DNA of 64,000 nucleotides from assembly GCA_019155205.2 (NCBI GenBank), contig JAHNZQ020000004.1:1034135-1098134 (forward strand), read 5' to 3'. Position 1 is the first letter of the stretch. Every line of letters starts with the position of its first letter. The notes beneath the pieces are model-generated. The model saw nothing but the letters and a program-made list of their open reading frames with translations. It searched no databases and was not told the origin of the DNA. Shown here one piece after another: positions 1 through 64,000 of the stretch. Source of the DNA: Gracilaria vermiculophylla. Its lineage: Eukaryota; Rhodophyta; Florideophyceae; Gracilariales; Gracilariaceae. A program made the translations under genes and the position numbers.

Positions 1-180
1 ATTGTCCGCCCAGTAAACCTCCCCCTCCGCTTGGTGTTTGCGGATCCCTTTCAGAATTCCCCCGGCTCGCGACAGCGGATACCGGAGATCAACTTTAGGA
101 ATACGCGCCTTTGGAGTCAACAAAAACTCCTAACGGACGTTGTGCTATACTACCTTGACAGGGGGGCTGACAGTACCACA
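1..180 (+). mobile_element. 3' part of a G1 gypsy LTR
   Basis: The last 180 bases of an LTR, cut by the window edge. The same text recurs at the ends of the LTRs at 14824-15376 and 52362-52915 (for example the stretch around 'ggagtcaacaaaaactc') and ends in the same CAGTACCACA. No primer site or gag follows. It abuts a Tc1 fragment directly, so this is a truncated or solo LTR. Confidence 0.85.
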
Positions 181-185
181 ATGGA

Positions 186-491
186 AGGCAATTTCAGGCA
201 GGATTTGAACTCAAAAATTGAACTAAAAATTCCTGGAAATCTGTGACAGTTTGAAACATAGAAAACCACACCAATTTGATGCCGAAACATTGGACTAGCG
301 TTATACAGCAAAAAGAATACAAAACAATATTGAGCGTCGCGTAGAAAAGATTTGTTATTAATGACCATATGTTTTTGAAACTGTTTTTTGACTTTACTTT
401 ATTCTGAAACCTATTTTTGTAGGCGTACAGTATACATTTGGTAGAATTTTGGGATTTCACAGCATGTCGTATGTTTTTGAAACAGTCCGTA
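186..491 (+). mobile_element. Tc1/mariner 3'-end fragment
   Basis: This matches the 3' end of the Tc1 copy at 34344-35628 in reverse complement: the inner repeat (ATGTTTTTGAAAC) lies near 367 and the outer repeat, ending in TA, near 470-491. No transposase reading frame remains. It carries the internal text shared by the family, such as 'gaactcaaaaa' and 'gagcgtcgc'. It was joined to the LTR tail at about 181-186 by truncation or deletion. Confidence 0.7.
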
Positions 492-686
492 GTTAAACAG
501 CTTTGCAGATAGCAATATCTTGCCGTTCAACGAGTAGCGATGAGGTGCGCGAAGTGTTTGTATGACAGGTGCCCTAAAAATCCATTTTGTGCAATTATAT
601 TGCGTGCCCGTTTTTTTAACTGTGTTGCACAACTCAACTCCACTTTGTGTTGAGAAAAGCCACTGGAAGCATCTTAAATGCTCACA
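492..686. other. Spacer between Tc1 copies, nothing recognised
   Basis: About 195 bases between the end of one Tc1 fragment and the outer terminal repeat of the next. I find no coding region, repeat or RNA gene here. Confidence 0.5.
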
Positions 687-734
687 TACAGACTGTTTTA
701 AAAACATATGACATTTAATTAAATGTAAAACAAC

Positions 735-2014
735 TACAGAGCGTTTCATATTCATATTACGCCTAAAACCCGCGCCAAAGTAGTACTGTAGTGCGCCTTT
801 TGCATAACATATAGGTAAGAATAGTTTCAAAATCATAACACTAAATCAATAACATCCATCATTATGGCTCGAGGATCACCTCTTTCGCGCTCCGAACAGC
901 TTACAATCATACAAGTAAAAGTTAGTAGAAAATTATATGTAGAAATTAGCCGACTTTTGAAACGTCATCCAGTCACAATTCCCCGTATTCTTAAAATTCC
1001 AGCAACCTGTAGAACAAGGACATCTACAGGGCGTCCGCACCTTTTAAGTCCTGCAGATAGACGCGAAAGAAAATGGAAACAGTGTCGAGGAAGAGCTAAT
1101 GCAAAACATTGCAAAAATCTTAAATCCCAACGTTTCTAAATCATCAGTTTGACATAAAATCAACAAGAATTTTTTTTCAAGTATAAAAAAAACTATTTTG
1201 GCGTTCCTTTTTTAAAATATCATAAGAAAAAATATATATATATTCGTATGCAAACATGGCGTTCTTGAAAACGGAACTGGACACAGGTATTTTTATGAGA
1301 AAAAAAAATGAAATTTGGATGTTACAAATTGTAATAACTTTTATTGACATGAACTAAGAAAAGAACGCTCTGAAGTTTTGACAATAAACTCTGGAGGTTG
1401 TTCTGTAATGGTCTTCGCTGGCATGTCAAAATATAGGAGAACCGATATTGCATATATTCACACACATATAGACTCTGCATGCTATCAAGAAGTTGTTTGT
1501 AACTCTAAATTACCTTACAAATATTGTGTACACGGAAGAAGTTTTGTTTTCCAGCAAGATAACTAACCGGTATACAAATCTGAACTGGTGTCAGATTGGC
1601 TACAAGACCCAATTATTATGGTAATGGATTGGCCAGCAGGCTCACCAGACGTAAATCCCATTAAAAATGGATGGGATGCATTATCAAGAATGGTTTATGG
1701 CCATGGAAGGCCGTTTAACACAGTTCTTGATTTGAAAAACTGTACTAAGAATTTCTGGGACAATAATTCTATTTTGAAAGTTAATGATTACATTATTTCG
1801 ATGCCCAAACGCTGTATTTGCGTTACTCGGCAAAAAGGTGGAAATGTTAGTTACTGAGTCGCCAAAAAAGACTTAAACGCAATAAAGCCGTTATGGTTTT
1901 GAAACGGTTTTTGGACATGAATTTTTTTAAATCTTGATTTTGTATTCATACAGTACAAAAATCACAATTTTTCTCCTTCGACACCGACGTGACATGATTT
2001 CGAAACAGACGGTA
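735..2014 (+). mobile_element. Tc1 copy A nested in copy B
   Basis: The element runs from TACAGAGCG (735) to ...CAGACGGTA (2014). Each end has an outer repeat and, about 90-110 bp inside, an inner repeat of the form GTTTCAAAANATA. TA occurs at both borders, as expected for a Tc1/mariner target duplication. Its length of 1280 bp matches the copies at 34344-35628 (1285 bp) and 55022-56312 (about 1290 bp). Confidence 0.8.
864..1857 (+). pseudogene. Tc1-type transposase, decayed (copy A)
   Basis: A cut-and-paste DDE transposase relic. It begins MARGSPLSRSEQ, like the good copy at 44011, so the ATG at 864 is the family start. The N-terminal helix-turn-helix part is open to 1139. Frames are then lost through an AT-rich stretch (1140-1377) that should encode the first catalytic Asp. 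They resume with the SVMVFAG region (from 1378), the second Asp in FQQDN (about 1550-1564) and the C-terminal block 1588-1857. The expected catalytic Glu of NPIEN reads NPIKN here, so the active site is dead even apart from the stops. Confidence 0.8.
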
Positions 2015-2229
2015 CTTTACCAAACGTCTCCTGTACGCCTACAAATATAAGGTACAGAAAAATCTAGAGTCGAAAGACCGTTTCAAAAACATATGGTCAT
2101 CAGGAACAAGTTTTTATCTAGAGACGCTCAATAGTTTATTTTGCATTATTTTTGCTGTTACGCAAATGCAGCTTTCAGGCATCGACTTGGTGTAATGTTT
2201 CACAGTTGAAACTGTTGTGTATTTCCATC

Positions 2230-2840
2230 AATTTTTATAACAGTTTTTCAGAACAAAAACTGTGTGAAAGTTTTTTCTTGCGCAGGAACCATCCTCGTTA
2301 GCAGTCCACAACCGTTTTCGATCGTGCTCAAGTTTGCTGGGTGCGCGGGCCGCTCTTAAACAGATGCTTCTGACTTCTGTAACAAATTTTGTAATTATGA
2401 CACAGTGTGTATAGTCGCATTGTCCTGTTGAAATATGATGTTTTTTTTCTGAAAACAGTAACCAAACGATAGCAATTAATGGTATAGCAGTTTTTGATGT
2501 TTTTCCCAGTTCATAATTGGTTGAATAAATACAATGTCAGTGAGACCTTTTTTAAAAATGCCCGCTCTGACCATTTGCAGATTTTTCACTAGAATGCCAG
2601 GTATAAAATTCAGAACGTTTCTTGCAATAATCCGGCCAGTAACATTCGTAAAACTCTGATCCGTTCAAATTAAACTTTTATTCATCAGAAAAAATAATAT
2701 TTTCCCATTCTTTTTTCCGGTAGGCTTTTCCATTTCCCCATAAAAATCTCTTTTTCTTATGATTGTCTTGAAAAGAGAAAGTTGTTTTCATATTTTTAAT
2801 AAAAAAAAAATTGTGTTGTTTGCCTGCGTCTATTGAAGTG
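2230..2840 (-). pseudogene. Tc1-type transposase fragment (copy B)
   Basis: The minus strand encodes the middle and C-terminal parts of the same transposase: the KNMKTTFSFQDNHKK segment, then KEWENIIFSDE with the first catalytic Asp (2678-2820), and further down a remnant that still keeps Glu in its ..TIENG.. motif near 2315. Frames are broken by several indels. The N-terminal DNA-binding half is absent, so this copy cannot be functional. Confidence 0.65.
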
Positions 2841-3806
2841 CAACGCCCTCCAGAGAGATTTATTCTCGGCACTTTGGCGATTTACCGAATTCCGGTTAGG
2901 CCACACTTATGGGAACGGTAAATGCCGCGAGGGCGATTCGCGTCCGTTTACGGGGTGAGTTCCGGAGTAGCCGACACGGCGCGTGTTGCGTGCCGTGGCA
3001 CGCGCGGGGCAGCCGCGCATGGCCAGATGGGTACCGTATGAGGGCCGATCTACGCCTGCCTTGCACGGTGGATTTACTCCTTTTTCGCTAATTTATTTAT
3101 TCAGTTATTTCGGCCATTCGGCCCTAGATCTACAGTAACTAGCGCGACAGCACCTCGCCAGTGGCGCCTAGTAAACCGCACCAAAAGGGATCTTCGGTCT
3201 GAACTTGCCGCCAACGCGGGTATCTCTCTCCATCTTGGAGAAGTACGCTGTGGACTTAGGAAGTCAACCACCCGTGGCACCAAGAACCATTATCTGAACT
3301 ACTCATCCCTTCTTTCAGGTTCGCCCTTGTACGAGGTTATCACCACCCTATCACCAGTTTACCATTTTTGGACTAATCCTGCCACCCGCTCCATGCTGCT
3401 TGCCCGAGACCCGCGTGGCCCAACATATTACCCTGCAGCTCCGAAATAGCCTGATATATTACAGGAAAATCTCACCGTACTTACGGAATATGCCTCTGTC
3501 ACAGGACTTGCCGAGTCCCCGGTTTCTCCATTCGCCTTCCTCCTGCATTCGTTCCAACGGCTTCGCCCCGGAGTTACACCCGGCTCGTGTGTCTTGCCCG
3601 AGGGATGCTCTGCCTTTGAACTACCTCGCCAGAGAGAATTTCGAACATCCTTCGTGGTATTTTCCAATTATGGGTATTGCATTACAAAGTGGTTTCCCGT
3701 TTTAGAAACGGAGATCTATGGGCAGATCCTCGTTGAGGTCCTTTTTTCTTTTCATTTCTTGTCCACTTCAGAATTCCCCCGTAAGGGATTTTCAATTTCG
3801 TGACAG
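2841..3806. other. Unassigned region before G3 gag, possible LTR/leader
   Basis: About 970 bases of mixed composition with no recognisable protein. It sits where the 5' LTR and leader of the G3 element should lie and has a GAATTCCCCC stretch near 3773 that recalls the G1 LTR. There is no second copy in the window to define LTR borders, so an LTR cannot be confirmed. Short ORFs here (2909-3091, 3400-3705) show no family features. Confidence 0.3.
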
Positions 3807-3989
3807 ATGCCTCCGATGAGGGGGAAACCCACTAGAGCCGAGCCGGTAACAACCCGGAGCCTGCCTCATAGAGGGAATGAAGAGCGCCGCGTGGTGACTA
3901 TCGAGACAACTGGTGCAGACCAGGTGGTACGTGGAACGCTGACGGCTGAGCCGGATAACATATCAACCAGAGCTGGGCCAGCCATTTAA

Positions 3990-5540
3990 GTGGAACCCCT
4001 GCCACCGCGGTTGGTGGACATGGCTTATGTGGTTCATTTGGAAGATCAGGTCCGCATCCTGCGGCAGACCCAGGCAGTAATGGCTGAAGAACTGGAATCA
4101 TGCCGAAGGCATTGGGAAGTCTCTCGACGAACGTCAACGAAGAGCTACGCGTACAGTGGTCGGACGTCAATACGAACCTCTAGTCTTCCGGCCCGCTGGC
4201 GTTTTACATCGAGGGCGTGGATGATCCATTTAATCGAGTACGAATCCAACAAGAGTCGGTCGAGAAAGCTGTGCTTGTTTCCGCACCCATGGCACGAACC
4301 ACTTGCTCCTAGTGTTACGACCGCCTGGAGGATCGGAATGGCTGCAAAAAGCGAAACGATCGACAATCCCGTGATAAATACAGTGACTCCTCATCGGACT
4401 CGAAATCGACTTATCAGGATTCTGAGCCCTCTCAGAGTGACTCTGACCACGACCACTCAGAGCGGAGATCCTGTTCTAAACGGTCATGGGCCACGTACGG
4501 AGCAATCTGACCCCGATTGAGAGGTAGGAGACCCCGGGCTTCATTCGTTTAAGCCCATAGAATCCCTGTACGAGGAGATGATCTCATACCGGTAATATCG
4601 GTTGGAAGATTCCTCTTAAGGCAAGACACTTCGTGACACGGTTAAAGTAAATGATTGCATCAAGCAAATGCAGCTTCCCATGAGGAACCCAAACTTTACT
4701 GGAGACGATCCAATCTTGGTGCTAGACTTCCAAGCCCGCTTTATAGTGGAAGCCAATATCCTCTATATGAGTGAGGCTCAGGCATATCTGGCATTGTCCT
4801 TCTTCTTACAGGGAGTGGCTGAAGATCAATTCCTCGCTATTCGAGGTTCATCTCGGGCGTCTGAGAGAACAGTGACCTGCTTGCCCAAGGCCATGCAGTA
4901 CTTCTTGCGTCCCTACGCGACTCATACTGCCACTCAGTCGGCTACCCTCGCATTTCATTGTACTCGCCAGCGCGTTGGAGAGCTGGAGACCGACTACTCT
5001 GTACGCCTGAATAAGGCTTTCCACCGCTGTGGCAATATTTACTCCGCAGGGGGACGGTTTACGATGTTTATTAATCGGTTGAATCCAGCAATGAAAGCGC
5101 CCGTGGCCTTCTACCAAGAAAATCAGCATGAAATGGGATACCTGGATTTGGTCCAATTCGCTCGTGCAGAGAGAGACACACTCGGTGCAAGGAACTCCGG
5201 TTACCGGAAGAAGGCGATGAAGGCACTGCTGATCGGTTCAGACACCTCCTCTCTGTCACTGAGCGCCATTAATACTTCTGAACCGGGCCATGACGGTTTG
5301 GTTCTTCTCCATGATGATGGTTGGTCAGTTCTGACATCGGAATTACAGGTTAAGATAAAAGGCTTGTATGGTACAGCAATGGGAGCTTCGCAGGAGGTGA
5401 AGACCCTCAACATGGGTAGTAACCGGGCTCCAACGGTTTGCCTGCCATATACCAACGGGAGGACGAGGGTGCAGCGTCCTGGTTGGGTTGCTCACCAGAA
5501 TTCCGAGAGGTCCGTCGAAAACCGGAACGTCGCTCCTTGA
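3990..5540 (+). pseudogene. G3 Gag (broken)
   Basis: The structural protein of a Ty3/gypsy element, which packages RNA in the cytoplasm. The first open part (3990-4520) has a heptad-like helix (LEDQVRILRQTQAVMAEELE). In the neighbouring frame around 4370-4500 there is an acidic Ser/Asp-rich linker followed by basic residues. The capsid-like part is open from ATG 4668 to 5540 (290 codons) and includes NPNFTGDDPILVLDFQARF. A related block in the G1 element reads SFSGEDPILV near 20815. At least one frameshift separates the two halves. The zinc knuckle lies just downstream in another frame. Confidence 0.6.
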
Positions 5541-5555
5541 CTTCCTCCGCATAGA

Positions 5556-5600
5556 GTTGTCTGTCACTTGTGCTACACTCGGGGGCACACCTCCTCGCAG
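5556..5600 (+). other. CCHC zinc knuckle of G3 Gag
   Basis: Translates to VCHLCYTRGHTSSQC, a perfect C-X2-C-X4-H-X4-C nucleocapsid knuckle, used by retroelement Gag proteins to bind RNA. It lies in a different frame from the gag ORF that stops at 5540, so a frameshift lies between them. Confidence 0.8.
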
Positions 5601-6149
5601 TGTCTTCTTCTATTAAATAAGATGGTGCAGGTCGTGGCTAACTACAGAGCCCTGTCCCGCGAAGAGAAGACAGCAGTCCTGATGACGTTGTATCTCCACG
5701 CAAAAACGGGTTTCCCCACCGCGCTGGCCCACACTCCATTTTCGTGGCAGCGGTTAACACCAGTGACGATAGAATCCCTTGCCGATTCCAATAGAAGCTT
5801 TGGCTATCGCAATCGCGCGGTCAGACACCCGCAACGTGACAGAACGTTCGTTGTGGAGGAAACTGGGCGAGAGCCCGAAGTGCACTTCACTCAGGGAAGC
5901 CATATGAGGGAATATCCCCACAGGAAGAGGTGTCCTCAGAGATGACTCTTAAGACGCCCAAAGTGCCGCTGCCTCGCTCTACGGTAAAAATACTCTCGAT
6001 GATAGACACCGCAGACGCGGACTCTGAGCAGTTCGGTGTTCTGTGTCGACCGTGGAGACGGATAAAGCATATCCGAATCACAGATTGATTCTTTGTGATG
6101 GCGAAGCGAGACTGTAGGGTTTATGCTGATTTTGGACTGCATACGCAGT

Positions 6150-6654
6150 GTATGGTGCAATCCTTTACGGTTCTCGATATTGGAGCAGGACCACCTTTTG
6201 TAGTCGAGTCGATACATCCTCCGCTTTAGCGGTCTTGCACTTGAATAGAAGCGCTACCTGACGTCTCAGACGCGAAAAAAACCTGTTACAAACGGTAATA
6301 GCCATTGATCGGGTCGTCCGATACGGAAGATCAATTGTTAAGCTCACTTTGATCATGTGCCCCTCTCTGGCCGCGCCAGTCATCTTCGGATGCGACTATT
6401 GTGATCGGCTCGTAGAGGCTGTTCGCCCTTGCCTGAAGCAGATAGAGCTGGAAAATGGATCCTCAATCCGTATCTTCCGACAACCGCTACAGCGGGATGC
6501 GAAAAAGCAGGTGCTTCCACCTGCCGCGCAGGAATTGCCACCAGGAACCCGGGAGTCGACCAAGCCCCACGATGCGGCATCAGTGACGATACCCACCGGC
6601 ATGCAGATCCTTGTTCAGGTCAAACCCCGTCAACACGGTTTGAGGGTTGTTTAG
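6150..6654 (+). pseudogene. G3 aspartic protease region
   Basis: A retropepsin-like segment. Near 6175 the sequence reads VLDIGAG, matching the (L)D-T/S-G-A active-site loop at the same place as LNTGAG in the G1 copy (22180) and KDTGAR in G2. An open frame at 6349-6654 carries the later part (VIFGCDYCDRLVEAVRP). Stops and frame changes separate the pieces. The family would cleave Gag-Pol; this copy is dead. Confidence 0.55.
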
Positions 6655-7264
6655 CTTTCGGTCTCGCTGTATAAACAAAGTTGCCTAAACTGCCCATTTC
6701 GAATCTTTGACGCAAATCTGTACGACAAATCCCAGTCAGTGGCTAAAAACCAAGTGACTGGTTCCGTAACGCCACATCCGTTGGTGATGATCCCTACACG
6801 ACTGTTGGCCGCCAAGGTACTTGGGCTCGTGAATTCGGAAGATAGGAACGCGCCCGATGCGGCGGTGAGCTTCGCCCCCCGCAGATTCACCGGTCTACCG
6901 GAAGGTACCATGGAGGCTGGAAAACTTGCCCGCCAGGAATGTCCGGCCTTGCTAACATCAGGTACGACGATCTTGGACTAGATTGACCTTGTGCGAGGTC
7001 TCGAAGAACTGGACTCATCCCATTGCCCGCCTCGCATCGGGAACGTCTCTGCGCAATGCTGTGAGAATTTACCCCCATGTGCGACGGCTCGCTTTGCGAG
7101 ATTTACTGCACCGAACATCGGCTATATATGTTACCGAACATTCGGTCAATCGCCCAACACCCGTTTGGTAATGGGCCGAAGGCACGGGAGGGGAAAAAAT
7201 TCCAAGAGATGCATATGCTCCGTGCCGGAGTCATAGTGGCAAAAAATGTTCGTGGGCGTTCTCC

Positions 7265-7708
7265 GTGGTCATTTGGCCTACAGCGGATCGGTCATGGAGT
7301 TTCTGCGTAGATCACCGCCGGTTGGAGGCCGTGACAATCCGGAATACCTACCCAATTATTCAAATGGACGAGTGCATGAACTCACTCGGTGAGGCTACCG
7401 TGTTCACCGCTCTTGACACCAGTTGTGGCTACTGGGAAGTCCCCGTCAGCGAAAACGACCAAGACAAAACGGCGATTGTGTGCCAGTATGGGTCCTACCA
7501 CTTCAAGCGGATTCCTTTTGGTCTGACCAATGCACCTGCAATGTTTTTGAAAGCTATTGACGTCCCTATGAACCGATTGAAATGGGGGACTTGCCTGGAT
7601 TACTTGGACGACATATTAATTTCTTCCAACAGGTTGGACGATCACTTCACCCACATGCGGGACGTGATGATGGTACTGCGTGACGCATGTATCAACATGA
7701 AGCTCTAG
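7265..7708 (+). pseudogene. G3 reverse transcriptase core
   Basis: An RNA-dependent DNA polymerase fragment. It contains FCVDHRRLEAVTIRNTYP, then FTALDTSCGYW with the first catalytic Asp, PFGLTNAPAMF, and the catalytic box YLDDIL, followed by the connection helix. The order and spacing are those of Ty3/gypsy RTs. The frame stops at 7708 (TAG) and resumes at 7733 (VKYLGLIIRPGR). The N-terminal fingers before 7265 are not readable in a single frame. Confidence 0.85.
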
Positions 7709-7732
7709 AAGGGTGAGTTCTCTACAGATATC

Positions 7733-8262
7733 GTGAAGTATCTGGGTCTCATCATCCGTCCTGGACGGCGTATGATCGAAAACGTACGAGTCAAGGCAGT
7801 CAATGAGGCGGAAGAACCCCATAGGCAAACGGAATTGATATCCTTTATAGTATTAGTCAACTTCTTTCGACGGTTCTTACAAAATATTTTGGATACCAGC
7901 CCACCGCTCAACGCATTACAACGGAAAGGACAGACACCGAAGCTGTAGCCATTCACCATCGATGTGTCGGTTACTTTTCAGTCCCTGATCAGAGCATTTG
8001 GAACAGCTCCATTCCTGTTACTTTCCAAGTTGAATCCCCCGTACTCCGTGGACATGTATTCCAGTGACCATCAAGTGGGCTATGCTTTGTTTCTATCAAG
8101 CCCCGGAGGGGAGTGCCAACTAATCGGATATTGGTTCACGACTCTAAAAATTCTTGAGCGGAACAATCTCGTTTCGTAGGCGGACTGTCCCGCCGTGGTA
8201 TAGGTGCTCTCCACACTATGCCCCTATCTAACTGTGAAACTGTGGTTCCTCGTGGCGACCAA
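7733..8262 (+). pseudogene. G3 RT connection and RNase H, truncated
   Basis: Open pieces at 7733-7948 (LGLIIRPGR ... LVNFFRRFLQNI) and 7964-8179 carry the RT tail and RNase H: PPYSVDMYSSDHQVGYALF has the first Asp, and LERNNLVS precedes the Glu region. After 8179 the homology continues through two stops to FLVATN at about 8262. There the RNase H 'TDH' motif should follow, but G1 protease sequence begins. Confidence 0.65.
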
Positions 8263-8809
8263 CTTGGCCGCACAGTGCATTTTGGGGACTTCCTTTGTGG
8301 ATCGGTATGTACGTGCCATCTACCCACGCCTGCGGAAGGTGAAGTTTAATGACGCCGCCCCTGTAGGAATTGTGTCCGCATCTCCAGGAACGGACGCCAA
8401 CGCGCGTCACGTGGGTAATCTTCCAAAGGAGACGCAGTCGAACAAGCTCCGGGTGGTCAAGAGCGTTGAAATACCCGCGAGGAGTCAGGCCGAAGTTTGG
8501 GTGCAGACCTCTGCATCTGGCCTTTCATTCCTACATGAAAGCCCTCACCTGACGACGAAGCAGCACTCTATGATGGCGAACGGTGCTATAGAAATAATAC
8601 CAAACATTCCCTTCAGGGTTAAGCTCGCCAACCTCAAGGAGTCGCCGTTACGGCTCCAGAAAGGAATCGTCGTCGGACTGGCACTACCCGCCTCTGCAGG
8701 ACTGTCTCACCTTTCTCGATCGGAAGACCTAGCGGACCGCGAAGCAATCGCCACCATGGAGGTGAAAGCGCCTTCCTCGGCTCCAGAGGTAGAGAATCCT
8801 GCCATCTAG
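8204..8809 (+). pseudogene. G1 protease-RT linker
   Basis: An open frame of 201 codons whose part after about residue 20 matches 22350-22920 of the other G1 copy (ILGT.F...YVRAIYPRLRKV; SQAEV.VQ.SASGLSFL; MMANG). It is the protease C-terminal part and the linker to RT. The first residues come from the G3 RNase H, so this ORF spans the recombination junction. It ends at a TAG shortly before the RT block. The catalytic Asp loop of the protease is missing. Confidence 0.6.
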
Positions 8810-8829
8810 CAGAAGGAGCTCCAAATTGG

Positions 8830-9741
8830 CGAGGACTTTGAAGGATATCGCAATAGGATAGTTGAAATGCTATCCGCCTTTGAGGACATGTGGTCTGGTC
8901 GCCTCTGTCAGGTCAGCCTGGCAAGCACAGGATCCAGCTCAAACCGGATGCGAAACCAGTACATCAACTCCCGAGGAGGGCCAGACCCCATGCGCGCGAT
9001 TTTGAACGCGATGAGATCCATCGGATGCTGGAGAAGGGCGTTATCAAGCCTTCCAATTCCGAACGGGCCTCCCCGGAGGTGTTTATAAAAACGAAAGATG
9101 GCTCCCCAAGGTTCTGTATTGCTTACAGGCGCCTCAACGAGAGGATAGTACGAGATTCGTACCCGATACCGCGTATGGATGAATGCATCGAATCCTTTGG
9201 CGATGCGTCCGTTTTCTCCACGCTGGACGCCAACAGCGGCTACACGCAGATTGAGATGGACGACTCCGAGAAGGATAAGACAACGTTCACCTCGCACTGT
9301 GGGATCTTCAGATTCCGAAGGATACCATTTGGATTGAAGAATGCACCCGCTACGTTCCAACGAGCGGTGGATATTATCCTGTCAAAGGTGAAGTGGCAGT
9401 ACGCCTTGGTGTATATCGATGACGTCATCATATACTCTGGCAGCGTGGAGGAGCGCTTCATTCATGTGAAGCACGTCCTCCAACTCGTAATGAACGCTGG
9501 TCTTACCTTGAAGCTGGAGAAATGTTTCTTTTTCAAGTCGTCGGTGGACTACCTGGGGCACGTTGTACTTCCGGGCCGCCTACAGGTTTCTAGGAAAACT
9601 CAGGACGCCATCCAGGAAGCTCACCCTCCCACAAACCAGACGGAGCTCCGCTCCTTCTTAGGGTTGTGTAACGTATTCCGGAGGTTTGTACCGAATTTCT
9701 CCCGTATAGCGGCGCCGTTAAATCGCTTTTTGGAGAAATAA
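8830..9741 (+). pseudogene. G1 reverse transcriptase
   Basis: The best-preserved RT of the window, open for 283 codons from 8890. It contains HRIQLKPDAKPVHQ (primer-grip side), FCIAYRRLNERIVRDSYPIP, FSTLDANSGYTQIEM (first Asp), RFRRIPFGLKNAPATFQRA, and the polymerase box YIDDVI, then LGLCNVFRRFVPNFSRIAAPL at the connection. The polymerase residues are intact. A frameshift near 8930 separates it from its N-terminal part, and TAA at 9739-9741 cuts it from RNase H. Confidence 0.9.
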
Positions 9742-9762
9742 AAGCCGACGCTATAGGCTATC

Positions 9763-10230
9763 TTGACGGACGAGGAGTTCGAAGCCTTCGACACCCTGAA
9801 GAGGACACTAATAGGACCACCGATCTTGGTACTGCCGAAGCAGCACGGCCAATTGGTGCTGGACACTGACGCCTGTAAATACCAGGTCGGATGTGCCCTC
9901 CTACAGGAGCAACCGGAAGGTGGACTTCAACCCATTGGATATTGGAGTCGCAGCCACACCCCTACGGAACGGAATTCTTCCTCCTCGGAGCGCGAATGTC
10001 TCGCCATTGTGTGGGCGGTTTTGCTTTTACGCCCATACCTGGGAGGCGCGCGCTTCACCATTAGGGTGGACCACGCACCACTGAAGTGGATACTGTCCTT
10101 GACGGATGCTTCCGGTTGCCTGCAAAGGTTAAGGTGACGCCTCCTAGAGTTCGAGTTTGACATCCTCCATCGTCCTGGCATAAAAAACCAGGCAGCGAAC
10201 GCGCTCTCGCGAATCTCCACCGATGGAGAA
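9763..10230 (+). pseudogene. G1 RNase H
   Basis: The RNase H domain of the gypsy polyprotein, which degrades RNA in RNA:DNA hybrids. Acidic residues are visible in LDTDACKYQVG, SERECLAIVW and IRVDHAPLKW, with GYWSRSHTPTERN between them. A TGA at about 10135-10137 interrupts the end, after which the homology continues (EFEFDILHRPGIKNQAANALSR), the usual transition to integrase. Confidence 0.85.
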
Positions 10231-10461
10231 GATAAAACACCTATGGAGGGCAAAATTCCGTGTCTGGTTATCCAGGACGCCGACGGGAAAGAAAGATCCG
10301 ATGGAGAGTGTTTTGAATGCTGTGAACCTGGAGGAAAGTATAGGGGTTTCCATGAGGTGATGGCTCTTGTTGAGGCGGAGAAAGATGTTCTTCCCATTAC
10401 CATAGCGGAGGTTCTGAAGGAACAGAGTACGGATGCGTACTGCAAGTAGTGCTTCGCCACT

Positions 10462-11643
10462 GTGGAAAGTTTGACATCGTCATTCGACGTCGAACGAGAC
10501 GGCGTGCTTGTACGCCACGCCCCCCTGGGTGGAGCTCTCCAAAAGGAGGTCCCGACGAAGCTACGGGCGAGAATGTTGTATCTCTTGCACCATCTTCGCC
10601 TCGCCGGGCACACCGGTGAATTTCGGATGTATTTCACAATGCGTAGGGAGTTCTATTGGCCGAACATGGCTAATGACGCCTTCCAAACGCGGGCGGATTG
10701 CTATTTTTTTGCCGCCGCTATGTGGAGTATACGGAAACACCGGACGCAGCTCACACTGTTCCCACCTTCAGGACCGTTGGAGTTTGTGGCCATAGAAATC
10801 TTGGGTCCTCTCCCAAAGACGGGGCGAGGGCACCGGTTTATCCTTGTGATCACGCATTGTTTTTAGAAGATTACGCGTGCCATGCCCCTCCGGGGCACCA
10901 CTGCCCCAGTGATTGCGGAAACCTTTCTGGAGCATTGGGTTTACCCCTACGGGATACCGTTGTACCTCTTTACGGACAATGGCAACCAGTTCGCGGCGAA
11001 AATCTTCAGCGCCGTCTCCGAAATGTTGCGAATGAAACAGTTGTTTACAACCGCCTATCACCCCCAGACAAACAAACAGGCGGAAAGGTTCAACAAGTCC
11101 ATCGCCTCGAGGCTGAAGCACTACGTCGCGGACCACCAGAAGGATTGGGACGCATAGGTGGGCCCCCTCACGTATGCATACAACCTGCAGGTGCACCGTT
11201 TCACGTGGACCGCTCTTTTCAATCTGGTGTTCTCGCGCATTCCGCTAAGTGCCGTCATTGCGGCGCGCGCCCCGGCACACCCACTGGATAGGCCACAGGC
11301 GCCAACAGCGTCGCAAGCCAAACGCTCCATGCTAAGGCGGTATGAGAACCCAATCTCCCTCGCAAAGAAGAGACTCAACGCCTCGCGGAGGAGCTACAAA
11401 CGGGACTTTGACCGAAAGGTTATGAAAGGCCCTCACGTGAAGGAAGGCGACGAAGTGTTTCTCGACAAACCCGGGGAAACATTCGACGAACCGCCGGACG
11501 TCACGCGCAAGTTAGCACTGACCATCTCAGGGCCCTACAAAGTCCTGGCCAGATATATAGATACTGTCGCCATTGAGGTGAACGGGCTCAGAGACGTCGT
11601 CTTCTGCGATAGGGTGACGAAAGTCCCGCCTCCCAGCGTCTAA
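10462..11643 (+). pseudogene. G1 integrase (broken)
   Basis: Inserts element cDNA into the genome. The N-terminal zinc-binding part (HHLRLAGHTGEF ... DCYFFAA) has the two His, but its second Cys is lost. The core begins LEFVAIEILGPL; the expected catalytic Asp (AID) reads Glu here. The other two acidic positions are present: FTDNGNQF (about 10970) and KQAERFNKS (about 11080). Stops at 10864-10866 and 11155-11157 split the core. The C-terminal part is open from 11158 to 11643 and contains the GPYKVLARYIDTVAIEV barrel. Confidence 0.8.
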
Positions 11644-11646
11644 GGA

Positions 11647-11979
11647 ATGCCGGCCATCTCACCTCATGGACAACGCGCGGAGATTCCTCATCCGACCACC
11701 TCAGGCACGACCACACCACGGGATACTGGGAACCACATCACTGCTCTCGGTGATCCATTACTGGAGGCTCCCGATGCCATCCTGGCCCCTGAAGGTGACA
11801 TCTTCTACGCGGTGGACCGTATCGCGTCCCATCGACAAAACCCTGCAGGAATACTGTACCGCGTCCGCTGGTATGGGTACACTTCGAAGGACGACACGGA
11901 AGACCCTCCGGAACATATCCCGGAGAACGTCTTTAGGCGATACCACGCCAATCTGGTGCGGAAACGCCTCTCCACATAG
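11647..11979 (+). pseudogene. Chromodomain at the end of G1 Pol
   Basis: After a variable linker the frame encodes YAVDRIASHRQNPAGILYRV, RWYGYTSKDDTEDPPEHIPE and NVFRRYH. That is a chromodomain with its aromatic residues and final helix, the module that targets chromovirus integration to marked chromatin. The stop is TAG at 11977-11979, and the integrase stop (TAA, 11641-11643) lies just ahead in the same frame. The same module recurs in G2 (28165-28312) and G4 (17517-17660). Confidence 0.85.
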
Positions 11980-12389
11980 GCGCTTCCGTTTAGGAAAAGG
12001 GGAGGGGGCCCCCAACCGGAGCTGTTTTTCGTCTCCGCCGCCTATCCCTTACTTGGAGTTATCTTTTTCGCCTCCAGGATGCTGTTGCTCCCTTTTTGCA
12101 TGGTCCCACGGTGGCACTTCCTGTCGTTGATCACGCGGGCACGGCCTATTCATAATGGAACTACCGTTCGTGGAGCTTCTGCTCCATCCAAAGGATCTTT
12201 TATTAGTCAGAGTCGTATCACATACACGTCACCGAAGCGTGTTGAATACTCCACTTCGAGGCGCGCTTTTGCCGTGAGAGCTTGGCTACCGAAGAACTCC
12301 GACAGACTTTCCTTGAAAGCCGCCATCGAGACTCGGTCTGTCCGGGCCTTGTGGAGCTCTAAGACCCAAGCACGCGCCTGGCGCAGAGC
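11980..12389. other. Spacer between G1 pol and the antisense ORF
   Basis: About 410 bases with no ORF of family character on either strand. The two genes converge here (pol on plus, antisense ORF on minus), so both transcripts should end in or near this stretch. Confidence 0.5.
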
Positions 12390-14104
12390 CTATACAGGAG
12401 AAGCCGGAGCAGGACGGCCTGTCACCAGACACGCCTGCACCAACTCTTGAATGGCAACCTCCAGAGCCTCCGATGTGACTCCTCTGGACGGTGCACCCGG
12501 TGCGTCCACCTCCGTTGACGGGGCAACAACCGCCACGGAAGGAGCCGCGGACGGCGGACCAGCTGGGACAGGGGCTCCCCGACGGGATTCCGCGGGTTCC
12601 GCAGTGGACGTCGGTAATGCCAAGGACGGAGTCGGTGACACCAGAGGTGATGTCGGTGTGGGAACTGGAACCCTTTGCAGGCGAGGCTGAGGAATAGGCG
12701 CAAGGACGCTCCGCAGTCGGGGTTGCACCACTGGGGCCGAAAGTGCCTGGACGAAAGCAATCTCGTCCTCTTCCATAGGAGACGCGGCGGCTACCACCGC
12801 AGGAGCACTCGGCACTGCGGCGGGCTGCGGAGTTATCACCTCAGGAGGTGCGCCCATATCCTGGGACGGAGCCGGTAACCGACGGGGCGCATCATACGCC
12901 AGGCTCTCCATCAAAGGGTTGTAGTCGGGCACTCGCAGCCATGGCATCTGAGAAACCCGAGAAGGCGCCAGACGGTGAAAGGCTGGGTATGCTCGCCCAT
13001 CATCGTCTCCATTCAGACTCCTCACAATAGGGTGGAACTTGTACTCGAAGTAGTCGTACCAGAGAAAATCCGGCGTGTTATTCCACGACATCTGGAGGTT
13101 GTAATCCAACAAATTCTCCGCCTCGGACTCACTCCATGCGGTGCCCTTAACAAGGTTTTGGATTCTAAAAAAGCGCAGGACCCGTATGATAGACGCCGGC
13201 AAGGGGAGCAAACGCTCAGCGGTCGGCTAATATGAAGAGTGCCAGTAGAGGGGGCCGTCGTGGCATCGGGTATAGGAGGTCACGCCTTCGTCCGCTGCTT
13301 GAAGATACGCCATCAGGGTGCCGACCGCGAACTCCGTCGAGGCGACCAGCATGACGAACCGCCCAAGGGAGTCATGGGGATCCAGGGCCTCGGAAGTATG
13401 ATACGCAAAGGTCATGGGCCTCGCCACGCAGAGGTGAAGGGATACCAGTGGTCCCTCCAGGAGTTATTCACCTTGAGGAAGTACTTCGGATGATGCCCGG
13501 AAGGCATATCATGGAATTCCGTGTTATACCATCCATAGAAGTATCCGAAAGCGATGCGTACTTGAGTCTCGTCCACAAGGTGCGTCCCCCATCGATTCCG
13601 ATTGAGCCAGTAGAGGCGATCGTATGGGGGATCGAAGAGCAACACCGCGAGGGCAGAGCGCCCATGGGCAATTCTTTCGGTTCGCCCCGCTCTCTGGTGC
13701 GAACTCTCCATGTGGAGCAGTACCTGGAGTCGCGCCTGGACCTCTCGTTCCTCAGCGCACCTCAGATACGGAGTATCGCAGTGTCCCACTGTGGTTGGAG
13801 CGTTGTCACACTGTACTGGAGTATGAAGCCAGTGAGTGCGATATGCATCTACGCGGTTCCGCTGCTGGTCCGTCCACGTAACCTCCGGTACGGCGCGGAA
13901 TCGCATCGCCTGAAGGTATGGGCCGAAGGTGTTAATGTAATCCTCCACGGGACACGGGAGACTCGCGCGCCTATCGTGAAGCGGGACAAACACCCGCACG
14001 GCGCGACGATCGAAATGCCCTCCTGGACTGAACAGTGCACCGGTCGAGGTGTGATACACCTCAGGATTCGAAGGCGATGTAGGCGCCGGAGTCGGAGAAG
14101 ACAT
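12390..14104 (-). pseudogene. Conserved antisense ORF of G1 element (aORF, copy 1)
   Basis: A reading frame of about 571 codons opposite to gag-pol, between pol and the 3' LTR. I do not recognise the protein family. The start ATG (14102-14104 on the plus strand) is chosen because two other copies (24065, 26371) start at the same place. Residues 1 to about 330 are rich in W, Y, H and charged residues (for example RLYWLNRNRWGTHL and FHDMPSGHHPKYFLKVN). The C-terminal half is Pro/Ala/Val-rich and low in complexity, with repeated PRL(R/Q) motifs. Breaks in this copy are one frameshift at about 13412-13427 and one TAG at 13227-13229. A conserved leader of 720 bp separates the ATG from the 3' LTR, which would have to supply an antisense promoter. 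Confidence 0.7.
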
Positions 14105-14811
14105 GCTGAAGGTGTACGAAGCTGGGCGGATGGCGACCGAACGCGCGGTAGGACCTGAGGAGAGAGATTTGACACCACTTGGGGAACGATTCGTAGTTAT
14201 ATGCACCACCGAGGAAAGAGCCGTGTCAAGCCGCCATCGTGGAATTCGAAGAGGACCTGGGCGACCGGAATCAGGCGAGTTATGGAGCACCATCCCGAGG
14301 CGCGCGTTCATATCCAACAGAGAACGACGGAGATGCGGACGAGAGAATTATGAGTCTGGCACCTTCACGGAGATTCAATGAGCGGACGCGAGCAAGCGAG
14401 TGTTTCCAAAAGAAGTAGTCTCGAAGGAGTCAGAGTGGCGAGTTCCTCCAGGGGGTCGGTATCCCCTCGGGACTGACCCACGCTCCGTCCGCGAAAGTTG
14501 CGCGCTTGCACCGCGCACGGTACGCCGGAAGACGGGGACACTCGCGTAGCCGAATGGCGCGGCAGCACAAACGAGTGACACCAAGAAGAAGCAGACGCAG
14601 CCGGGTTCAGGAAAAGCAGGGCCCAGAAACGCTGCAAGAGATGAAACACGAGCCCTCGGAATTACGCCGCGCGCGAGTATGGAGAAAGGGAGGAACGCCT
14701 GAAGAAGAGAACGTCCAAACCGTCGGAGGCCGCACTTGCCTCAGCACCGATAGGGGCCACCCCGTGGATCAAGAAATCGGAAGATGCACCTCGAGGACAT
14801 GGTACAATTTA
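14105..14811 (-). other. Leader of the antisense ORF
   Basis: The stretch between the antisense ATG and the 3' LTR. Parts are shared with the leaders of the other two copies, for example the block reading GCCATCGTGGAAT on the plus strand near 14230 and 24205. The frame is open upstream of the ATG to 14317 in this copy only, so it is probably untranslated. Confidence 0.45.
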
Positions 14812-14823
14812 GGAAAGGAGGTA
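14812..14823 (+). promoter_or_regulatory. Polypurine tract of the G1 element
   Basis: GGAAAGGAGGTA directly before the 3' LTR. The copy at 25768-25785 reads AGGAAAGGGGGTA in its own orientation and the one before 24806 is also purine-rich. In LTR retroelements this RNA primes plus-strand DNA synthesis. Confidence 0.7.
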
Positions 14824-15376
14824 AGTAGTACAGTGGCTCCTAAGGAAATAGTGTGGTTTGGCCTTATGGAATAATATTCCTAAGGAGGGCTCGTATTGTA
14901 TTAGCTGGGCCACGTGGTGCATAATGCCACCCGCGTGAGCTACAGTATCCCTAAGAGACGATAGAATTATTATTTATTTTAGTTAATTTATGCAGGTATT
15001 TAGTACAGTAGCGAGACCTGCCGAGACCGGCTCCCGGCTTGATACTTAATCTGCCGGTTGAGCTCCACCTCTGTGGAAGTAAAGACAAGCACCCTTGAGT
15101 CTTCATCTACTTTTCCGGTTGGATTCTCTCGTGGATTAACGCAGGTTTCTAAGCCGTCGATCCCCAGGTGGCATCATAGCAGCGCCTGTAGGAGCTTTGT
15201 CCCCCCAGTGAACCTCCTCCTCCGCTTGGTGTTTGCGGATCCCCTTTAAGAATTCCCCCGGCTCTCGACAGCGAATATCGGAGACCACCTTTAGGAACAC
15301 GCACCTTTGGAGTCAACAAAAACTCCTAACGGACGTTGTGCTTTACTACCTCGAAAGGAGTGTTGACAGTACCACA
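14824..15376 (+). mobile_element. 3' LTR of the G1 element
   Basis: A 553-bp LTR. It starts AGTAGTACAG (TG changed to AG compared with the solo copy at 52362) and ends CAGTACCACA, nearly the inverted complement of the start. It is full length compared with the 554-bp solo LTR. It shares the blocks GCTGGGCCACGTGGTGCATAA, CCGGCTTGATA and GGTTTCTAAGCCG with the other copies. What follows is a G4 fragment, not gag. Confidence 0.9.
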
Positions 15377-15833
15377 ACGAGGTCCTCTGCTTCGTTTCAA
15401 GAGAGATTAACCAGGAAGTTCCGCACAGGGCCTCTGATGAGGCTAGCTCCGGTGATATAGACGGGCTTCTCGCCTTATACAACTTCGAGCATGTCCCGCC
15501 GGAGGATTTTACCCGTGGGGGAATTTTACGCCATGCAGCACGGAGAAATCGATCCGAGAACAGTTTGGGGAACCATTATGCGTGGAACGACATGTCCGTC
15601 TTTGCGGTAGAGTAGACCTCTGCTATGAGGTGAGCGACACGGGCTACCTGGTCCAGAAGGTGGAGCGGGCCCAACAATCTGTGTTGTCCTACTCTTTCCG
15701 GGCTATTTACCTTCAACTGCCACACTATCCGAAGCTCTGTGGAATCTTGGGTCGGAGAAAACTTTATCTAACCCTTTGCAGTGACTTCTAATGGCCCACT
15801 AGGGACAGGGATTGCCAGGCCCTTGGGTGGTTC

Positions 15834-16560
15834 TGCACACAATGCGCAAAGAACCGATTGAAGCTCCGGAAGCGTTCCACTTTGTTGAAGCTTTTCACTG
15901 CCGGGGCTCCCTCCGAGTTGGTCGCAATCGACATTTTCGGCCCTTTTTTGAAGACAAAGAAAGGTAACAGCTCTCTCCTCGTAGTTACGGACCGCTTTCC
16001 GAACCTTGTTTGGACAGGTTTTTTCAAGAACATCTCCACTTTCGCGATGGCAGAAACGTTTGTAACGCTCTGGGTCTTTATTTATCAGCCTCTTGTCACG
16101 GTACTATTAGAGAACGGCGAAAATTCGCTTTGCGATTCTGTCAAGACGTCTGCCACATATTGGATGTCAAGAATCTTCTTACTACGACTCATCACCTGCA
16201 TACTAACGGGCAGATTGAATGATTCAAACAAACACTACTCGCGTCGCTGCGCATCTATGTTGTGGATCACCCCACCTCGTGGGATCTCTTTACGGATGCT
16301 GTGACATATGTGTACAATACGAATGTTCAACGGACCAGTTGCATTGCTCTACTCAAGCAGGTCTCATCCCGTACGCCGTGACCCTTGGTGTTGGAACCGC
16401 ATGCACAAGCGGATACTTTCCCTTTGGTCGGCGAATACCACCTGCAGTGGAAATAATAGCTTGCCAATCTCGTGCGGGCTGCTTGAAAAGCCAAAGAGCG
16501 CGCTCAAGGCGCATACAAGCGGAATTTTGATGAACGCCTGGAAAAGTCAGTCGTAAGAGC
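15834..16560 (+). pseudogene. G4 integrase core
   Basis: The open frame at 15858-16304 contains APSELVAIDIFGPFLKTKKG, with the first catalytic Asp intact, then LLVVTDRFPNLVW and AETFVTLWV. The second acidic site reads LLENGENS in place of a TDNG-type motif, and the region of the third is shifted out of frame near 16200. Later pieces (TDAVTYVYNTNVQ; KERAQGAYKRNFDERL) show the usual integrase C-terminal helix in other frames. Dead copy. Confidence 0.7.
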
Positions 16561-17516
16561 GTGTTAACCGTGCGACCTACGTGTTCCTCCGCAAGGAGGT
16601 TTTCACCATCGCGAAGGATGAGAGTCTCCAAAAGCTCTCACCCGTGGCAAATGGACGCTTTCAGGTTGTGTCTTCCGACTACTATACAGTGCTTATCGCC
16701 ATTTTTCGATAAACCGGAGCGCCTGTCACACGACAACGTAGTACAAGTGCCTCCTCCATCACATGAGTTTTCATCGGCCACCGATGCATCTGTCCTGGTA
16801 TTTGGAGTTTTTAACACCACGGCCTCTCAGCCTCTGGTGCTTACGAACCCCACGCAAGGACTCTCGGATCTTTCGACCCTGTCGGGTGACCCGGATCCTC
16901 CAGCCTGCCTGCTTGCGATGCTCCTTCTCCGTATCCGTGTCGTATAACCCCGACCGGTGTTGCCGGCGCACCCACAGGTGGCCTTTCCGTCTGAGAGGGT
17001 GAAAGCCTGCAGCTATATTGTGAATCTGAGTTCTATACCGTTGCAAAAGGAACGCCGTTGTCGCGCTACTTTTCACTCGTTGGAACAGCACTAGAATCCT
17101 GGAATATAGAAGGACCTCGGGCTGCAGTCATGGACAAATCCAGGGACTTATCTGTAGAGTGGACTGCCTCATTCTCGCGAATGCGTGTGAAAACCTTGGA
17201 CACGGTGGATTTCCAGCAAACCCATCACACGGACCCGATCCAGCCGCAGCTAATGGGCGCCCATAATGAAACCCTGGCTGCACCCCATGAGCAGTCGCAA
17301 AATGCAACGCAGAACTCTCCGTCCGGAGACCCAGCCGAAAGTGAGCCTGAAACCTCACCATAACCCCTGAAGATCCGTCTAAAACAACAGAAAGACAAAG
17401 AAACCGAACAAACGCTTTCCCCGGAAACCCTGTTGAGGGACATATGGCCCTCCAAAGGGAATCAGAACGCCTCCGGTATAATACGGACGCGACAGACCCG
17501 GGAAGTGTACATCTAA

Positions 17517-17660
17517 GAGTACGTTTTTGACCGAGTTGTCGGCAATCAAGTGGAACCATAGGGAAGCGTCTGGTACCGAGTCCTCCGGTACGGATATGAT
17601 CTGCATTGGGATAAGCTAGAGCCGTTTGAGCATTTTCCCAGCTCCGCATTTTTACAGCAT
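17517..17660 (+). pseudogene. G4 chromodomain remnant
   Basis: Reads EYVFDRVVGNQVEP, a stop, GSVWYRVLRYGYDLHWDKLE and PFEHFPSSAFLQH. It aligns position by position with the chromodomains at 11810 and 28250 (Y-V-D-R-V, YRV-W-YGY, W/D-x-LEP, HIP). One in-frame stop. It marks the end of G4 Pol. Confidence 0.7.
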
Positions 17661-17912
17661 AACCTTAAGGCTAGGATCACTCTGCCGGAGACAGTGGATC
17701 ACGCCGTGGTGGAGGAAGAATCCCGAAGAATGTAAGGAGCTGCACCAAACAGTGAAGTGGAGACTTCGACAGTGGAACATGACCTCAACCGCCATCTCTT
17801 TTTCGCCTCTTTTGAACATCATGCTTTTTTCACCCAGCCCGATGGTATCATGGCGCAAAGCGACTCAATGTGAGCACGGTTAATCCAATGATGATGGCAC
17901 ATTGTCCAACAT

Positions 17913-18707
17913 GTGCCAGTGATTGTCGCTCGACGCGTGCTTTGCGAAAGAAAAAAAACAAGTGCAAGCCAAGAAGGCCTCAATACCTTTTATTGGAAGA
18001 CGCAAGTTACGCACTTTTTCACTGTTACCCTATCCGGGGAAGTCTACATGACGCTAAGCGGTTTACTCCTGCCTCTCCGAAGACCGCTTACTCCCACCAA
18101 TACGGTTTGCAAGGGCCTCCTGCATCGCGGCCACATCCCCCGAAATCTTACTATGGCGGAGCCCGACTTTTTCGAGGAACTGCGCGAAAACATGGCTTCC
18201 AGACACCGAGTCCGCAAGGTACGCGGAAAAGCCAGTCACTTCCGCTGCGGAAGGCGAAGTTGCTCGGGTCACCATGGGCGAGAGAGCGACAGTAGCGATG
18301 TCCTCAGGATCATCCGCCTAAGCGGCAGCGCTCCCGTCGAGCAGGGCGTCCTCCTCCATAAAGGTGTGCCTCTGCACGGCAGGCACTACGTTCACCCCGT
18401 CTTTAGAATCTCCTCATTCGGGAATAACATCGACGGCCGCCACAGAGCGTTTGTGATCCCTCATGGGGTCCCAATCCGCATAGGTGCGGTGACAGCCAAC
18501 GGCGTCGACACATCCATAAGGGTGGTCGGCCTGGATCTTTCGGGGGGCACTTTGATAGATCTCTGCCTCAGCTGGGCTACTATTCCTTTATTACCAAGGA
18601 TTGAAACACACGAGGTCGCTCGCGTCCGCAGTGGTACGCTCGAAACCGGGATCGCATCCGCGATGCAGCTGGCCCCACTGGACGTTCTGTCGCGGAAACT
18701 CGTCTGA
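17913..18707 (+). other. Unidentified 264-codon open frame in G4 tail
   Basis: A plus-strand frame open for 264 codons, without an ATG near its start; the first in-frame Met is about 45 codons in. The protein shows no family I recognise: a basic Arg/Ser-rich middle, then a more hydrophobic part (VIPHGVPIRIGAVTANGVDTS). It occupies the place that holds the antisense ORF in G1, but the minus strand here shows no similarity to that ORF. It may be chance openness in GC-rich decayed DNA. Confidence 0.2.
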
Positions 18708-18944
18708 GCGGACTTGATCGATGTAATTGAGCAACGAGAGCATCTTTTTTGGGTTGGCTTCACTGTTGAATGGGATTGTCATGTTCAAAGTACGGATTGA
18801 TCTCTGCAAGCGCCGTGGGATATATCAGAGACGGTAGTGATCGTACGCTTTGGCAAAGATGTAAGCCAGATTGCAGACTGCTTACTCCGTGATAACGACG
18901 GAGCAGTATCCAGAATAGCGTTCCGCCACCATTTCAGAGCCCAT

Positions 18945-19520
18945 TGTAGTACAGTAGATGCTAAGGTGGTATTATCTTGTGGTCGGTTCTCCTTAGGCAG
19001 TGTGTTCCCTTCATTAACTGAGCTACGAAGTGCACTATGCAGCTCACCTGTGCTACAGTACTTCTGAGGAGTTGTAGAACCTAGCTTTATTCTGTTAATT
19101 TGTGTAGGTAATTTGGCTTAGGAGCAGTAGTGAGACTTGCCAAGGGGGGCTCTCGGCACTCTTCCTCATCGATCGGTTGAGCTCTACCTCCGGGAGAAGT
19201 AAACTAAGCTTCCTTGCGTCTTCTTCTACCTTTTTTGGTTAGAGATTCTTTACCAACGCCTTCAGGTATTCATGATTCATTTAGGGGTGATTTCTAGGCC
19301 GCCAATTCCTAGGCGGGTCCATAGCAGTGCCTATAGGAGCATTTCCCGCCTAATGAAGCCCCTTCTGCGTTTGGTGCTTGCAGACCCCCTTTCAGGATTC
19401 CCCCGCCTTTTGAACGTGATTACCGAAGACCACCATTAGGAACTCGCGCCCTTGGATTCCCCCCAACTCGTGATGGCCTTTGTGCGCTATCACCTCCAAA
19501 GATTTTTAGGTGACACTACA
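18945..19520 (+). mobile_element. 5' LTR of the deleted G1 element
   Basis: Starts TGTAGTACAG and ends ...GACACTACA. The internal order of blocks matches the LTR at 14824, for example GTGAGACTTGCC, GTTGAGCTCTACCTC and AGGAGCATTTCCCGCC. A TGGTCTTTCGAC run begins 2 bases after the end, at the place of a primer-binding site; I cannot assign the tRNA. Confidence 0.8.
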
Positions 19521-21900
19521 ACTGGTCTTTCGACTTAGAAAGGCCAGTTTCCAAAATGAATCACAAGAGTCACAACGGAAATGATTTATTTGTTTGCCAC
19601 GAACGGAGCCCAGGAGTGGAATTCTTTGTTAAGAGGATTCGGAAGGGAAAGGAAATCACACCTGACTTACTCCTTTATGAAACCCTTGGGACCCCAAATC
19701 GAAACACCCTCTCAATACCCTCAAGTAAATGTCTCCTGTGGTGGGCGCAGCACCCGCAGTGTTCCCGAGGAGAAGGCCGTCAAACTGACGGACCCTGACA
19801 GTCTCCTCAGGAATCCTTGCTTTTCAGTAGAGCATTTCAGAAACCGCCTTAGAAAAGTATGCAATCGGAGGTAAGTGGAACCTCCCGCGACAATTTTGAA
19901 GAGTGCCGACGTGGAGGTTGTAGAACCGCACACGGCATCGAAGCCATCACCCTAGGAGACGCAGGAACGGGAAGAACCGGAAGCTTCCTCTCTCTTAGAG
20001 TCCCTGGCCCCACGCTATACGGATAGGATCGCTCATGAGCTGCCCGAAAGAATTCCTGCAGGTCTTCAGGCACATTTTGGAGCGCGCCGGCGCCCTCGTG
20101 TTGAGAAAATCACAACGGAGAGTACTCACAGTGCTGTGGGTGCTTTGCTGTATTCGCGCCTCTTCCAAGAGGTGATCTCAGATGTCAATGGTGAAAAGGT
20201 TCGTTGCTAAATCACGCAGCTGCTTCCCGCTACACCCTTTCAACGTCATTTTTCAGTACGAGAAACGTTCCCTCCATTAGCAACCGAGGTGACCCCGAGC
20301 AGAGAAGGACAGGATACTGCCACCTTCTCAGTTAGAGCAGGAAAGGATAATGTCGTAGGGAAACGGGAACCCTTTCGGAATATTGCGATGACCCGTCTGG
20401 ACCTGGCGCTTCACGGCGAAGAACAGGATACCGGTCATAAACTACTTCACCCAAGGAAAGAAGAACATGATAATCCTAAAGGGTTTTGCAATAGCGGGGA
20501 CATCGCCAGGCACCAAGCTAACCTACAGGAAAGACGCCGAAAGAAATAGAAGGAGAAAAGCGGAAAGCAATCTACCGATTCTGAGAGAAGCTCAGATTCC
20601 TAGTCTGTGGACAGCTCCAGCTCTAGAGACAGTATACCTCTTAACTAGAAGAGCAGAATGGTAAAGAAGGTCGCCCCGCTTAACAAACACTTTGCCCAAG
20701 TGGTAGATAACGACGCTTACCGGTTGAATGATCGATCCACTCTTCACGGCACGTCGGTCGCTAAATGACTTACAGTTATCCTGCGCCAAATGACTATTCA
20801 AATGCAAGAGCACTCCTTCTCAGGTGAAGACCCCATCTTGGTGTTCATTTTTTTAAAACGCTTCTGCTCGGCGTGGAATACCAATGGTGTTCATAAAGGT
20901 GCCGCCATCTAGTTCTTTTGGTCGTACCTCAAAGGTCAAGCGCACTCGCTGGTGCAGCCATGCCTCACTGGGGAGGGCACCGTTGTGGATGATCCTGGGA
21001 CGGAGATATTGATAACGTACCTCGAGAGGGTGAATTTCCCCCTTAAAAGGTACGTAACGGATTTGGTGATAGTTGATGCTGATGCTGAAGCCCCCTCCTA
21101 TAGGCACAAGACGGTAATGATTGAAGTAGAGTTCTCACAGAAGTTGTGATCGAAGGCATCACGGTGCAGGAAAGAGAACTCCAAACGGAGGCTGAAGTCG
21201 TTGTTTTCTGAGGGACTCATTCACTCAATTCGCACCTGCGTGAGTATTCACTTGATTATGCACAAAAAGACCTTCTATAAGAAGCTAGCACGTTTCGCGA
21301 AGTTCTATGAGGATAGCCATTGTGCTGCTGGCCACCGCCAACTTCTACTTTTAGACAACATTTCGGCCTCAAGAGACTGTCTGGCATCCGCTCTGGCGTT
21401 GGACTCGAGCACCTCAGAGGAGAATGACGAGCTCATGTTCGATAGAAAGCAACAGGCCTTCTCCCCGACATACACCCCATCCCAGGGAGCACCGTCTAGG
21501 ACCAGTACGCTCCTGTCTAATACTTGATGCGCTTCGACAGAATCCTACAGGAATGACCGACTCGCAAAACCTCGGGACTACCCACCGCCCTGCAGGATTT
21601 GCTTGTCTCCAGAGGTAGTGCACTGTAGTACTCTCACACCGGCAGTGAGGGCCGCCATCCTACGCGAACGGGAAAAAAATTTACAGAACCTGAAGGGCAC
21701 ACCATTGGAGAGTGGAAGTTATCGGACTGCATATAACGATATTCGCTCCCCACAAGGAAACTACAGTTACCGCGTTTTAGCTGGAGAGCAGCGTGTTCCA
21801 CTCGCACGCATGCCCCCAGGGCACGTGCCATTACCCGAACAGGTTGCATCTCAGGGGATCTAAACGAATTCCGATGCGCAACCACAGCAGCCTTACCACA
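19521..21900 (+). pseudogene. G1 Gag, decayed
   Basis: Frames with stops. The capsid-like start near 20800 reads MQEHSFSGEDPILV, parallel to the G3 Gag. An open piece at 21201-21527 follows, then DYPPPCRICLSPEVVHCSTL near 21580-21640 (C-X2-C-X7-C) and an open tail to 21863. The cysteine motif replaces the usual CCHC knuckle and is shared with G2. The stretch 19521-20800 holds the leader and a charged N-terminal part with many frame changes. Confidence 0.5.
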
Positions 21901-22063
21901 TTGAATCTTTGATTTGATCCGAATAGGATAACCCTCAGGATCACGAGTAGAGGCTTCGTGTGGCTCATTCTAGTCAAACCCAGGCGCAACGAAGGTCGCC
22001 GTCAGGAAAGGGGGAGAAGTCCTATGCACGGTCGATGCAAAATACACAGACCACACAATCCAT

Positions 22064-22920
22064 TTGGACCCATTCGGCACTTTTGAGGACTCTGTCTGCA
22101 CGCTCCCCCGTGAGAATTATAAGGTTTCTGCCTTAAAAGGATATTCCCCACTCGCCTCCACAATTGTGCGCGCTATCCTCAACACCGGAGCGGGCTCCAA
22201 CCTGGTCCACGCTGACATGCTTTCGTGGTCGGCTCTCGACTTCTTAAGGACTGGCAGGCTCCTTACGTTGAGAGGAGCGTCGCGTCAAACATTGAACATC
22301 CTCCGAGCACTACCCTCGTATCTCATGGTGGACTCCTTCCAGGTGAAGAATCGGTTCCCCCTGGCGACCAACGTGGCAGGACAGTACATATTGGGCACTT
22401 TTTTGTGGATCGGTATGTACGTGCAATATACCCACGCCTGCGGAAGGTGACCTTTCACGACGCCGCCTCTGTACGTATCGTGTCCGCATCCTAGAGACAG
22501 GACGCTGGCGCGCGTCACGCGGGTAATCTTCCAAGGGCGACGCAGTCGAATAAGCTGCAGGTGGTGAAGAGCATCGAAACACTCGCAAGGAGTCAGGCCG
22601 AAGTTCGGGTGCAGATATCTGCATCTGGCCTCTCATTTCTACAGGGGTGTCTGCATCTTATGACTAAACAGCACTCAATGATGGCGAATGGCGTTTTGAA
22701 AATAGTGCCCACTACTCTCTTCAGGGTAGTTCTTGCTAACCGGAAGAAGTCGCCTTTGCTGCTTCAAAAAGAATCCGTTGTCAGATTGGAACCACCCACT
22801 TCTGCAAGACTGAGTCATCTTCACCGTATCAAAGACCGTGATGAAAACGATGCAATCGCCACAATGGAAAACGAAGCGGCATCGACTACTGCAGTGGAAG
22901 AGAAGCCTGCCACGTGGTAG
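22064..22920 (+). pseudogene. G1 protease and linker, decayed
   Basis: Open frame 22064-22450 contains VRAILNTGAGSNLVHADML, the aspartic protease loop with Asp changed to Asn (D-T-G to N-T-G), then PLATNVAGQYILGTF. The linker (SQAEVRVQISASGLSFL) follows at 22561-22920. The same order is seen at 8204-8809. The Asp-to-Asn change and the frameshifts make it non-functional. Confidence 0.7.
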
Positions 22921-22959
22921 GAGAAGCTTCTAATTGGCGAAAAGTTTAAAGAGTAGCGC

Positions 22960-23840
22960 CGTAGGATACTGAAGATTCTATCCGCCTTCGAAGAAATGTT
23001 GTCTGGTCACCTTGGTCAGGTGAGCCTGGTCAAGCAACGGATCCCACTCACACCCTAGGCGAAATCTGTACACCAACTCTTCAGAAGAGCCGGACCCCTT
23101 GCACGTGATTTTGAACGCGATGGAGTCCAGCGGATATTGGAAATGGTCGTTGTCCAGCCCTTCATTTCGGAATGAGTCTCCCTCGGTGGTATTTGCGAAG
23201 AAGAAAGATGGCTTCTTTAGGTTTTGTATTGAAAATAGAAGCGTTCACAAGGTGACGGTATCGTCCATACGGGACATTGGATACGCAATTCGTACCTAGT
23301 ACCCCAAATAGATATATTTGTCGACTCCGTAGGTGATGCGTCCATTATCTTCACGCTCGATGCCAATAGTGGCTACTGACAAATTAAGAAGGACGATTCC
23401 GATAGGAATAAGACATATTACAACTCCCACTGTGGAATTTTCAAATTCCTAAGGATGCTATTTGGATCGAAGAAGGCACATTTTACGTCCCAACAAGCGG
23501 TGGACGTAGTTCTGTCGAAGTTGAAATGGCAGTACGCCATGGTGTTAATTGACGATGTCATTAAATTTTCCCGCATTGTGACGGAGTACTTAATGCATGT
23601 CAAGCGCGTGCTCAAACTCTTAAACCACGCTGGACTAACCTTTAAACCGGAGAAGTGTTTCTTTAAGTCCAAGGAGGACTATTTAGGGGTCATTGTGCTC
23701 CCGGGCCACCAGAAGGCTTCCAAAAAGACTCAAGACACCATCAGGCAAGCTCATCGTGCCACAAACAAGACGGGACTCCACTCTTTCCCGGGGATGTGTA
23801 AGTGTTTCGGAGGTTAATTCCAATTTTTCCCGTTGGGCGA
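22960..23840 (+). pseudogene. G1 reverse transcriptase, decayed and truncated
   Basis: Homologous to 8830-9741 with many stops: ILSAFEEMLSGHLGQVSL, FTLDANSGY with the first Asp, and LIDDVI in place of YIDDVI in the open piece 23455-23817. The homology stops around 23840, in the connection helix (MCKCFGG, compare LCNVFRR). RNase H and integrase are deleted. Confidence 0.8.
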
Positions 23841-23999
23841 TCCGCCTGAAGATCCGCCGGAAGCGACAACTTCTGCCGACGGCACAAACGCCGCCATATA
23901 AGGAGTTTGCGGTCGGCGGAACAGTCGAAGCGGTAGGCTCCCGAGAGGATGTCGCTGGCACTGTCGCAGATAATGGAAACGACAACGGCGGAGTAGCGC

Positions 24000-24065
24000 A
24001 TCGGTGGAGTTGTAATACACATCAGGATAGGACGGAGGAGTAGAAGCCTGGGCTGGAAACGTCAT
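24000..24065 (-). pseudogene. Start of the antisense ORF (copy 2)
   Basis: Minus strand from the ATG at 24065 reads MTFPAQASTPPSYPDVYYNS and then TDALLR, aligned with MSSPTPAPTSPSNPEVYHTS of copy 1. Similarity fades after about 28 codons, where the deletion that also removed the end of pol begins. The stretch 23840-24000 between RT and this start is unassigned. The upstream leader (24066-24805) also matches copy 1. Confidence 0.65.
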
Positions 24066-24805
24066 TTTGAAGATTTACGTATTTGGAAGGACGCAGATAG
24101 AATTCTTCGTAGCACTAGAGGAGATCAAAAGAAGGCCACTGGAGAAGTGGCCCGCCGTTATCCACCCGACAGGGGAGAAAGCCATGTCAAAAGGCCATCG
24201 TGGAATACGCGGAGAAGACGGACAAGGAGCTGCGGGGGTATAAATGAGCACCATGGCAAGGAGCGAGTTTATATCTGACGGTAGCGCAGAAGAGAATAGT
24301 ATGAGTTAAGAGAACTCCACCGGGGATGCAAAAGCTGAAGCCACGACTTGAGATTTTCCCGGAAAGGATTCTCAACGGAGTTGAAGCGTCGTGCGCGGCG
24401 AAAGAATCGCCGGCACGGCACCGCGAGGAGAAATTGGCAAAAATCGCAGATCGGCCTATTCCCCGGCAGCCAATACAGAATGCCAACGCCGTACGAACGA
24501 CACTCGGATTACGCGGAAAATATTACCGCCGACTGGCCTTGTAGCACCAGTGAAGTACGCCAAAAAAGAGCAGATGAGGCTGGGTCAAGAACAGTTAGGG
24601 ACCCCAAAACGTGTCAAAGGAGATACGTGAACCCGCAGTCTGCCCGCCGCGCGAGGACTGAATAGTCCAAAGCAATCCCTTTTAATGTAGGATGTGTCGC
24701 ATTCTGGGAACCCCATAATGACTTCGCCGCCATTAGGGTTCCTTTAAGGATCAAAATGTAAGAAGATGCATCTTGAGGACGAGGTGGAATTCAAGAAAGA
24801 GGGTA

Positions 24806-25210
24806 TATAGTACAGTGGATCCTAAGGAGAAATTGTCCTTGAGGAATTATGGAATACAGATTTAGTTTCATTAATTGGTGCAGGTAATAATTACAGTAGT
24901 GAGACTTGTCGAGGCGGGCTCCCGGCACGGTACCTAAGTTTCCTTTCAAGCTCCTCCTCTGCGGGAAGTAAACCAAACACCTTTGAGTATTTTTTTAGTG
25001 TTTCCGTTCGGAGACTCTTGTTGAACGGCTTCAGGTTTCTAAGCCACCAGCCACCAGGTCGCATTATTGAAGCGTCTGTAGAAGCGTGGTCCACCCTGTG
25101 AACCCCCGTCTCAACTTCATGCCTACAAACCCTCTTTCAGGACTCCCGCGGCTCATGACCATGACTACCGGACACCATCTTTAAGAACTCGCGTCTTTTA
25201 AGTCACCCAA
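24806..25210 (+). mobile_element. 3' LTR of the deleted G1 element, truncated
   Basis: Starts TATAGTACAG after a purine-rich tract. It follows the family LTR with a deletion of some upstream blocks, to about AAGTCACCCAAAA, roughly 70 bases short of its end. The next base begins an LTR in the opposite direction. Confidence 0.8.
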
Positions 25211-25767
25211 AATATGGTAAGGTCAGCTTTCCTTTTGAGGTAGTAACGCACAACGTCCGTTAGAAGTTTTTGTTGACTCCATATGCGCGATCTCCTTATG
25301 GTCGTCTCCGATACTCGCTGTCATGATCCGGGGGAATTCTGAAAGAGTAACCACAAACACCAAGCGGAAAGAGAGGTTCGCTGGGAGGACGATGCTTCTA
25401 TAGGCGCTGCTTCGTGGCGACCTTGGGATTTGTGGCTTAGAAACCTGAGGAGGTTCGACAAGAGTTTCCAACCGCAAAAATAGATGTCGACTCCAGGGTA
25501 CTTAGAGTACTTCGCCAGAGCTGGAGTTCGACCGGCAGATTAAGTATCACGCCGCGAGCCCGCCTCGGCAGGTCTCACTATCGTAGTAATTACCTGCACG
25601 AATTGACTAAAAAATGAATCTAAATTCTACCTTTCCTCAGTGGTACTCTCGCGCACTGGGATCGAATTATGCACCAAGTGTCTCAGGTAATAAAATACGA
25701 GCCCTCCTTAGGAATATCCCGTCGTAATGCCACACCACCATATCACCTTAGGATCCACTGTACTACA
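25211..25767 (-). mobile_element. Inverted G1 LTR
   Basis: The reverse complement of the family LTR: TATGGTAAGGTCAGC at 25211 matches the complement of the LTR end, then AGGTAGTAACGCACAACGTC, and CCACTGTACTACA at 25755-25767 is the complement of the LTR start. It is 557 bp, full length. Its polypurine tract (plus strand TACCCCCTTTCCT) follows at 25768. Confidence 0.9.
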
Positions 25768-26370
25768 TACCCCCTTTCCTGAATTGCACCACGTGTTCAA
25801 GGTGCATCTTCCCATAACTTGGTCCGTATGCGGCTCCTGTCTTTACTGATGCTATAGCGGCCTTTGGCGATGTGATAAATCCTCTTCTTCGAGCCTTTCT
25901 TTGTATTTCCTTATCCCAGCACGGCGTACCGACCGCGAGCTCGTACATCTCTTTTGAAACGGTTCTGGGTCCCTAGCTCTTCTCAACGTATCCTGATTAC
26001 TCCTTCTTGGCGCAAATTGCTGGTGCGGGAGCGCCTGGCATGCTGACTCTCTCAAGAATACTTTCATGGACACGTCCACGCTGTCGCGTCCGCACGTTCA
26101 TCCTCACTGGACACACCACAATCATATTTTCCGCTTCTGCCCTGCCGTCGTTCCTCGTGTGCAATGAACTCGCTTCTTGCCATGGTGCGCCATACCTCGC
26201 CTGCCTCCCGTCGTTCGTGCTCTCCACGCATTCCACGATGGCATCTCGATGCGGCTCTCTCCCTGGTCGAGCGCATAACCGTGGGGCGCTCCACCAAGGG
26301 CGTCAGATCATTATCCACAGGTGCTACGATACATTAGGTTGCAATCTTTCCAGCTACATATAACTTCGAA
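25768..26370 (+). other. Leader of antisense ORF copy 3
   Basis: About 600 bases between the inverted LTR and the ORF. It shares blocks with the leader of copy 1 (for example CTCCACGCATTCCACGATGGC against AATTCCACGATGGCGGC in the sense of the ORF). The minus-strand ORFs here are shadows. Confidence 0.45.
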
Positions 26371-28005
26371 ATGACTTCCCCAGTCCACGCGCCTACGTCT
26401 CCATCCAATCTGGAGGTATATCACACCTCTACTCGTGCGCTATTCCGCCCAGGGAAGCACTTCGACCATCACGCCAACCGGATCTTTGTGTCTTTCCACT
26501 ACAGGTCCGTCAGTCTCCCGTGCCAAATGGAGGATTAAATCCACAATTCCTGACGGAACCTCCAGGCAATGAGGTTCCGTGCCTTATCGGAGGTTGCTTG
26601 GAATGACGAGAAGCGGAACCGGGTGGACGCTTTTCGCGCTCACTGGCTCCACACTTCGGTGCACTATGACAACGCTCTGGCCACGGTATGACACTGCAAT
26701 AATCCGTACCACAGGTGTGCCGAAGAGCGTGAGATCCAAACTCTGACACAACTATTCCTCCACAGAAAAAGTGCACACCAGCAAGCGGAGTGGTCCGGAA
26801 GCATCGCAGATGGACGCTCTGTTATTGCCAAGTTTCCCTTCGATCCCTTTCACTATGGCCTCTATTGGCTCAACCGCAACCGATAGGGAACTCACCTTAC
26901 GGATGAGACCCGAGTGCGGAACGCCATTGGATACTTTTGCGTGTGGCACAACACGGAAATCCATGAAATACCTTCCGGGCAGCGTCCGAAGTATGACCTA
27001 AAAGTGAACGACTCCTGCAGAGACCATTGGGTATATCCGCACCTCTGTGTGGCAACGCCCATTACCTTCGCGTCTCACACCTCGAAGGATCTAAATCCCC
27101 TTGACTCGTTAGGGCGTTTCGTCATGTTGATTGCCTCGGCGGAGTTCGCGGCCGGCAACCCAATGGCTTATCTCCATGCAACGGACGAAGGCGTCCCTTC
27201 CTATTCTCGGTGCTGCTGTGGTCGTTTCTTCTGAGATTCTTCATAATAGCCGACCACTGGACGTTTGCTCTCCATCTCGGCGACGATTATCCGGGTCCTG
27301 CGCTCCTTCGCCATTCAAAACCGTGTCTAGGGCACTGCATGGAACGAGTCCGAGGTGGAGATGCTACTAGGTTGCAATCAGCAAGTGGCATGGGACGATA
27401 CGCAGGGTTTGCTTTGGTATGGCTATGGCGGAGACAAGTTCCACCCCATTGTGAGGAGCCCCAATGGAGACGGTGACAGGCGAGCCTATCCAGCCTTTCC
27501 CCGTCCTCCACCTTCTTAAGTTCCTCAGGTGCCGAGGATCCATGTCCCGATTGCGATTCAGTTGGAGAGAGTCTGATAACTCACCCGCCTCTTTCGTTGT
27601 TGGCTTCATCACAGGACGTGGCTGCGATTTATGTGGTCAGAGTGTAGCCTCCAGCCTCGTTGCCGGGTCTTCCTGCAGTGGGAGCTACCGTGTCTCTTAC
27701 GGAAGACTATGAGACTACTCATGTATCAGCTGCGTCTGTTTCGGTAGTGCAACACCGACTGCGGAGTGTCCCTGCATCGGTTCTTCAGCGTCGCCTGAAA
27801 AGCGCTCCAGTTCCCGTACCGCCGTCACCTCTGGTGTCGTGCACTCCATCTTTAGCCCTGTCAATGTCCGTCGCGGTGCCTGCAGAATCCCCTCGGCAGC
27901 CCCCTGCTCCAGCCTGTCCCGCGTCTGCGACTCCTTCCTTGTCGAGTGTGGTTCCGTCGACGCAGGTTGGCGCTTCTGGCGCACTCTCGGGCGGGTTCTC
28001 GGGTA
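26371..28005 (+). pseudogene. Antisense ORF (copy 3)
   Basis: A plus-strand copy of the ORF at 12390-14104. It starts MTSPVHAPTSPSNLEVYHTS and keeps RFRALSEVAWNDEKRNRVDA, LYWLNRNR, FDPFHYGLY, HEIPSGQRPKYDLKVN, SLGRFVMLIASAEFA, KFHPIVRSPNGDGDRRAYPA and the Pro-rich tail (VQHRLRSVPASVLQRRLKS). About ten stops or frameshifts interrupt it. It ends about 25-30 codons early at 28005 (ASGALSGGF), where the 3' end of a G2 element begins on the other strand. Function unknown. Confidence 0.75.
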
Positions 28006-28164
28006 GAGCGCGCTACTATCGAAAAAGCAACGCGAGATATCAAGTTGAAAAAGAAACAATCTATTGATGTACGAAGGTGATGGATAAAATGAAAGTCCAA
28101 GATGGTCCCAACGAATGAAATCAGTTCCTCTCCCTTTCCGAAAGTGGCGCAGATTCCGTACGGT

Positions 28165-28312
28165 TTCTGCGACGCCAGTAGCGGGCAATAAATTGTTGGG
28201 GAATATGATGAGGCGGTTCGAACGTGTCCTCTCGGGGTGAGCATCCGTACCAATGTACGCGATAAATAAGTCCGTTACTGGTCTGGGCGTGGTCGATAAT
28301 TCTGTCGACCAC
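28165..28312 (-). pseudogene. G2 chromodomain
   Basis: MVDRIIDHAQTSNGLIYRV, HWYGCSPREDTFEPPHHIPQ and QFIARYW are read on the minus strand. It has the chromodomain pattern seen in G1 and G4 and sits at the end of Pol. The short frame continues to a stop at 28121. Confidence 0.8.
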
Positions 28313-29205
28313 ATATGGAACCGTTCCGGCAGTGAATGTGCGGTGTCTTGGGAGACCAGATCGTCCACGTAGGGTCCTTCCGGATTGAAAGTGACCTCAG
28401 CGCGCGTACGTGCGGTGTTGACCAGAGTCGCCGTGGGCCGAACGGACGGTGCTTTCGTAACACGGTCGATACTGCTCGTGTTATAAGTACCGTTCTCGGC
28501 GATCGTGACGGTAGTGTCCGTCGCGGAAATACCCTTCAACAGGTCTACCGTCTTCGGTGGAAGCTTCCGATACGTACATTCCTGGTCGGTCAAGTCCGCG
28601 CTAGTAGACTTGTAATCAGGTCGGTAAACAAACACTTGGTCGTGTACAGCGAAGCTCGTTTTGTACCGTACGGTCTTGTTGACATCCACTTTGTAGCCTT
28701 GTTGTGTTCTAATACACGTAGTCCGTGCAGTCTGTAGCGTAGCCCTGAGCAGGCTAAGCGTAAAATGCTTGAGCTGGGCCGCTGACAGCTGCGACGGCGT
28801 GGCCGGATCCAGAGCGAAACTGGGTTCGTCCAACCGTACTCTTGTTGGAGTACGCGTGAGAGCATCGTCGAAGGGCACGGTACCAAGAGACTGGTAGACC
28901 TGAAGGTTGTACCCATAGGTCTACGGCAGCATATATGCATGCCACGTCCGTCAGTAATCGGCGACGTATTGATGTAATCGTTCCACTAGTGTCTTGTTAA
29001 AGCGTTCCACCTGTCTCTTTGTCTGAGGGTAATACGCCGTAGTGAGTACATGCTTGTTGCCTCATGCAGAACAGCTCGTTTCAAAAAAATTTAGACGTAA
29101 AGCTCGATCCGTTATCGGTCAGTAGCATATTAGGTATTCCATACGAATAATTTCAGTGTTCAAGAAACGTCTTAGCGAAGACCGGGGCCGTCGTTGACCG
29201 CAATG
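28313..29205 (-). pseudogene. G2 integrase, C-terminal two thirds
   Basis: On the minus strand: TTAPVFAKTFLEH, GIPNMLLTDNGSSFTSKFF with the second catalytic Asp, LTTAYYPQTKRQVERFNKTL with the Glu, YNLQVYQSLG, then the open frame 28878-28313 (the same frame runs on to 27715) covering the C-terminal barrel (RYKTSFAVHDQVFVYRPDYK). The zinc-binding N-terminus and the first Asp are deleted. A few stops interrupt the core. Confidence 0.75.
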
Positions 29206-29811
29206 GTAAGGGCCAATGTGTGACGTGAACGTGCTCTTGTCCCTGTCGGTCTCGTCCAGTTCGGTTTGCCAGTCGCCACTGTGGGCGTCCAGAGTGGAAA
29301 ACATTTGTGCATTTCCAAGGAAGTCTACGCACTAGTCCATTCTGGATAGGAGAGAAGTGTCCCGTATGGTCGCGGCGTTCAGAAGACGGTAATATGCACA
29401 GAAGTGTAGACTGCCGTCCTTCTTGAGGGCGAATACGGTCGGACGGGCCCACTCTACTGATGATTGTTTAGTGACGCCTGAGGCGAGTTGCCATGTCACT
29501 TCCTTACGTTTAGATTCGCGTCGTGCGGGTCCGTCACGGTGAGGCATCTGGAAGATCGGCTTCGTGCCTGGTTCCAGTTGGATGCGGTGTTTAGCAGTCG
29601 CTATCTGACCAAAATGGCCGTCCCACATGTCCTGAAATTTCTTCAGTAGCTCAATAACTTTAGACAGTTCGGACGCGTACTCAGAACTTATCTGAAGTTT
29701 GTCTGGCCTGGACTTCGTCGCTTCCTCTTTCATATCGTCGCTGTCCGTTCGGTCAATCTCAGGTGCGATGTTAGGCTTTTGTCCCCACCCCTCAGAGTCG
29801 ATGCTCCGCAC
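29160..29811 (-). pseudogene. G2 reverse transcriptase, N-terminal part
   Basis: Open from 29811 to 29332 (KHRIQLEPGTKPIFQMPHRD; FALKKDGSLHFCAYYRLLNA), then 29304-29205 with MFSTLDAHSGDWQTELDETD carrying the first catalytic Asp. The YxDD half is gone: the frame passes into integrase near 29200. The reading frame differs from that of the protease; the switch lies at an 11-base G/C run (29842-29852). Confidence 0.8.
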
Positions 29812-29828
29812 CGGACACTCGGGGGTGA

Positions 29829-30560
29829 TTATCGCAAAGGAGGGGGGGGGGGCAAAGCAAGTCCAATAACGGTAATCGTATGCAACCGAACAGTCCGATT
29901 GGCATAGTTGGCTACGCGGACGAAAAAAGGAACGTCCGAACGGAGATCCATAATGACATTGGCAAGGAGCGTGAGTTCAGGTGAGGATTCCGTCCGGTCG
30001 TGGGGCTGAAGGAAAATCAAGCCGGACGTTTTAGTGGAAACCAATATGTTTGTTTCCGACAAAGGAGGTAGTGTGACCGGGCGGGCAATGCGTGTTTTAT
30101 GAGATTGAGTATCCCGTTCAGTCTCTACTGGTGGCTGCCGTGGTGTCCGTGATGGAGTGCTGGGCCCATATGCCGTCGAAGTGATAGACACCGGTAGCGA
30201 ATCTTTTAAGAGGACAGCCCGTTTGGCGGATAAGATATCCAAAACGTAGTGGTCTATAAAGGAAGCACACGACAGGACGGTAGTGGACAGATTTGCGACG
30301 AATATGAATTGTACGGTTACGGTCAAGTCTCCGATGCGTACCATTAAAGGTAGTACGCCGATGAGATCCTCACGGTTGCGTGAAGCGTCCGTAATATGGG
30401 CCTTCAGGTCCGTACGGAGTCTGGTGCACCACTGAGGTGGCAAATGACGCTCATGAATGAGACACGGACGAGCTCCGGTATCCTTCACGGCCGTTAATGG
30501 ATACATCACCGATGTGGCGAAGCCCACCGAGAGATGTACCTTGTAGTTCGTGCTTATCAA
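29829..30560 (-). CDS. G2 protease with linker, open frame
   Basis: An uninterrupted 243-codon frame. VKDTGARPCLIHERHLPPQW holds the aspartic protease active-site loop; FIFVANLSTTVLSCASFIDH matches the flap side seen in G1; the linker to RT follows (LSETNILVSTKTSGLIFLQP). The family acts as a dimer to cut Gag-Pol. The first codon is TTG; the frame may simply continue from gag, so the start is uncertain. It ends in LALPPPPPLR at the homopolymer. Confidence 0.65.
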   Translation of the reverse strand: MISTNYKVHLSVGFATSVMYPLTAVKDTGARPCLIHERHLPPQWCTRLRTDLKAHITDASRNREDLIGVLPLMVRIGDLTVTVQFIFVANLSTTVLSCASFIDHYVLDILSAKRAVLLKDSLPVSITSTAYGPSTPSRTPRQPPVETERDTQSHKTRIARPVTLPPLSETNILVSTKTSGLIFLQPHDRTESSPELTLLANVIMDLRSDVPFFVRVANYANRTVRLHTITVIGLALPPPPPLR

Positions 30561-30748
30561 CAGAGCCGTTCGGTCTATACATCACAGAGGGTGAAGGTCG
30601 CAAGTCAGAAATGGCGATACTGTATTGGAGACCGGTATCGTACTGTTCGACTTCAGTAGGCAGATTTGCCCTGGAGGAAGCGCTGCCTCTACGCGTCCTC
30701 CGTGGGGTTTTCTTTATCCATTGCGGACTGTTCAGCCAACAAGGCCGG

Positions 30749-32872
30749 CTAGGACGAGACAGGCTGGACGATACGGTAAGGCGGATAATGACGGTATATG
30801 AATGGGACGTTTTGAGGTGTAGCGGTTTTGCGAGCGGTCTGTGGGGCATAGTAGCCCCTGTCGCGATGTTGCTGTTTATTCGCTTCCCTAATGGCCAGCA
30901 ACTTCTCCTTGAAGTCCGGTGGGAGTAACTGGCAATAGTTGGGCTCCGTAGAGAGGCAAATCTGACACGGTCTACCAGTCTCCAAGTCCAGATGGCGCTG
31001 AGTGCAGGAGCTGGCCGCACTAGAAAATGACGGAACGGACTAAACTGAGGTTGGGGACATCGGTGTCGTCGGGGGAAACGGCGCTGATTACCCTCGTGAT
31101 AGTACCATGACGGGCTCACCGTCATCGTACGACGCAGAATATATCGTCATCGGTGGACTTCCTGCACTGTTGACCGTTCGGACAAACCTGACAGGGCAGC
31201 CACGCACGGTTGGCGAGTTAGGATCGACCAATACGGCTTGTCGACGTGAGGCACGGTGGGTATCACAATTTGATTCTGCATCTCGGGAAAGCGCGTCGTA
31301 GCCAATATTGGGGTGCGACGTCAGGTGAGTTCTCACCTTGGACCGTATGGCGCGCAACAGACCTTCAACGTAGATACCCTTTAAAGTCCGATCAGTAAAC
31401 AAGTTTCCACAACGGAGTGCCTGCGTCCACAGCTTCTGGGCGTATTCCGTTTCGGACATACCAGACGCTTGCTGGTACTGAATGACCTCAGCATACGCAT
31501 CGGGAATTACTTCATCCGTAGCGTACCTCTGGAGTAGGAATTGGACAACCTCTTCGTACGTAAGGAGCGTTTCCTCGCGATGACGAGTAGGGGCTCCATA
31601 TTCGCCAACAAGGCGCAACTGTACAAGAGCGTGTGCCGGTCCGTTCAGGTAGGATTGGAAACACCAATGATTGGCCCCGTCAGTGATTCCGTTGTGGTTA
31701 CAAGCGGTATTGAACCGCTGTAAGAAACCGATAACGGATATAGGATCCGTACTGGGAAAAGATATCTTTTCATTTGGACGTTAAGCTTCTTCTGGTAGCA
31801 TGCAATACTGCGCGCCACCTTGGATTCATACCTTTGACTGCAGTGCAGCAACCTGTACGTACGGTACTTCACAACTTTTGTGAACATTTCATTCAACAGG
31901 CAAATGCGCTTCAGCACAGCCTTGTGCGAACGAGTACAACGCCGTCCAGAGCGGCTCTTCCTTTCGCGGGCTAACTGAGGTGTTATCCCCCGAATCGGTC
32001 CGCTGACCGTCTTGGGACAAATCTGAGTCTTCTGTGTCCCTATCGGGGGATCGTCGCCTTCTCCCACGGCGACGGTTGCTCCGTCTACGGTCTGAGTTTT
32101 CCGTGTCGTATGGGTGGTGTTACCGACCGCGCCTCTTCCTGCCGTCCGTCCGCTCGTCGGAGGAGTCACCAAAACGTCCTTCTAGATCCTGTCGGTCGAC
32201 TGGTGGGAGGTACATACCGGACGTTCTGTCATTTGGATTCTTCTTATATTCCGGTCGGGTGTTCCTCTCATGGCGATGGAATGCGTTGTCCGCTACTTCA
32301 GTTGATAAATTCTGAGAGAGGGTGGGCAGCTGCGCTGCCAGGGCGGTCATCTGACTGAGATGGCCATAATGTTTGAAGTCCGTACGGTCAGTTTTAAGTA
32401 GTCGGAAGACTACATTATAAACGATCGGTGGAAGGTCCTCGCGTATCAGCGCAGGGACGCGTTCCTTAAGGTAGGACTCGACCGCAATAGGGACGTGAAC
32501 TTAGATTTCCGTACGGAGGCTTTCCAAAGCGTACGGAGCGACGTGCGTCCACCACTGGCGGGCGTCCATCCGTTCGGTCAGAGGCGCGGAAGGAGACAGA
32601 GTAATAGGTCCTCCTCCTCCGCTGTCCTCAGGCGGTCCTGAAACCGGACTGTCTTGTCCGTTTGGATCTCGGGTGCGGCGCGAACCTTTGCGGACAATCC
32701 GTTCGGGCTCTTCCACAGCGGACAGATAGGTCATGGCTCTACTACGGGTGCTACGGTGGCCGGTCGAAGCGTGGTCCGAAGTGGCACGAGGGGCAACCGA
32801 AGCGGACGCGGCAGTGTCGTTTTCGAGTCTTCGCTCGTCCTCCATCAATCCGTGTTGGATATTATTGCTCAA
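30749..32872 (-). pseudogene. G2 Gag (broken)
   Basis: N-terminal open part 32872-32501, then 32350-32120 (MTALAAQLPTLSQNLSTEVA) with a charged Arg/Asp/Ser linker. The capsid-like part begins near 31780 (SDPISVIGFLQRFNTACNHN) and is open from 31618 to 31088 (LLTYEEVVQFLLQRYATDEV; CGNLFTDRTLKGIYVEGLLR). Near 30950 comes GRPCQICLSTEPNYCQLLPP, a C-X2-C-X7-C motif in place of CCHC, followed by FKEKLLAIREANKQQ as in G1. Several frameshifts. Confidence 0.65.
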
Positions 32873-33000
32873 ACCGTGCGTTCAGTACCAGTGGTCGTTG
32901 TTACCGCTGCGTACAGTCTCGAGTACAACTTCTAAGTCGGGAGGCCACGGTGAGATAGTGTCCTAAAAGTAGGGCGAGCCGGATCGGGCAGGTAACATGG

Positions 33001-33369
33001 TGCGCGTTCGGGCAAGTATCCCGCGTCCGAATGGAAGGAAGTACCGAGCGATCGAAGGGAGAGTGGACAGTTGATGTCGCCAAGCGCGTGCAGGTACGCG
33101 CGGATGGGCACGAATAGCCTGTGAAACCTTAACGTACGTGCGGATGGTCTACTGCAGTTCTGTCTTAGTGCAGAAGACGTCCGACAAAGGGTGCGTGCCA
33201 TTTACTGACTAGGGTGCCGGCGGGGCCGAGATACAAATAAGTATCCGGCACCAACGCTACAGTACGATCGGTGCCCTTCGTACAAGGACGAAAAAATAAT
33301 GTAGGATCTACCAACTACAGTGCCCAACTACACACGTTGCATACCGGTACGTTCCGGTGCAGCGCCAGA
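33001..33369. other. Unassigned, possible G2 5' leader
   Basis: About 370 bases upstream (in G2 sense) of gag. No LTR partner is present in the window. The short minus ORF 33201-32932 has no family features. Confidence 0.3.
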
Positions 33370-34285
33370 CTGCGGCCTCACACGTGGCACCGTGCAGTGG
33401 GCGCGCACGTCTTATGCGGTCAAAACCTCATCAGCCATCCGGTCACCTCCGTCTCCGTCTTCTGCCTACTATACGTATAGTACCTTCTGACGTTCTTCCT
33501 TACGCCCATATCTATCACGCTCACACTCTTCTCGGTCTGGCATCGTACTCTCTCGCTCAAAAGTCAGTCGTACACGCTTCAACGCAATTCGATTTAGGTC
33601 TGCTTCACGTCAATGAGCACCAAAACGATCAATTTCTCCGCTTGAGTCGGTGGAAAAACTTCTCTTGGTCTTCTTTGGCGGCGGGTTCGTTTCATCGCCA
33701 GTTTTTTCAACCTCGCTTACTGATCGTCTATGCATTGTATTCATCTCCGCTGTCTTTACACCTATTTCTCTAATGTTCTGCAGCCTAATGAGCTGACTTT
33801 TTCATTCCCTTCGCTGCGATCAGGTTATTTCGTTCCTCCTTCATTCCCATCAGCAGCTCTTCGATGTCGCCCATCTCCCCGCCAACCCCTGACATACGCT
33901 GATCAATAGCATCGCCTTTATCGATATGCTCTTGAAGTCTTCTGTAACAGTCCCGCACATTCTTCCACGTGACTCTCTGCGTACTATTTGGGTTAGCATT
34001 GATATTTGTAGCAGCCTCTTCATAATAGGTTTGAAGCTTACCTTAGGCTGCTACGTGTGCTTTTGAGGCCGAAACTTCTCGGAGTATGTCGAGATATTTT
34101 TCTGGACTGAAGCAGGTGTGGAACCTGGTCTTCGGACTGTTGGGTTCGGATGATGACAGCTTGTCGATAGCGGTAACTTCCGCCATGAGTCCGGATGTGC
34201 GGGCGAGAACTTCTGCCGCGTGATGGAGACGCCATCTTAGTTGCGCTCGGCTAAAGAAGTATGTGGAGTTGGAATTTGGCGTCAT
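33370..34285 (-). pseudogene. Myb/SANT-like accessory protein of a PIF/Harbinger-type element, relic
   Basis: Minus strand: MTPNSNSTYFFSRAQLRWRL, then FSPEKYLDILREVSASKAHV, a TAA, and GKLQTYYEEAATNINANPNS ... VTWKNVRDCYRRLQEHIDKG, a helical W/R pattern of Myb/SANT-like (trihelix) DNA-binding domains, followed in another frame by a very charged tail (PPPKKTKRSFSTDSSGEIDR). The layout resembles the ORF at 58689-59270 inside a Harbinger element. No transposase partner is seen nearby. It may also be a host gene relic. Confidence 0.4.
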
Positions 34286-34343
34286 TGTGCAGACAGCTGT
34301 TATAAGGTTTGCACGGACTTTTACGAACTAGGCACTTTTCAGC

Positions 34344-35628
34344 TACAGACTGTTTCAAAAACATACGACATACTGCGAAATCTTAAAAAAAACTACCAAA
34401 TCTATACTGTACGGCTTCAAACCTAGGTTTCAGAAAAACGTAGTCAAAAAACCGTTTCAAAAACATATGACCATAAAAAAAAGTCTTTACCTTGCGACGC
34501 TCAAAATTTTGTTTTGCATCTTTTTTTGCCGTATAAGGCTATTGCAACGTTTTGGAATCGAACAGATGTACTTTTCTACACTTGAAACTGTTACAGATTT
34601 CCGGCAATTTTTAATACAGTTTTTGAGTTCAAAACCTATCTAAAGTTGACTTACATGCGCATGAACCATCCTCGCTATCATTCCCTAAACGTTTTTGATT
34701 GGGTTCGAAACTGGTGAGCGCGCCAGACACTCTAAAACAGATACCTCTAACTTTTTTAACCAATTTTCGATGAAAGATGCAGTGTGCACAGGTGCATTAT
34801 CCTGTTACAAAATGAAATTTCTTTCATGTAAACATAAACTAAAAGATAGCAAATAATTGTATAGAACATCTTGATGCTATTTCGCGTTCATGGGTTTTTT
34901 TAATAAATGCAATTTTAGTCAGATCTTTTTTTGGAATGCCCGCCCATACCATCACAGAGCGTTTACCTGAATGTCTGGTATAACATTCATGAAGTTCCTT
35001 ACAAAGATCGTTTCAATAGTATTTGTGGCAATGTGGTCGATCTAAATTGAACTTTTTTACATCAATAGAAATAATATTTTCCCATTATTTTTTCAGTAGG
35101 CTTTTCCGGCACACCAGGCAACTATCTTTTGTTTCTGATGGTTTTAGAGAACAAACGTTTTCTTCATTTTTTATATATAAATAAATTTATGTTGTTTATC
35201 TACTTTTCTATAGTTGATTAAAAAGCGATTAGACTAAGATGTTTTCTATTTGTTTACTTCATACTTTTTCTTGGCCCAAATTCCTTTTAATTTCTCGTTT
35301 TCTGCTAAACTGAGCTTTTTAGGGCGTCTTGGAGATCGTTTTTATCCATAAAGAGTCGTAAGGTTTAGAAAAGTAGCAATTGTGACCCTAGAACGCTTTA
35401 ATTTTCGAGCAGTAGCACTGCCGGAGTGTTTCTCGGCGATTGATTCTATGATTTGAAGCTGTTTTTGCTTTGAAAGTGTAGGACCTTGAGCCATTTTTAA
35501 TAGAAAGAAGACGGTTTACATATCTTTTTGAAACGATTCTATATAGACTATTGGCAAAATGTAGCCTACAGTACAGTTTTGGAGCACTTTTTAACGTAGA
35601 GGGTAATATGTTTTTGAAACGCACTGTA
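34344..35628 (-). mobile_element. Tc1 copy C
   Basis: 1285 bp from TACAGACTGTTTC (34344) to GAAACGCACTGTA (35628). Outer and inner repeats lie about 108 bp apart at the left (34346 and 34452) and about 100 bp apart at the right (35608 and 35520), an IR/DR arrangement. TA at both borders. It ends 163 bp upstream of the DUF1499 start codon. Confidence 0.85.
34690..35494 (-). pseudogene. Tc1-type transposase (copy C), decayed
   Basis: Starts at the ATG at 35494 (MAQGPTLSKQKQLQIIESIA) with the helix-turn-helix ATARKLKRSRVTIATFL. Stops then accumulate. FILQQDNAPVHTASFIENWL keeps the second catalytic Asp, and NPIKNV has Lys at the expected Glu, as in copy A. The first Asp region is damaged. Confidence 0.8.
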
Positions 35629-35790
35629 CTTTGTTCACAAGACAGTTAAAGAATTCTGTATCATTTTTAAAGCAGTCACACGCATTGCGGAATTCTCAGA
35701 AATGATTGCAGAATTCTGTTTGCATAATCTCTCTACTACTTGAAGTATCGCAGGCGCGCTCTCTGCCACTTTTCGCCGTCACAAACTGCC

Positions 35791-36468
35791 ATGCCGTCGG
35801 CGTTATTACTCGCTCAAGGCTTTGTGCCACCTACTTTTAACATCTCCACCGTCATCACCCCCACACGCATTTGTCAATTGAGCCATTCAGTGAGAGCCAT
35901 CTCCGCCACTCTGGTGGCCGTTGCCATCGCGACAAACCCTCTTCGCGCTGCCGCGTTGGATGAAAATATTCGTGACGGTTTGCTTCGCGCATGCGACCCA
36001 CCTCGCTTCTCGTGCATCGTGTCGCAACACGATATTCCACCGTCATTCGTCGAGCCGTTTGAATATGACCCTGCTACAACCACACCCCGCCAGGCGCTGG
36101 AAGCCGTGCGAGATGCCGCTCTATTCGAGAAAGGAGCCAAGCTCGTCGAACAGACCGCTCAATACTTGCGATTCGAGTTCCAAACGGCAGGGGGTCCCAT
36201 CGACGCAGCCGAGTTCTACTTCCCACCTGACGACGCTTTGGTCCATTTTCGAGCCGAGAGAAGCCATCATGCTTTCGATTATGCTAGTAATCGAGCGCGC
36301 ATACGTCGCATTGGTATGCGAGCGCGTCTGACGCGATTGTACGTGCAGAGGAATCGGGAACGTGCATTTGGTTTATTCGAGAGTCCGTTTGATCGATTTG
36401 GACCCTCTGCAATTGATGTTGATTCTATCATTGAAAAAGCCCCCATTTCATCAAGACCTATTCGGTGA
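35791..36468 (+). CDS. DUF1499 family protein, probably plastid-targeted
   Basis: 225 residues, single open frame. Residues about 63-195 match the DUF1499 pattern: CDPPRFSCIVSQ near the start, QYLRFEFQTAGGPIDAAEFYFPPDD in the middle and FRAERSHHAFDYASNRARIR at the end. The biochemical role of this family is unknown; plant and algal members are usually chloroplast proteins. The leader has few acidic residues, then a hydrophobic stretch (residues 36-49) and an AAA site at 53-55 before LDEN, resembling a thylakoid transit signal. ATG 35791 is the first Met of the frame (the frame is open upstream to 35740 without ATG). Three GAATTCT-type words lie in the 160-bp upstream gap after Tc1 copy C. Intact. 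Confidence 0.8.
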   Translation: MPSALLLAQGFVPPTFNISTVITPTRICQLSHSVRAISATLVAVAIATNPLRAAALDENIRDGLLRACDPPRFSCIVSQHDIPPSFVEPFEYDPATTTPRQALEAVRDAALFEKGAKLVEQTAQYLRFEFQTAGGPIDAAEFYFPPDDALVHFRAERSHHAFDYASNRARIRRIGMRARLTRLYVQRNRERAFGLFESPFDRFGPSAIDVDSIIEKAPISSRPIR

Positions 36469-37561
36469 TGAACTTACATGTTCGCTACACTGAGCATCTT
36501 AGCCGCTTACAACCACGGGTTTTTCTGCTTCAATGAGAGGATTTTTCGTTTATTGCGAAAGAACATGAAAGCAAGGCGGTGTAAAGCGCTTGAGGATCCC
36601 CCGCTGTTGTCCTTGCCAAACATAGCCTTCCAAAAATGCGTCTTCATCTCGAAACTTCCAAAGCCCTCTCATGGAGTCAGACTTATATGACTGGCTTCAT
36701 TTGACTAAGGAAAAACATTGCGGAGAAAACGCCAAAGGAGCTATTCGCTAGAAAATCTTGATCGACGGAAGGAAAGTGTCAAGAAACCCCTGCCTAATGA
36801 TGAGCCCATCTTCAGAGCATACTTTCCGTTCTTATTTTGACAGCAGGAACCAAGCCGCGCATGCGTCCCGTGCGCGGCGAGCCTATTCCGACAAAAGAAG
36901 AAATGACATAGAAGAGGAGCCCCCTATCTGGTCTCCCCTCTATATGCGCTGATGACTATCGTCTCGCGCGGCGCTCCTTTTTTCCCAAGCATTTCCTGAA
37001 AGATGGACGGGAGCGGCGCACATATGCGGCTTCACGCCGCTTGACAAGCGCTGGATGCCAGGCACGCGAGTACACCATTTTGCCCTTACAATGAGTTCAG
37101 GAAGGGCGGGGAGACTCACAACAGACGAGAACCTCCTGTGCAGCAGATGCACAAAATGGCATCACTTTGGTTTTCGACATAAAATTCTACATACCTGTGC
37201 ATCAATGGTCAAGACGGAGAAGCCGAACTCAATCATGTAGGGTGTAATGGTCGTCTTGTAAGAGTTATTTGCTCTCTTGGAGGATAGTGCCAAGCACAGA
37301 TTGCATCGTTAGTACTTTACCTGTGCATCCAGTATAGGAACTTGTACGTCTCAGACGAATAATATTGTTGGAATTGAATTCAACGCATCAGGATTCTTTA
37401 CTATGTTACAAAATCATTTGCCTGGCACAATGAGACGGCCATCATTGCAGTTCTGATCGGGAATGTAATTGTAGTCACCTTCATAACGAATTCTACCGTA
37501 CGCATTATCATCCGACAAAAATATTTGCTCTAATGTAGTGTACAGACTATTGATGCATGAG
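36469..37561. other. Intergenic, nothing recognised
   Basis: About 1.1 kb between the DUF1499 gene (+) and the convergent channel gene (-). Short ORFs (36478-36690, 36758-36952, 37055-37240) have no family features. It probably contains both 3' ends. Confidence 0.4.
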
Positions 37562-38760
37562 TTATACATTGTCTTCTTCTCCCGTTAACGTCGAAGAAAG
37601 AGAGGACGCCGGCGTCAAAGCTGTTTGGAAAGGGGTAGTTTCTTTCGAGAAACGCGGGTATTGCTGTAGATAGAGGTCACGACAACGATCATTCCTTGGA
37701 AGTTCTCCTTTTCTCAAGGCTCGAATAGTCAAAAGTGTGACAACGAGTAGCGCGACAGCAGCAGCAGCCAACGAGAAAATCGCAAGAAACCTCCATAGAA
37801 TATTTTGCCGTGCCTCATATCGAAGAATGATAGCAGAAGACGCTGCTGACAGAGGGAAAACGTATGCCCACCACGTGATTGCAAACGGTTGATGAAGCCA
37901 TGTATGAAAGAGTCTGATCAAGAGAGCATAGATGAATATGTCTAGGTAAAGTGCAATCTCTGCATATGTGTCCCATGGCATAGGGGAAGGTAACTCAAGG
38001 AACCAGGAGTGTGAGGATGATGCTTGATTGGCCGTTTGCAAGAAGAGAATTGCTATGGTGGCTTGTGCTGGTGGCGCTAAAAAGAGGCAGAAAACTGGGT
38101 TTGGAGTTTGTTGCGATTTCTGTAGTTCGGGCGTCATGTGCTGGAATACGGTGATAAAAATAACGAGCCAGAATAACACACCCGGAACGAGTAGAAAGAG
38201 AGCCATTTCTGAAAGATGAAGATAAGAGGCGGCTATAGAAAGCACAAAATATGCGATAGTCTGCATGAAAAGCAGAGGGTAGGTTGTGGTTATCGGAGAT
38301 GAAACATGTAGCCATTGACCGTATGTATAGAGAGAAAGGATAAACTGATAGACAAAAGACGCGTAGAATAGGAAGAGGAAGACATGGTACTGATACAACT
38401 GGTGCGGAGCAGTAAGTAATGCGAGTGGAACAATAATAGCTGGTAAAAAGAAAAAGTTAATCAATCGTGGATTAGAGAAATCATGTACAATCGACTTGGG
38501 GAAAACAAGGATTCTTATCAAACTCAATAGAGTACACAGGGCCAGAACGAAGAGAGACAAAAAAAAAAAAAAGAGCTCGCTACTTCAGGTATCCCGACGC
38601 GGCTTGCCGTTTGGAGAGACCCGGTGAAGGCAAAGAAAGCCAAAGCCATTGCGTTATAAGAGATATCGAATTGGACGATTTCTTGGCGCCATGATGGCGG
38701 CGGCCGCGAGGGCGACATCACGGCTGTAGGTACAGCAAATGTATGGTAATGGTAGGACAT
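37562..38760 (-). CDS. SLAC1/TehA (TDT) family anion channel or transporter, frameshifted at a homopolymer
   Basis: An integral membrane protein of about ten helices. From the ATG at 38760: QFDISYNAMALAFFAFTGSL is the first helix of the fold. After the break: LINFFFLPAIIVPLALL, FVLSIAASYLHLSEMALFLL, VFCLFLAPPAQATIAILFL and ITWWAYVFPLSAASSAIIL; the FLAPP and WWAYVFP motifs are typical of SLAC1/TehA and malate-transporter proteins. A 100-residue hydrophilic tail follows (ends TGEEDNV). The frame changes at a 14-base A/T run (38559-38572), so one T too few is the likely explanation: an assembly error, a real mutation or slippage. Substrate (nitrate, chloride, malate or another anion) cannot be told from sequence. 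The two halves otherwise show no stop. Confidence 0.75.
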
Positions 38761-40063
38761 CGCAACAGCATGCGCTTTCGGCTTTCACTAAAGAACGAAT
38801 CGGCGCGAGGACGTCGTCCTTATGAAGCACATTTGGTGAGCAGAGTAAGTAATTACAACTCACCGAGTTCTTGAGTCGCGGCAATGTGGCGTAGTTCTTT
38901 TCAGCAACAGAACTCATTTTATACGAACGCCACACGCGTCGAATTACTGTTTGAGCGCTTCACACGGACGTGTTCGCAATCAACGAAAAGTCTGCCAATG
39001 CTTCGCCGAGGGTGAGACAAACATAACCGCAGAAAAGTGCGATACCTCCGTGGAAGAGAAACAATGAGTGGACTTCAACTGGAACGTCTGTACGCATGCC
39101 CTTCGACCCTTGCAAACCAATGTGCTCATTGCACTGTGTTCTGCAACACAAATGCCAGCAAACACGTGACACGTTCATAAATGTCTACCCAGTGAGGACA
39201 GTGGGCAACGGCCACGGTAAGGCTACCGCTGCCGCATGAAGTGTACAGTACAACATTCTTGACGCGCGTGATATGATCTCACAATTCCTGATTTCTACGC
39301 TTATGGACCTAAACGTAACAACTCGTTGGTTCTTATAAAACTCATTCGCCATTACCACAGGAATTCAAAGGTCTTCGGAATGGACGACACTCACGAGCCT
39401 GTCTTGGGTGATTCAGAGCGCATTTTGCGCGCCTGATGAGTAGGACCACACAATTTGCCGGCATGACTCCTGCGTCGGGTTGGTGAGGTTTTCTCGCCAA
39501 CCTCAGGTGCTCAGGGTCACAAATGCATTCTAACCGTATCAAACTTCCTAGTCACATTTCGCGCACTTCCTCGGGACAATTTGGATTGCTTGCTAACTCC
39601 GTACCCTGAAGTCACCGAGGCCAGAAAGGAAGCGTGGTATAGTAAAATATCGACGCCACCAGAGCATGATGGCCAGGAGTACTCTGCATCTTCATGTTGG
39701 GACCTCAAAAACCATAACCTACCCAGGAGGTAGCCAAGGACAAACAAGATCCGCTTTATTCTTTCGAATAGATCAGCTCTAAATAATGAGCATACACATC
39801 AAAACATTTTAAAACATGCTTTGCTTTCACAAAAAAGTGTTCTGTAATTGCATGTCACCGTCGGTGCCACTTTTTGCGATCCCCGGCGCCGAATCGCCTG
39901 ATGGAAGGTTTCCTATATGGTTATCTACCTATACACCTAGTCCCGTCCCTTTCGATTGCAAACCCGCTCGGAATTTGCATTGTGAATCTTGCTGCGTTTT
40001 GGCCATCCTCCTTCCAGCCATCTATTTACAGCGTTTCGCCTGTTTGCGACGAGGAAATTAACA
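38761..40063. other. Intergenic between two divergent genes
   Basis: 1.3 kb that must hold the promoters of the channel gene (-) and NOG2 (+). Short ORFs on both strands show no family character. No repeat in common with the rest of the window. Confidence 0.4.
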
Positions 40064-41758
40064 ATGCCTAAGGTAAAACCAAAGCTCGCCGCTGGCGTTG
40101 GGGGCAATCAACCACGTCATGCAATGGATGCCAATCGCGGAAACCATAAAATAGGTCACGGAAGGGACAGAGCGACTGTGAAAAGAATTCAGATGTACAA
40201 AACAAAAGCACACAAACGAGATCGGAATGGAAGAATAATAAAAGACGCTGGTGATTTGACAAGCACTACCCCGGAGGTCGGTGCAGGTCGTGTCGCTCCG
40301 AACAGAAAATGGTTTGGAAATACTCGCGTCGTGCAGCAGAAAGATTTAACTAGATTCCGAGAGGCCATGGCCAAAGCACAAGCGGACCCGTTTTCTGTAC
40401 TTCTTAAACAAAAGAAGCTACCCATGGCACTTGTAGATGAACCACAGAGCGAGAGCCGAGCACTGGCGGGTTCCCAGATGGGACTTTTGGTGAACGAGCC
40501 TTTTGACCAGACATTTTCGAAGAAGAGAAAAAGAAAACGGCCGAAGCTGGCAGCGTCTTCCTACGCACAATTATTGAGCAAAGCTGAGCAAAGCAACAAG
40601 GAATACGAGGATGATCTTGAACGAAAAGAACAGTACGCGGAAGAAATGGCAAGAAAGGCTGCTGCTGATGCGCCACCAGACCCGGACGCGAAAGCAGGAC
40701 TTCGCTTCGATGACCTGAAAAATGCTCAGCGAGAAAGGGTGTTTAACAAAGGACAGAGCAAGAGAATATGGTCCGAGCTACACAAGGTTGTGGATTCTAG
40801 CGATGTAGTTATTCAAGTACTGGACGCACGTGACCCAACGGGAACGCGATGCACGTATCTTGAGAAGTTCTTAAAACGACAATGTTCCCACAAACACATG
40901 ATCTTGTTGCTCAACAAAGCCGATTTAGTACCTACTTGGGTCTCCTCAGCATGGCTGAAAATTCTGAGCTTGGAATATCCCACTCTGGTCTTCCACTCGA
41001 GCATAACGAATCCTTTTGGAAAGGGCTCGCTTATTAATCTCTTGAGGCAATTCAAAGCACTTCATCCGGAGAAGAAGTCGATCTCATGCGGGTTGGTCGG
41101 ATACCCGAACGTGGGCAAGTCAAGTGTTATCAATACTCTGAGGGGCAAAAAAGTATCGAAAGTTGCACCCATTCCTGGCGAAACTAAGGTTTGGCAGTAT
41201 GTGACAATGTTTCGTTCCATATTTCTCATCGATTGTCCTGGTGTGGTACACGACTCGACCAACAATTCTCAGGCAGAAGCCGTCTTGAAGGGAGTCGTGC
41301 GAATTGAATCTCTACGTGGCATGGCTGCGGAATATATTCCTGCTCTGTTGGAAAGAGCCAGGGAGAAGTACATTCGACGAACGTATGGAATAGATTCTTG
41401 GGAACGGCCGGACGATTTGCTGGAGAAACTGGCTCGTAAAACGGGTAAACTCTTGAAAGGAGGTGAACCGGATGTCAACACCGTTGGTAGAATGATGCTC
41501 TGCGACTTTCAGAGAGGAAAACTTCCGTGGTTTATACCACCTCCAGGCCATGCGCACGAAGAAATCAAGGAAAAGGATCAAGCGCATTATCCATCTGAGG
41601 AGAAGCCGAACAACGACGATGTTGTTGAGAAGAATGTGAATGCATGTTCGACTTCAGACGGTGATATAGCTCATAATGGTCTAGAGGATGTCAGTGGCGT
41701 CACCATCGAGCATGAAGACATAAAGAAACTCAAGGTATCTAAACGGGTAGTTGACTAA
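40064..41758 (+). CDS. NOG2: Nucleolar GTP-binding protein 2 (NOG2/GNL2)
   Basis: 564 residues, complete and intronless. An essential GTPase of late nucleolar and nucleoplasmic 60S ribosome assembly. Its start, MPKVKPKLAAGVGG, and the basic N-terminal NGP1NT domain (about residues 25-165, with RNRKWFGNTRV-like PNRKWFGNTRVV) are diagnostic. The GTPase is circularly permuted: NKAD at 284-287 (G4), then GYPNVGKSS at 346-354 (G1/P-loop), the GETKVWQ segment (G2/G3 side) and DCPG at 390-393 (G3). The C-terminal part is acidic and variable. The ATG at 40064 is preferred to the upstream in-frame extension without ATG because NOG2 proteins begin like this. An AATAAA follows at 41759. The best-conserved gene in the window. 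Confidence 0.96.
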   Translation: MPKVKPKLAAGVGGNQPRHAMDANRGNHKIGHGRDRATVKRIQMYKTKAHKRDRNGRIIKDAGDLTSTTPEVGAGRVAPNRKWFGNTRVVQQKDLTRFREAMAKAQADPFSVLLKQKKLPMALVDEPQSESRALAGSQMGLLVNEPFDQTFSKKRKRKRPKLAASSYAQLLSKAEQSNKEYEDDLERKEQYAEEMARKAAADAPPDPDAKAGLRFDDLKNAQRERVFNKGQSKRIWSELHKVVDSSDVVIQVLDARDPTGTRCTYLEKFLKRQCSHKHMILLLNKADLVPTWVSSAWLKILSLEYPTLVFHSSITNPFGKGSLINLLRQFKALHPEKKSISCGLVGYPNVGKSSVINTLRGKKVSKVAPIPGETKVWQYVTMFRSIFLIDCPGVVHDSTNNSQAEAVLKGVVRIESLRGMAAEYIPALLERAREKYIRRTYGIDSWERPDDLLEKLARKTGKLLKGGEPDVNTVGRMMLCDFQRGKLPWFIPPPGHAHEEIKEKDQAHYPSEEKPNNDDVVEKNVNACSTSDGDIAHNGLEDVSGVTIEHEDIKKLKVSKRVVD

Positions 41759-41764
41759 AATAAA
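41759..41764 (+). terminator. Poly(A) signal of NOG2
   Basis: AATAAA immediately after the NOG2 stop codon (TAA at 41756-41758). So close to the stop, the 3' UTR would be very short. Confidence 0.5.
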
Positions 41765-43871
41765 GCTTTTTAAGTCGCGAACTAGCCGCGTTAAATGGCT
41801 CTTTTATATTGCATCTGTATATGTTTCCCTCATCGGCTTTTCTCCTCCTCTTGTCTTCAACAGAACCGAACTCCGATAAGCGTGCGGCAAGCGCCTGCTT
41901 TCCCCTGACTCCCGTACCGTCTCTCGTTCATCTATACAAATATATTTAAACTCGGAAGATGGGTGCGCGCATGAGCGGGAACTGCCACCAATGGTATTCA
42001 TGGCGAAACCGAGAGAGCGTGGTCGGCACTCATTGGAGTACGAACGGCACTCATTGGAGTCCGAAGCCTATTTTCCAGCTCAGGCACTTCAGGTGGAAGC
42101 TGTTGACCAAGTATGATGGACAGGAGGTGCACAATTTTCATACGAAAGCCATTCATCACTGCAGGTCGGTGCAGTTGGGTATACCTGTACCAGGAAAGAG
42201 GAAGTGCTGGATAGGGAAAATTGGCTGCTCTACGAAGAATATCGCACCATGGCAGTGAATGATGGAGTTTCGAAGGATGCCATGAGTCGTACATGGCTTT
42301 TGCAGCGTCAGATACTCGGATCCCTTCAACGTCTCCGAACTAGAATAGCATATGTTCGAGCAACCTCTTCTTAACGCTCTGTGGAATGTCAGAATGAATA
42401 TTCCCCCTCCATACAAGAATTGCGTAGGAATACTCATCCGTAAAATGGGCGTGACATAGCAGAGGCGAGTCGGAAATGTCGGAGAGGTAATTGATTGTAT
42501 GTGGCGGCATGGTTTGTATTCATATTTCATAACCAAGTGCACCGTTGAGAATAAACTATAAATCCACTCTCACCATCGTACCCCTCCAATGTTGGCGCCT
42601 CTTCTCTCTGAATTCCGAGCGAGGTTCTTCACTCCCTCATTTCTTCATCTTGTATTCCATGCCATTGGCGTAGAAGCAGATGGATTGGAGTGAAATGATC
42701 TCGGACCCTGTGCAACGTTGACAAGGCTAGAATAGTACCGGGCAAACACGGGGTCATCGATGGCACTCTATTCGATGCCTTATGTTCGACAATGAAATTT
42801 CCGAAGGAAAAGGGTTAGCGGTCTACCGTTGTACGACGGATATCGCTTCCTACACCTATTCCAGACTTTCGTACTGCCCTAGCCGCTGGGCCGTCGACGA
42901 GCCCCCTCCCCAACTACCGTGAGTTGGTCCTGCAATTCGATCCGACATGATTGGATCAGAGAACACACCTTCATCAGAAACACCACTGCGTCAGACCCTT
43001 TCAAACTTGTGAAGAGTCGTTAAAAGACAAGTGCGTTTTTTATCTGAATGCCGTCTGCTGAAGTATATATTTACAACTCACACCCAACGTCTCTCGATAA
43101 ATTGTAAACCTCATGCGATTCAAGTCCATATTAAAAGAGATTACAGCGGATAACGAGTATTTTTTTCTCTGAACCAAAGAACCAAAAAAAGCAAGAAGAA
43201 GACTATTCTGATCACCGGAGTAACGGATGGCATCAACAATTACATGAATATCGTGCAAAGTGCGCAGAGCACACAACCAGAACGATGGAGTTCCCCGGCT
43301 GTTTACGACACTTGAAACATGTGTAATGCTCGCGGCTCTCGGTCATTACTCGTCAATCCACTAACGCACCAAATGAAACTCTACAATACCTTACTAGCTA
43401 CCTTAGCTGAGGTACAAGTCCATTATCACTCATTCACAACCTGAGCGAATATGCAGCCTATGCATAGAGTAAATTTTCATCACCATGTGGTCGATGCATC
43501 TTGCCGAGTTGTTCAGCAACAATGGTCCTTGCGTGATAGCGGTGAATCCATCATTTTTTCCGGGGAGCAAAATGGTGAAGGATGCATATGGAATAGCTGA
43601 GAAGGACTTCATAGTCGGCGTAGATATTTTTGTTTGACGCAGACATTTTTGTTCGTGGCTGACAAACTTGTTCATGCATTCTTGTTCGTGCGGTTTTGGG
43701 TGCAGAATTTGTCAACGCATTTGGCCGCTGCTTAGCTAACGATTATGAAAGTTTACCCATCCGCATCCTGACGCACTGGACGCCGAAAAGAATGACTATG
43801 GCGTTAAGATGATAGATAGCCTATTGTCTAACATGAGGGAGTAAGAATTTCTCTTGTGGCAGGCAGAAGCG
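41765..43871. other. Intergenic, no confident gene
   Basis: About 2.1 kb. A 21-bp unit (CGGCACTCATTGGAGTACGAA) occurs twice in tandem at 42024-42065. Around 42220-42780 the plus strand gives broken coding-like pieces (ENWLLYEEYRTMAVNDGVSK; VPGKHGVIDGTLFDAL) that may be a decayed transposase, but I cannot place the family. Nothing else is recognised. Confidence 0.4.
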
Positions 43872-44878
43872 TACAGTGCGTTTCAAAAATATAGGACACT
43901 GAAAAAGCGCGCCAAAATATGGATTTTTGCCTACTTTAGCCACCCCCCTTCGGTAACACCGTCAAAAACGCGTTTCAAAAATATAGGACATTCCGTAGTA
44001 TCCCTCACTTATGGCGAGAGGAAGTCCACTTTCGCTTTCAGAACAGCACCTAATCCTTAAATATAAAGCAGAAGGACACAACGTGTTCAATATTGCTAAA
44101 AAACTCGGCCGTTCGCGTCATGTTGTAGCATCTTTTCTATCAAATCCGACAAAATATGGATTTAAACGTTCCCCTGGATGCCCGAAACTTCTGAAACCAG
44201 CTGATGAGAGGCGTATAAAGCGCGAATTATCGCGAGGAAGTGCGTCGTGCACAAAAATTGCAAAAGAATTGCCTAAAAAAGTCTCAAAATCAACAGTATG
44301 GCGAGCCATCAAACAAACAAATTTGTATCGATTCGTAAAGATGAAGAAAACATTCGTTTTGCAAGACCACCACAAAGCAAATCGCATTGCATGGTGTGCT
44401 CAGATGGCTTGCTGGAAAAATGAATGGAAAGATGTTATATTCTCAGATGAAAAGAAGTTCAATTTAGACGGACCAGATTGCTTTAAATATTATTGGCATG
44501 ATCTGAGAAAAGAAAAGAAGACTTTTACATCAAGGCATTCAGGTGGAACTTCTGTTATGGTGTGGGCTGGAATCTCTAAAAAAGGTACAACTGATATTGC
44601 TTTTATTGAAGGTAATATGAATTCGGAAGGTTATCAGAAGGTTCTATACAACAACTTGTTACCATTTGCATATTGCTTGCATGGAAATGAGTTTGTTTTT
44701 CAGCAAGATAACGCTGCGGTACACACTTATAACTACATGAAAGATTGGTTTTCTGAGCTTGGCATGAATGTCATGCAGTGGCCAGCGCGATCGCCGGATT
44801 TAAACCCTATTGAAAACGTCTGGGGTTTACTGGCAAGGATGGTTTATGGCCATGGCAGGCAGTTTAATACAGTTTTTG
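43872..44878 (+). mobile_element. Tc1 copy D, cut by an assembly gap
   Basis: The left end is TACAGTGCGTTTCAAAAATA at 43872, repeated at 43970 (GCGTTTCAAAAATATAGG). The transposase starts 139 bp in. The right end is not seen: the element runs into the 100-N gap, and the sequence after it has no terminal repeat where one is expected (about 45157 if the gap were 100 bp). Confidence 0.85.
44011..44878 (+). CDS. Tc1/mariner DD34E transposase, partial (cut by gap)
   Basis: The only uninterrupted transposase of this family: 289 codons before the gap. A nuclear enzyme that cuts the element at its ends and reinserts it at TA. The N-terminal helix-turn-helix pair is at residues 8-110 (LSEQHLILKYKAEGHNVFNI; KSTVWRAIKQ). 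Catalytic residues are visible: Asp in DVIFSDEKKF (about 147), Asp in VFQQDNAAVH, and Glu in NPIENVWG, with 34 residues between the last two (DD34E). The ATG at 44011 matches the starts of copies A and C. The C-terminal 50 or so residues are lost in the gap. The frame after the gap (44979-45060) does not resemble the expected SMPKR tail and should not be joined. Confidence 0.9.
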
Positions 44879-44978
44879 NNNNNNNNNNNNNNNNNNNNNN
44901 NNNNNNNNNNNNNNNNNNNNNNNNNNNNNNNNNNNNNNNNNNNNNNNNNNNNNNNNNNNNNNNNNNNNNNNNNNNNNN
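44879..44978. other. Assembly gap (100 N)
   Basis: Exactly 100 unknown bases, the usual placeholder for a gap of unknown size. It lies in the transposase gene, so the distance across it is not reliable. Confidence 0.98.
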
Positions 44979-45554
44979 CAAATCTCAAAAAACACTAGCC
45001 AATAGTAGACATATAAGAGCTTTGCAAACAATAATTTGCACTCATTTTTTCAAAAACTAATGAGAACCTTGTGTTACTTAGTTTTGTCTTTTTCATAACG
45101 GTACTTTGACAATATATTTTTTGGATTTTTGATTATTCCCGTCTTTGAGAACCTTGTATTTGAGACTAAACCCAGAAAAAAGGTTCTCACGTATGAGCAA
45201 AACTTCAATGTTGTACTTTACTTTAACAATAAGTTTTAACTTCAATGTTTAGAAAATATGAAATCTACATACATATAGAGATGCATACACATATCTTTAT
45301 TTTTGTAATGTGCGATAGATCTTCAAAGGACATCTCTTTCTTTAAAACAGACACACGTAGACGTTTAGCAAATCCTTATCAATGAAAAACATCCGAAGAG
45401 TAAAGAAAGCAATACATTCTACTACGTTCTATACCATGATTATCGTTCTTTTAAAAATAAGAACGAACATATCTACATATCTTTTGAAGAAAGAAAACAT
45501 TTCCAACTTCAACCATAACGCTCTCCCTAAAATGTATGTTTAGAATAATATGTA
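44979..45554. other. AT-rich region after the gap, with repeated 10-mer
   Basis: No gene seen. The word TGAGAACCTT occurs at 45061 and 45146 and as its inverse at 45180, so 45146-45189 can form a 10-bp perfect hairpin. Otherwise low-complexity AT-rich DNA. Confidence 0.4.
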
Positions 45555-46050
45555 TACTCTACGCATAAGATGATGGCTCACCTATCACTCTTGTACAACG
45601 AAAACATGCTTGAGAGCGAAACGAAAGGTTCGCGGAGTTTTGCTCTCACGCACACCAAAGTGCACACCTCAAAGTGTGGAGCCAGCCCAAAAATGTGAAG
45701 AAGGAGTACTATTGGTTTAAGACGGCACGGATGATGGCTCGCCCATCATTCTGGCCGTTGACAGGCATGCTTGAGAGCTTCAATGCTGTCTCGCCCGGCT
45801 TTGCTCTCAAGCACGCTGGGGTGCACCCCTCACATTGCGCGGCTAGCCCGCGCATGTGAGGGGTGTGTGGGATTGGTATAAGACGGCACAGATGATGGCT
45901 CGCCCATCATTCGTGCCGTTGGGAGACGTGCTTGAGAGCATAAAAGCCCGCTCGCCCGGCTTTGCTCTCCAGCACTCTGGGGTGCACCCTTTATGTAGTA
46001 TGGCCAGCATATGCATGTGAGAGGTGCGTGGATTGATGTCGAGGTTCTAA
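45555..46050. repeat. Three tandem copies of a 161-bp hairpin-rich unit
   Basis: The word GATGATGGCTC starts at 45569, 45730 and 45891, a period of exactly 161. In the middle unit three hairpins are visible: ATGATGG/CCATCAT (45731-45749), TGCTTGAGAGC/GCTCTCAAGCA (45768-45778 with 45803-45813), and CCCCTCACAT with an inner GCGCGG paired to CCGCGC and ATGTGAGGGG (45826-45863). The outer units keep the same arms with a few mismatches. Units are joined by ...TAAGACGGCAC.... Either a small satellite, a transposon subterminal array, or genes for a structured RNA; I cannot choose. Confidence 0.8.
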
Positions 46051-46169
46051 TTTCTTGTAGTGAAAGGTTGGAGCTAAGTTGGGAAGGTTATAGACAGTTT
46101 TAATACAGGAAGATAGGGCTGTCTCTCGGTGGAGACCTGTGTTCAGAATGTCCTAAGTTGAAAGGACAC

Positions 46170-47393
46170 TCAGTCCGTGCACTTATGCTGGTCTTGGCAA
46201 CCATTTTCCATGTATTTGTTTTCAGCCGTTATTGTCTCTACATGTTGCAGGAAGTCCTGGACTGAAGCAAATCTGGGAAGGTCTGGTGGAGTACAGTCGT
46301 TGTATGCAGCGCAATAGTTGTAGTAAGCGTTAGATCCAGACATTTGAACCAGTTGCATTATCATTTCGTCCCTCAAACCCAAGGAACGATAAAGCTGAAC
46401 ACATCCCCGTTTCATTGAGTGTCCCGTATATGAGGAAAGGTCGCCCTCGCCGACTCCAACGTCGCTTAGTCGCTGTCTAAGATGATGCGTAAAGCTCTTG
46501 ACATGCCATGGTTTTGTTCGGTGGAGAATACTACACTCTGTGTTAACTCGAATGTCACAAAATAAATATCCACTTGATGCTCCTCGCTGCCCAAGCCATG
46601 AAAACAAGGCCAGAAATGGATCCAGGAGAATGGACATCCTTAGACGACTGTTACCCTCCCACTCTCGCAGCACATAATCACGTTGAACTGTAGAATTCTT
46701 GATCGATTCCTTCATTGTAAGTCTAACCTCGCCGGATCCCACGGTTACGTTCTCTAACCTTAGCTTAGATACTTCATCATACCGTAACCCCAAATGTAAT
46801 CCCAACACAAGGATCGCATTCAGTGCCATATCAAGTGGGGAAGGCCAATCACAAGCTCCAAACCAAAAGCGTTCGGCAATATCACATATATTGTACACAG
46901 TAATTGGTCGAGCTCTAACGCTTAAAGTTCCGCTTCTGGCTAGATGCACACGATGTGCTCTGCGGAGCCGTTGCACATCTGGGTTATGAATCAAAGGGTT
47001 TCCCTGCGCCAACCCGTCCCTGTCTACGTACCAAGATTGGCAGTGGCCATGTTTTGAGTACACAAGCCTCAATCCTTGAACCAATGCACCCATTGTGTTG
47101 TCTTTAAGGGCATTCTCCTTGCCAAATCCACAATAATCAGCCAGCAGATTTATGATTAGATCGGAGCTGTTGCTAGTGACCTTGACTGGATCTGGAGCAT
47201 TCTTCAAATGGGCGTACTGCTTAAGCACTTTAGCTGCCAAATTGACGTTGGCATCGGTTGCAGGACTATGTGCTGATGAGACGAGATCATGTCTGCTTCG
47301 AAGTGCAGAACCTGAAAACGATTTAGTACATGGTACGCGACGGCCTCTGACCTTTCGAAGGATCCTCGTCTCTTCTCTACTTCCAGTTTCCAT
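46170..47393 (-). CDS. Tyrosine recombinase, Crypton-like
   Basis: 407 codons, intact, starting at the ATG at 47393. Residues about 45-175 are the N-terminal SAM-like half (LAAKVLKQYAHLKN). The catalytic half shows Arg204 in GLHLGLRYDEVSKLRL, Lys228 in RLTMKESIK, His325 in YTGHSMKRG (with Lys/Arg at 328-329 where an Arg is expected) and several Tyr at 357-364 (NAYYNYCAAY) as nucleophile candidates. The order fits tyrosine recombinases of eukaryotic Crypton-type elements; no RT of a DIRS type is near. Divergent from a DNA-binding-like ORF whose start is 335 bp away. A host-domesticated role is possible since the frame is open. Confidence 0.75.
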   Translation of the reverse strand: METGSREETRILRKVRGRRVPCTKSFSGSALRSRHDLVSSAHSPATDANVNLAAKVLKQYAHLKNAPDPVKVTSNSSDLIINLLADYCGFGKENALKDNTMGALVQGLRLVYSKHGHCQSWYVDRDGLAQGNPLIHNPDVQRLRRAHRVHLARSGTLSVRARPITVYNICDIAERFWFGACDWPSPLDMALNAILVLGLHLGLRYDEVSKLRLENVTVGSGEVRLTMKESIKNSTVQRDYVLREWEGNSRLRMSILLDPFLALFSWLGQRGASSGYLFCDIRVNTECSILHRTKPWHVKSFTHHLRQRLSDVGVGEGDLSSYTGHSMKRGCVQLYRSLGLRDEMIMQLVQMSGSNAYYNYCAAYNDCTPPDLPRFASVQDFLQHVETITAENKYMENGCQDQHKCTD

Positions 47394-47728
47394 AGGATGC
47401 TCGTAGCAAGATACCAGGCCTTAGTCAATAAAGAGGTAAATCCGATAAGTGACGTCGACGAAGGATTTTCGAAGTAAACAGTAGAGACCATGTCCAACAT
47501 TCACCAAGGAAATGAGTGTGAAACACAAAATAGAACTATCACGAACATTTTCAAACTAATTCAAACCGATTATTTTGTTTTGAAAAGAGCAGTAGCGGTG
47601 CAGACTTTACGCGCCAAATCGTTTTGAATACCCCATTTTCACGCTCTCCACAAGATCAGAAGTGCGACAAAGCTCTATCTATCTTCCTGATAGGCTTCCG
47701 ACTCTCAACCTAAATATAAAAAAACAAC
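47394..47728. promoter_or_regulatory. Shared upstream region of the divergent pair
   Basis: 335 bp between the ATG of the recombinase (-) and the ATG of the GCR1-like ORF (+). The minus frame 47500-47204 is open here in a different phase and overlaps the recombinase start. AT-rich around 47560-47720. No motif is clear enough to name. Confidence 0.3.
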
Positions 47729-48544
47729 ATGGAACGCCAAGGCTATGTTAGAGCGATCCAAGGGGGAGGTACTGGGAGTCGATTTAAAGAGCCGCGTCAG
47801 ATCTCTGATTACGAGCATCGTTTGTTCTCTCGACTCAAGATGCAGTTTATGGCCTCCTTTGAAGTTGTAAATAAAAACGAATCTGATGATCACGAGAACA
47901 ACAAGAGATTGGTATGGAAACGCGAGGCCGAGGATCGATTCAGGACATGATATAAACGAAAGAAAATTGCTTCCTCGCAAAAATCACTAACTGGTAATAC
48001 TATTGTGCACGAGTCGAATCAAGTATTTCAAGATTCTATGGTTAGCTTCAATGAACGTTCTCCTGTACAGAACTGTGATGCAGTCGTAGTGCAGTGCGGA
48101 AAAGGTGGTAGTCAAATAACGGCCGCTCAGCTTTCCGATGATGCACAGCGAGTAGTTGCTAGACCACCAAGTCATAAATACGTTCCTGGTCTTCCTCGCA
48201 AGATTGAGGATCTAGTCAAACTCTGGAGATTTGGGTGCAAACACACGGGATTTAAACCCGTGAGAACGTTTTTAAATGCTTCGTCACGGCGGACGACCAT
48301 CAAAAGCTATAGTGACAAGATCTGGAACCAGAGCGGGCAGAAATCAGCCTTCTACAGATTTAAGGATATTGCAGAATTCGTGTCGGAGCATGGACCGGTA
48401 ACTTTAGCTTTTGACAAAGAAGGAAAAGATGAAGCGTGGGAGTTTGAAATTGCAAACGTGAAGAAGCTCGAGCTATTTGAAAAGGAATCAGTGTCTTTAA
48501 GTGCAGTTCTCAGGTATGTTAGGGATAAACGCAGACGTTTGTGA
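47729..48544 (+). pseudogene. GCR1-like DNA-binding ORF with one in-frame TGA
   Basis: 272 codons in one frame from ATG 47729 to TGA 48542-48544, broken only by TGA at 47948-47950 (codon 74), probably CGA before. Residues about 155-225 (LPRKIEDLVKLWRFGCKHTG ... KSYSDKIWNQSGQKSAFYRF, KDIAEFV) have the tryptophan/basic pattern of the GCR1 C-terminal domain, which is fused to the recombinase in some fungal Cryptons. Here it would be a separate protein on the opposite strand. The N-terminal part is polar and has no known domain. The family call rests on pattern alone and could be wrong. Confidence 0.45.
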
Positions 48545-49005
48545 AGCATAGCAATGATTTTTGGCACCCCCGTTGCCCTCCAAGTATACATTGTCTACGA
48601 TTTTTTATGTGACGCAATACAGAACGATAAACTTGTTTTGGTCATGTTATCAGAAAACAACGGCGGGGTAGTGGTTATCATGCAGTGGAGTTTAAGAACG
48701 GGATAGATTGAGAATGTTTTGGATGTACATCACAGAAGTCGACAGAAGAGGCAGGTGCCTCGTATGACATCATAAGAAATGAGGAACACTTAATTATTCC
48801 GCAAGGATCCGTACTTCTCCCACTAGTCCGACTACTTTCGATAGAGCCAATGATTTTGCATCTGTTGCAACTCTGACAAAAATATTTCGCACAGCTCGAA
48901 CAAACCTCTCTCTCTCTCTACAAAATCTTTGATTTCTTCACACGGCTCATTTGACAACGTTCAAGTCGACGAGGGCACATTTTCAACGGATCGGTGTGTG
49001 CAAAG
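48545..49005. other. Intergenic, nothing recognised
   Basis: 460 bp with no coding pattern. A short CT-repeat (CTCTCTCTCT) lies at 48907-48918, about 90 bp before the RING ORF. Confidence 0.4.
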
Positions 49006-49506
49006 ATGAGTACAAGGAACTCGACTCGTTCTCACATTTCTCATCCACGTGAGTGTGCAATCTGTTTAGAGGACTTGGAAGACGTGGTTGAAGTCACGAA
49101 TTGCTCTCATGTTTTTCATAGCGCGTGTCTGAGTGATTGGATGTCAGTCAACGAGCGGGAAAGTGCTTGACCAGATCTCACAAGGCTTTCGGAAGAAGAA
49201 CAAATAGAAGTTATCAATGAAAACGAGCGTCTTAACGCCGAGAAGCAGGCTGATAAGTGTCCAACATGCAGAAAGAAATTGGTGCAAAAGGACTTCAGGA
49301 TTTATGTGGACCATGAAAACCACTACACCAAACTCAACACTGAAGGCAAAACAAAAGAAGAGAAAAAAAAGATTGCGAAGCGTCGAAGGAAGAATCAGAA
49401 ACGACTTGAGCTACCAAAACGTAAACGAGCTGTTCTGGCGAGTTCTGCTTCTAATACTACCGCTGCAGCTGCATCCGCTGCGTCATCAAATGGTGGTACT
49501 TCCTAG
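49006..49506 (+). pseudogene. RING-H2 finger protein with one in-frame TGA
   Basis: From ATG 49006, 166 codons with a single TGA at 49168-49170 (codon 55). Zinc ligands C17, C20, C33, H35, H38, C41, then an unusually long insert and C85, C88: a C3H2C3 RING, the fold of E3 ubiquitin ligases. The C-terminus is strongly basic (KTKEEKKKIAKRRRKNQKR) and ends in an Ala/Ser tract. The TGA falls in the long insert, so the ring is split. Either a recent nonsense mutation, a sequencing error, or an unspliced short intron around it; no clear GT-AG pair is obvious. The rest of the frame is clean. Confidence 0.7.
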
Positions 49507-50076
49507 TTCGCGTTTGGAGGTACAAGAGAACAGAATAATACCGCCTAGCACTCCGATAGTCGTAAACCTAAGAGTAAACAGAGCGATCGCTTGTGTCGTA
49601 GTCGATGCGGGTTTGGGCTGCGCGTTTAGAAGACATTGAGAACGCGCTTTCTTCAATGACAACATTGGTAGCACAGCATCGCGGCGATATAAGGCGTTGC
49701 TAACCGGCATCGTCATGTCGCATCTGCCGCTGAAACGCGCTGCCGGTGTGCACGACTCTGCAGCACTGTCCGTGTCTTGCTATACATCTCGACATGGACT
49801 GCTCTCAGCGCATGGGTGCGCGCCAAAGCGCACACGCCATCTAATCTCTTCACTTCGCGTGAGTTGTCGCCATAGTGCGTCTGCGGTGTTAGTTTCCCAT
49901 CGAAGCCACCCAAGTAGGGCTGTCGGCTGTCCAGGGCGAATGGTACGCTACCGCATTGGTTTGTACACAGAACTACCACGAGTATTTGTCAGATAGGATT
50001 GGTTCGCACGTAACGCTGGCGGCAAAGACAAGGCAATTTGTGGGGAAGAATACTGCACAGCTCTGAGTAACAAATT
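49507..50076. other. Intergenic, nothing recognised
   Basis: 570 bp without family-like coding. Short plus and minus ORFs (49697-49996, 49713-49979) overlap each other and look like chance. Confidence 0.35.
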
Positions 50077-50928
50077 TTACCGAGACAAGGCCTGCGACAC
50101 AAATAGGAGCAGAAGCGGCATAGAATGTAGCGGTCTGGAGTATCTGTTGTGAAAGTGGCACGATTTCAACGACGACGGTTCTTTCGGGGGAGTTGTGTTG
50201 CGTGGATCAGAGCGGGTGGAAGCAGGGCGAATGAAGAATAAAGAAGACAAAATGGAGAGCCAACAAGAATTCTTTTCCGACCCACGCACCTTGACTGTCG
50301 ATTCCAAGTCCACGATGGGAGGCAACGGCGGCTCAATGCTGCTAATCTGCTCGATGGCTTCGCGGGCAGTCTCAGTAGTGGTGTTCATGGTTTCATCCAG
50401 TTTGCTAGTGCGATCCGGTTCCTCATCCTGCTCTGGTGGAACAACCACGAGCAGGTCGGTGAGGTTCTCCCGGGAGTCATAATTGGTGATGATGTATCCA
50501 ACGTGGCTGGCATTGGGGCCGGTATTGGGCACAGAGAGTTGCACCTCGTGTTCTTCAATATAGTGCTTCCTACCGTGCCGTTGTACGACGGCAGTGCCCT
50601 CTGACGGGATTGCCATGGTGCTGTGAGGCGCCAAATCAATGCCAAGCGGTTCCACCAGGGGCACCTCCTCATCACAGTATTCGGTGAGTTCCGAAGACCA
50701 TGTGCTGAGAGGGAGCGGCAGCGGTTCCGGATTCACGGGGATAGACATGGCAAACCCTTTGGACGCATCAGACGCGGTTCCTAATTCATTTTGGACATCG
50801 GGAAAGGCAGCGGTGCCCAAGGCCTCTTTCACGGCGCGGATCTTGAGCATGAGCGATGGATCGGTATGACGCTGATATTCGTAGGAGATATGCACGGACG
50901 GCGGCACGGCCGAGGTGGCGTTTCCCAA
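50077..50928 (-). CDS. Unidentified protein, possible 3' exon
   Basis: An open minus frame of 283 codons with no ATG near its start. The frame extends upstream (QTFSRQLCQDFYDSLHALGN) to a stop at about 50985, and the text there, ATCTGACAG before ACGTTTTC, could be a splice acceptor. I do not recognise the family. Composition is protein-like: HISYEYQRHTDPSLMLKIRA, acidic Pro/Glu-rich middle (VVVPPEQDEEPDRTSKLDET), and a hydrophobic C-terminal part (CWLSILSSLFFIRPA; MPLLLLFVSQAL). It could also be a transposon accessory gene. Confidence 0.3.
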   Translation of the reverse strand: MGNATSAVPPSVHISYEYQRHTDPSLMLKIRAVKEALGTAAFPDVQNELGTASDASKGFAMSIPVNPEPLPLPLSTWSSELTEYCDEEVPLVEPLGIDLAPHSTMAIPSEGTAVVQRHGRKHYIEEHEVQLSVPNTGPNASHVGYIITNYDSRENLTDLLVVVPPEQDEEPDRTSKLDETMNTTTETAREAIEQISSIEPPLPPIVDLESTVKVRGSEKNSCWLSILSSLFFIRPASTRSDPRNTTPPKEPSSLKSCHFHNRYSRPLHSMPLLLLFVSQALSR

Positions 50929-51639
50929 AGCATGCAGACTGTCATAGAAATCCTGACAAAGCTGACGTGAAAACGTCTGTCAGATTTGTGTAGGTCACGC
51001 TGGAAACAGGTTCTTATGAAATCATTATTAGCTATGTAGATTTAGTGCTTTAAATTGTCTGTGTAGCAGCGGATGCCAAACTTGACGGTTCACATGGCAG
51101 CTAATGGGCGCCAGCTGCAACTCAAAGCGGATGCTACGTGATACGTAACAAAGTAGGCATCTGTCAAAAATACACAAAGCCGAAAAATATTGTCACAAAA
51201 ATATTCTTCTCAACAATGGTTTGAGCACTATCCGCTCCGAAGTTGTGTCAAATGTCCAAATTACTTTTTCATGATTATTCTATAATCGAAACGTTTTCTA
51301 TCTATTTTCCTTTTTATTATGTGACAAAGATTTATCATGTGCCGTTTTTGTCGTATAGGTTGCTCAAACATTTTGTGCAGCGCTTTAAAGTAGTACCCTT
51401 CATTCATCAAAACAATTCTTTTTATCGGAATTCATCACCTAATCCTTTGACGTCGACGATATAGCTCATAATTTCATCAACTCTCTTTTCTAATAGGCCT
51501 TTTCAATTAACGGAAAACACTGTTAATCTTAAGCCCGCGATTTCCGAGCGTTTTGTTGATTTGAAATAGTGCTCAGTTTTGACGCGGCCTAATATGGGAG
51601 ACTAAACTTTAACGGGCAGCTTTGTCCCACGGAACCAAA
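50929..51639. other. AT-rich spacer
   Basis: About 700 bp between an unidentified minus ORF and a PIF/Harbinger transposase. The plus ORF at 51243-51464 is AT-driven. The left end of the Harbinger element should lie here, but I cannot fix its terminal repeat. Confidence 0.35.
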
Positions 51640-53335
51640 ATGGACAGCTCCGATGATGATATGCAAACGGCCATCGCCTTTATGGCTCAAATAACGGCGC
51701 AACAACACCATGTTTCCCAGCTGCTTGCGGCATCCAACACAGCCGCGCAAGCCTACCACCATCGCCAAGAAGATAATAAAAGCGACGAGGAAAAAAACTC
51801 TAAACAATTTCTCGGCCGAGGTTACACCCGGTACAACAAAAAAGGAAAATACGTAAGGCGTGAACCAACAGGTTTTTATGGCTTTATACGTTAGAAAGAT
51901 GTCGACATCAATCTTTGACAGAAGAGAACGCATCTCACAGCCTCTGATTTCGATGCTTTGCACACTATTGTAGAATTGAAACCCAGCAAACCATTCAACG
52001 TACTTGGACGGTTTGACGAAAATGGACAGAGTGTAGCACGGAGAAAAAAGTTTAACTCTTAGGAGCTGTTTTTCATATTATTCGATGTATTTGTGGGTTC
52101 CAACGAAGTGGGACAGGGTTTGGAGCATATGGCATTGGGGTACGGCTGTTCTATCGCAAGCCTTTCAGACTGTTTTCGGCATGCATTGTCTGCCGTGCAT
52201 AAGTCCCTGGATTCTATTTGTCCAAAACTTGTACGGTGGCTAAAAGAAGAGAAAGGACACGGATTGGAAGGTCTCATTATAGGTTTTCCGTCATGCATTT
52301 TCTGCGTTGATGGCAACAGAAGCAGACGATGGAGACCTAAACAGGACGAGGAGCAAAACAGTGTAGTACAGTGGCTCCTACGGAAATATGGTGGTTTGGC
52401 CTTAAGGCATAATATTCATAAGGAGGGTTCGTACTTTATTAGCTGGGCCACGTGGTGCATAATCTCGCCCGCGTGCGCTATAGTATCCTTGAAGTATGGT
52501 AGAATTTATTATTTATTTTAGATATTTTATGTCGGTAATTAGCACAGTAGTGCGACCTGCCGAGGCGGGCTCCCGGCTTGATATTTAATCTGCCGGTTGA
52601 GCTCCACCTCTGGGGAAGTAAAGACAAGCACCCTTGAGTCTTCTTCTACATTTTCCGGTTGGAGTCTCTTGTCTATTCACGCAGGTTTCTAAGCCGCCGA
52701 TCCTCAGGTCGCATCATAGCAGCGCCTGTAGGAGCATTGTCCGCCCAGTGAACCTCCTTCTCCGCTTGGTGTTTGCAGATCCCTTTCAGAATTCCCCCGG
52801 CTTGCGACAGCGGATACCGGAGACCACCTTTAGGAATACGCGCCTTTGGAGTCAACAAAAACTCGTAACGGACGTTGTGCTTTACTACCTCGACAGGAGG
52901 GCTGACAGTACCACAAAAAGGGCGTACGATGGATATAAGAAAGCACATTGCTATTCCTTGTTAGTGTTTTGCGACCTCTTTGGTCGCTTCATAATGGTCG
53001 AGATTTCGGACCACAGCGCAGAATCCGATCGTAATCTTTATATGGGTCCGGAAGTGTACCAAAACATAGCGCTCTATCTCTCAAGCGGGTAACATTGTAT
53101 GGCCGATATGGGGTTTGCAGGGGACGGAGAGCTATTTGTGCCTTAAAAACGCAATGAAAGCACATTGTGGTTCTACAGGGTGCAGCACAACAAGGAGATT
53201 CGCAAGCAGAGAATAGTGAACGAGTGGGGAACAGGCTTTATTAATAATCAGTATAGACTGTTACTTGTCAGGTGGCCATTCGAATCGGATCTGGTTCCGA
53301 TTGCTTATCGTACCGTCGTGACGGTAACAAATCAG
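51640..53335 (+). pseudogene. PIF/Harbinger transposase split by a solo LTR
   Basis: A DDE_Tnp_4-type transposase. Starts at ATG 51640 (MDSSDDDMQTAIAFMAQITA). One frame with three stops (51892, 51913, about 52060) leads through ELFFILFDVFVGSNEVGQGL and SLSDCFRHALSAVHKSLDSI to FPSCIFCVDGNRSRRWRPKQ, where DG is the first catalytic Asp motif. The LTR interrupts right after DEEQN. Beyond it: RAYDGYKKAHCYSLLVFCDL, GRFIMVEISDHSAESDR (second acidic site), then GFAGDGELFVP and RKQRIVNEWGTGFINNQYRL with the catalytic Glu. Dead copy, but nearly complete in order. Confidence 0.8.
52362..52915 (+). mobile_element. Solo G1 LTR inside a Harbinger transposase
   Basis: 554 bp, TGTAGTACAG to CAGTACCACA, the cleanest copy of the LTR and the one that defines the family ends. 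No internal sequence on either side. Flanks AACAG and AAAAG match at 4 of 5 positions, compatible with an aged 5-bp target duplication. A solo LTR forms by recombination between the two LTRs of a full insertion. Confidence 0.9.
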
Positions 53336-53804
53336 TAGGTTGAAAGAGGTGGTTACGCTCTGCAAAAGAGAGAGATAAATCTTGCAAAGCTTTACATGGT
53401 CGATAAAAACGAAGGCGAATGATACTGCGGGTTTTCACGCAGCGTTGCGTGCTCTGCACGCGATCGCCTTCGGCTCCCTTTGCTGCGGATATGTCACGCG
53501 CGCGGAGCTTGCACCGCCTTTCTACGGGTCGGATGTATTCTCGTCTTTTTGCACCACATCGGCGGTCTCCAGCATCGTGTTGGTGGGCTTGTCAGAAACA
53601 GTTGGCTCCTCGGCCAGCAAGTAATCATCCATTTCTAAGGGTCTGACGGATAACGCTGCAGGCATAGAAGTCCGGGTTGCGGCATGGGAAGGTTATTTTT
53701 TGTGCGTACAAGGCGAAAAACGCTCCGAACTGCACAGTCAGTATCGCGGCAACGACTGCAATGGCTACCGCGGCGTTCGCGCTTATCGTTTTCGGTTTTT
53801 GAAG
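53336..53804. other. Unassigned stretch between the two Harbinger ORFs
   Basis: About 470 bp, GC-rich, with overlapping chance ORFs on plus (53382-53624, 53419-53646). Probably the intergenic part of the element, where its two genes converge. Confidence 0.35.
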
Positions 53805-54440
53805 CTATCCGTCTACACCGCGACGTTCCTGTAAACGTTTCTTTTTGGCCTGTTCTCTTTTCTCCTTCTCTGCTTCGTAGTCCAGCTTTCGCTTGGCCAA
53901 GCGTTGAGCTTTCTCTTTTCGAGACTCCTTACAATGAGTGAGAACGTTACCAGCACTATCATCAGAACATGTGACCTGCTTCTCGGCTTCGATCTTGTAA
54001 TCAAGAAGTGCTTTATCCAAGAGGTGCTGCATGCCACCCTCCTTACCTCCGGATGTAATCCCCGCGGCAACTATTCCATCCTCTCCATCTAAATCGCTGC
54101 GCGGGACTAGTCGCGCCTGCGTTAAAGCAGTTGATGCGATGTGTGCTACATTGAAAGTCGTTATCGATGCCATGTACGTTCTGCGCCACGCCATTCCATA
54201 CATAGATTGCTGACGAAGGAAGTCCTGATCGTTGATATGGCGCTGCATAGCGCTTGTGGTCACACCGGCGCATGTCTTCTCTAACAACTTTTCTTTCTGT
54301 GTGGGGGCTCCCCGTACCGTAAGCTGTTGAAGAAACCAGAACTTTTCTATTTTGATTGGCACGAAACGAGTGGTCGGGTATATGTTTGCTGCATTGCCTG
54401 TAGGCGCGGGTGTTTGAGAAACGACATCATTTTGCATCAA
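53805..54440 (-). CDS. Probable accessory protein of the Harbinger element
   Basis: An open minus frame of 211 codons, convergent with the transposase. The frame next to it upstream (54725-54459, ends SPDTEPSQ) may hold its N-terminus. Middle: KIEKFWFLQQLTVRGAPTQK, LEKTCAGVTTSAMQRHINDQ; end: a lysine/arginine/glutamate coiled tail (KRKLDYEAEKEKREQAKKKR). Convergent placement and charged tail match the ORF1 of the Harbinger element at 58047-61020. The DNA-binding fold itself is not evident, so the assignment is by context. Confidence 0.4.
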   Translation of the reverse strand: MMQNDVVSQTPAPTGNAANIYPTTRFVPIKIEKFWFLQQLTVRGAPTQKEKLLEKTCAGVTTSAMQRHINDQDFLRQQSMYGMAWRRTYMASITTFNVAHIASTALTQARLVPRSDLDGEDGIVAAGITSGGKEGGMQHLLDKALLDYKIEAEKQVTCSDDSAGNVLTHCKESRKEKAQRLAKRKLDYEAEKEKREQAKKKRLQERRGVDG

Positions 54441-54725
54441 TTTAGGCGACGGGGAGGTTCATTGGGAGGGCTCGGTGTCGGGGGAGGCTACCGTACTGCC
54501 ATCGAGCGTCTCGGGTTTGCAAAAAAGATCGTCTTGTCGCGAGACCATGACAGAAAGTTGGAACAGTTTGGATTTTGGAACGTCGGAAGTCCCGCTGATA
54601 GACCTGGGAAATTGTAGAAGGGCAACGACCCTATTGACCAAGATAAAGGTTTCCGCGCTTATTTCGAAATAGCACAAAATCGAAACGAACTTCTTTGTTC
54701 CCAATTGAAACTGCTTCCAGTGCAC

Positions 54726-55021
54726 AGGAATAAAATCTCAATAATATAGTTGCTAGAATCCTTAATTGAAAGGGTCTAATGCCGTGTTGTGATCAACGAT
54801 ATTTGAAAAACAATTTACATCAGCATGCGATCTTGGAATATGAAAAAATCAGAAATCGCGAATTCTATAAGTACTACAGACTCTTTGATTTTATTATCAT
54901 GGAGTTTATGTATCCCATATTTTCCCCTTCTGCCACCTTCTTGAAGGTCAAAACGATTGGTCCAAAAAAGACCAGTGCCATTGCGGCAAGAATTTTTTTT
55001 TAAAACCCAAGTTTTGCCTTA
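54726..55021. other. Spacer before Tc1 copy E
   Basis: About 300 AT-rich bases. An ORF of 74 codons (54779-55003) has no recognisable features and looks accidental. Confidence 0.35.
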
Positions 55022-56312
55022 GTTATGTCTGTTTCAAAACTATATGACACCCGGCATTTTGATACAAATCAAAGTTTTTCGAACTATAGTGCAAAAGTAC
55101 CAAAATTAGGTATAAAAAATCAAGTTAAAAAACCGTTTAAAATTCATAGGACATTTCACTCTCAAACTTCATTTGCCTTAGTCAGAAGTTGATTTTCGCT
55201 TTTGTGTACTAAACAATTTTAATGCAACGCTTCTACATCGCGTTTCTCGAACGTCTCAAACATGAAATACTCATGGTTTTCGAGCTCTTTCCAATACTTT
55301 CTTTTAATCATAATCTGTTCAGAATGGCCTGTAACGGTCCTAAATAATCCTAATGAGTACATCTCATTCATTTTCGAAGGGGTTTAAGTAAACGAAATGC
55401 GTAGAAAACTGTGTGGCGATACTTTATAGTTAGCAAAGAAGGTTTTTCATTGTTGTAGACTACTAAAACGGTGTCATTATCTTGGAAAAAAAGCAATAAA
55501 AATTTCTATAAAGATGTGTAAATGTTTATAAAACTTTATGCTAAAGCATTTGGAAGCTTCTTTGAGACTTTCAAGCTTACTGAAAAGTCTTCAAATGTAA
55601 TGTTTTCATCGCAAATCCAACGCATAGCATATTGTAAGCTTTAGTAAAACTTTGCTATGTTCAAAAATTGTTTAATCTTTGTTGTTTCGGATCGTAACGT
55701 GTAAACCACTGCTGTTCATTTAAATCACAGATTCATTCAATTCAAAGTACATTCTTTTGGCATATTTCTTTTTTTTCAACGCTCAGAGCACATTTTGTAA
55801 TCTTTCTAGGTTTATTATGAAATTACGAAAGGAAATAATGTTCCGTCTTAGAAACAAAAAGGGTTTTCAAGCGTTTTTTTGTTGCATTTTACTCTTTTTT
55901 TGTAAACATATCGTTCTTAAAAGGGATCTTTGAGTGCAAAATACATTTTCTGGACAACATCATTGCATACTTTTATGCGTAGATTTGTAGTTGAGCATTG
56001 TTGAGCTATCAATTAAATGTTATATTTCTATTACAGTAAATATATTAGAAAACGGTATACAAATGAAAACAGCGGTCTAGATCTAACTCACTGTGTGAAG
56101 TACTGTATTAAAAGTTTTCAATGTCGGAGATCTTATGTCTTGTTGAGAAAAAATACAAGGTGTTCAGGAGTTAATCACGCGCGAGTTTGAAATGTCCCAT
56201 ACTCTTGAAACGCATGTTTGAGGATTCTAAGGAAAAGAGGTGTCTACAGTAGGCAACCATCTATATTTTGGGACGCTTTTATACTGTCCTATACTTTTAT
56301 ACCGCACTGCAA
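55022..56312 (-). mobile_element. Tc1 copy E, very decayed
   Basis: The left end has CTGTTTCAAAACTATATGACA (55028) and CCGTTTAAAATTCATAGGACA (55131); the right end has, in complement, GCGTTTCAAGAGTATGGGACA and CAGTGCGGTATAAAAGTATA at about 56285-56310. Length about 1290 bp, as in the other copies. Within, the minus strand near 55485 still reads FFQDNDTV, a trace of the FQQDNA catalytic motif. No open frame is left. Confidence 0.65.
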
Positions 56313-57748
56313 CTTTTCAATGGCCACCGAACGTCCTTCGCATCTACATAGGGATGAACTAAACTAGGGCCTATCTTCTTTACAATTCATTATATATCTT
56401 TCAAACCCAAAGCCGTTGAAATTGAGGATATTTTCAAAAACGTCCCATTTGCTTAAAAGTTTTAAAGTAGTGAGAACCGTTGAAATATTTCATTTTCGAT
56501 AAAGAACATATTCTGCCTCATCCAGTGCTTCATTGTTTATGAATTCTAATTAGACAAAACGCTCCGTAGGATATTAAGCTTCTTGCAAAAAACGTATTGC
56601 ATGCTTAAAAAGGGTTTCGATCCACTTTCGAAATAAAAGAATCATAAATTGGGCATGGCCGGGCGTCTCTTATTCAATATCAAAAAGCTTTGTTCTAGAC
56701 GAAAGTCGGCTCAGTGTAATTTTACGGCTAGGCTGTGCTGCAAAAAAAGAATTGCAAATCCATACAAATGTGTTTAGGAAGGTGGGTTTTGCATTTAAAA
56801 GGGCGATGAGGACTTGGATATAGAAGAGTTGGTCAATATGTCCTTGTTTTTTCTTTTATAGTCTTGGGAAACCAGGACGTTGCGTAATTAGTGCACTGGT
56901 ATGTGAAATGTGTTTTTTATTGCTAGAGTGCAGTATCTCTACATCTTTTGTTTTATTCTTGTTCTCAAATTGACTAAATTGTTAATTTCATTGCCATTTA
57001 AAGTACTCGTGTCATTGCTGGCCTATTTACGCATGTAGCAGATTTATTTTCGTATATATTTTGTATGTAGAGAAGAAATCAATGTGTACAGGAAACACTC
57101 TTATTTACGGAAAAAGGTCTAATGAGCCAAATGCAGGCCACAGAGCTCGTCCATAACTGGCAAAAGAAGCTCACAGCGCGAAGGATCTCACAATTTGTCT
57201 GAAAGAAAGCCAACAGCGAGCCCGTGGTGTCTATCTGACAGGTGCGCTGACCTCATTTGAGGGCAGCGCACCACCACGCAAAATTAAAAATAAAACATCG
57301 GAATTAGACCGGTAGGCCAATACATTGGATAATTTCCATTTCAAAACCTGTTCTTCAGGATTACCTGTGAACAATAAATAGTTGTAGAACACGCCCAAAG
57401 CTATCAAAGCAGGTCAGTAGTCATCAGACTACATGCCAGCAACAAATCCTGAGTTCGAACATCGCCGAGCTTCTAGAAACTGAAAAACTTCTTTGGAAGC
57501 TCGACTAATTCTAAAATTACTTAAACTCTCAAACCGATTTAAATACACACTTAAAAAGCAGACAGAATAAGGTGACATATCTTAAAAAAGGCAGTTTTGA
57601 AAAAGAATTTAAATAATCTAGCAAGCCAAAATGACTCAGATTAAATTAGTACGTGCTTTAAGGTAAAAGAACGTTTGCTAAACATTTGCAAAAAAATGTT
57701 AAATTATACTTAGAAAAACGAATGCTGTCAACGTTGTTCACATTTCCT
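56313..57748. other. AT-rich region, no gene; one hairpin
   Basis: About 1.4 kb of AT-rich DNA. GGTGCGCTG at 57241-57249 and CAGCGCACC at 57264-57272 form a perfect 9-bp stem with a 14-base loop. No coding region. Probably contains the 3' end of the piggyBac element. Confidence 0.4.
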
Positions 57749-57973
57749 TCAGATACTATGCTTCACTATGTCGTGACGCTCCTCGATATGTTTCATAAAA
57801 CAATCTCTGTTAGTACCAGAGTGACATAAAAACACATCTGTTTCTATCTTTGAATGGCATCCAGAACACAAAAACTTCGATTTAGTGTTGCCTCTGCAAT
57901 AGTTGCATCGTCCTTGATATGAGGCTTTTGTAAGCATTACATTTCTCTTTTTCCTTCTTCTATTGGTCTTCAT
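57749..57973 (-). pseudogene. C-terminal Cys-rich domain of the piggyBac transposase
   Basis: 74 codons: C-X2-C ... C-X2-C ... C ... C pattern with His at the end (GRCNYCRG, LCSGCHSKIE, VFLCHSGTNRDCFMKHIEER). This cross-brace zinc domain binds the element ends in piggyBac proteins. It was part of the gene at 61186-62948 before the Harbinger insertion. Confidence 0.75.
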
Positions 57974-58688
57974 TTAACTCAAGCCAGTGCCAGCAAACAT
58001 GGGCTGTTCATACATATTTTCATTTTCCGTTTCATTTCCGTTCATTAGAGAGTTTCAGCCACTCAAATGTGGGTAGATTGTGGGTAGTGTGGCACGGCAC
58101 GTATGACATGTAGCCAATCTGGGCCAAGCCGACCGACAATTTTTACCTGTAAATTGTTCGGAGAGGCTCTGTATCGAAATCGTTTTCTATGCGATGTGCC
58201 CCTCGTGTTAGCCCAGCTACACCGCTCACGCTGCCTGGAGTGCCTGGTTTCGGCATGCAAGCGGTGAGCGTCCGCCTTTGAGGAGCGCGTCGTCTTCAAC
58301 GTGCCGGGCTGGTTTGTGCGGTGCGTGGGTGAAAGAACCTACCGACCGCTCTTCGTTAGCCGTGCCTGACAGTGTGCTGTTTCGCGACATCCCCCCTTCC
58401 TCCCCCTTTCCGTTTTTCGGCCAGCTAATCGATGATAGCCGGCGAGGCTCCCTGCTCTCCCTCATGCCATCCTCATGGACTTTCACTGCCAGCGAGCGCA
58501 TCTCATCCGGTCGCAGAGGAGTCAGCCAACGAATCTGTCGCCCAGACGTCAAGCCTAGACTTCAAGCCACCACCTGTTCTGGCCAAAAATGCCGAGTGGA
58601 GTGGAATAGGGGAAGTTCAGACTTTCTTTGTGCACGTGCTGGGACAAGTGCAGGAGGGCATCTGGCCAAGTGGGGAGAAGGCGACAAA

Positions 58689-59270
58689 ATGTATACAAGA
58701 GCGGCTAAACTCTTCAACGCGCAACCAAGCAAGCCATTTGAGACGAACAGCAAGCATATTAAGGATCGGTCTTTGCTGCTGATGGAGCGTTTCAAAAAGA
58801 AATACGCAGCACTAGCCAAGCAGTCTGGCATAATGGAGGTGCAAGACGAGCTATTGAACCTTCTTGATGATGCCGCAGCTGCCATGAGTGACGCACGCTC
58901 AGCAGAAACGAAAGCAAAACAGAAGAGAGGTAACGTCGAAGATATGCTCTCTCGTGCTGGGGCAGCCGCTAGGAATGTGTCGCTCATGCGCCGCACTGGT
59001 CGGAAGAAGAGGAAGCTCGATAGGAACATGGGCGGCCTGGATGTAGAAGATGATTCGGAGCGTGACGGACTTTCAGCGGCTGCAAAGCGTCGACGACGTC
59101 GTGATGATGCAGAAGAGAAGAAAGACAATGCTCTTATCGACCTCATCAAGCGCGACGTCACCGAACGCCGTGACGTTGAGCGGCGTAAATGCGCCACTGC
59201 GGAGAAGCGCTTGGACCTGGATCAGTGCCGCTCCCAGCACGCGTTGGACATGGAAGCGGCACGTCCATAG
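58689..59270 (+). CDS. Myb/SANT-like accessory protein (ORF1) of the Harbinger element
   Basis: About 193 residues from ATG 58689; the frame is open upstream to 58278 and may start earlier. KMYTRAAKLFNAQPSKPFET and SKHIKDRSLLLMERFKKKYA form the helices of a Myb/SANT-like DNA-binding domain; LDDAAAAMSDARSAETKAKQ follows, then a bipartite basic signal (RRTGRKKRKLDR) and a charged coiled tail to 59270. In PIF/Harbinger elements such a protein binds element ends and brings the transposase to the nucleus. No stop inside. Confidence 0.65.
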   Translation: MYTRAAKLFNAQPSKPFETNSKHIKDRSLLLMERFKKKYAALAKQSGIMEVQDELLNLLDDAAAAMSDARSAETKAKQKRGNVEDMLSRAGAAARNVSLMRRTGRKKRKLDRNMGGLDVEDDSERDGLSAAAKRRRRRDDAEEKKDNALIDLIKRDVTERRDVERRKCATAEKRLDLDQCRSQHALDMEAARP

Positions 59271-59709
59271 CGACAAGCGGTTACAGAAGTTACTCGTGCC
59301 ATGGCTTCCGCCGATGTTGCAGCTGCGTCCATGGCCGATCAGGAGTAGCGTACGCAAACCCTTGCGCTGATCTCGTAGCTTGTGCATAGTGTCAGGAAGA
59401 ACTGAAAGAGAGTGGGTGGGATGGAAAATGTGAAGAAGTCATAAGTGCGCACCGCTGCGTTTGGTAGCCGAGGCGACAATGCCGATGGTCGGTGATCATG
59501 CGCACCGTCGCTGGCTACAGCATCTGCCACCACTGCTGCCGAATATCATTCTCTTGCACGCTTCTTCAGAATCGTTGAGACATGGCCGCGTTTGAGTCTC
59601 TTCGGAATTTTCTTTATAATGCGCCGATAGACAGGTAGCTCTCGAGAGTGGGGGGCGTGCAGTCGAAGAAAGTTGCTGTCTGGCCACCGTACATGCAACA
59701 ACGAATTTT

Positions 59710-60871
59710 TCACAATAAAACAGCAGCCGTGTAGACAGTACCAACAGGGCCCTCATTGGTCTTGAGTTTTTGGGCAAAGTCGAGAATGGAGAACAACTGC
59801 TTCACTTTCTTGTATCTCCATTCGACTGAAACTCGTACGCTTTCCCTCTCCGTGTTAAAAGCCTCTTCTTCCTCGTTCAGAACCCCGACTGCGTCAGGTG
59901 GGAACGCCACTTGCATCCAAGATCGAACCAGGTAGGCCTTGTTGCCAAACAGACAATACTGTACACCGCCTACCATCAGGCCTGAACCCAACATGTCGTC
60001 CATTCCCGATTCTCAGTAGAACGTGATGTCGTGCTGCCTGCCCTCGATGGGTCCGGCTAGGTGGAGAAGGAGCCCATCTGGCGTCACCACGGACTGGAAC
60101 TTCAGCATATGCTTGCGCTTATGGCCGCTTTCTACGCTCCACTGCATTGCATGCCCAGGCCGCGCAATAAAGATCCATGTGCCTTAAATAAAGCCGACGC
60201 AGTTGTCAAACGCCCCCCCTTTGTCTAAAAAAGCTTTTGCATACATGCCCGCCCGCTCTTGCATCAAATCTCCCCTCCACTGGCACAAGGCATCCCTCCA
60301 CCGCTCCATCATCAGCTCGATGGTCTCGTAGAAGATGTCGCATAATGCTGAGCTCGACCGTCCAAATAGGTTTTCGAGGTCACGCCAGCGCGCAGGCGAG
60401 GATAGCCGACGAAGCACAGTGCACAGGCGCTCCAACGGAAGGTACTCTATGTCGACGTTCGAAGGACCCTTCTGTCAGCTCAAGTGCACCAGCAACGCGA
60501 CTGAGGTCCACAGACGTGAACCTGAAAAGAGACAAAGCGTCTTCTGTGGAAAATCGGTTGACATTAAGGCATACGCTATACACCGCCCTCGTGCGGCAGA
60601 GCAGAGCTCTCAAATAACGCCGGACGAACAGAAAACGGCGCAGTACTGGCCCAAGCTCTATAAGGCTCGCTCCCCATAAGTGTCGCATCAGCAGCTCACG
60701 ACGAAAGCGCCGTCGCATGCGGCGCAGCTGTATCAGGTTGTAGTGCTTGATTGCCACCATTGTTGATATGCCGCCAGCGGCCGAGGCCAAGGAATGTAGC
60801 AGGCGCGGTGGCTCGCTACAAGGACTACGCGTGGGATGAGGTGGACCCCCGATGGCCGTTCCGTCACGCAC
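59710..60871 (-). pseudogene. PIF/Harbinger transposase (broken)
   Basis: Minus strand in pieces: 60871-60380 (IKHYNLIQLRRMRRRFRREL; FSTEDALSLFRFTSVDLSRV), 60435-60184 (WRDLENLFGRSSSALCDIFY, ETIELMMERW), then FI-stop-GTWIFIARPG, where the first catalytic Asp (FIDGT) has become TAA near 60184; LKFQSVVTPDGLLLHLAGPI, GRQHDITFY with the second Asp, a TGA, then 60003-59710 with QYCLFGNKAYLVRSWMQVAF, LNEEEEAFNTERESVRVSVE (catalytic Glu in SVEW) and RYKKVKQLFSIL. All DDE_Tnp_4 landmarks are present and in order; two stops and one frameshift inactivate it. Confidence 0.85.
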
Positions 60872-62948
60872 CGATGTCTATGCCGCAGTTGACCACGCAT
60901 TGAACGAAAAGATCTAGTGCTAAAACTCTTCAGCACAATTTTCACTCAATTGTTTTTCCGGTACGTACAACCTATATTTTTTCTACGATTGTACCCACAA
61001 TTGATTTGCTGAAACTCTCTATTGAAGCAATGGTGTCCCAAGTATTTTCTATTAATTAATCAGCCAGCTCACAATAAAAATTTGTGTGAACTTTTAACGC
61101 TTTTGATTCAATGTGCTGCTTTCTACAGTTTCCTTGCATTCAAAATGCAAATTGCTAAAACAGATCATTTGACTCGAAATCATAACTATTTCACTTCTAT
61201 TCTCCTTTCAAGATTTATACCGTCTTGTCGATATCCGTTATGGCAATCGATTATTGAACATTTTTTGTAAGAATTTTCACTAATCTTAGGAATTTCAACA
61301 TCAAATTCCGTTTTCTTAGAAATACTTCCCTCTCGTCTCCATCTCTCTTTGACAATAAAATTAACTGGATAAACCGTGCCTGAAATTGAAATAAAATACT
61401 TTCTGTCTCGATCAATCAACATTACGGCCATTATGTGACAACTAGGGACGCTTCTTTTTGAAACCATAGAAATAAAGTCGCCTCTGTTCATTAAAGTTAT
61501 TTTAGATAAATGTTTCATAGGAAATACCCGAGAAGCATTTCTGATTACTTTAGTAAAGCTCATCCCTTCTTCCATGAGTGCTTTAGCGGTTTTGAGAGAT
61601 GCAAGAAAACAATCAGCGCATACCAAACGATCTGATCCCAACCACGATTGTACTAAACGGAGTAGAGTAGCCGTTCCATGGGCATTATCGGAATCAAAAT
61701 CCGGTTCCGAATTATTCGCACCCATATTGAGTTCAATATTACGCATTATACCACTTCGTACACAACAAACAGATTTCATTTCCAGACCATTTTTGGGTTA
61801 TCTATCCAATGCTGTATAAAGTTGGAAGCCCCACATCAATCCAATGACCTCCTAATTTGTACCACCGTGACATTCCTTTGTCAACGCATAAAGCATGTAA
61901 TGGCGTGACAAAAGAACGGCGATGATTATTGACCGCCTTCACAAAATCGGCTATGAAGGAAAATCGTACGATTCCTTGCTCTTCAGTCACACCACTCCTA
62001 CAAAAACATTTGCAACTTTTAAGCAATTCGAATCTGTTTCGTGACATAGCAAGCCCAATATTAGGTTAAGGAATACATTTAGAAAAAGGCTCAATGCTCC
62101 AAAGATCTCGATCGCTAGAAAACTTAATACGCGTCGCTAAAATAAGAACTGCGAAAAATTTTAGCACCGTCACTCCTGATGTCCTCCGAGCACCTTTGCT
62201 TCCTTGCCGATTATCCGTTGTGCACACGGCAAATTGAAAATGATGCATAGGCAACATCCAAAAACAGATATCCAATGCAGGCATTCCTGATAGAGCGTGA
62301 TGTGGTGAGATAAAATCTCCGGCTGGGCCAGTATTTTTCCACTGATGCATTTGCATACAAAAATTCTGAGGCCTTAATATCGTACAGGTTTCCCATTTCC
62401 GATCATGAGCAATTGTTGATTGGCAGGTTGCATGCTGATTTCGATCATCCGGTTGCTCTTGCAACTTTTGCATATTCGGTGGTGTCGCAATACCGTCACC
62501 TTCAGCAGTTTCGATGCTTCTCAGGTCAAGCATATGATTTTGTTCTTCCGCAGCGTGCGAGGTCTTGTCAACAGCGGTCCCGAGTTGGACACTAAACCGA
62601 GGTAGAGTAACTTCTTTCTCCCGATTGAGTAAACTATAGTTCACCGTCACAAATATTAACATTTTGATTGTTGATTCTGCGAACATCAACACTTTGAACG
62701 ACTCCTCGAACCGTAGTAGACTTCCGCCAAGATCCGTAATAGCGTTTACATTCTGCGTCATTTGTAATCAGACGAGCGTGGCTGTTGATAGTTTTTCCAG
62801 CAGTTCTGTGAGAATATGTGGCCCATGCCATAATTGACGAATGTTGCTGACGGTTCTGATTTATGTAGCAGTTACAATTGACCCTCGGTTGTTGGGGACA
62901 CAGCTCAGTGCGGCTTGCGTCCATAAAATGGTAAGGATATCTCAACAA

Positions 62949-64000
62949 AATAGAAGGAAAAAGTTTTAATGTTTTCTTATAAGTAAAATCTAATTGACGT
63001 TGACCCCATATGAGGTTGCTGGTCAGATAGGCACTGGCAAAAGGTCCTGCAATAGAAAAGGATCTCTCATCAAGAAGAAGACCCCCAGTGGAAAAGAACG
63101 AAATTCAATTGTTCTGATTGTAGAGGAAAGCGGCCCTTGCTCCCTTCTGCCCTGCGATAATCCCATGCGTTCCCTGCTCGTTTTTCCTACGAGTGAACGT
63201 CTCGTTCGGTCTGCCCGAGACGTCATTTATTGCTGTTACAAAACAGTTGGCCTACGAATATCAACGAGTTCTCTGAGACGACAGTGAATTTACATCACAC
63301 AGATAACGACCCTCAGTCTGAAAACATCATACAGACGATCGCGGAGACTAATGAGGCTCAGCGACTGATGAAATAAACGTGCCTAACTTTTTGGCTTTCA
63401 TGAAAAAGCGTTCTGTTGATGAACGTCCATTGCACAAAAAGAACAAGGACTCTGGTGTCCACATCTTGCGCACAGCTTAATTGCAGTCGATGACGCAGTC
63501 TAAGAGTTTTTCGAAAGCACGAACTGGACTACAACGGATCACATTGACCACATAACTGAGAATTGAATACAAAAATGTGTAGAGCAGGAGACCGAAAACG
63601 GGAGTATCACACGAAGACGTCGGAATCTTCCTCCTCAGACTTATCTCGGTGGTAGAGCCCTCTCGAAGAAAAAAAACGATAATGTTGCGTCTGAGACCGA
63701 AGTTGCCCCTGCACCAGTCGGCGGAAAAGTGTATCGCAACGACCCAAAGGAGAAAGAACCACGAAGGATATTCAGAACCTCCCTCTAACGACGTGGTTCA
63801 GAGTAAGAACTCTCGATGGACTAGGCGCACGACCCGGGCGTAACTCCGGGGCCAAGCCGTAGCAATGGGTACAGGAGGAAGGCCAAATGGAGAAACTGGG
63901 TATCCGGCAATTAATGTGATTTAGACTGTTTCCATGAGTTACGTGAGATGTCCTTATAATATATCCGGCTATCGCGGCGCAGCCGTGTAATGTATTGGGC
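62949..64000. other. Unassigned end of the window
   Basis: About 1 kb. Plus ORFs 62994-63287 and 63649-63843 have no recognised family. Around 63560-63790 the plus strand gives a charged run (KKKNDNVASETEVAPAPVGG) that could be the N-terminal part of another retroelement Gag cut by the window edge, but there is not enough to say. Confidence 0.35.

What the first reader, a model, noticed from the sequence alone, without database searches (positions are those of the whole stretch)
12390..14104. A conserved antisense gene of about 570 codons between pol and the 3' LTR of a chromovirus
Seen: the minus strand between pol and the 3' LTR codes for a protein broken by only one frameshift and one TAG. 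A second copy at 26371-28005, in another orientation and context, keeps most of the protein despite about ten breaks. A third (24065) keeps the first codons. All three share the ATG, the M-(S/T)-x-P...P-S-x-P-(E/D)-V-Y start and a 0.6-0.74 kb leader up to the LTR. Known: a few plant gypsy elements and some retroviruses carry antisense genes driven from the 3' LTR. Inference: this is a true element gene of unknown function, with a folded W/Y-rich half and a Pro-rich tail, not a shadow of another frame.
Basis: partly seen in the sequence, partly recalled or inferred. Interest (0 to 1): 0.88.

Follow-up and report, generated by a model that had tools for sequence, protein, structure and literature searches.

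The report
Antisense gene in red-algal retrotransposon
A family of jumping genes in what is almost certainly a red alga carries an extra protein-coding gene written backwards near one end; natural selection has kept its protein intact, yet branches of the family that lost most of it have also multiplied.

Summary
The minus strand between pol and the 3' LTR codes for a real protein. Over 30 genomic copies, variants shared by at least four copies fall 43/35/168 on codon positions 1/2/3, while variants seen once are flat at 487/441/448. Shared variants are 39 nonsynonymous, 143 synonymous, 0 stops, against 771/305/38 seen once (ratio 0.11; 0.05 in the first 221 codons). The sense-strand pol control gives 29/22/70.

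The host is most likely a red alga.

Nothing matched convincingly in Pfam, PHROGs or the PDB. One homologue of other origin was found (55% over 102 residues).

Unexpectedly, two deletion lineages lacking most of the gene have multiplied (junctions at 40 or more and 8 or more places), so the deleted part looks dispensable in cis. I read the gene as a trans-acting accessory factor of the known 'antisense additional ORF' kind, with no detected sequence relation to known ones. Function and expression are untested.

The parts
   Evidence: selection tests
14105..14311 (-). probable N-terminal extension of the same frame (ATGs at 14311 and 14293), weaker constraint
   Evidence: 50 copies: 41 open in frame, other two frames open in 0 and 2; shared N/S 14/17 vs singletons 106/41, p=0.006 at threshold 5; 21/19, p=0.023 at threshold 4; its first part alone, 1312-1404 in L011, is not significant
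14824..15376 (+). 3' LTR of the element (about 553 bases, ends ..ACCACA)
   Evidence: boundaries matched to the solo LTR at 52362-52915
14812..14822 (+). purine-rich stretch next to the LTR, possible polypurine tract
   Evidence: sequence; by position only
9085..9564 (+). reverse transcriptase of the same element
   Evidence: PF00078, E 8e-28
10867..11643 (+). integrase, in two frames in this copy
11644..11979 (+). C-terminal part of pol with chromodomain; ends about 245 bases from the antisense gene's end (tail to tail)
   Evidence: PF00385, E 2e-6
13355..14158 (+). overlapping plus-strand open frame (267 codons), a shadow frame without sign of constraint
26143..28001 (+). antisense gene, copy 2 (ATG 26371), old and broken; its pol frames lie on the minus strand
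23988..24281 (-). antisense gene, copy 3: only the extension and about the first 26 codons match
52362..52915 (+). solo LTR of the same family (TG...CA, imperfect 5-base target repeat AACAG/AAAAG)

Best explanation
A high-copy Ty3/gypsy element with a chromodomain, in a genome that is most likely a red alga's, carries a second gene, tail to tail with pol, for an accessory protein of 627 to about 696 residues: a region rich in W, Y and H, a Pro/Ala-rich linker and a conserved C-terminal end. Shown: the frame was coding and under strong purifying selection in the lineages that spread; its place is nearly fixed; two deletions that remove the larger, best-conserved part are each present in many copies. 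Inferred: it is translated from an antisense transcript starting in the 3' LTR or the 0.5-0.7 kb leader, and the product acts in trans as a regulatory accessory factor (nuclear or expression-level, as proposed for plant antisense ORFs), so that elements lacking it can use the protein of others. Which step it acts on is a guess.
For: Codon-position bias of shared variants with flat single variants; the same in 20 longer loci, which are re-fetched longer versions of 20 of those 30 copies and so not independent, with pol as positive control. Shared-to-single nonsynonymous/synonymous ratio 0.108 for the gene and 0.048 for its first 221 codons; the leader does not differ from 1 (0.81, p=0.42). No shared stop at thresholds 4, 5, 6 and 8, one at 3. 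Constraint ends at the stop codon. Geometry: 55 of the 150 best RT matches have a listed antisense match within 9 kb; 47 of the 55 lie downstream on the opposite strand (8 do not), 33 of the 47 at 4.33-4.56 kb. A homologue of different origin shares 55% over 102 residues and then a Pro-rich tail. Cis-dispensability: of 93 integrase loci scored, 53 have a listed antisense gene downstream and 40 do not; of the 40, 14 carry junction A and 3 junction B. Junction A is spanned at 40 places and B at 8, from lists capped at 40 rows each. The integrase match is free of stops in 4 of the 14 A loci and 1 of the 3 B loci, against 5 of the 53 gene-bearing loci (counted by hand), so the deletion lineages are not plainly pol-dead.
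Against: No expression data. The tail left in 14 junction-A copies still shows shared variants at 9/5/24 (ratio 0.29, p=0.0005), like full-length copies (0.22-0.27), so those lineages may make a tail-only product or exchange sequence with full-length elements; against an intact tail there, 7 of the 14 share one 1-base deletion. 23 of the 40 loci without a listed gene are unexplained (capped lists, masked stretches or other losses). Deletion elements might borrow all proteins in trans, and then say little about this gene. Nuclear or regulatory action rests only on analogy. Only 1 of the 30 copies is free of breaks over the whole gene, so present-day activity is not shown.
Confidence: 0.66

Rival explanations
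1. Self-restriction: the antisense protein limits the copy number of its own family, and the deletion lineages are escapees that spread because they lost it. (That the yeast element Ty1 has a copy-number control factor is recalled.)
For: Two different deletions of the same region have multiplied.
Against: Gene-bearing elements are still the commoner class among the 93 integrase loci (53 against 17 with a known junction; 23 unresolved) and keep the gene under strong constraint; a pure restrictor should be lost from spreading lineages. All these lists are capped, so the proportions are rough.
Confidence: 0.15
2. Structural or envelope-like protein needed in the particle, coded in antisense orientation.
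For: Constraint at least as strong as in the last 457 codons of pol; one moderately hydrophobic 19-residue stretch (1.0-2.0 on the Kyte-Doolittle scale in 16 natural pieces).
Against: The stretch holds a charged residue in its middle in 14 of the 16 pieces; the next most hydrophobic stretch of L011's protein outside it is Pro-rich; elements lacking the region multiply. No signal-peptide or membrane predictor was at hand.
Confidence: 0.08
3. A captured host gene kept as a passenger, with constraint left over from its time in the host.
For: No relative among known element proteins.
Against: Shared variants among the element copies still show ratio 0.11; a homologue exists in what is most likely another organism. 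No host-only copy was seen, but capped lists could hide one.
Confidence: 0.06
4. The antisense RNA, not the protein, is what matters (double-stranded RNA, promoter effects).
For: Antisense transcripts of other elements have been proposed to act this way (PMC7264820, passages read).
Against: Codon-level constraint and no shared stops at threshold 4; length changes of whole codons in the extension (13 copies with -3, 2 copies with a frameshift).
Confidence: 0.03
5. Shadow of a plus-strand gene.
For: A plus-strand frame of 255-267 codons is open in the window and several copies. Another plus-strand frame, in which third positions coincide with those of the gene, gives a low ratio (0.17).
Against: The open plus-strand frame has ratio 2.1-2.4; the low-ratio one carries 9 shared stops, and no plus-strand frame is open across the gene in L011 (17, 20 and 10 stops).
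Confidence: 0.02

Closest known systems
Antisense additional ORFs (aORF-3R) of plant elements: Grande gene23, RIRE2, Retand, PvRetro13 (PMC7264820 and PMC11963269, passages and sections read)
   Same: Gene between pol and 3' LTR on the opposite strand, present in many copies, conserved much like pol, function unknown; antisense transcription reported for some
   Different: Retand is described as non-chromovirus and its antisense ORFs mostly carry TRP28 (PF04195); PvRetro13 carries an SMC domain. Here: chromodomain element, probable red-algal host, no Pfam match for the full-length protein, and amplified deletion lineages
brtn, antisense gene of Boty-like retrotransposons of Botrytis (title of Zhao et al. 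2011 seen in the reference list of PMC8365987; also named in PMC7264820)
   Same: Additional antisense gene in a fungal LTR element
Antisense genes of retroviruses (HTLV HBZ)
   Same: Coded on the minus strand (PMC11963269, passage)
   Different: HBZ is a small bZIP protein (recalled); no Pfam match of the full-length protein here
Chromodomain pol of Chondrus crispus and Agarophyton chilense
   Same: Integrase-chromodomain 48-50% (Chondrus, 94-98% of the query) and 40% (Agarophyton, 98%) identical
   Different: No relative of the antisense protein named from these species was found among the candidates scored; the genomic context of those elements could not be read

Membership tests
antisense additional ORF between pol and 3' LTR (structural class) | opposite strand to gag-pol, between pol and the 3' LTR | tested here: met
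antisense additional ORF between pol and 3' LTR (structural class) | present in all or most copies of the family | tested here: inconclusive
   53 of 93 integrase loci have a listed gene; of the other 40, 17 carry a deletion junction and 23 are unresolved
antisense additional ORF between pol and 3' LTR (structural class) | protein-level conservation comparable to pol | tested here: met
   34/28/162 against 29/22/70 for the end of pol in the same 20 loci
antisense additional ORF between pol and 3' LTR (structural class) | antisense transcript or promoter | not testable with these tools
   no RNA data held
Retand/TRP28 (PF04195) antisense proteins | TRP28 domain | tested here: not met
   hmmscan of the full-length protein at E<=10: 0 families; of 26 natural pieces one gave one match, to another family, at E 0.2
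chromovirus | chromodomain at the integrase C-terminus | tested here: met
   PF00385, E 2e-6, 28.1 bits against a cut-off of 25.1
chromovirus | RT phylogeny within the chromovirus clade | not tested
   no tree was built
HBZ-like retroviral antisense factor | bZIP domain (recalled) | tested here: not met
   no Pfam match of the full-length protein
envelope-like protein | signal peptide and transmembrane segments | tested here: inconclusive
   one moderately hydrophobic stretch by hydropathy only; no dedicated predictor at hand

The most novel reading that the evidence does not exclude
A natural public-goods system inside one retrotransposon family: the antisense gene makes a trans-acting helper (or anti-silencing) protein, autonomous elements keep it under strict selection, and at least two pol-bearing 'cheater' lineages that deleted its best-conserved region (one between two copies of a 9-base repeat) multiply at its expense.
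Probability: 0.3. Interest if true: 0.78.

Novelty: new variant of a known kind. Interest (0 to 1): 0.6.

Why it matters
Antisense genes of LTR elements are described in plants and in a fungus, but their role is open. Here is one with clear codon-level selection, in a chromodomain element of a probable red alga, with a protein of no family found here. The same genome holds deletion lineages next to full-length ones, which makes a question testable largely by sequence: what does an element lose, or escape, when it loses its antisense gene? The listings of eight literature searches showed no title or abstract reporting an antisense gene in a red-algal element; most subscription papers are not held in that library.

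Tried and rejected
Fungal host: my first assumption (it stands in my first two notes), from genome size and the chromodomain. Dropped after the hits of pol that bear an organism's name, among the 120 listed, proved to be Chondrus and Agarophyton, and after 8 of 11 phycobilisome-linker matches fell on contigs of 1.9-6.0 Mb. Such linkers also occur in glaucophytes (recalled); pol speaks for a red alga.

Plus-strand shadow gene: rejected.

Splicing as origin of the short elements: no GT-AG was seen by eye at either junction. At junction A, L032 has GCACCTGAG at both break sites; L041 differs from it by one base at each.

Fold-based relatives: not pursued, because both models were of low confidence; fold search was not run.

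Weak matches discounted as chance: PDB E 1.2-1.5 and one Pfam match of E 0.2 in 1 of 26 pieces. PHROGs gave none for two proteins; viral contigs and genome contigs gave no relative.

Promoter motifs: in the aligned part (L011 601-3663, so not all of the LTR) no position has TATAAA, TATATA or TATTTA in 10 or more of 30 copies; TATAA occurs at one position, inside the extension, in 10. Nothing was concluded.

Rows dropped before counts: codons with a gap, N or insertion and columns with fewer than 15 copies, 10, 25 or 8; codons differing at more than one base from the commonest; variants in two or three copies kept apart. In one search the full-length comparison drew 14 of 20 copies, after leaving out L011, four much-broken copies (L013, L021, L025, L030) and copies with N.

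Full report
What was checked. The window lies in contig C17 of a 44.84 Mb, 27-contig assembly. On the plus strand a Ty3/gypsy element shows reverse transcriptase (9085-9564), integrase and a chromodomain ending at 11979, then the 3' LTR at about 14824-15376, whose outer end is sharp in 30 aligned copies.

Copies. A search with the window's unbroken first 230 codons gave 150 matches (cap reached, 520 first-look candidates), 67-82% identical apart from itself. Adding matches of two further capped searches, I listed 228 places, compiled by hand; it is a lower bound for places, and some are fragments. Of the 150 best RT matches, 55 have a listed antisense match within 9 kb; 47 of the 55 lie downstream on the opposite strand, 8 do not. 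One copy, L011, reads openly for 708 codons stop to stop and was used as ruler.

Is it coding? I aligned 30 copies (L001-L030) and separated variants shared by at least four copies (inherited, so they passed through active elements) from those seen once (mostly decay after insertion). Shared variants fall 43/35/168 on antisense codon positions 1/2/3 (p=3e-30); single ones 487/441/448 (p=0.26). By codon: shared 39 nonsynonymous, 143 synonymous, 0 stops; single 771, 305, 38; ratio of ratios 0.108. By region: 0.048 (codons 1-221), 0.116 (222-430), 0.34 (Pro-rich part), 0.148 (C-terminal part); the leader gives 0.81 (p=0.42). Thresholds 3, 5, 6 and 8 give 0.06-0.17, with one shared stop at threshold 3 and none at the others. 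In 20 longer loci (L031-L050, re-fetched versions of 20 of the same copies) the end of pol on the sense strand gives 29/22/70 and the antisense gene 34/28/162. The open plus-strand frame has a ratio of 2.10 over the gene and 2.39 over its own stretch. One other plus-strand frame has a ratio of 0.17 because its third positions coincide with those of the gene, but it carries 9 shared stops, and no plus-strand frame is open across the gene in L011 (17, 20 and 10 stops).

Boundaries. The TAG at window 12390 is found in 1 of the 23 copies scored at that codon; constraint continues to the family stop (2/0/11, ratio 0.13) and is not seen beyond (4/5/7, 3 shared stops, ratio 0.55, p=0.47). That stretch is open in 41 of 50 while the other two frames are open in 0 and 2; its commonest length change is one codon (13 copies; 2 have a frameshift). 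Constraint there is weak but present (ratio 0.32, p=0.006 at threshold 5; 0.43, p=0.023 at threshold 4); its first part alone (L011 1312-1404) is not significant (p=0.13 and 0.57). I therefore think translation starts upstream, without proof.

Relatives. Nothing convincing in Pfam, PHROGs or the PDB. The first protein search scored 7992 candidates, none at E<=0.01. An alignment of 26 natural pieces found one protein, P0126 (241 residues, E 5.7e-29), 55% identical over 102 residues and then Pro-rich. Its 150 scored matches in this genome are 35-65% identical, so it most likely comes from another organism. As a control that the database reaches such elements, the end of pol gave 401 proteins at E<=1e-5; in the 120 listed, those that bear an organism's name are from Chondrus crispus and Agarophyton chilense. 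With phycobilisome-linker genes (11 matches, 8 of them on contigs of 1.9-6.0 Mb), this makes the host most likely a red alga.

The twist. Of 93 integrase loci scored, 53 have a listed antisense gene downstream and 40 do not. Of four of the 40 read directly, L086 and L087 lack about 1.2 kb and L088 about 1.0 kb of the gene, the N-terminal and much of the central region, and L085 is mostly masked. Searches with the natural junctions found junction A spanned by at least 20 bases on each side at 40 places and junction B at 8; each search lists at most 40 rows, so both are lower bounds. Of the 40 loci, 14 carry A and 3 carry B; 23 remain unexplained. One of the 40 junction-A places, and none of the 8 B places, lies within 2 kb of a match. 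The integrase match is free of stops in 4 of the 14 A loci, 1 of the 3 B loci and 5 of the 53 gene-bearing loci (counted by hand). At junction A the full-length element L032 has GCACCTGAG at both break sites; neither junction looks like splicing. In L086 and L088 the N-terminal and tail frames differ; in L087 they lie in one frame with stops between them. In 6 of the 7 copies L089-L095 printed in the N-terminal frame, a stop follows just past the junction, and in the seventh a little further on. Since P0126 has the central part, loss and not gain is the likely direction.

A result against a simple reading: the tail left in 14 junction-A copies still shows shared variants at 9/5/24 (ratio 0.29), as in four random sets of 14 full-length copies (0.22-0.27), although 7 of the 14 share a 1-base deletion in it. 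Exchange with full-length elements during reverse transcription, or a tail-only product, could explain this.

Mechanism. The evidence fits an accessory protein whose larger part is not needed on the same RNA, hence one that acts in trans or serves something other than the jump itself. I favour a regulatory factor expressed from an antisense transcript, by analogy with plant antisense ORFs, for which nuclear location and an antisense promoter are reported (PMC7264820: passages and sections 5 and 7 read; PMC11963269: passages read). Brtn of Botrytis elements is another antisense gene (cited title seen in PMC8365987, passages read). PMC3605345 (one passage read) states that chromoviruses occur in red algae; the word 'antisense' does not occur in its text.

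Novelty. The structural class is known. The protein family, the host group and the deletion lineages did not appear in the listings of the eight searches run here.

Recounting changed the number of copies scored at the window's TAG (23, not 22), marked both junction counts as capped lower bounds, noted that the 20 longer loci are not independent of the 30, and corrected the account of frames across the junctions.

Noticed in passing
window 46170-47393 (-): A 407-codon frame with a sub-threshold match to tyrosine recombinases (PF00589, E 0.004), perhaps a Crypton-like element (label recalled).
   Followed up: no
window 44011-45060 (+) and 45630-45951: A Tc3-like transposase gene (PF13358, PF11427) followed by a tandem pair of 161-base repeats 73% alike.
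   Followed up: no
window 61186-61779 (-): Transposase fragment (PF13843, E 2e-9); piggyBac type by recall.
   Followed up: no
G000:C17:3115551-3117275 and G000:C20:15579-17279: Two frames with three phycobilisome-linker domains each (915 and 881 residues), one on a 5.16 Mb contig and one on C20; perhaps nuclear and plastid copies of a core linker.
   Followed up: no
L011 about 700-849 (window about 14756-14905, leader end to LTR start): Shared variants avoid one of three phases (10/0/11), also seen in the overlapping 20-copy set (2/15/14); unexplained, possibly chance.
   Followed up: no
G000:C1:63262-78210: Three integrase loci spaced 6.24 kb apart; two antisense matches with identical scores at the same spacing, while the third locus carries deletion junction A: a tandem array or duplication.
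   Followed up: no
window 24745-25828: Inverted LTR-like repeats between remnants of elements in opposite orientation.
   Followed up: no
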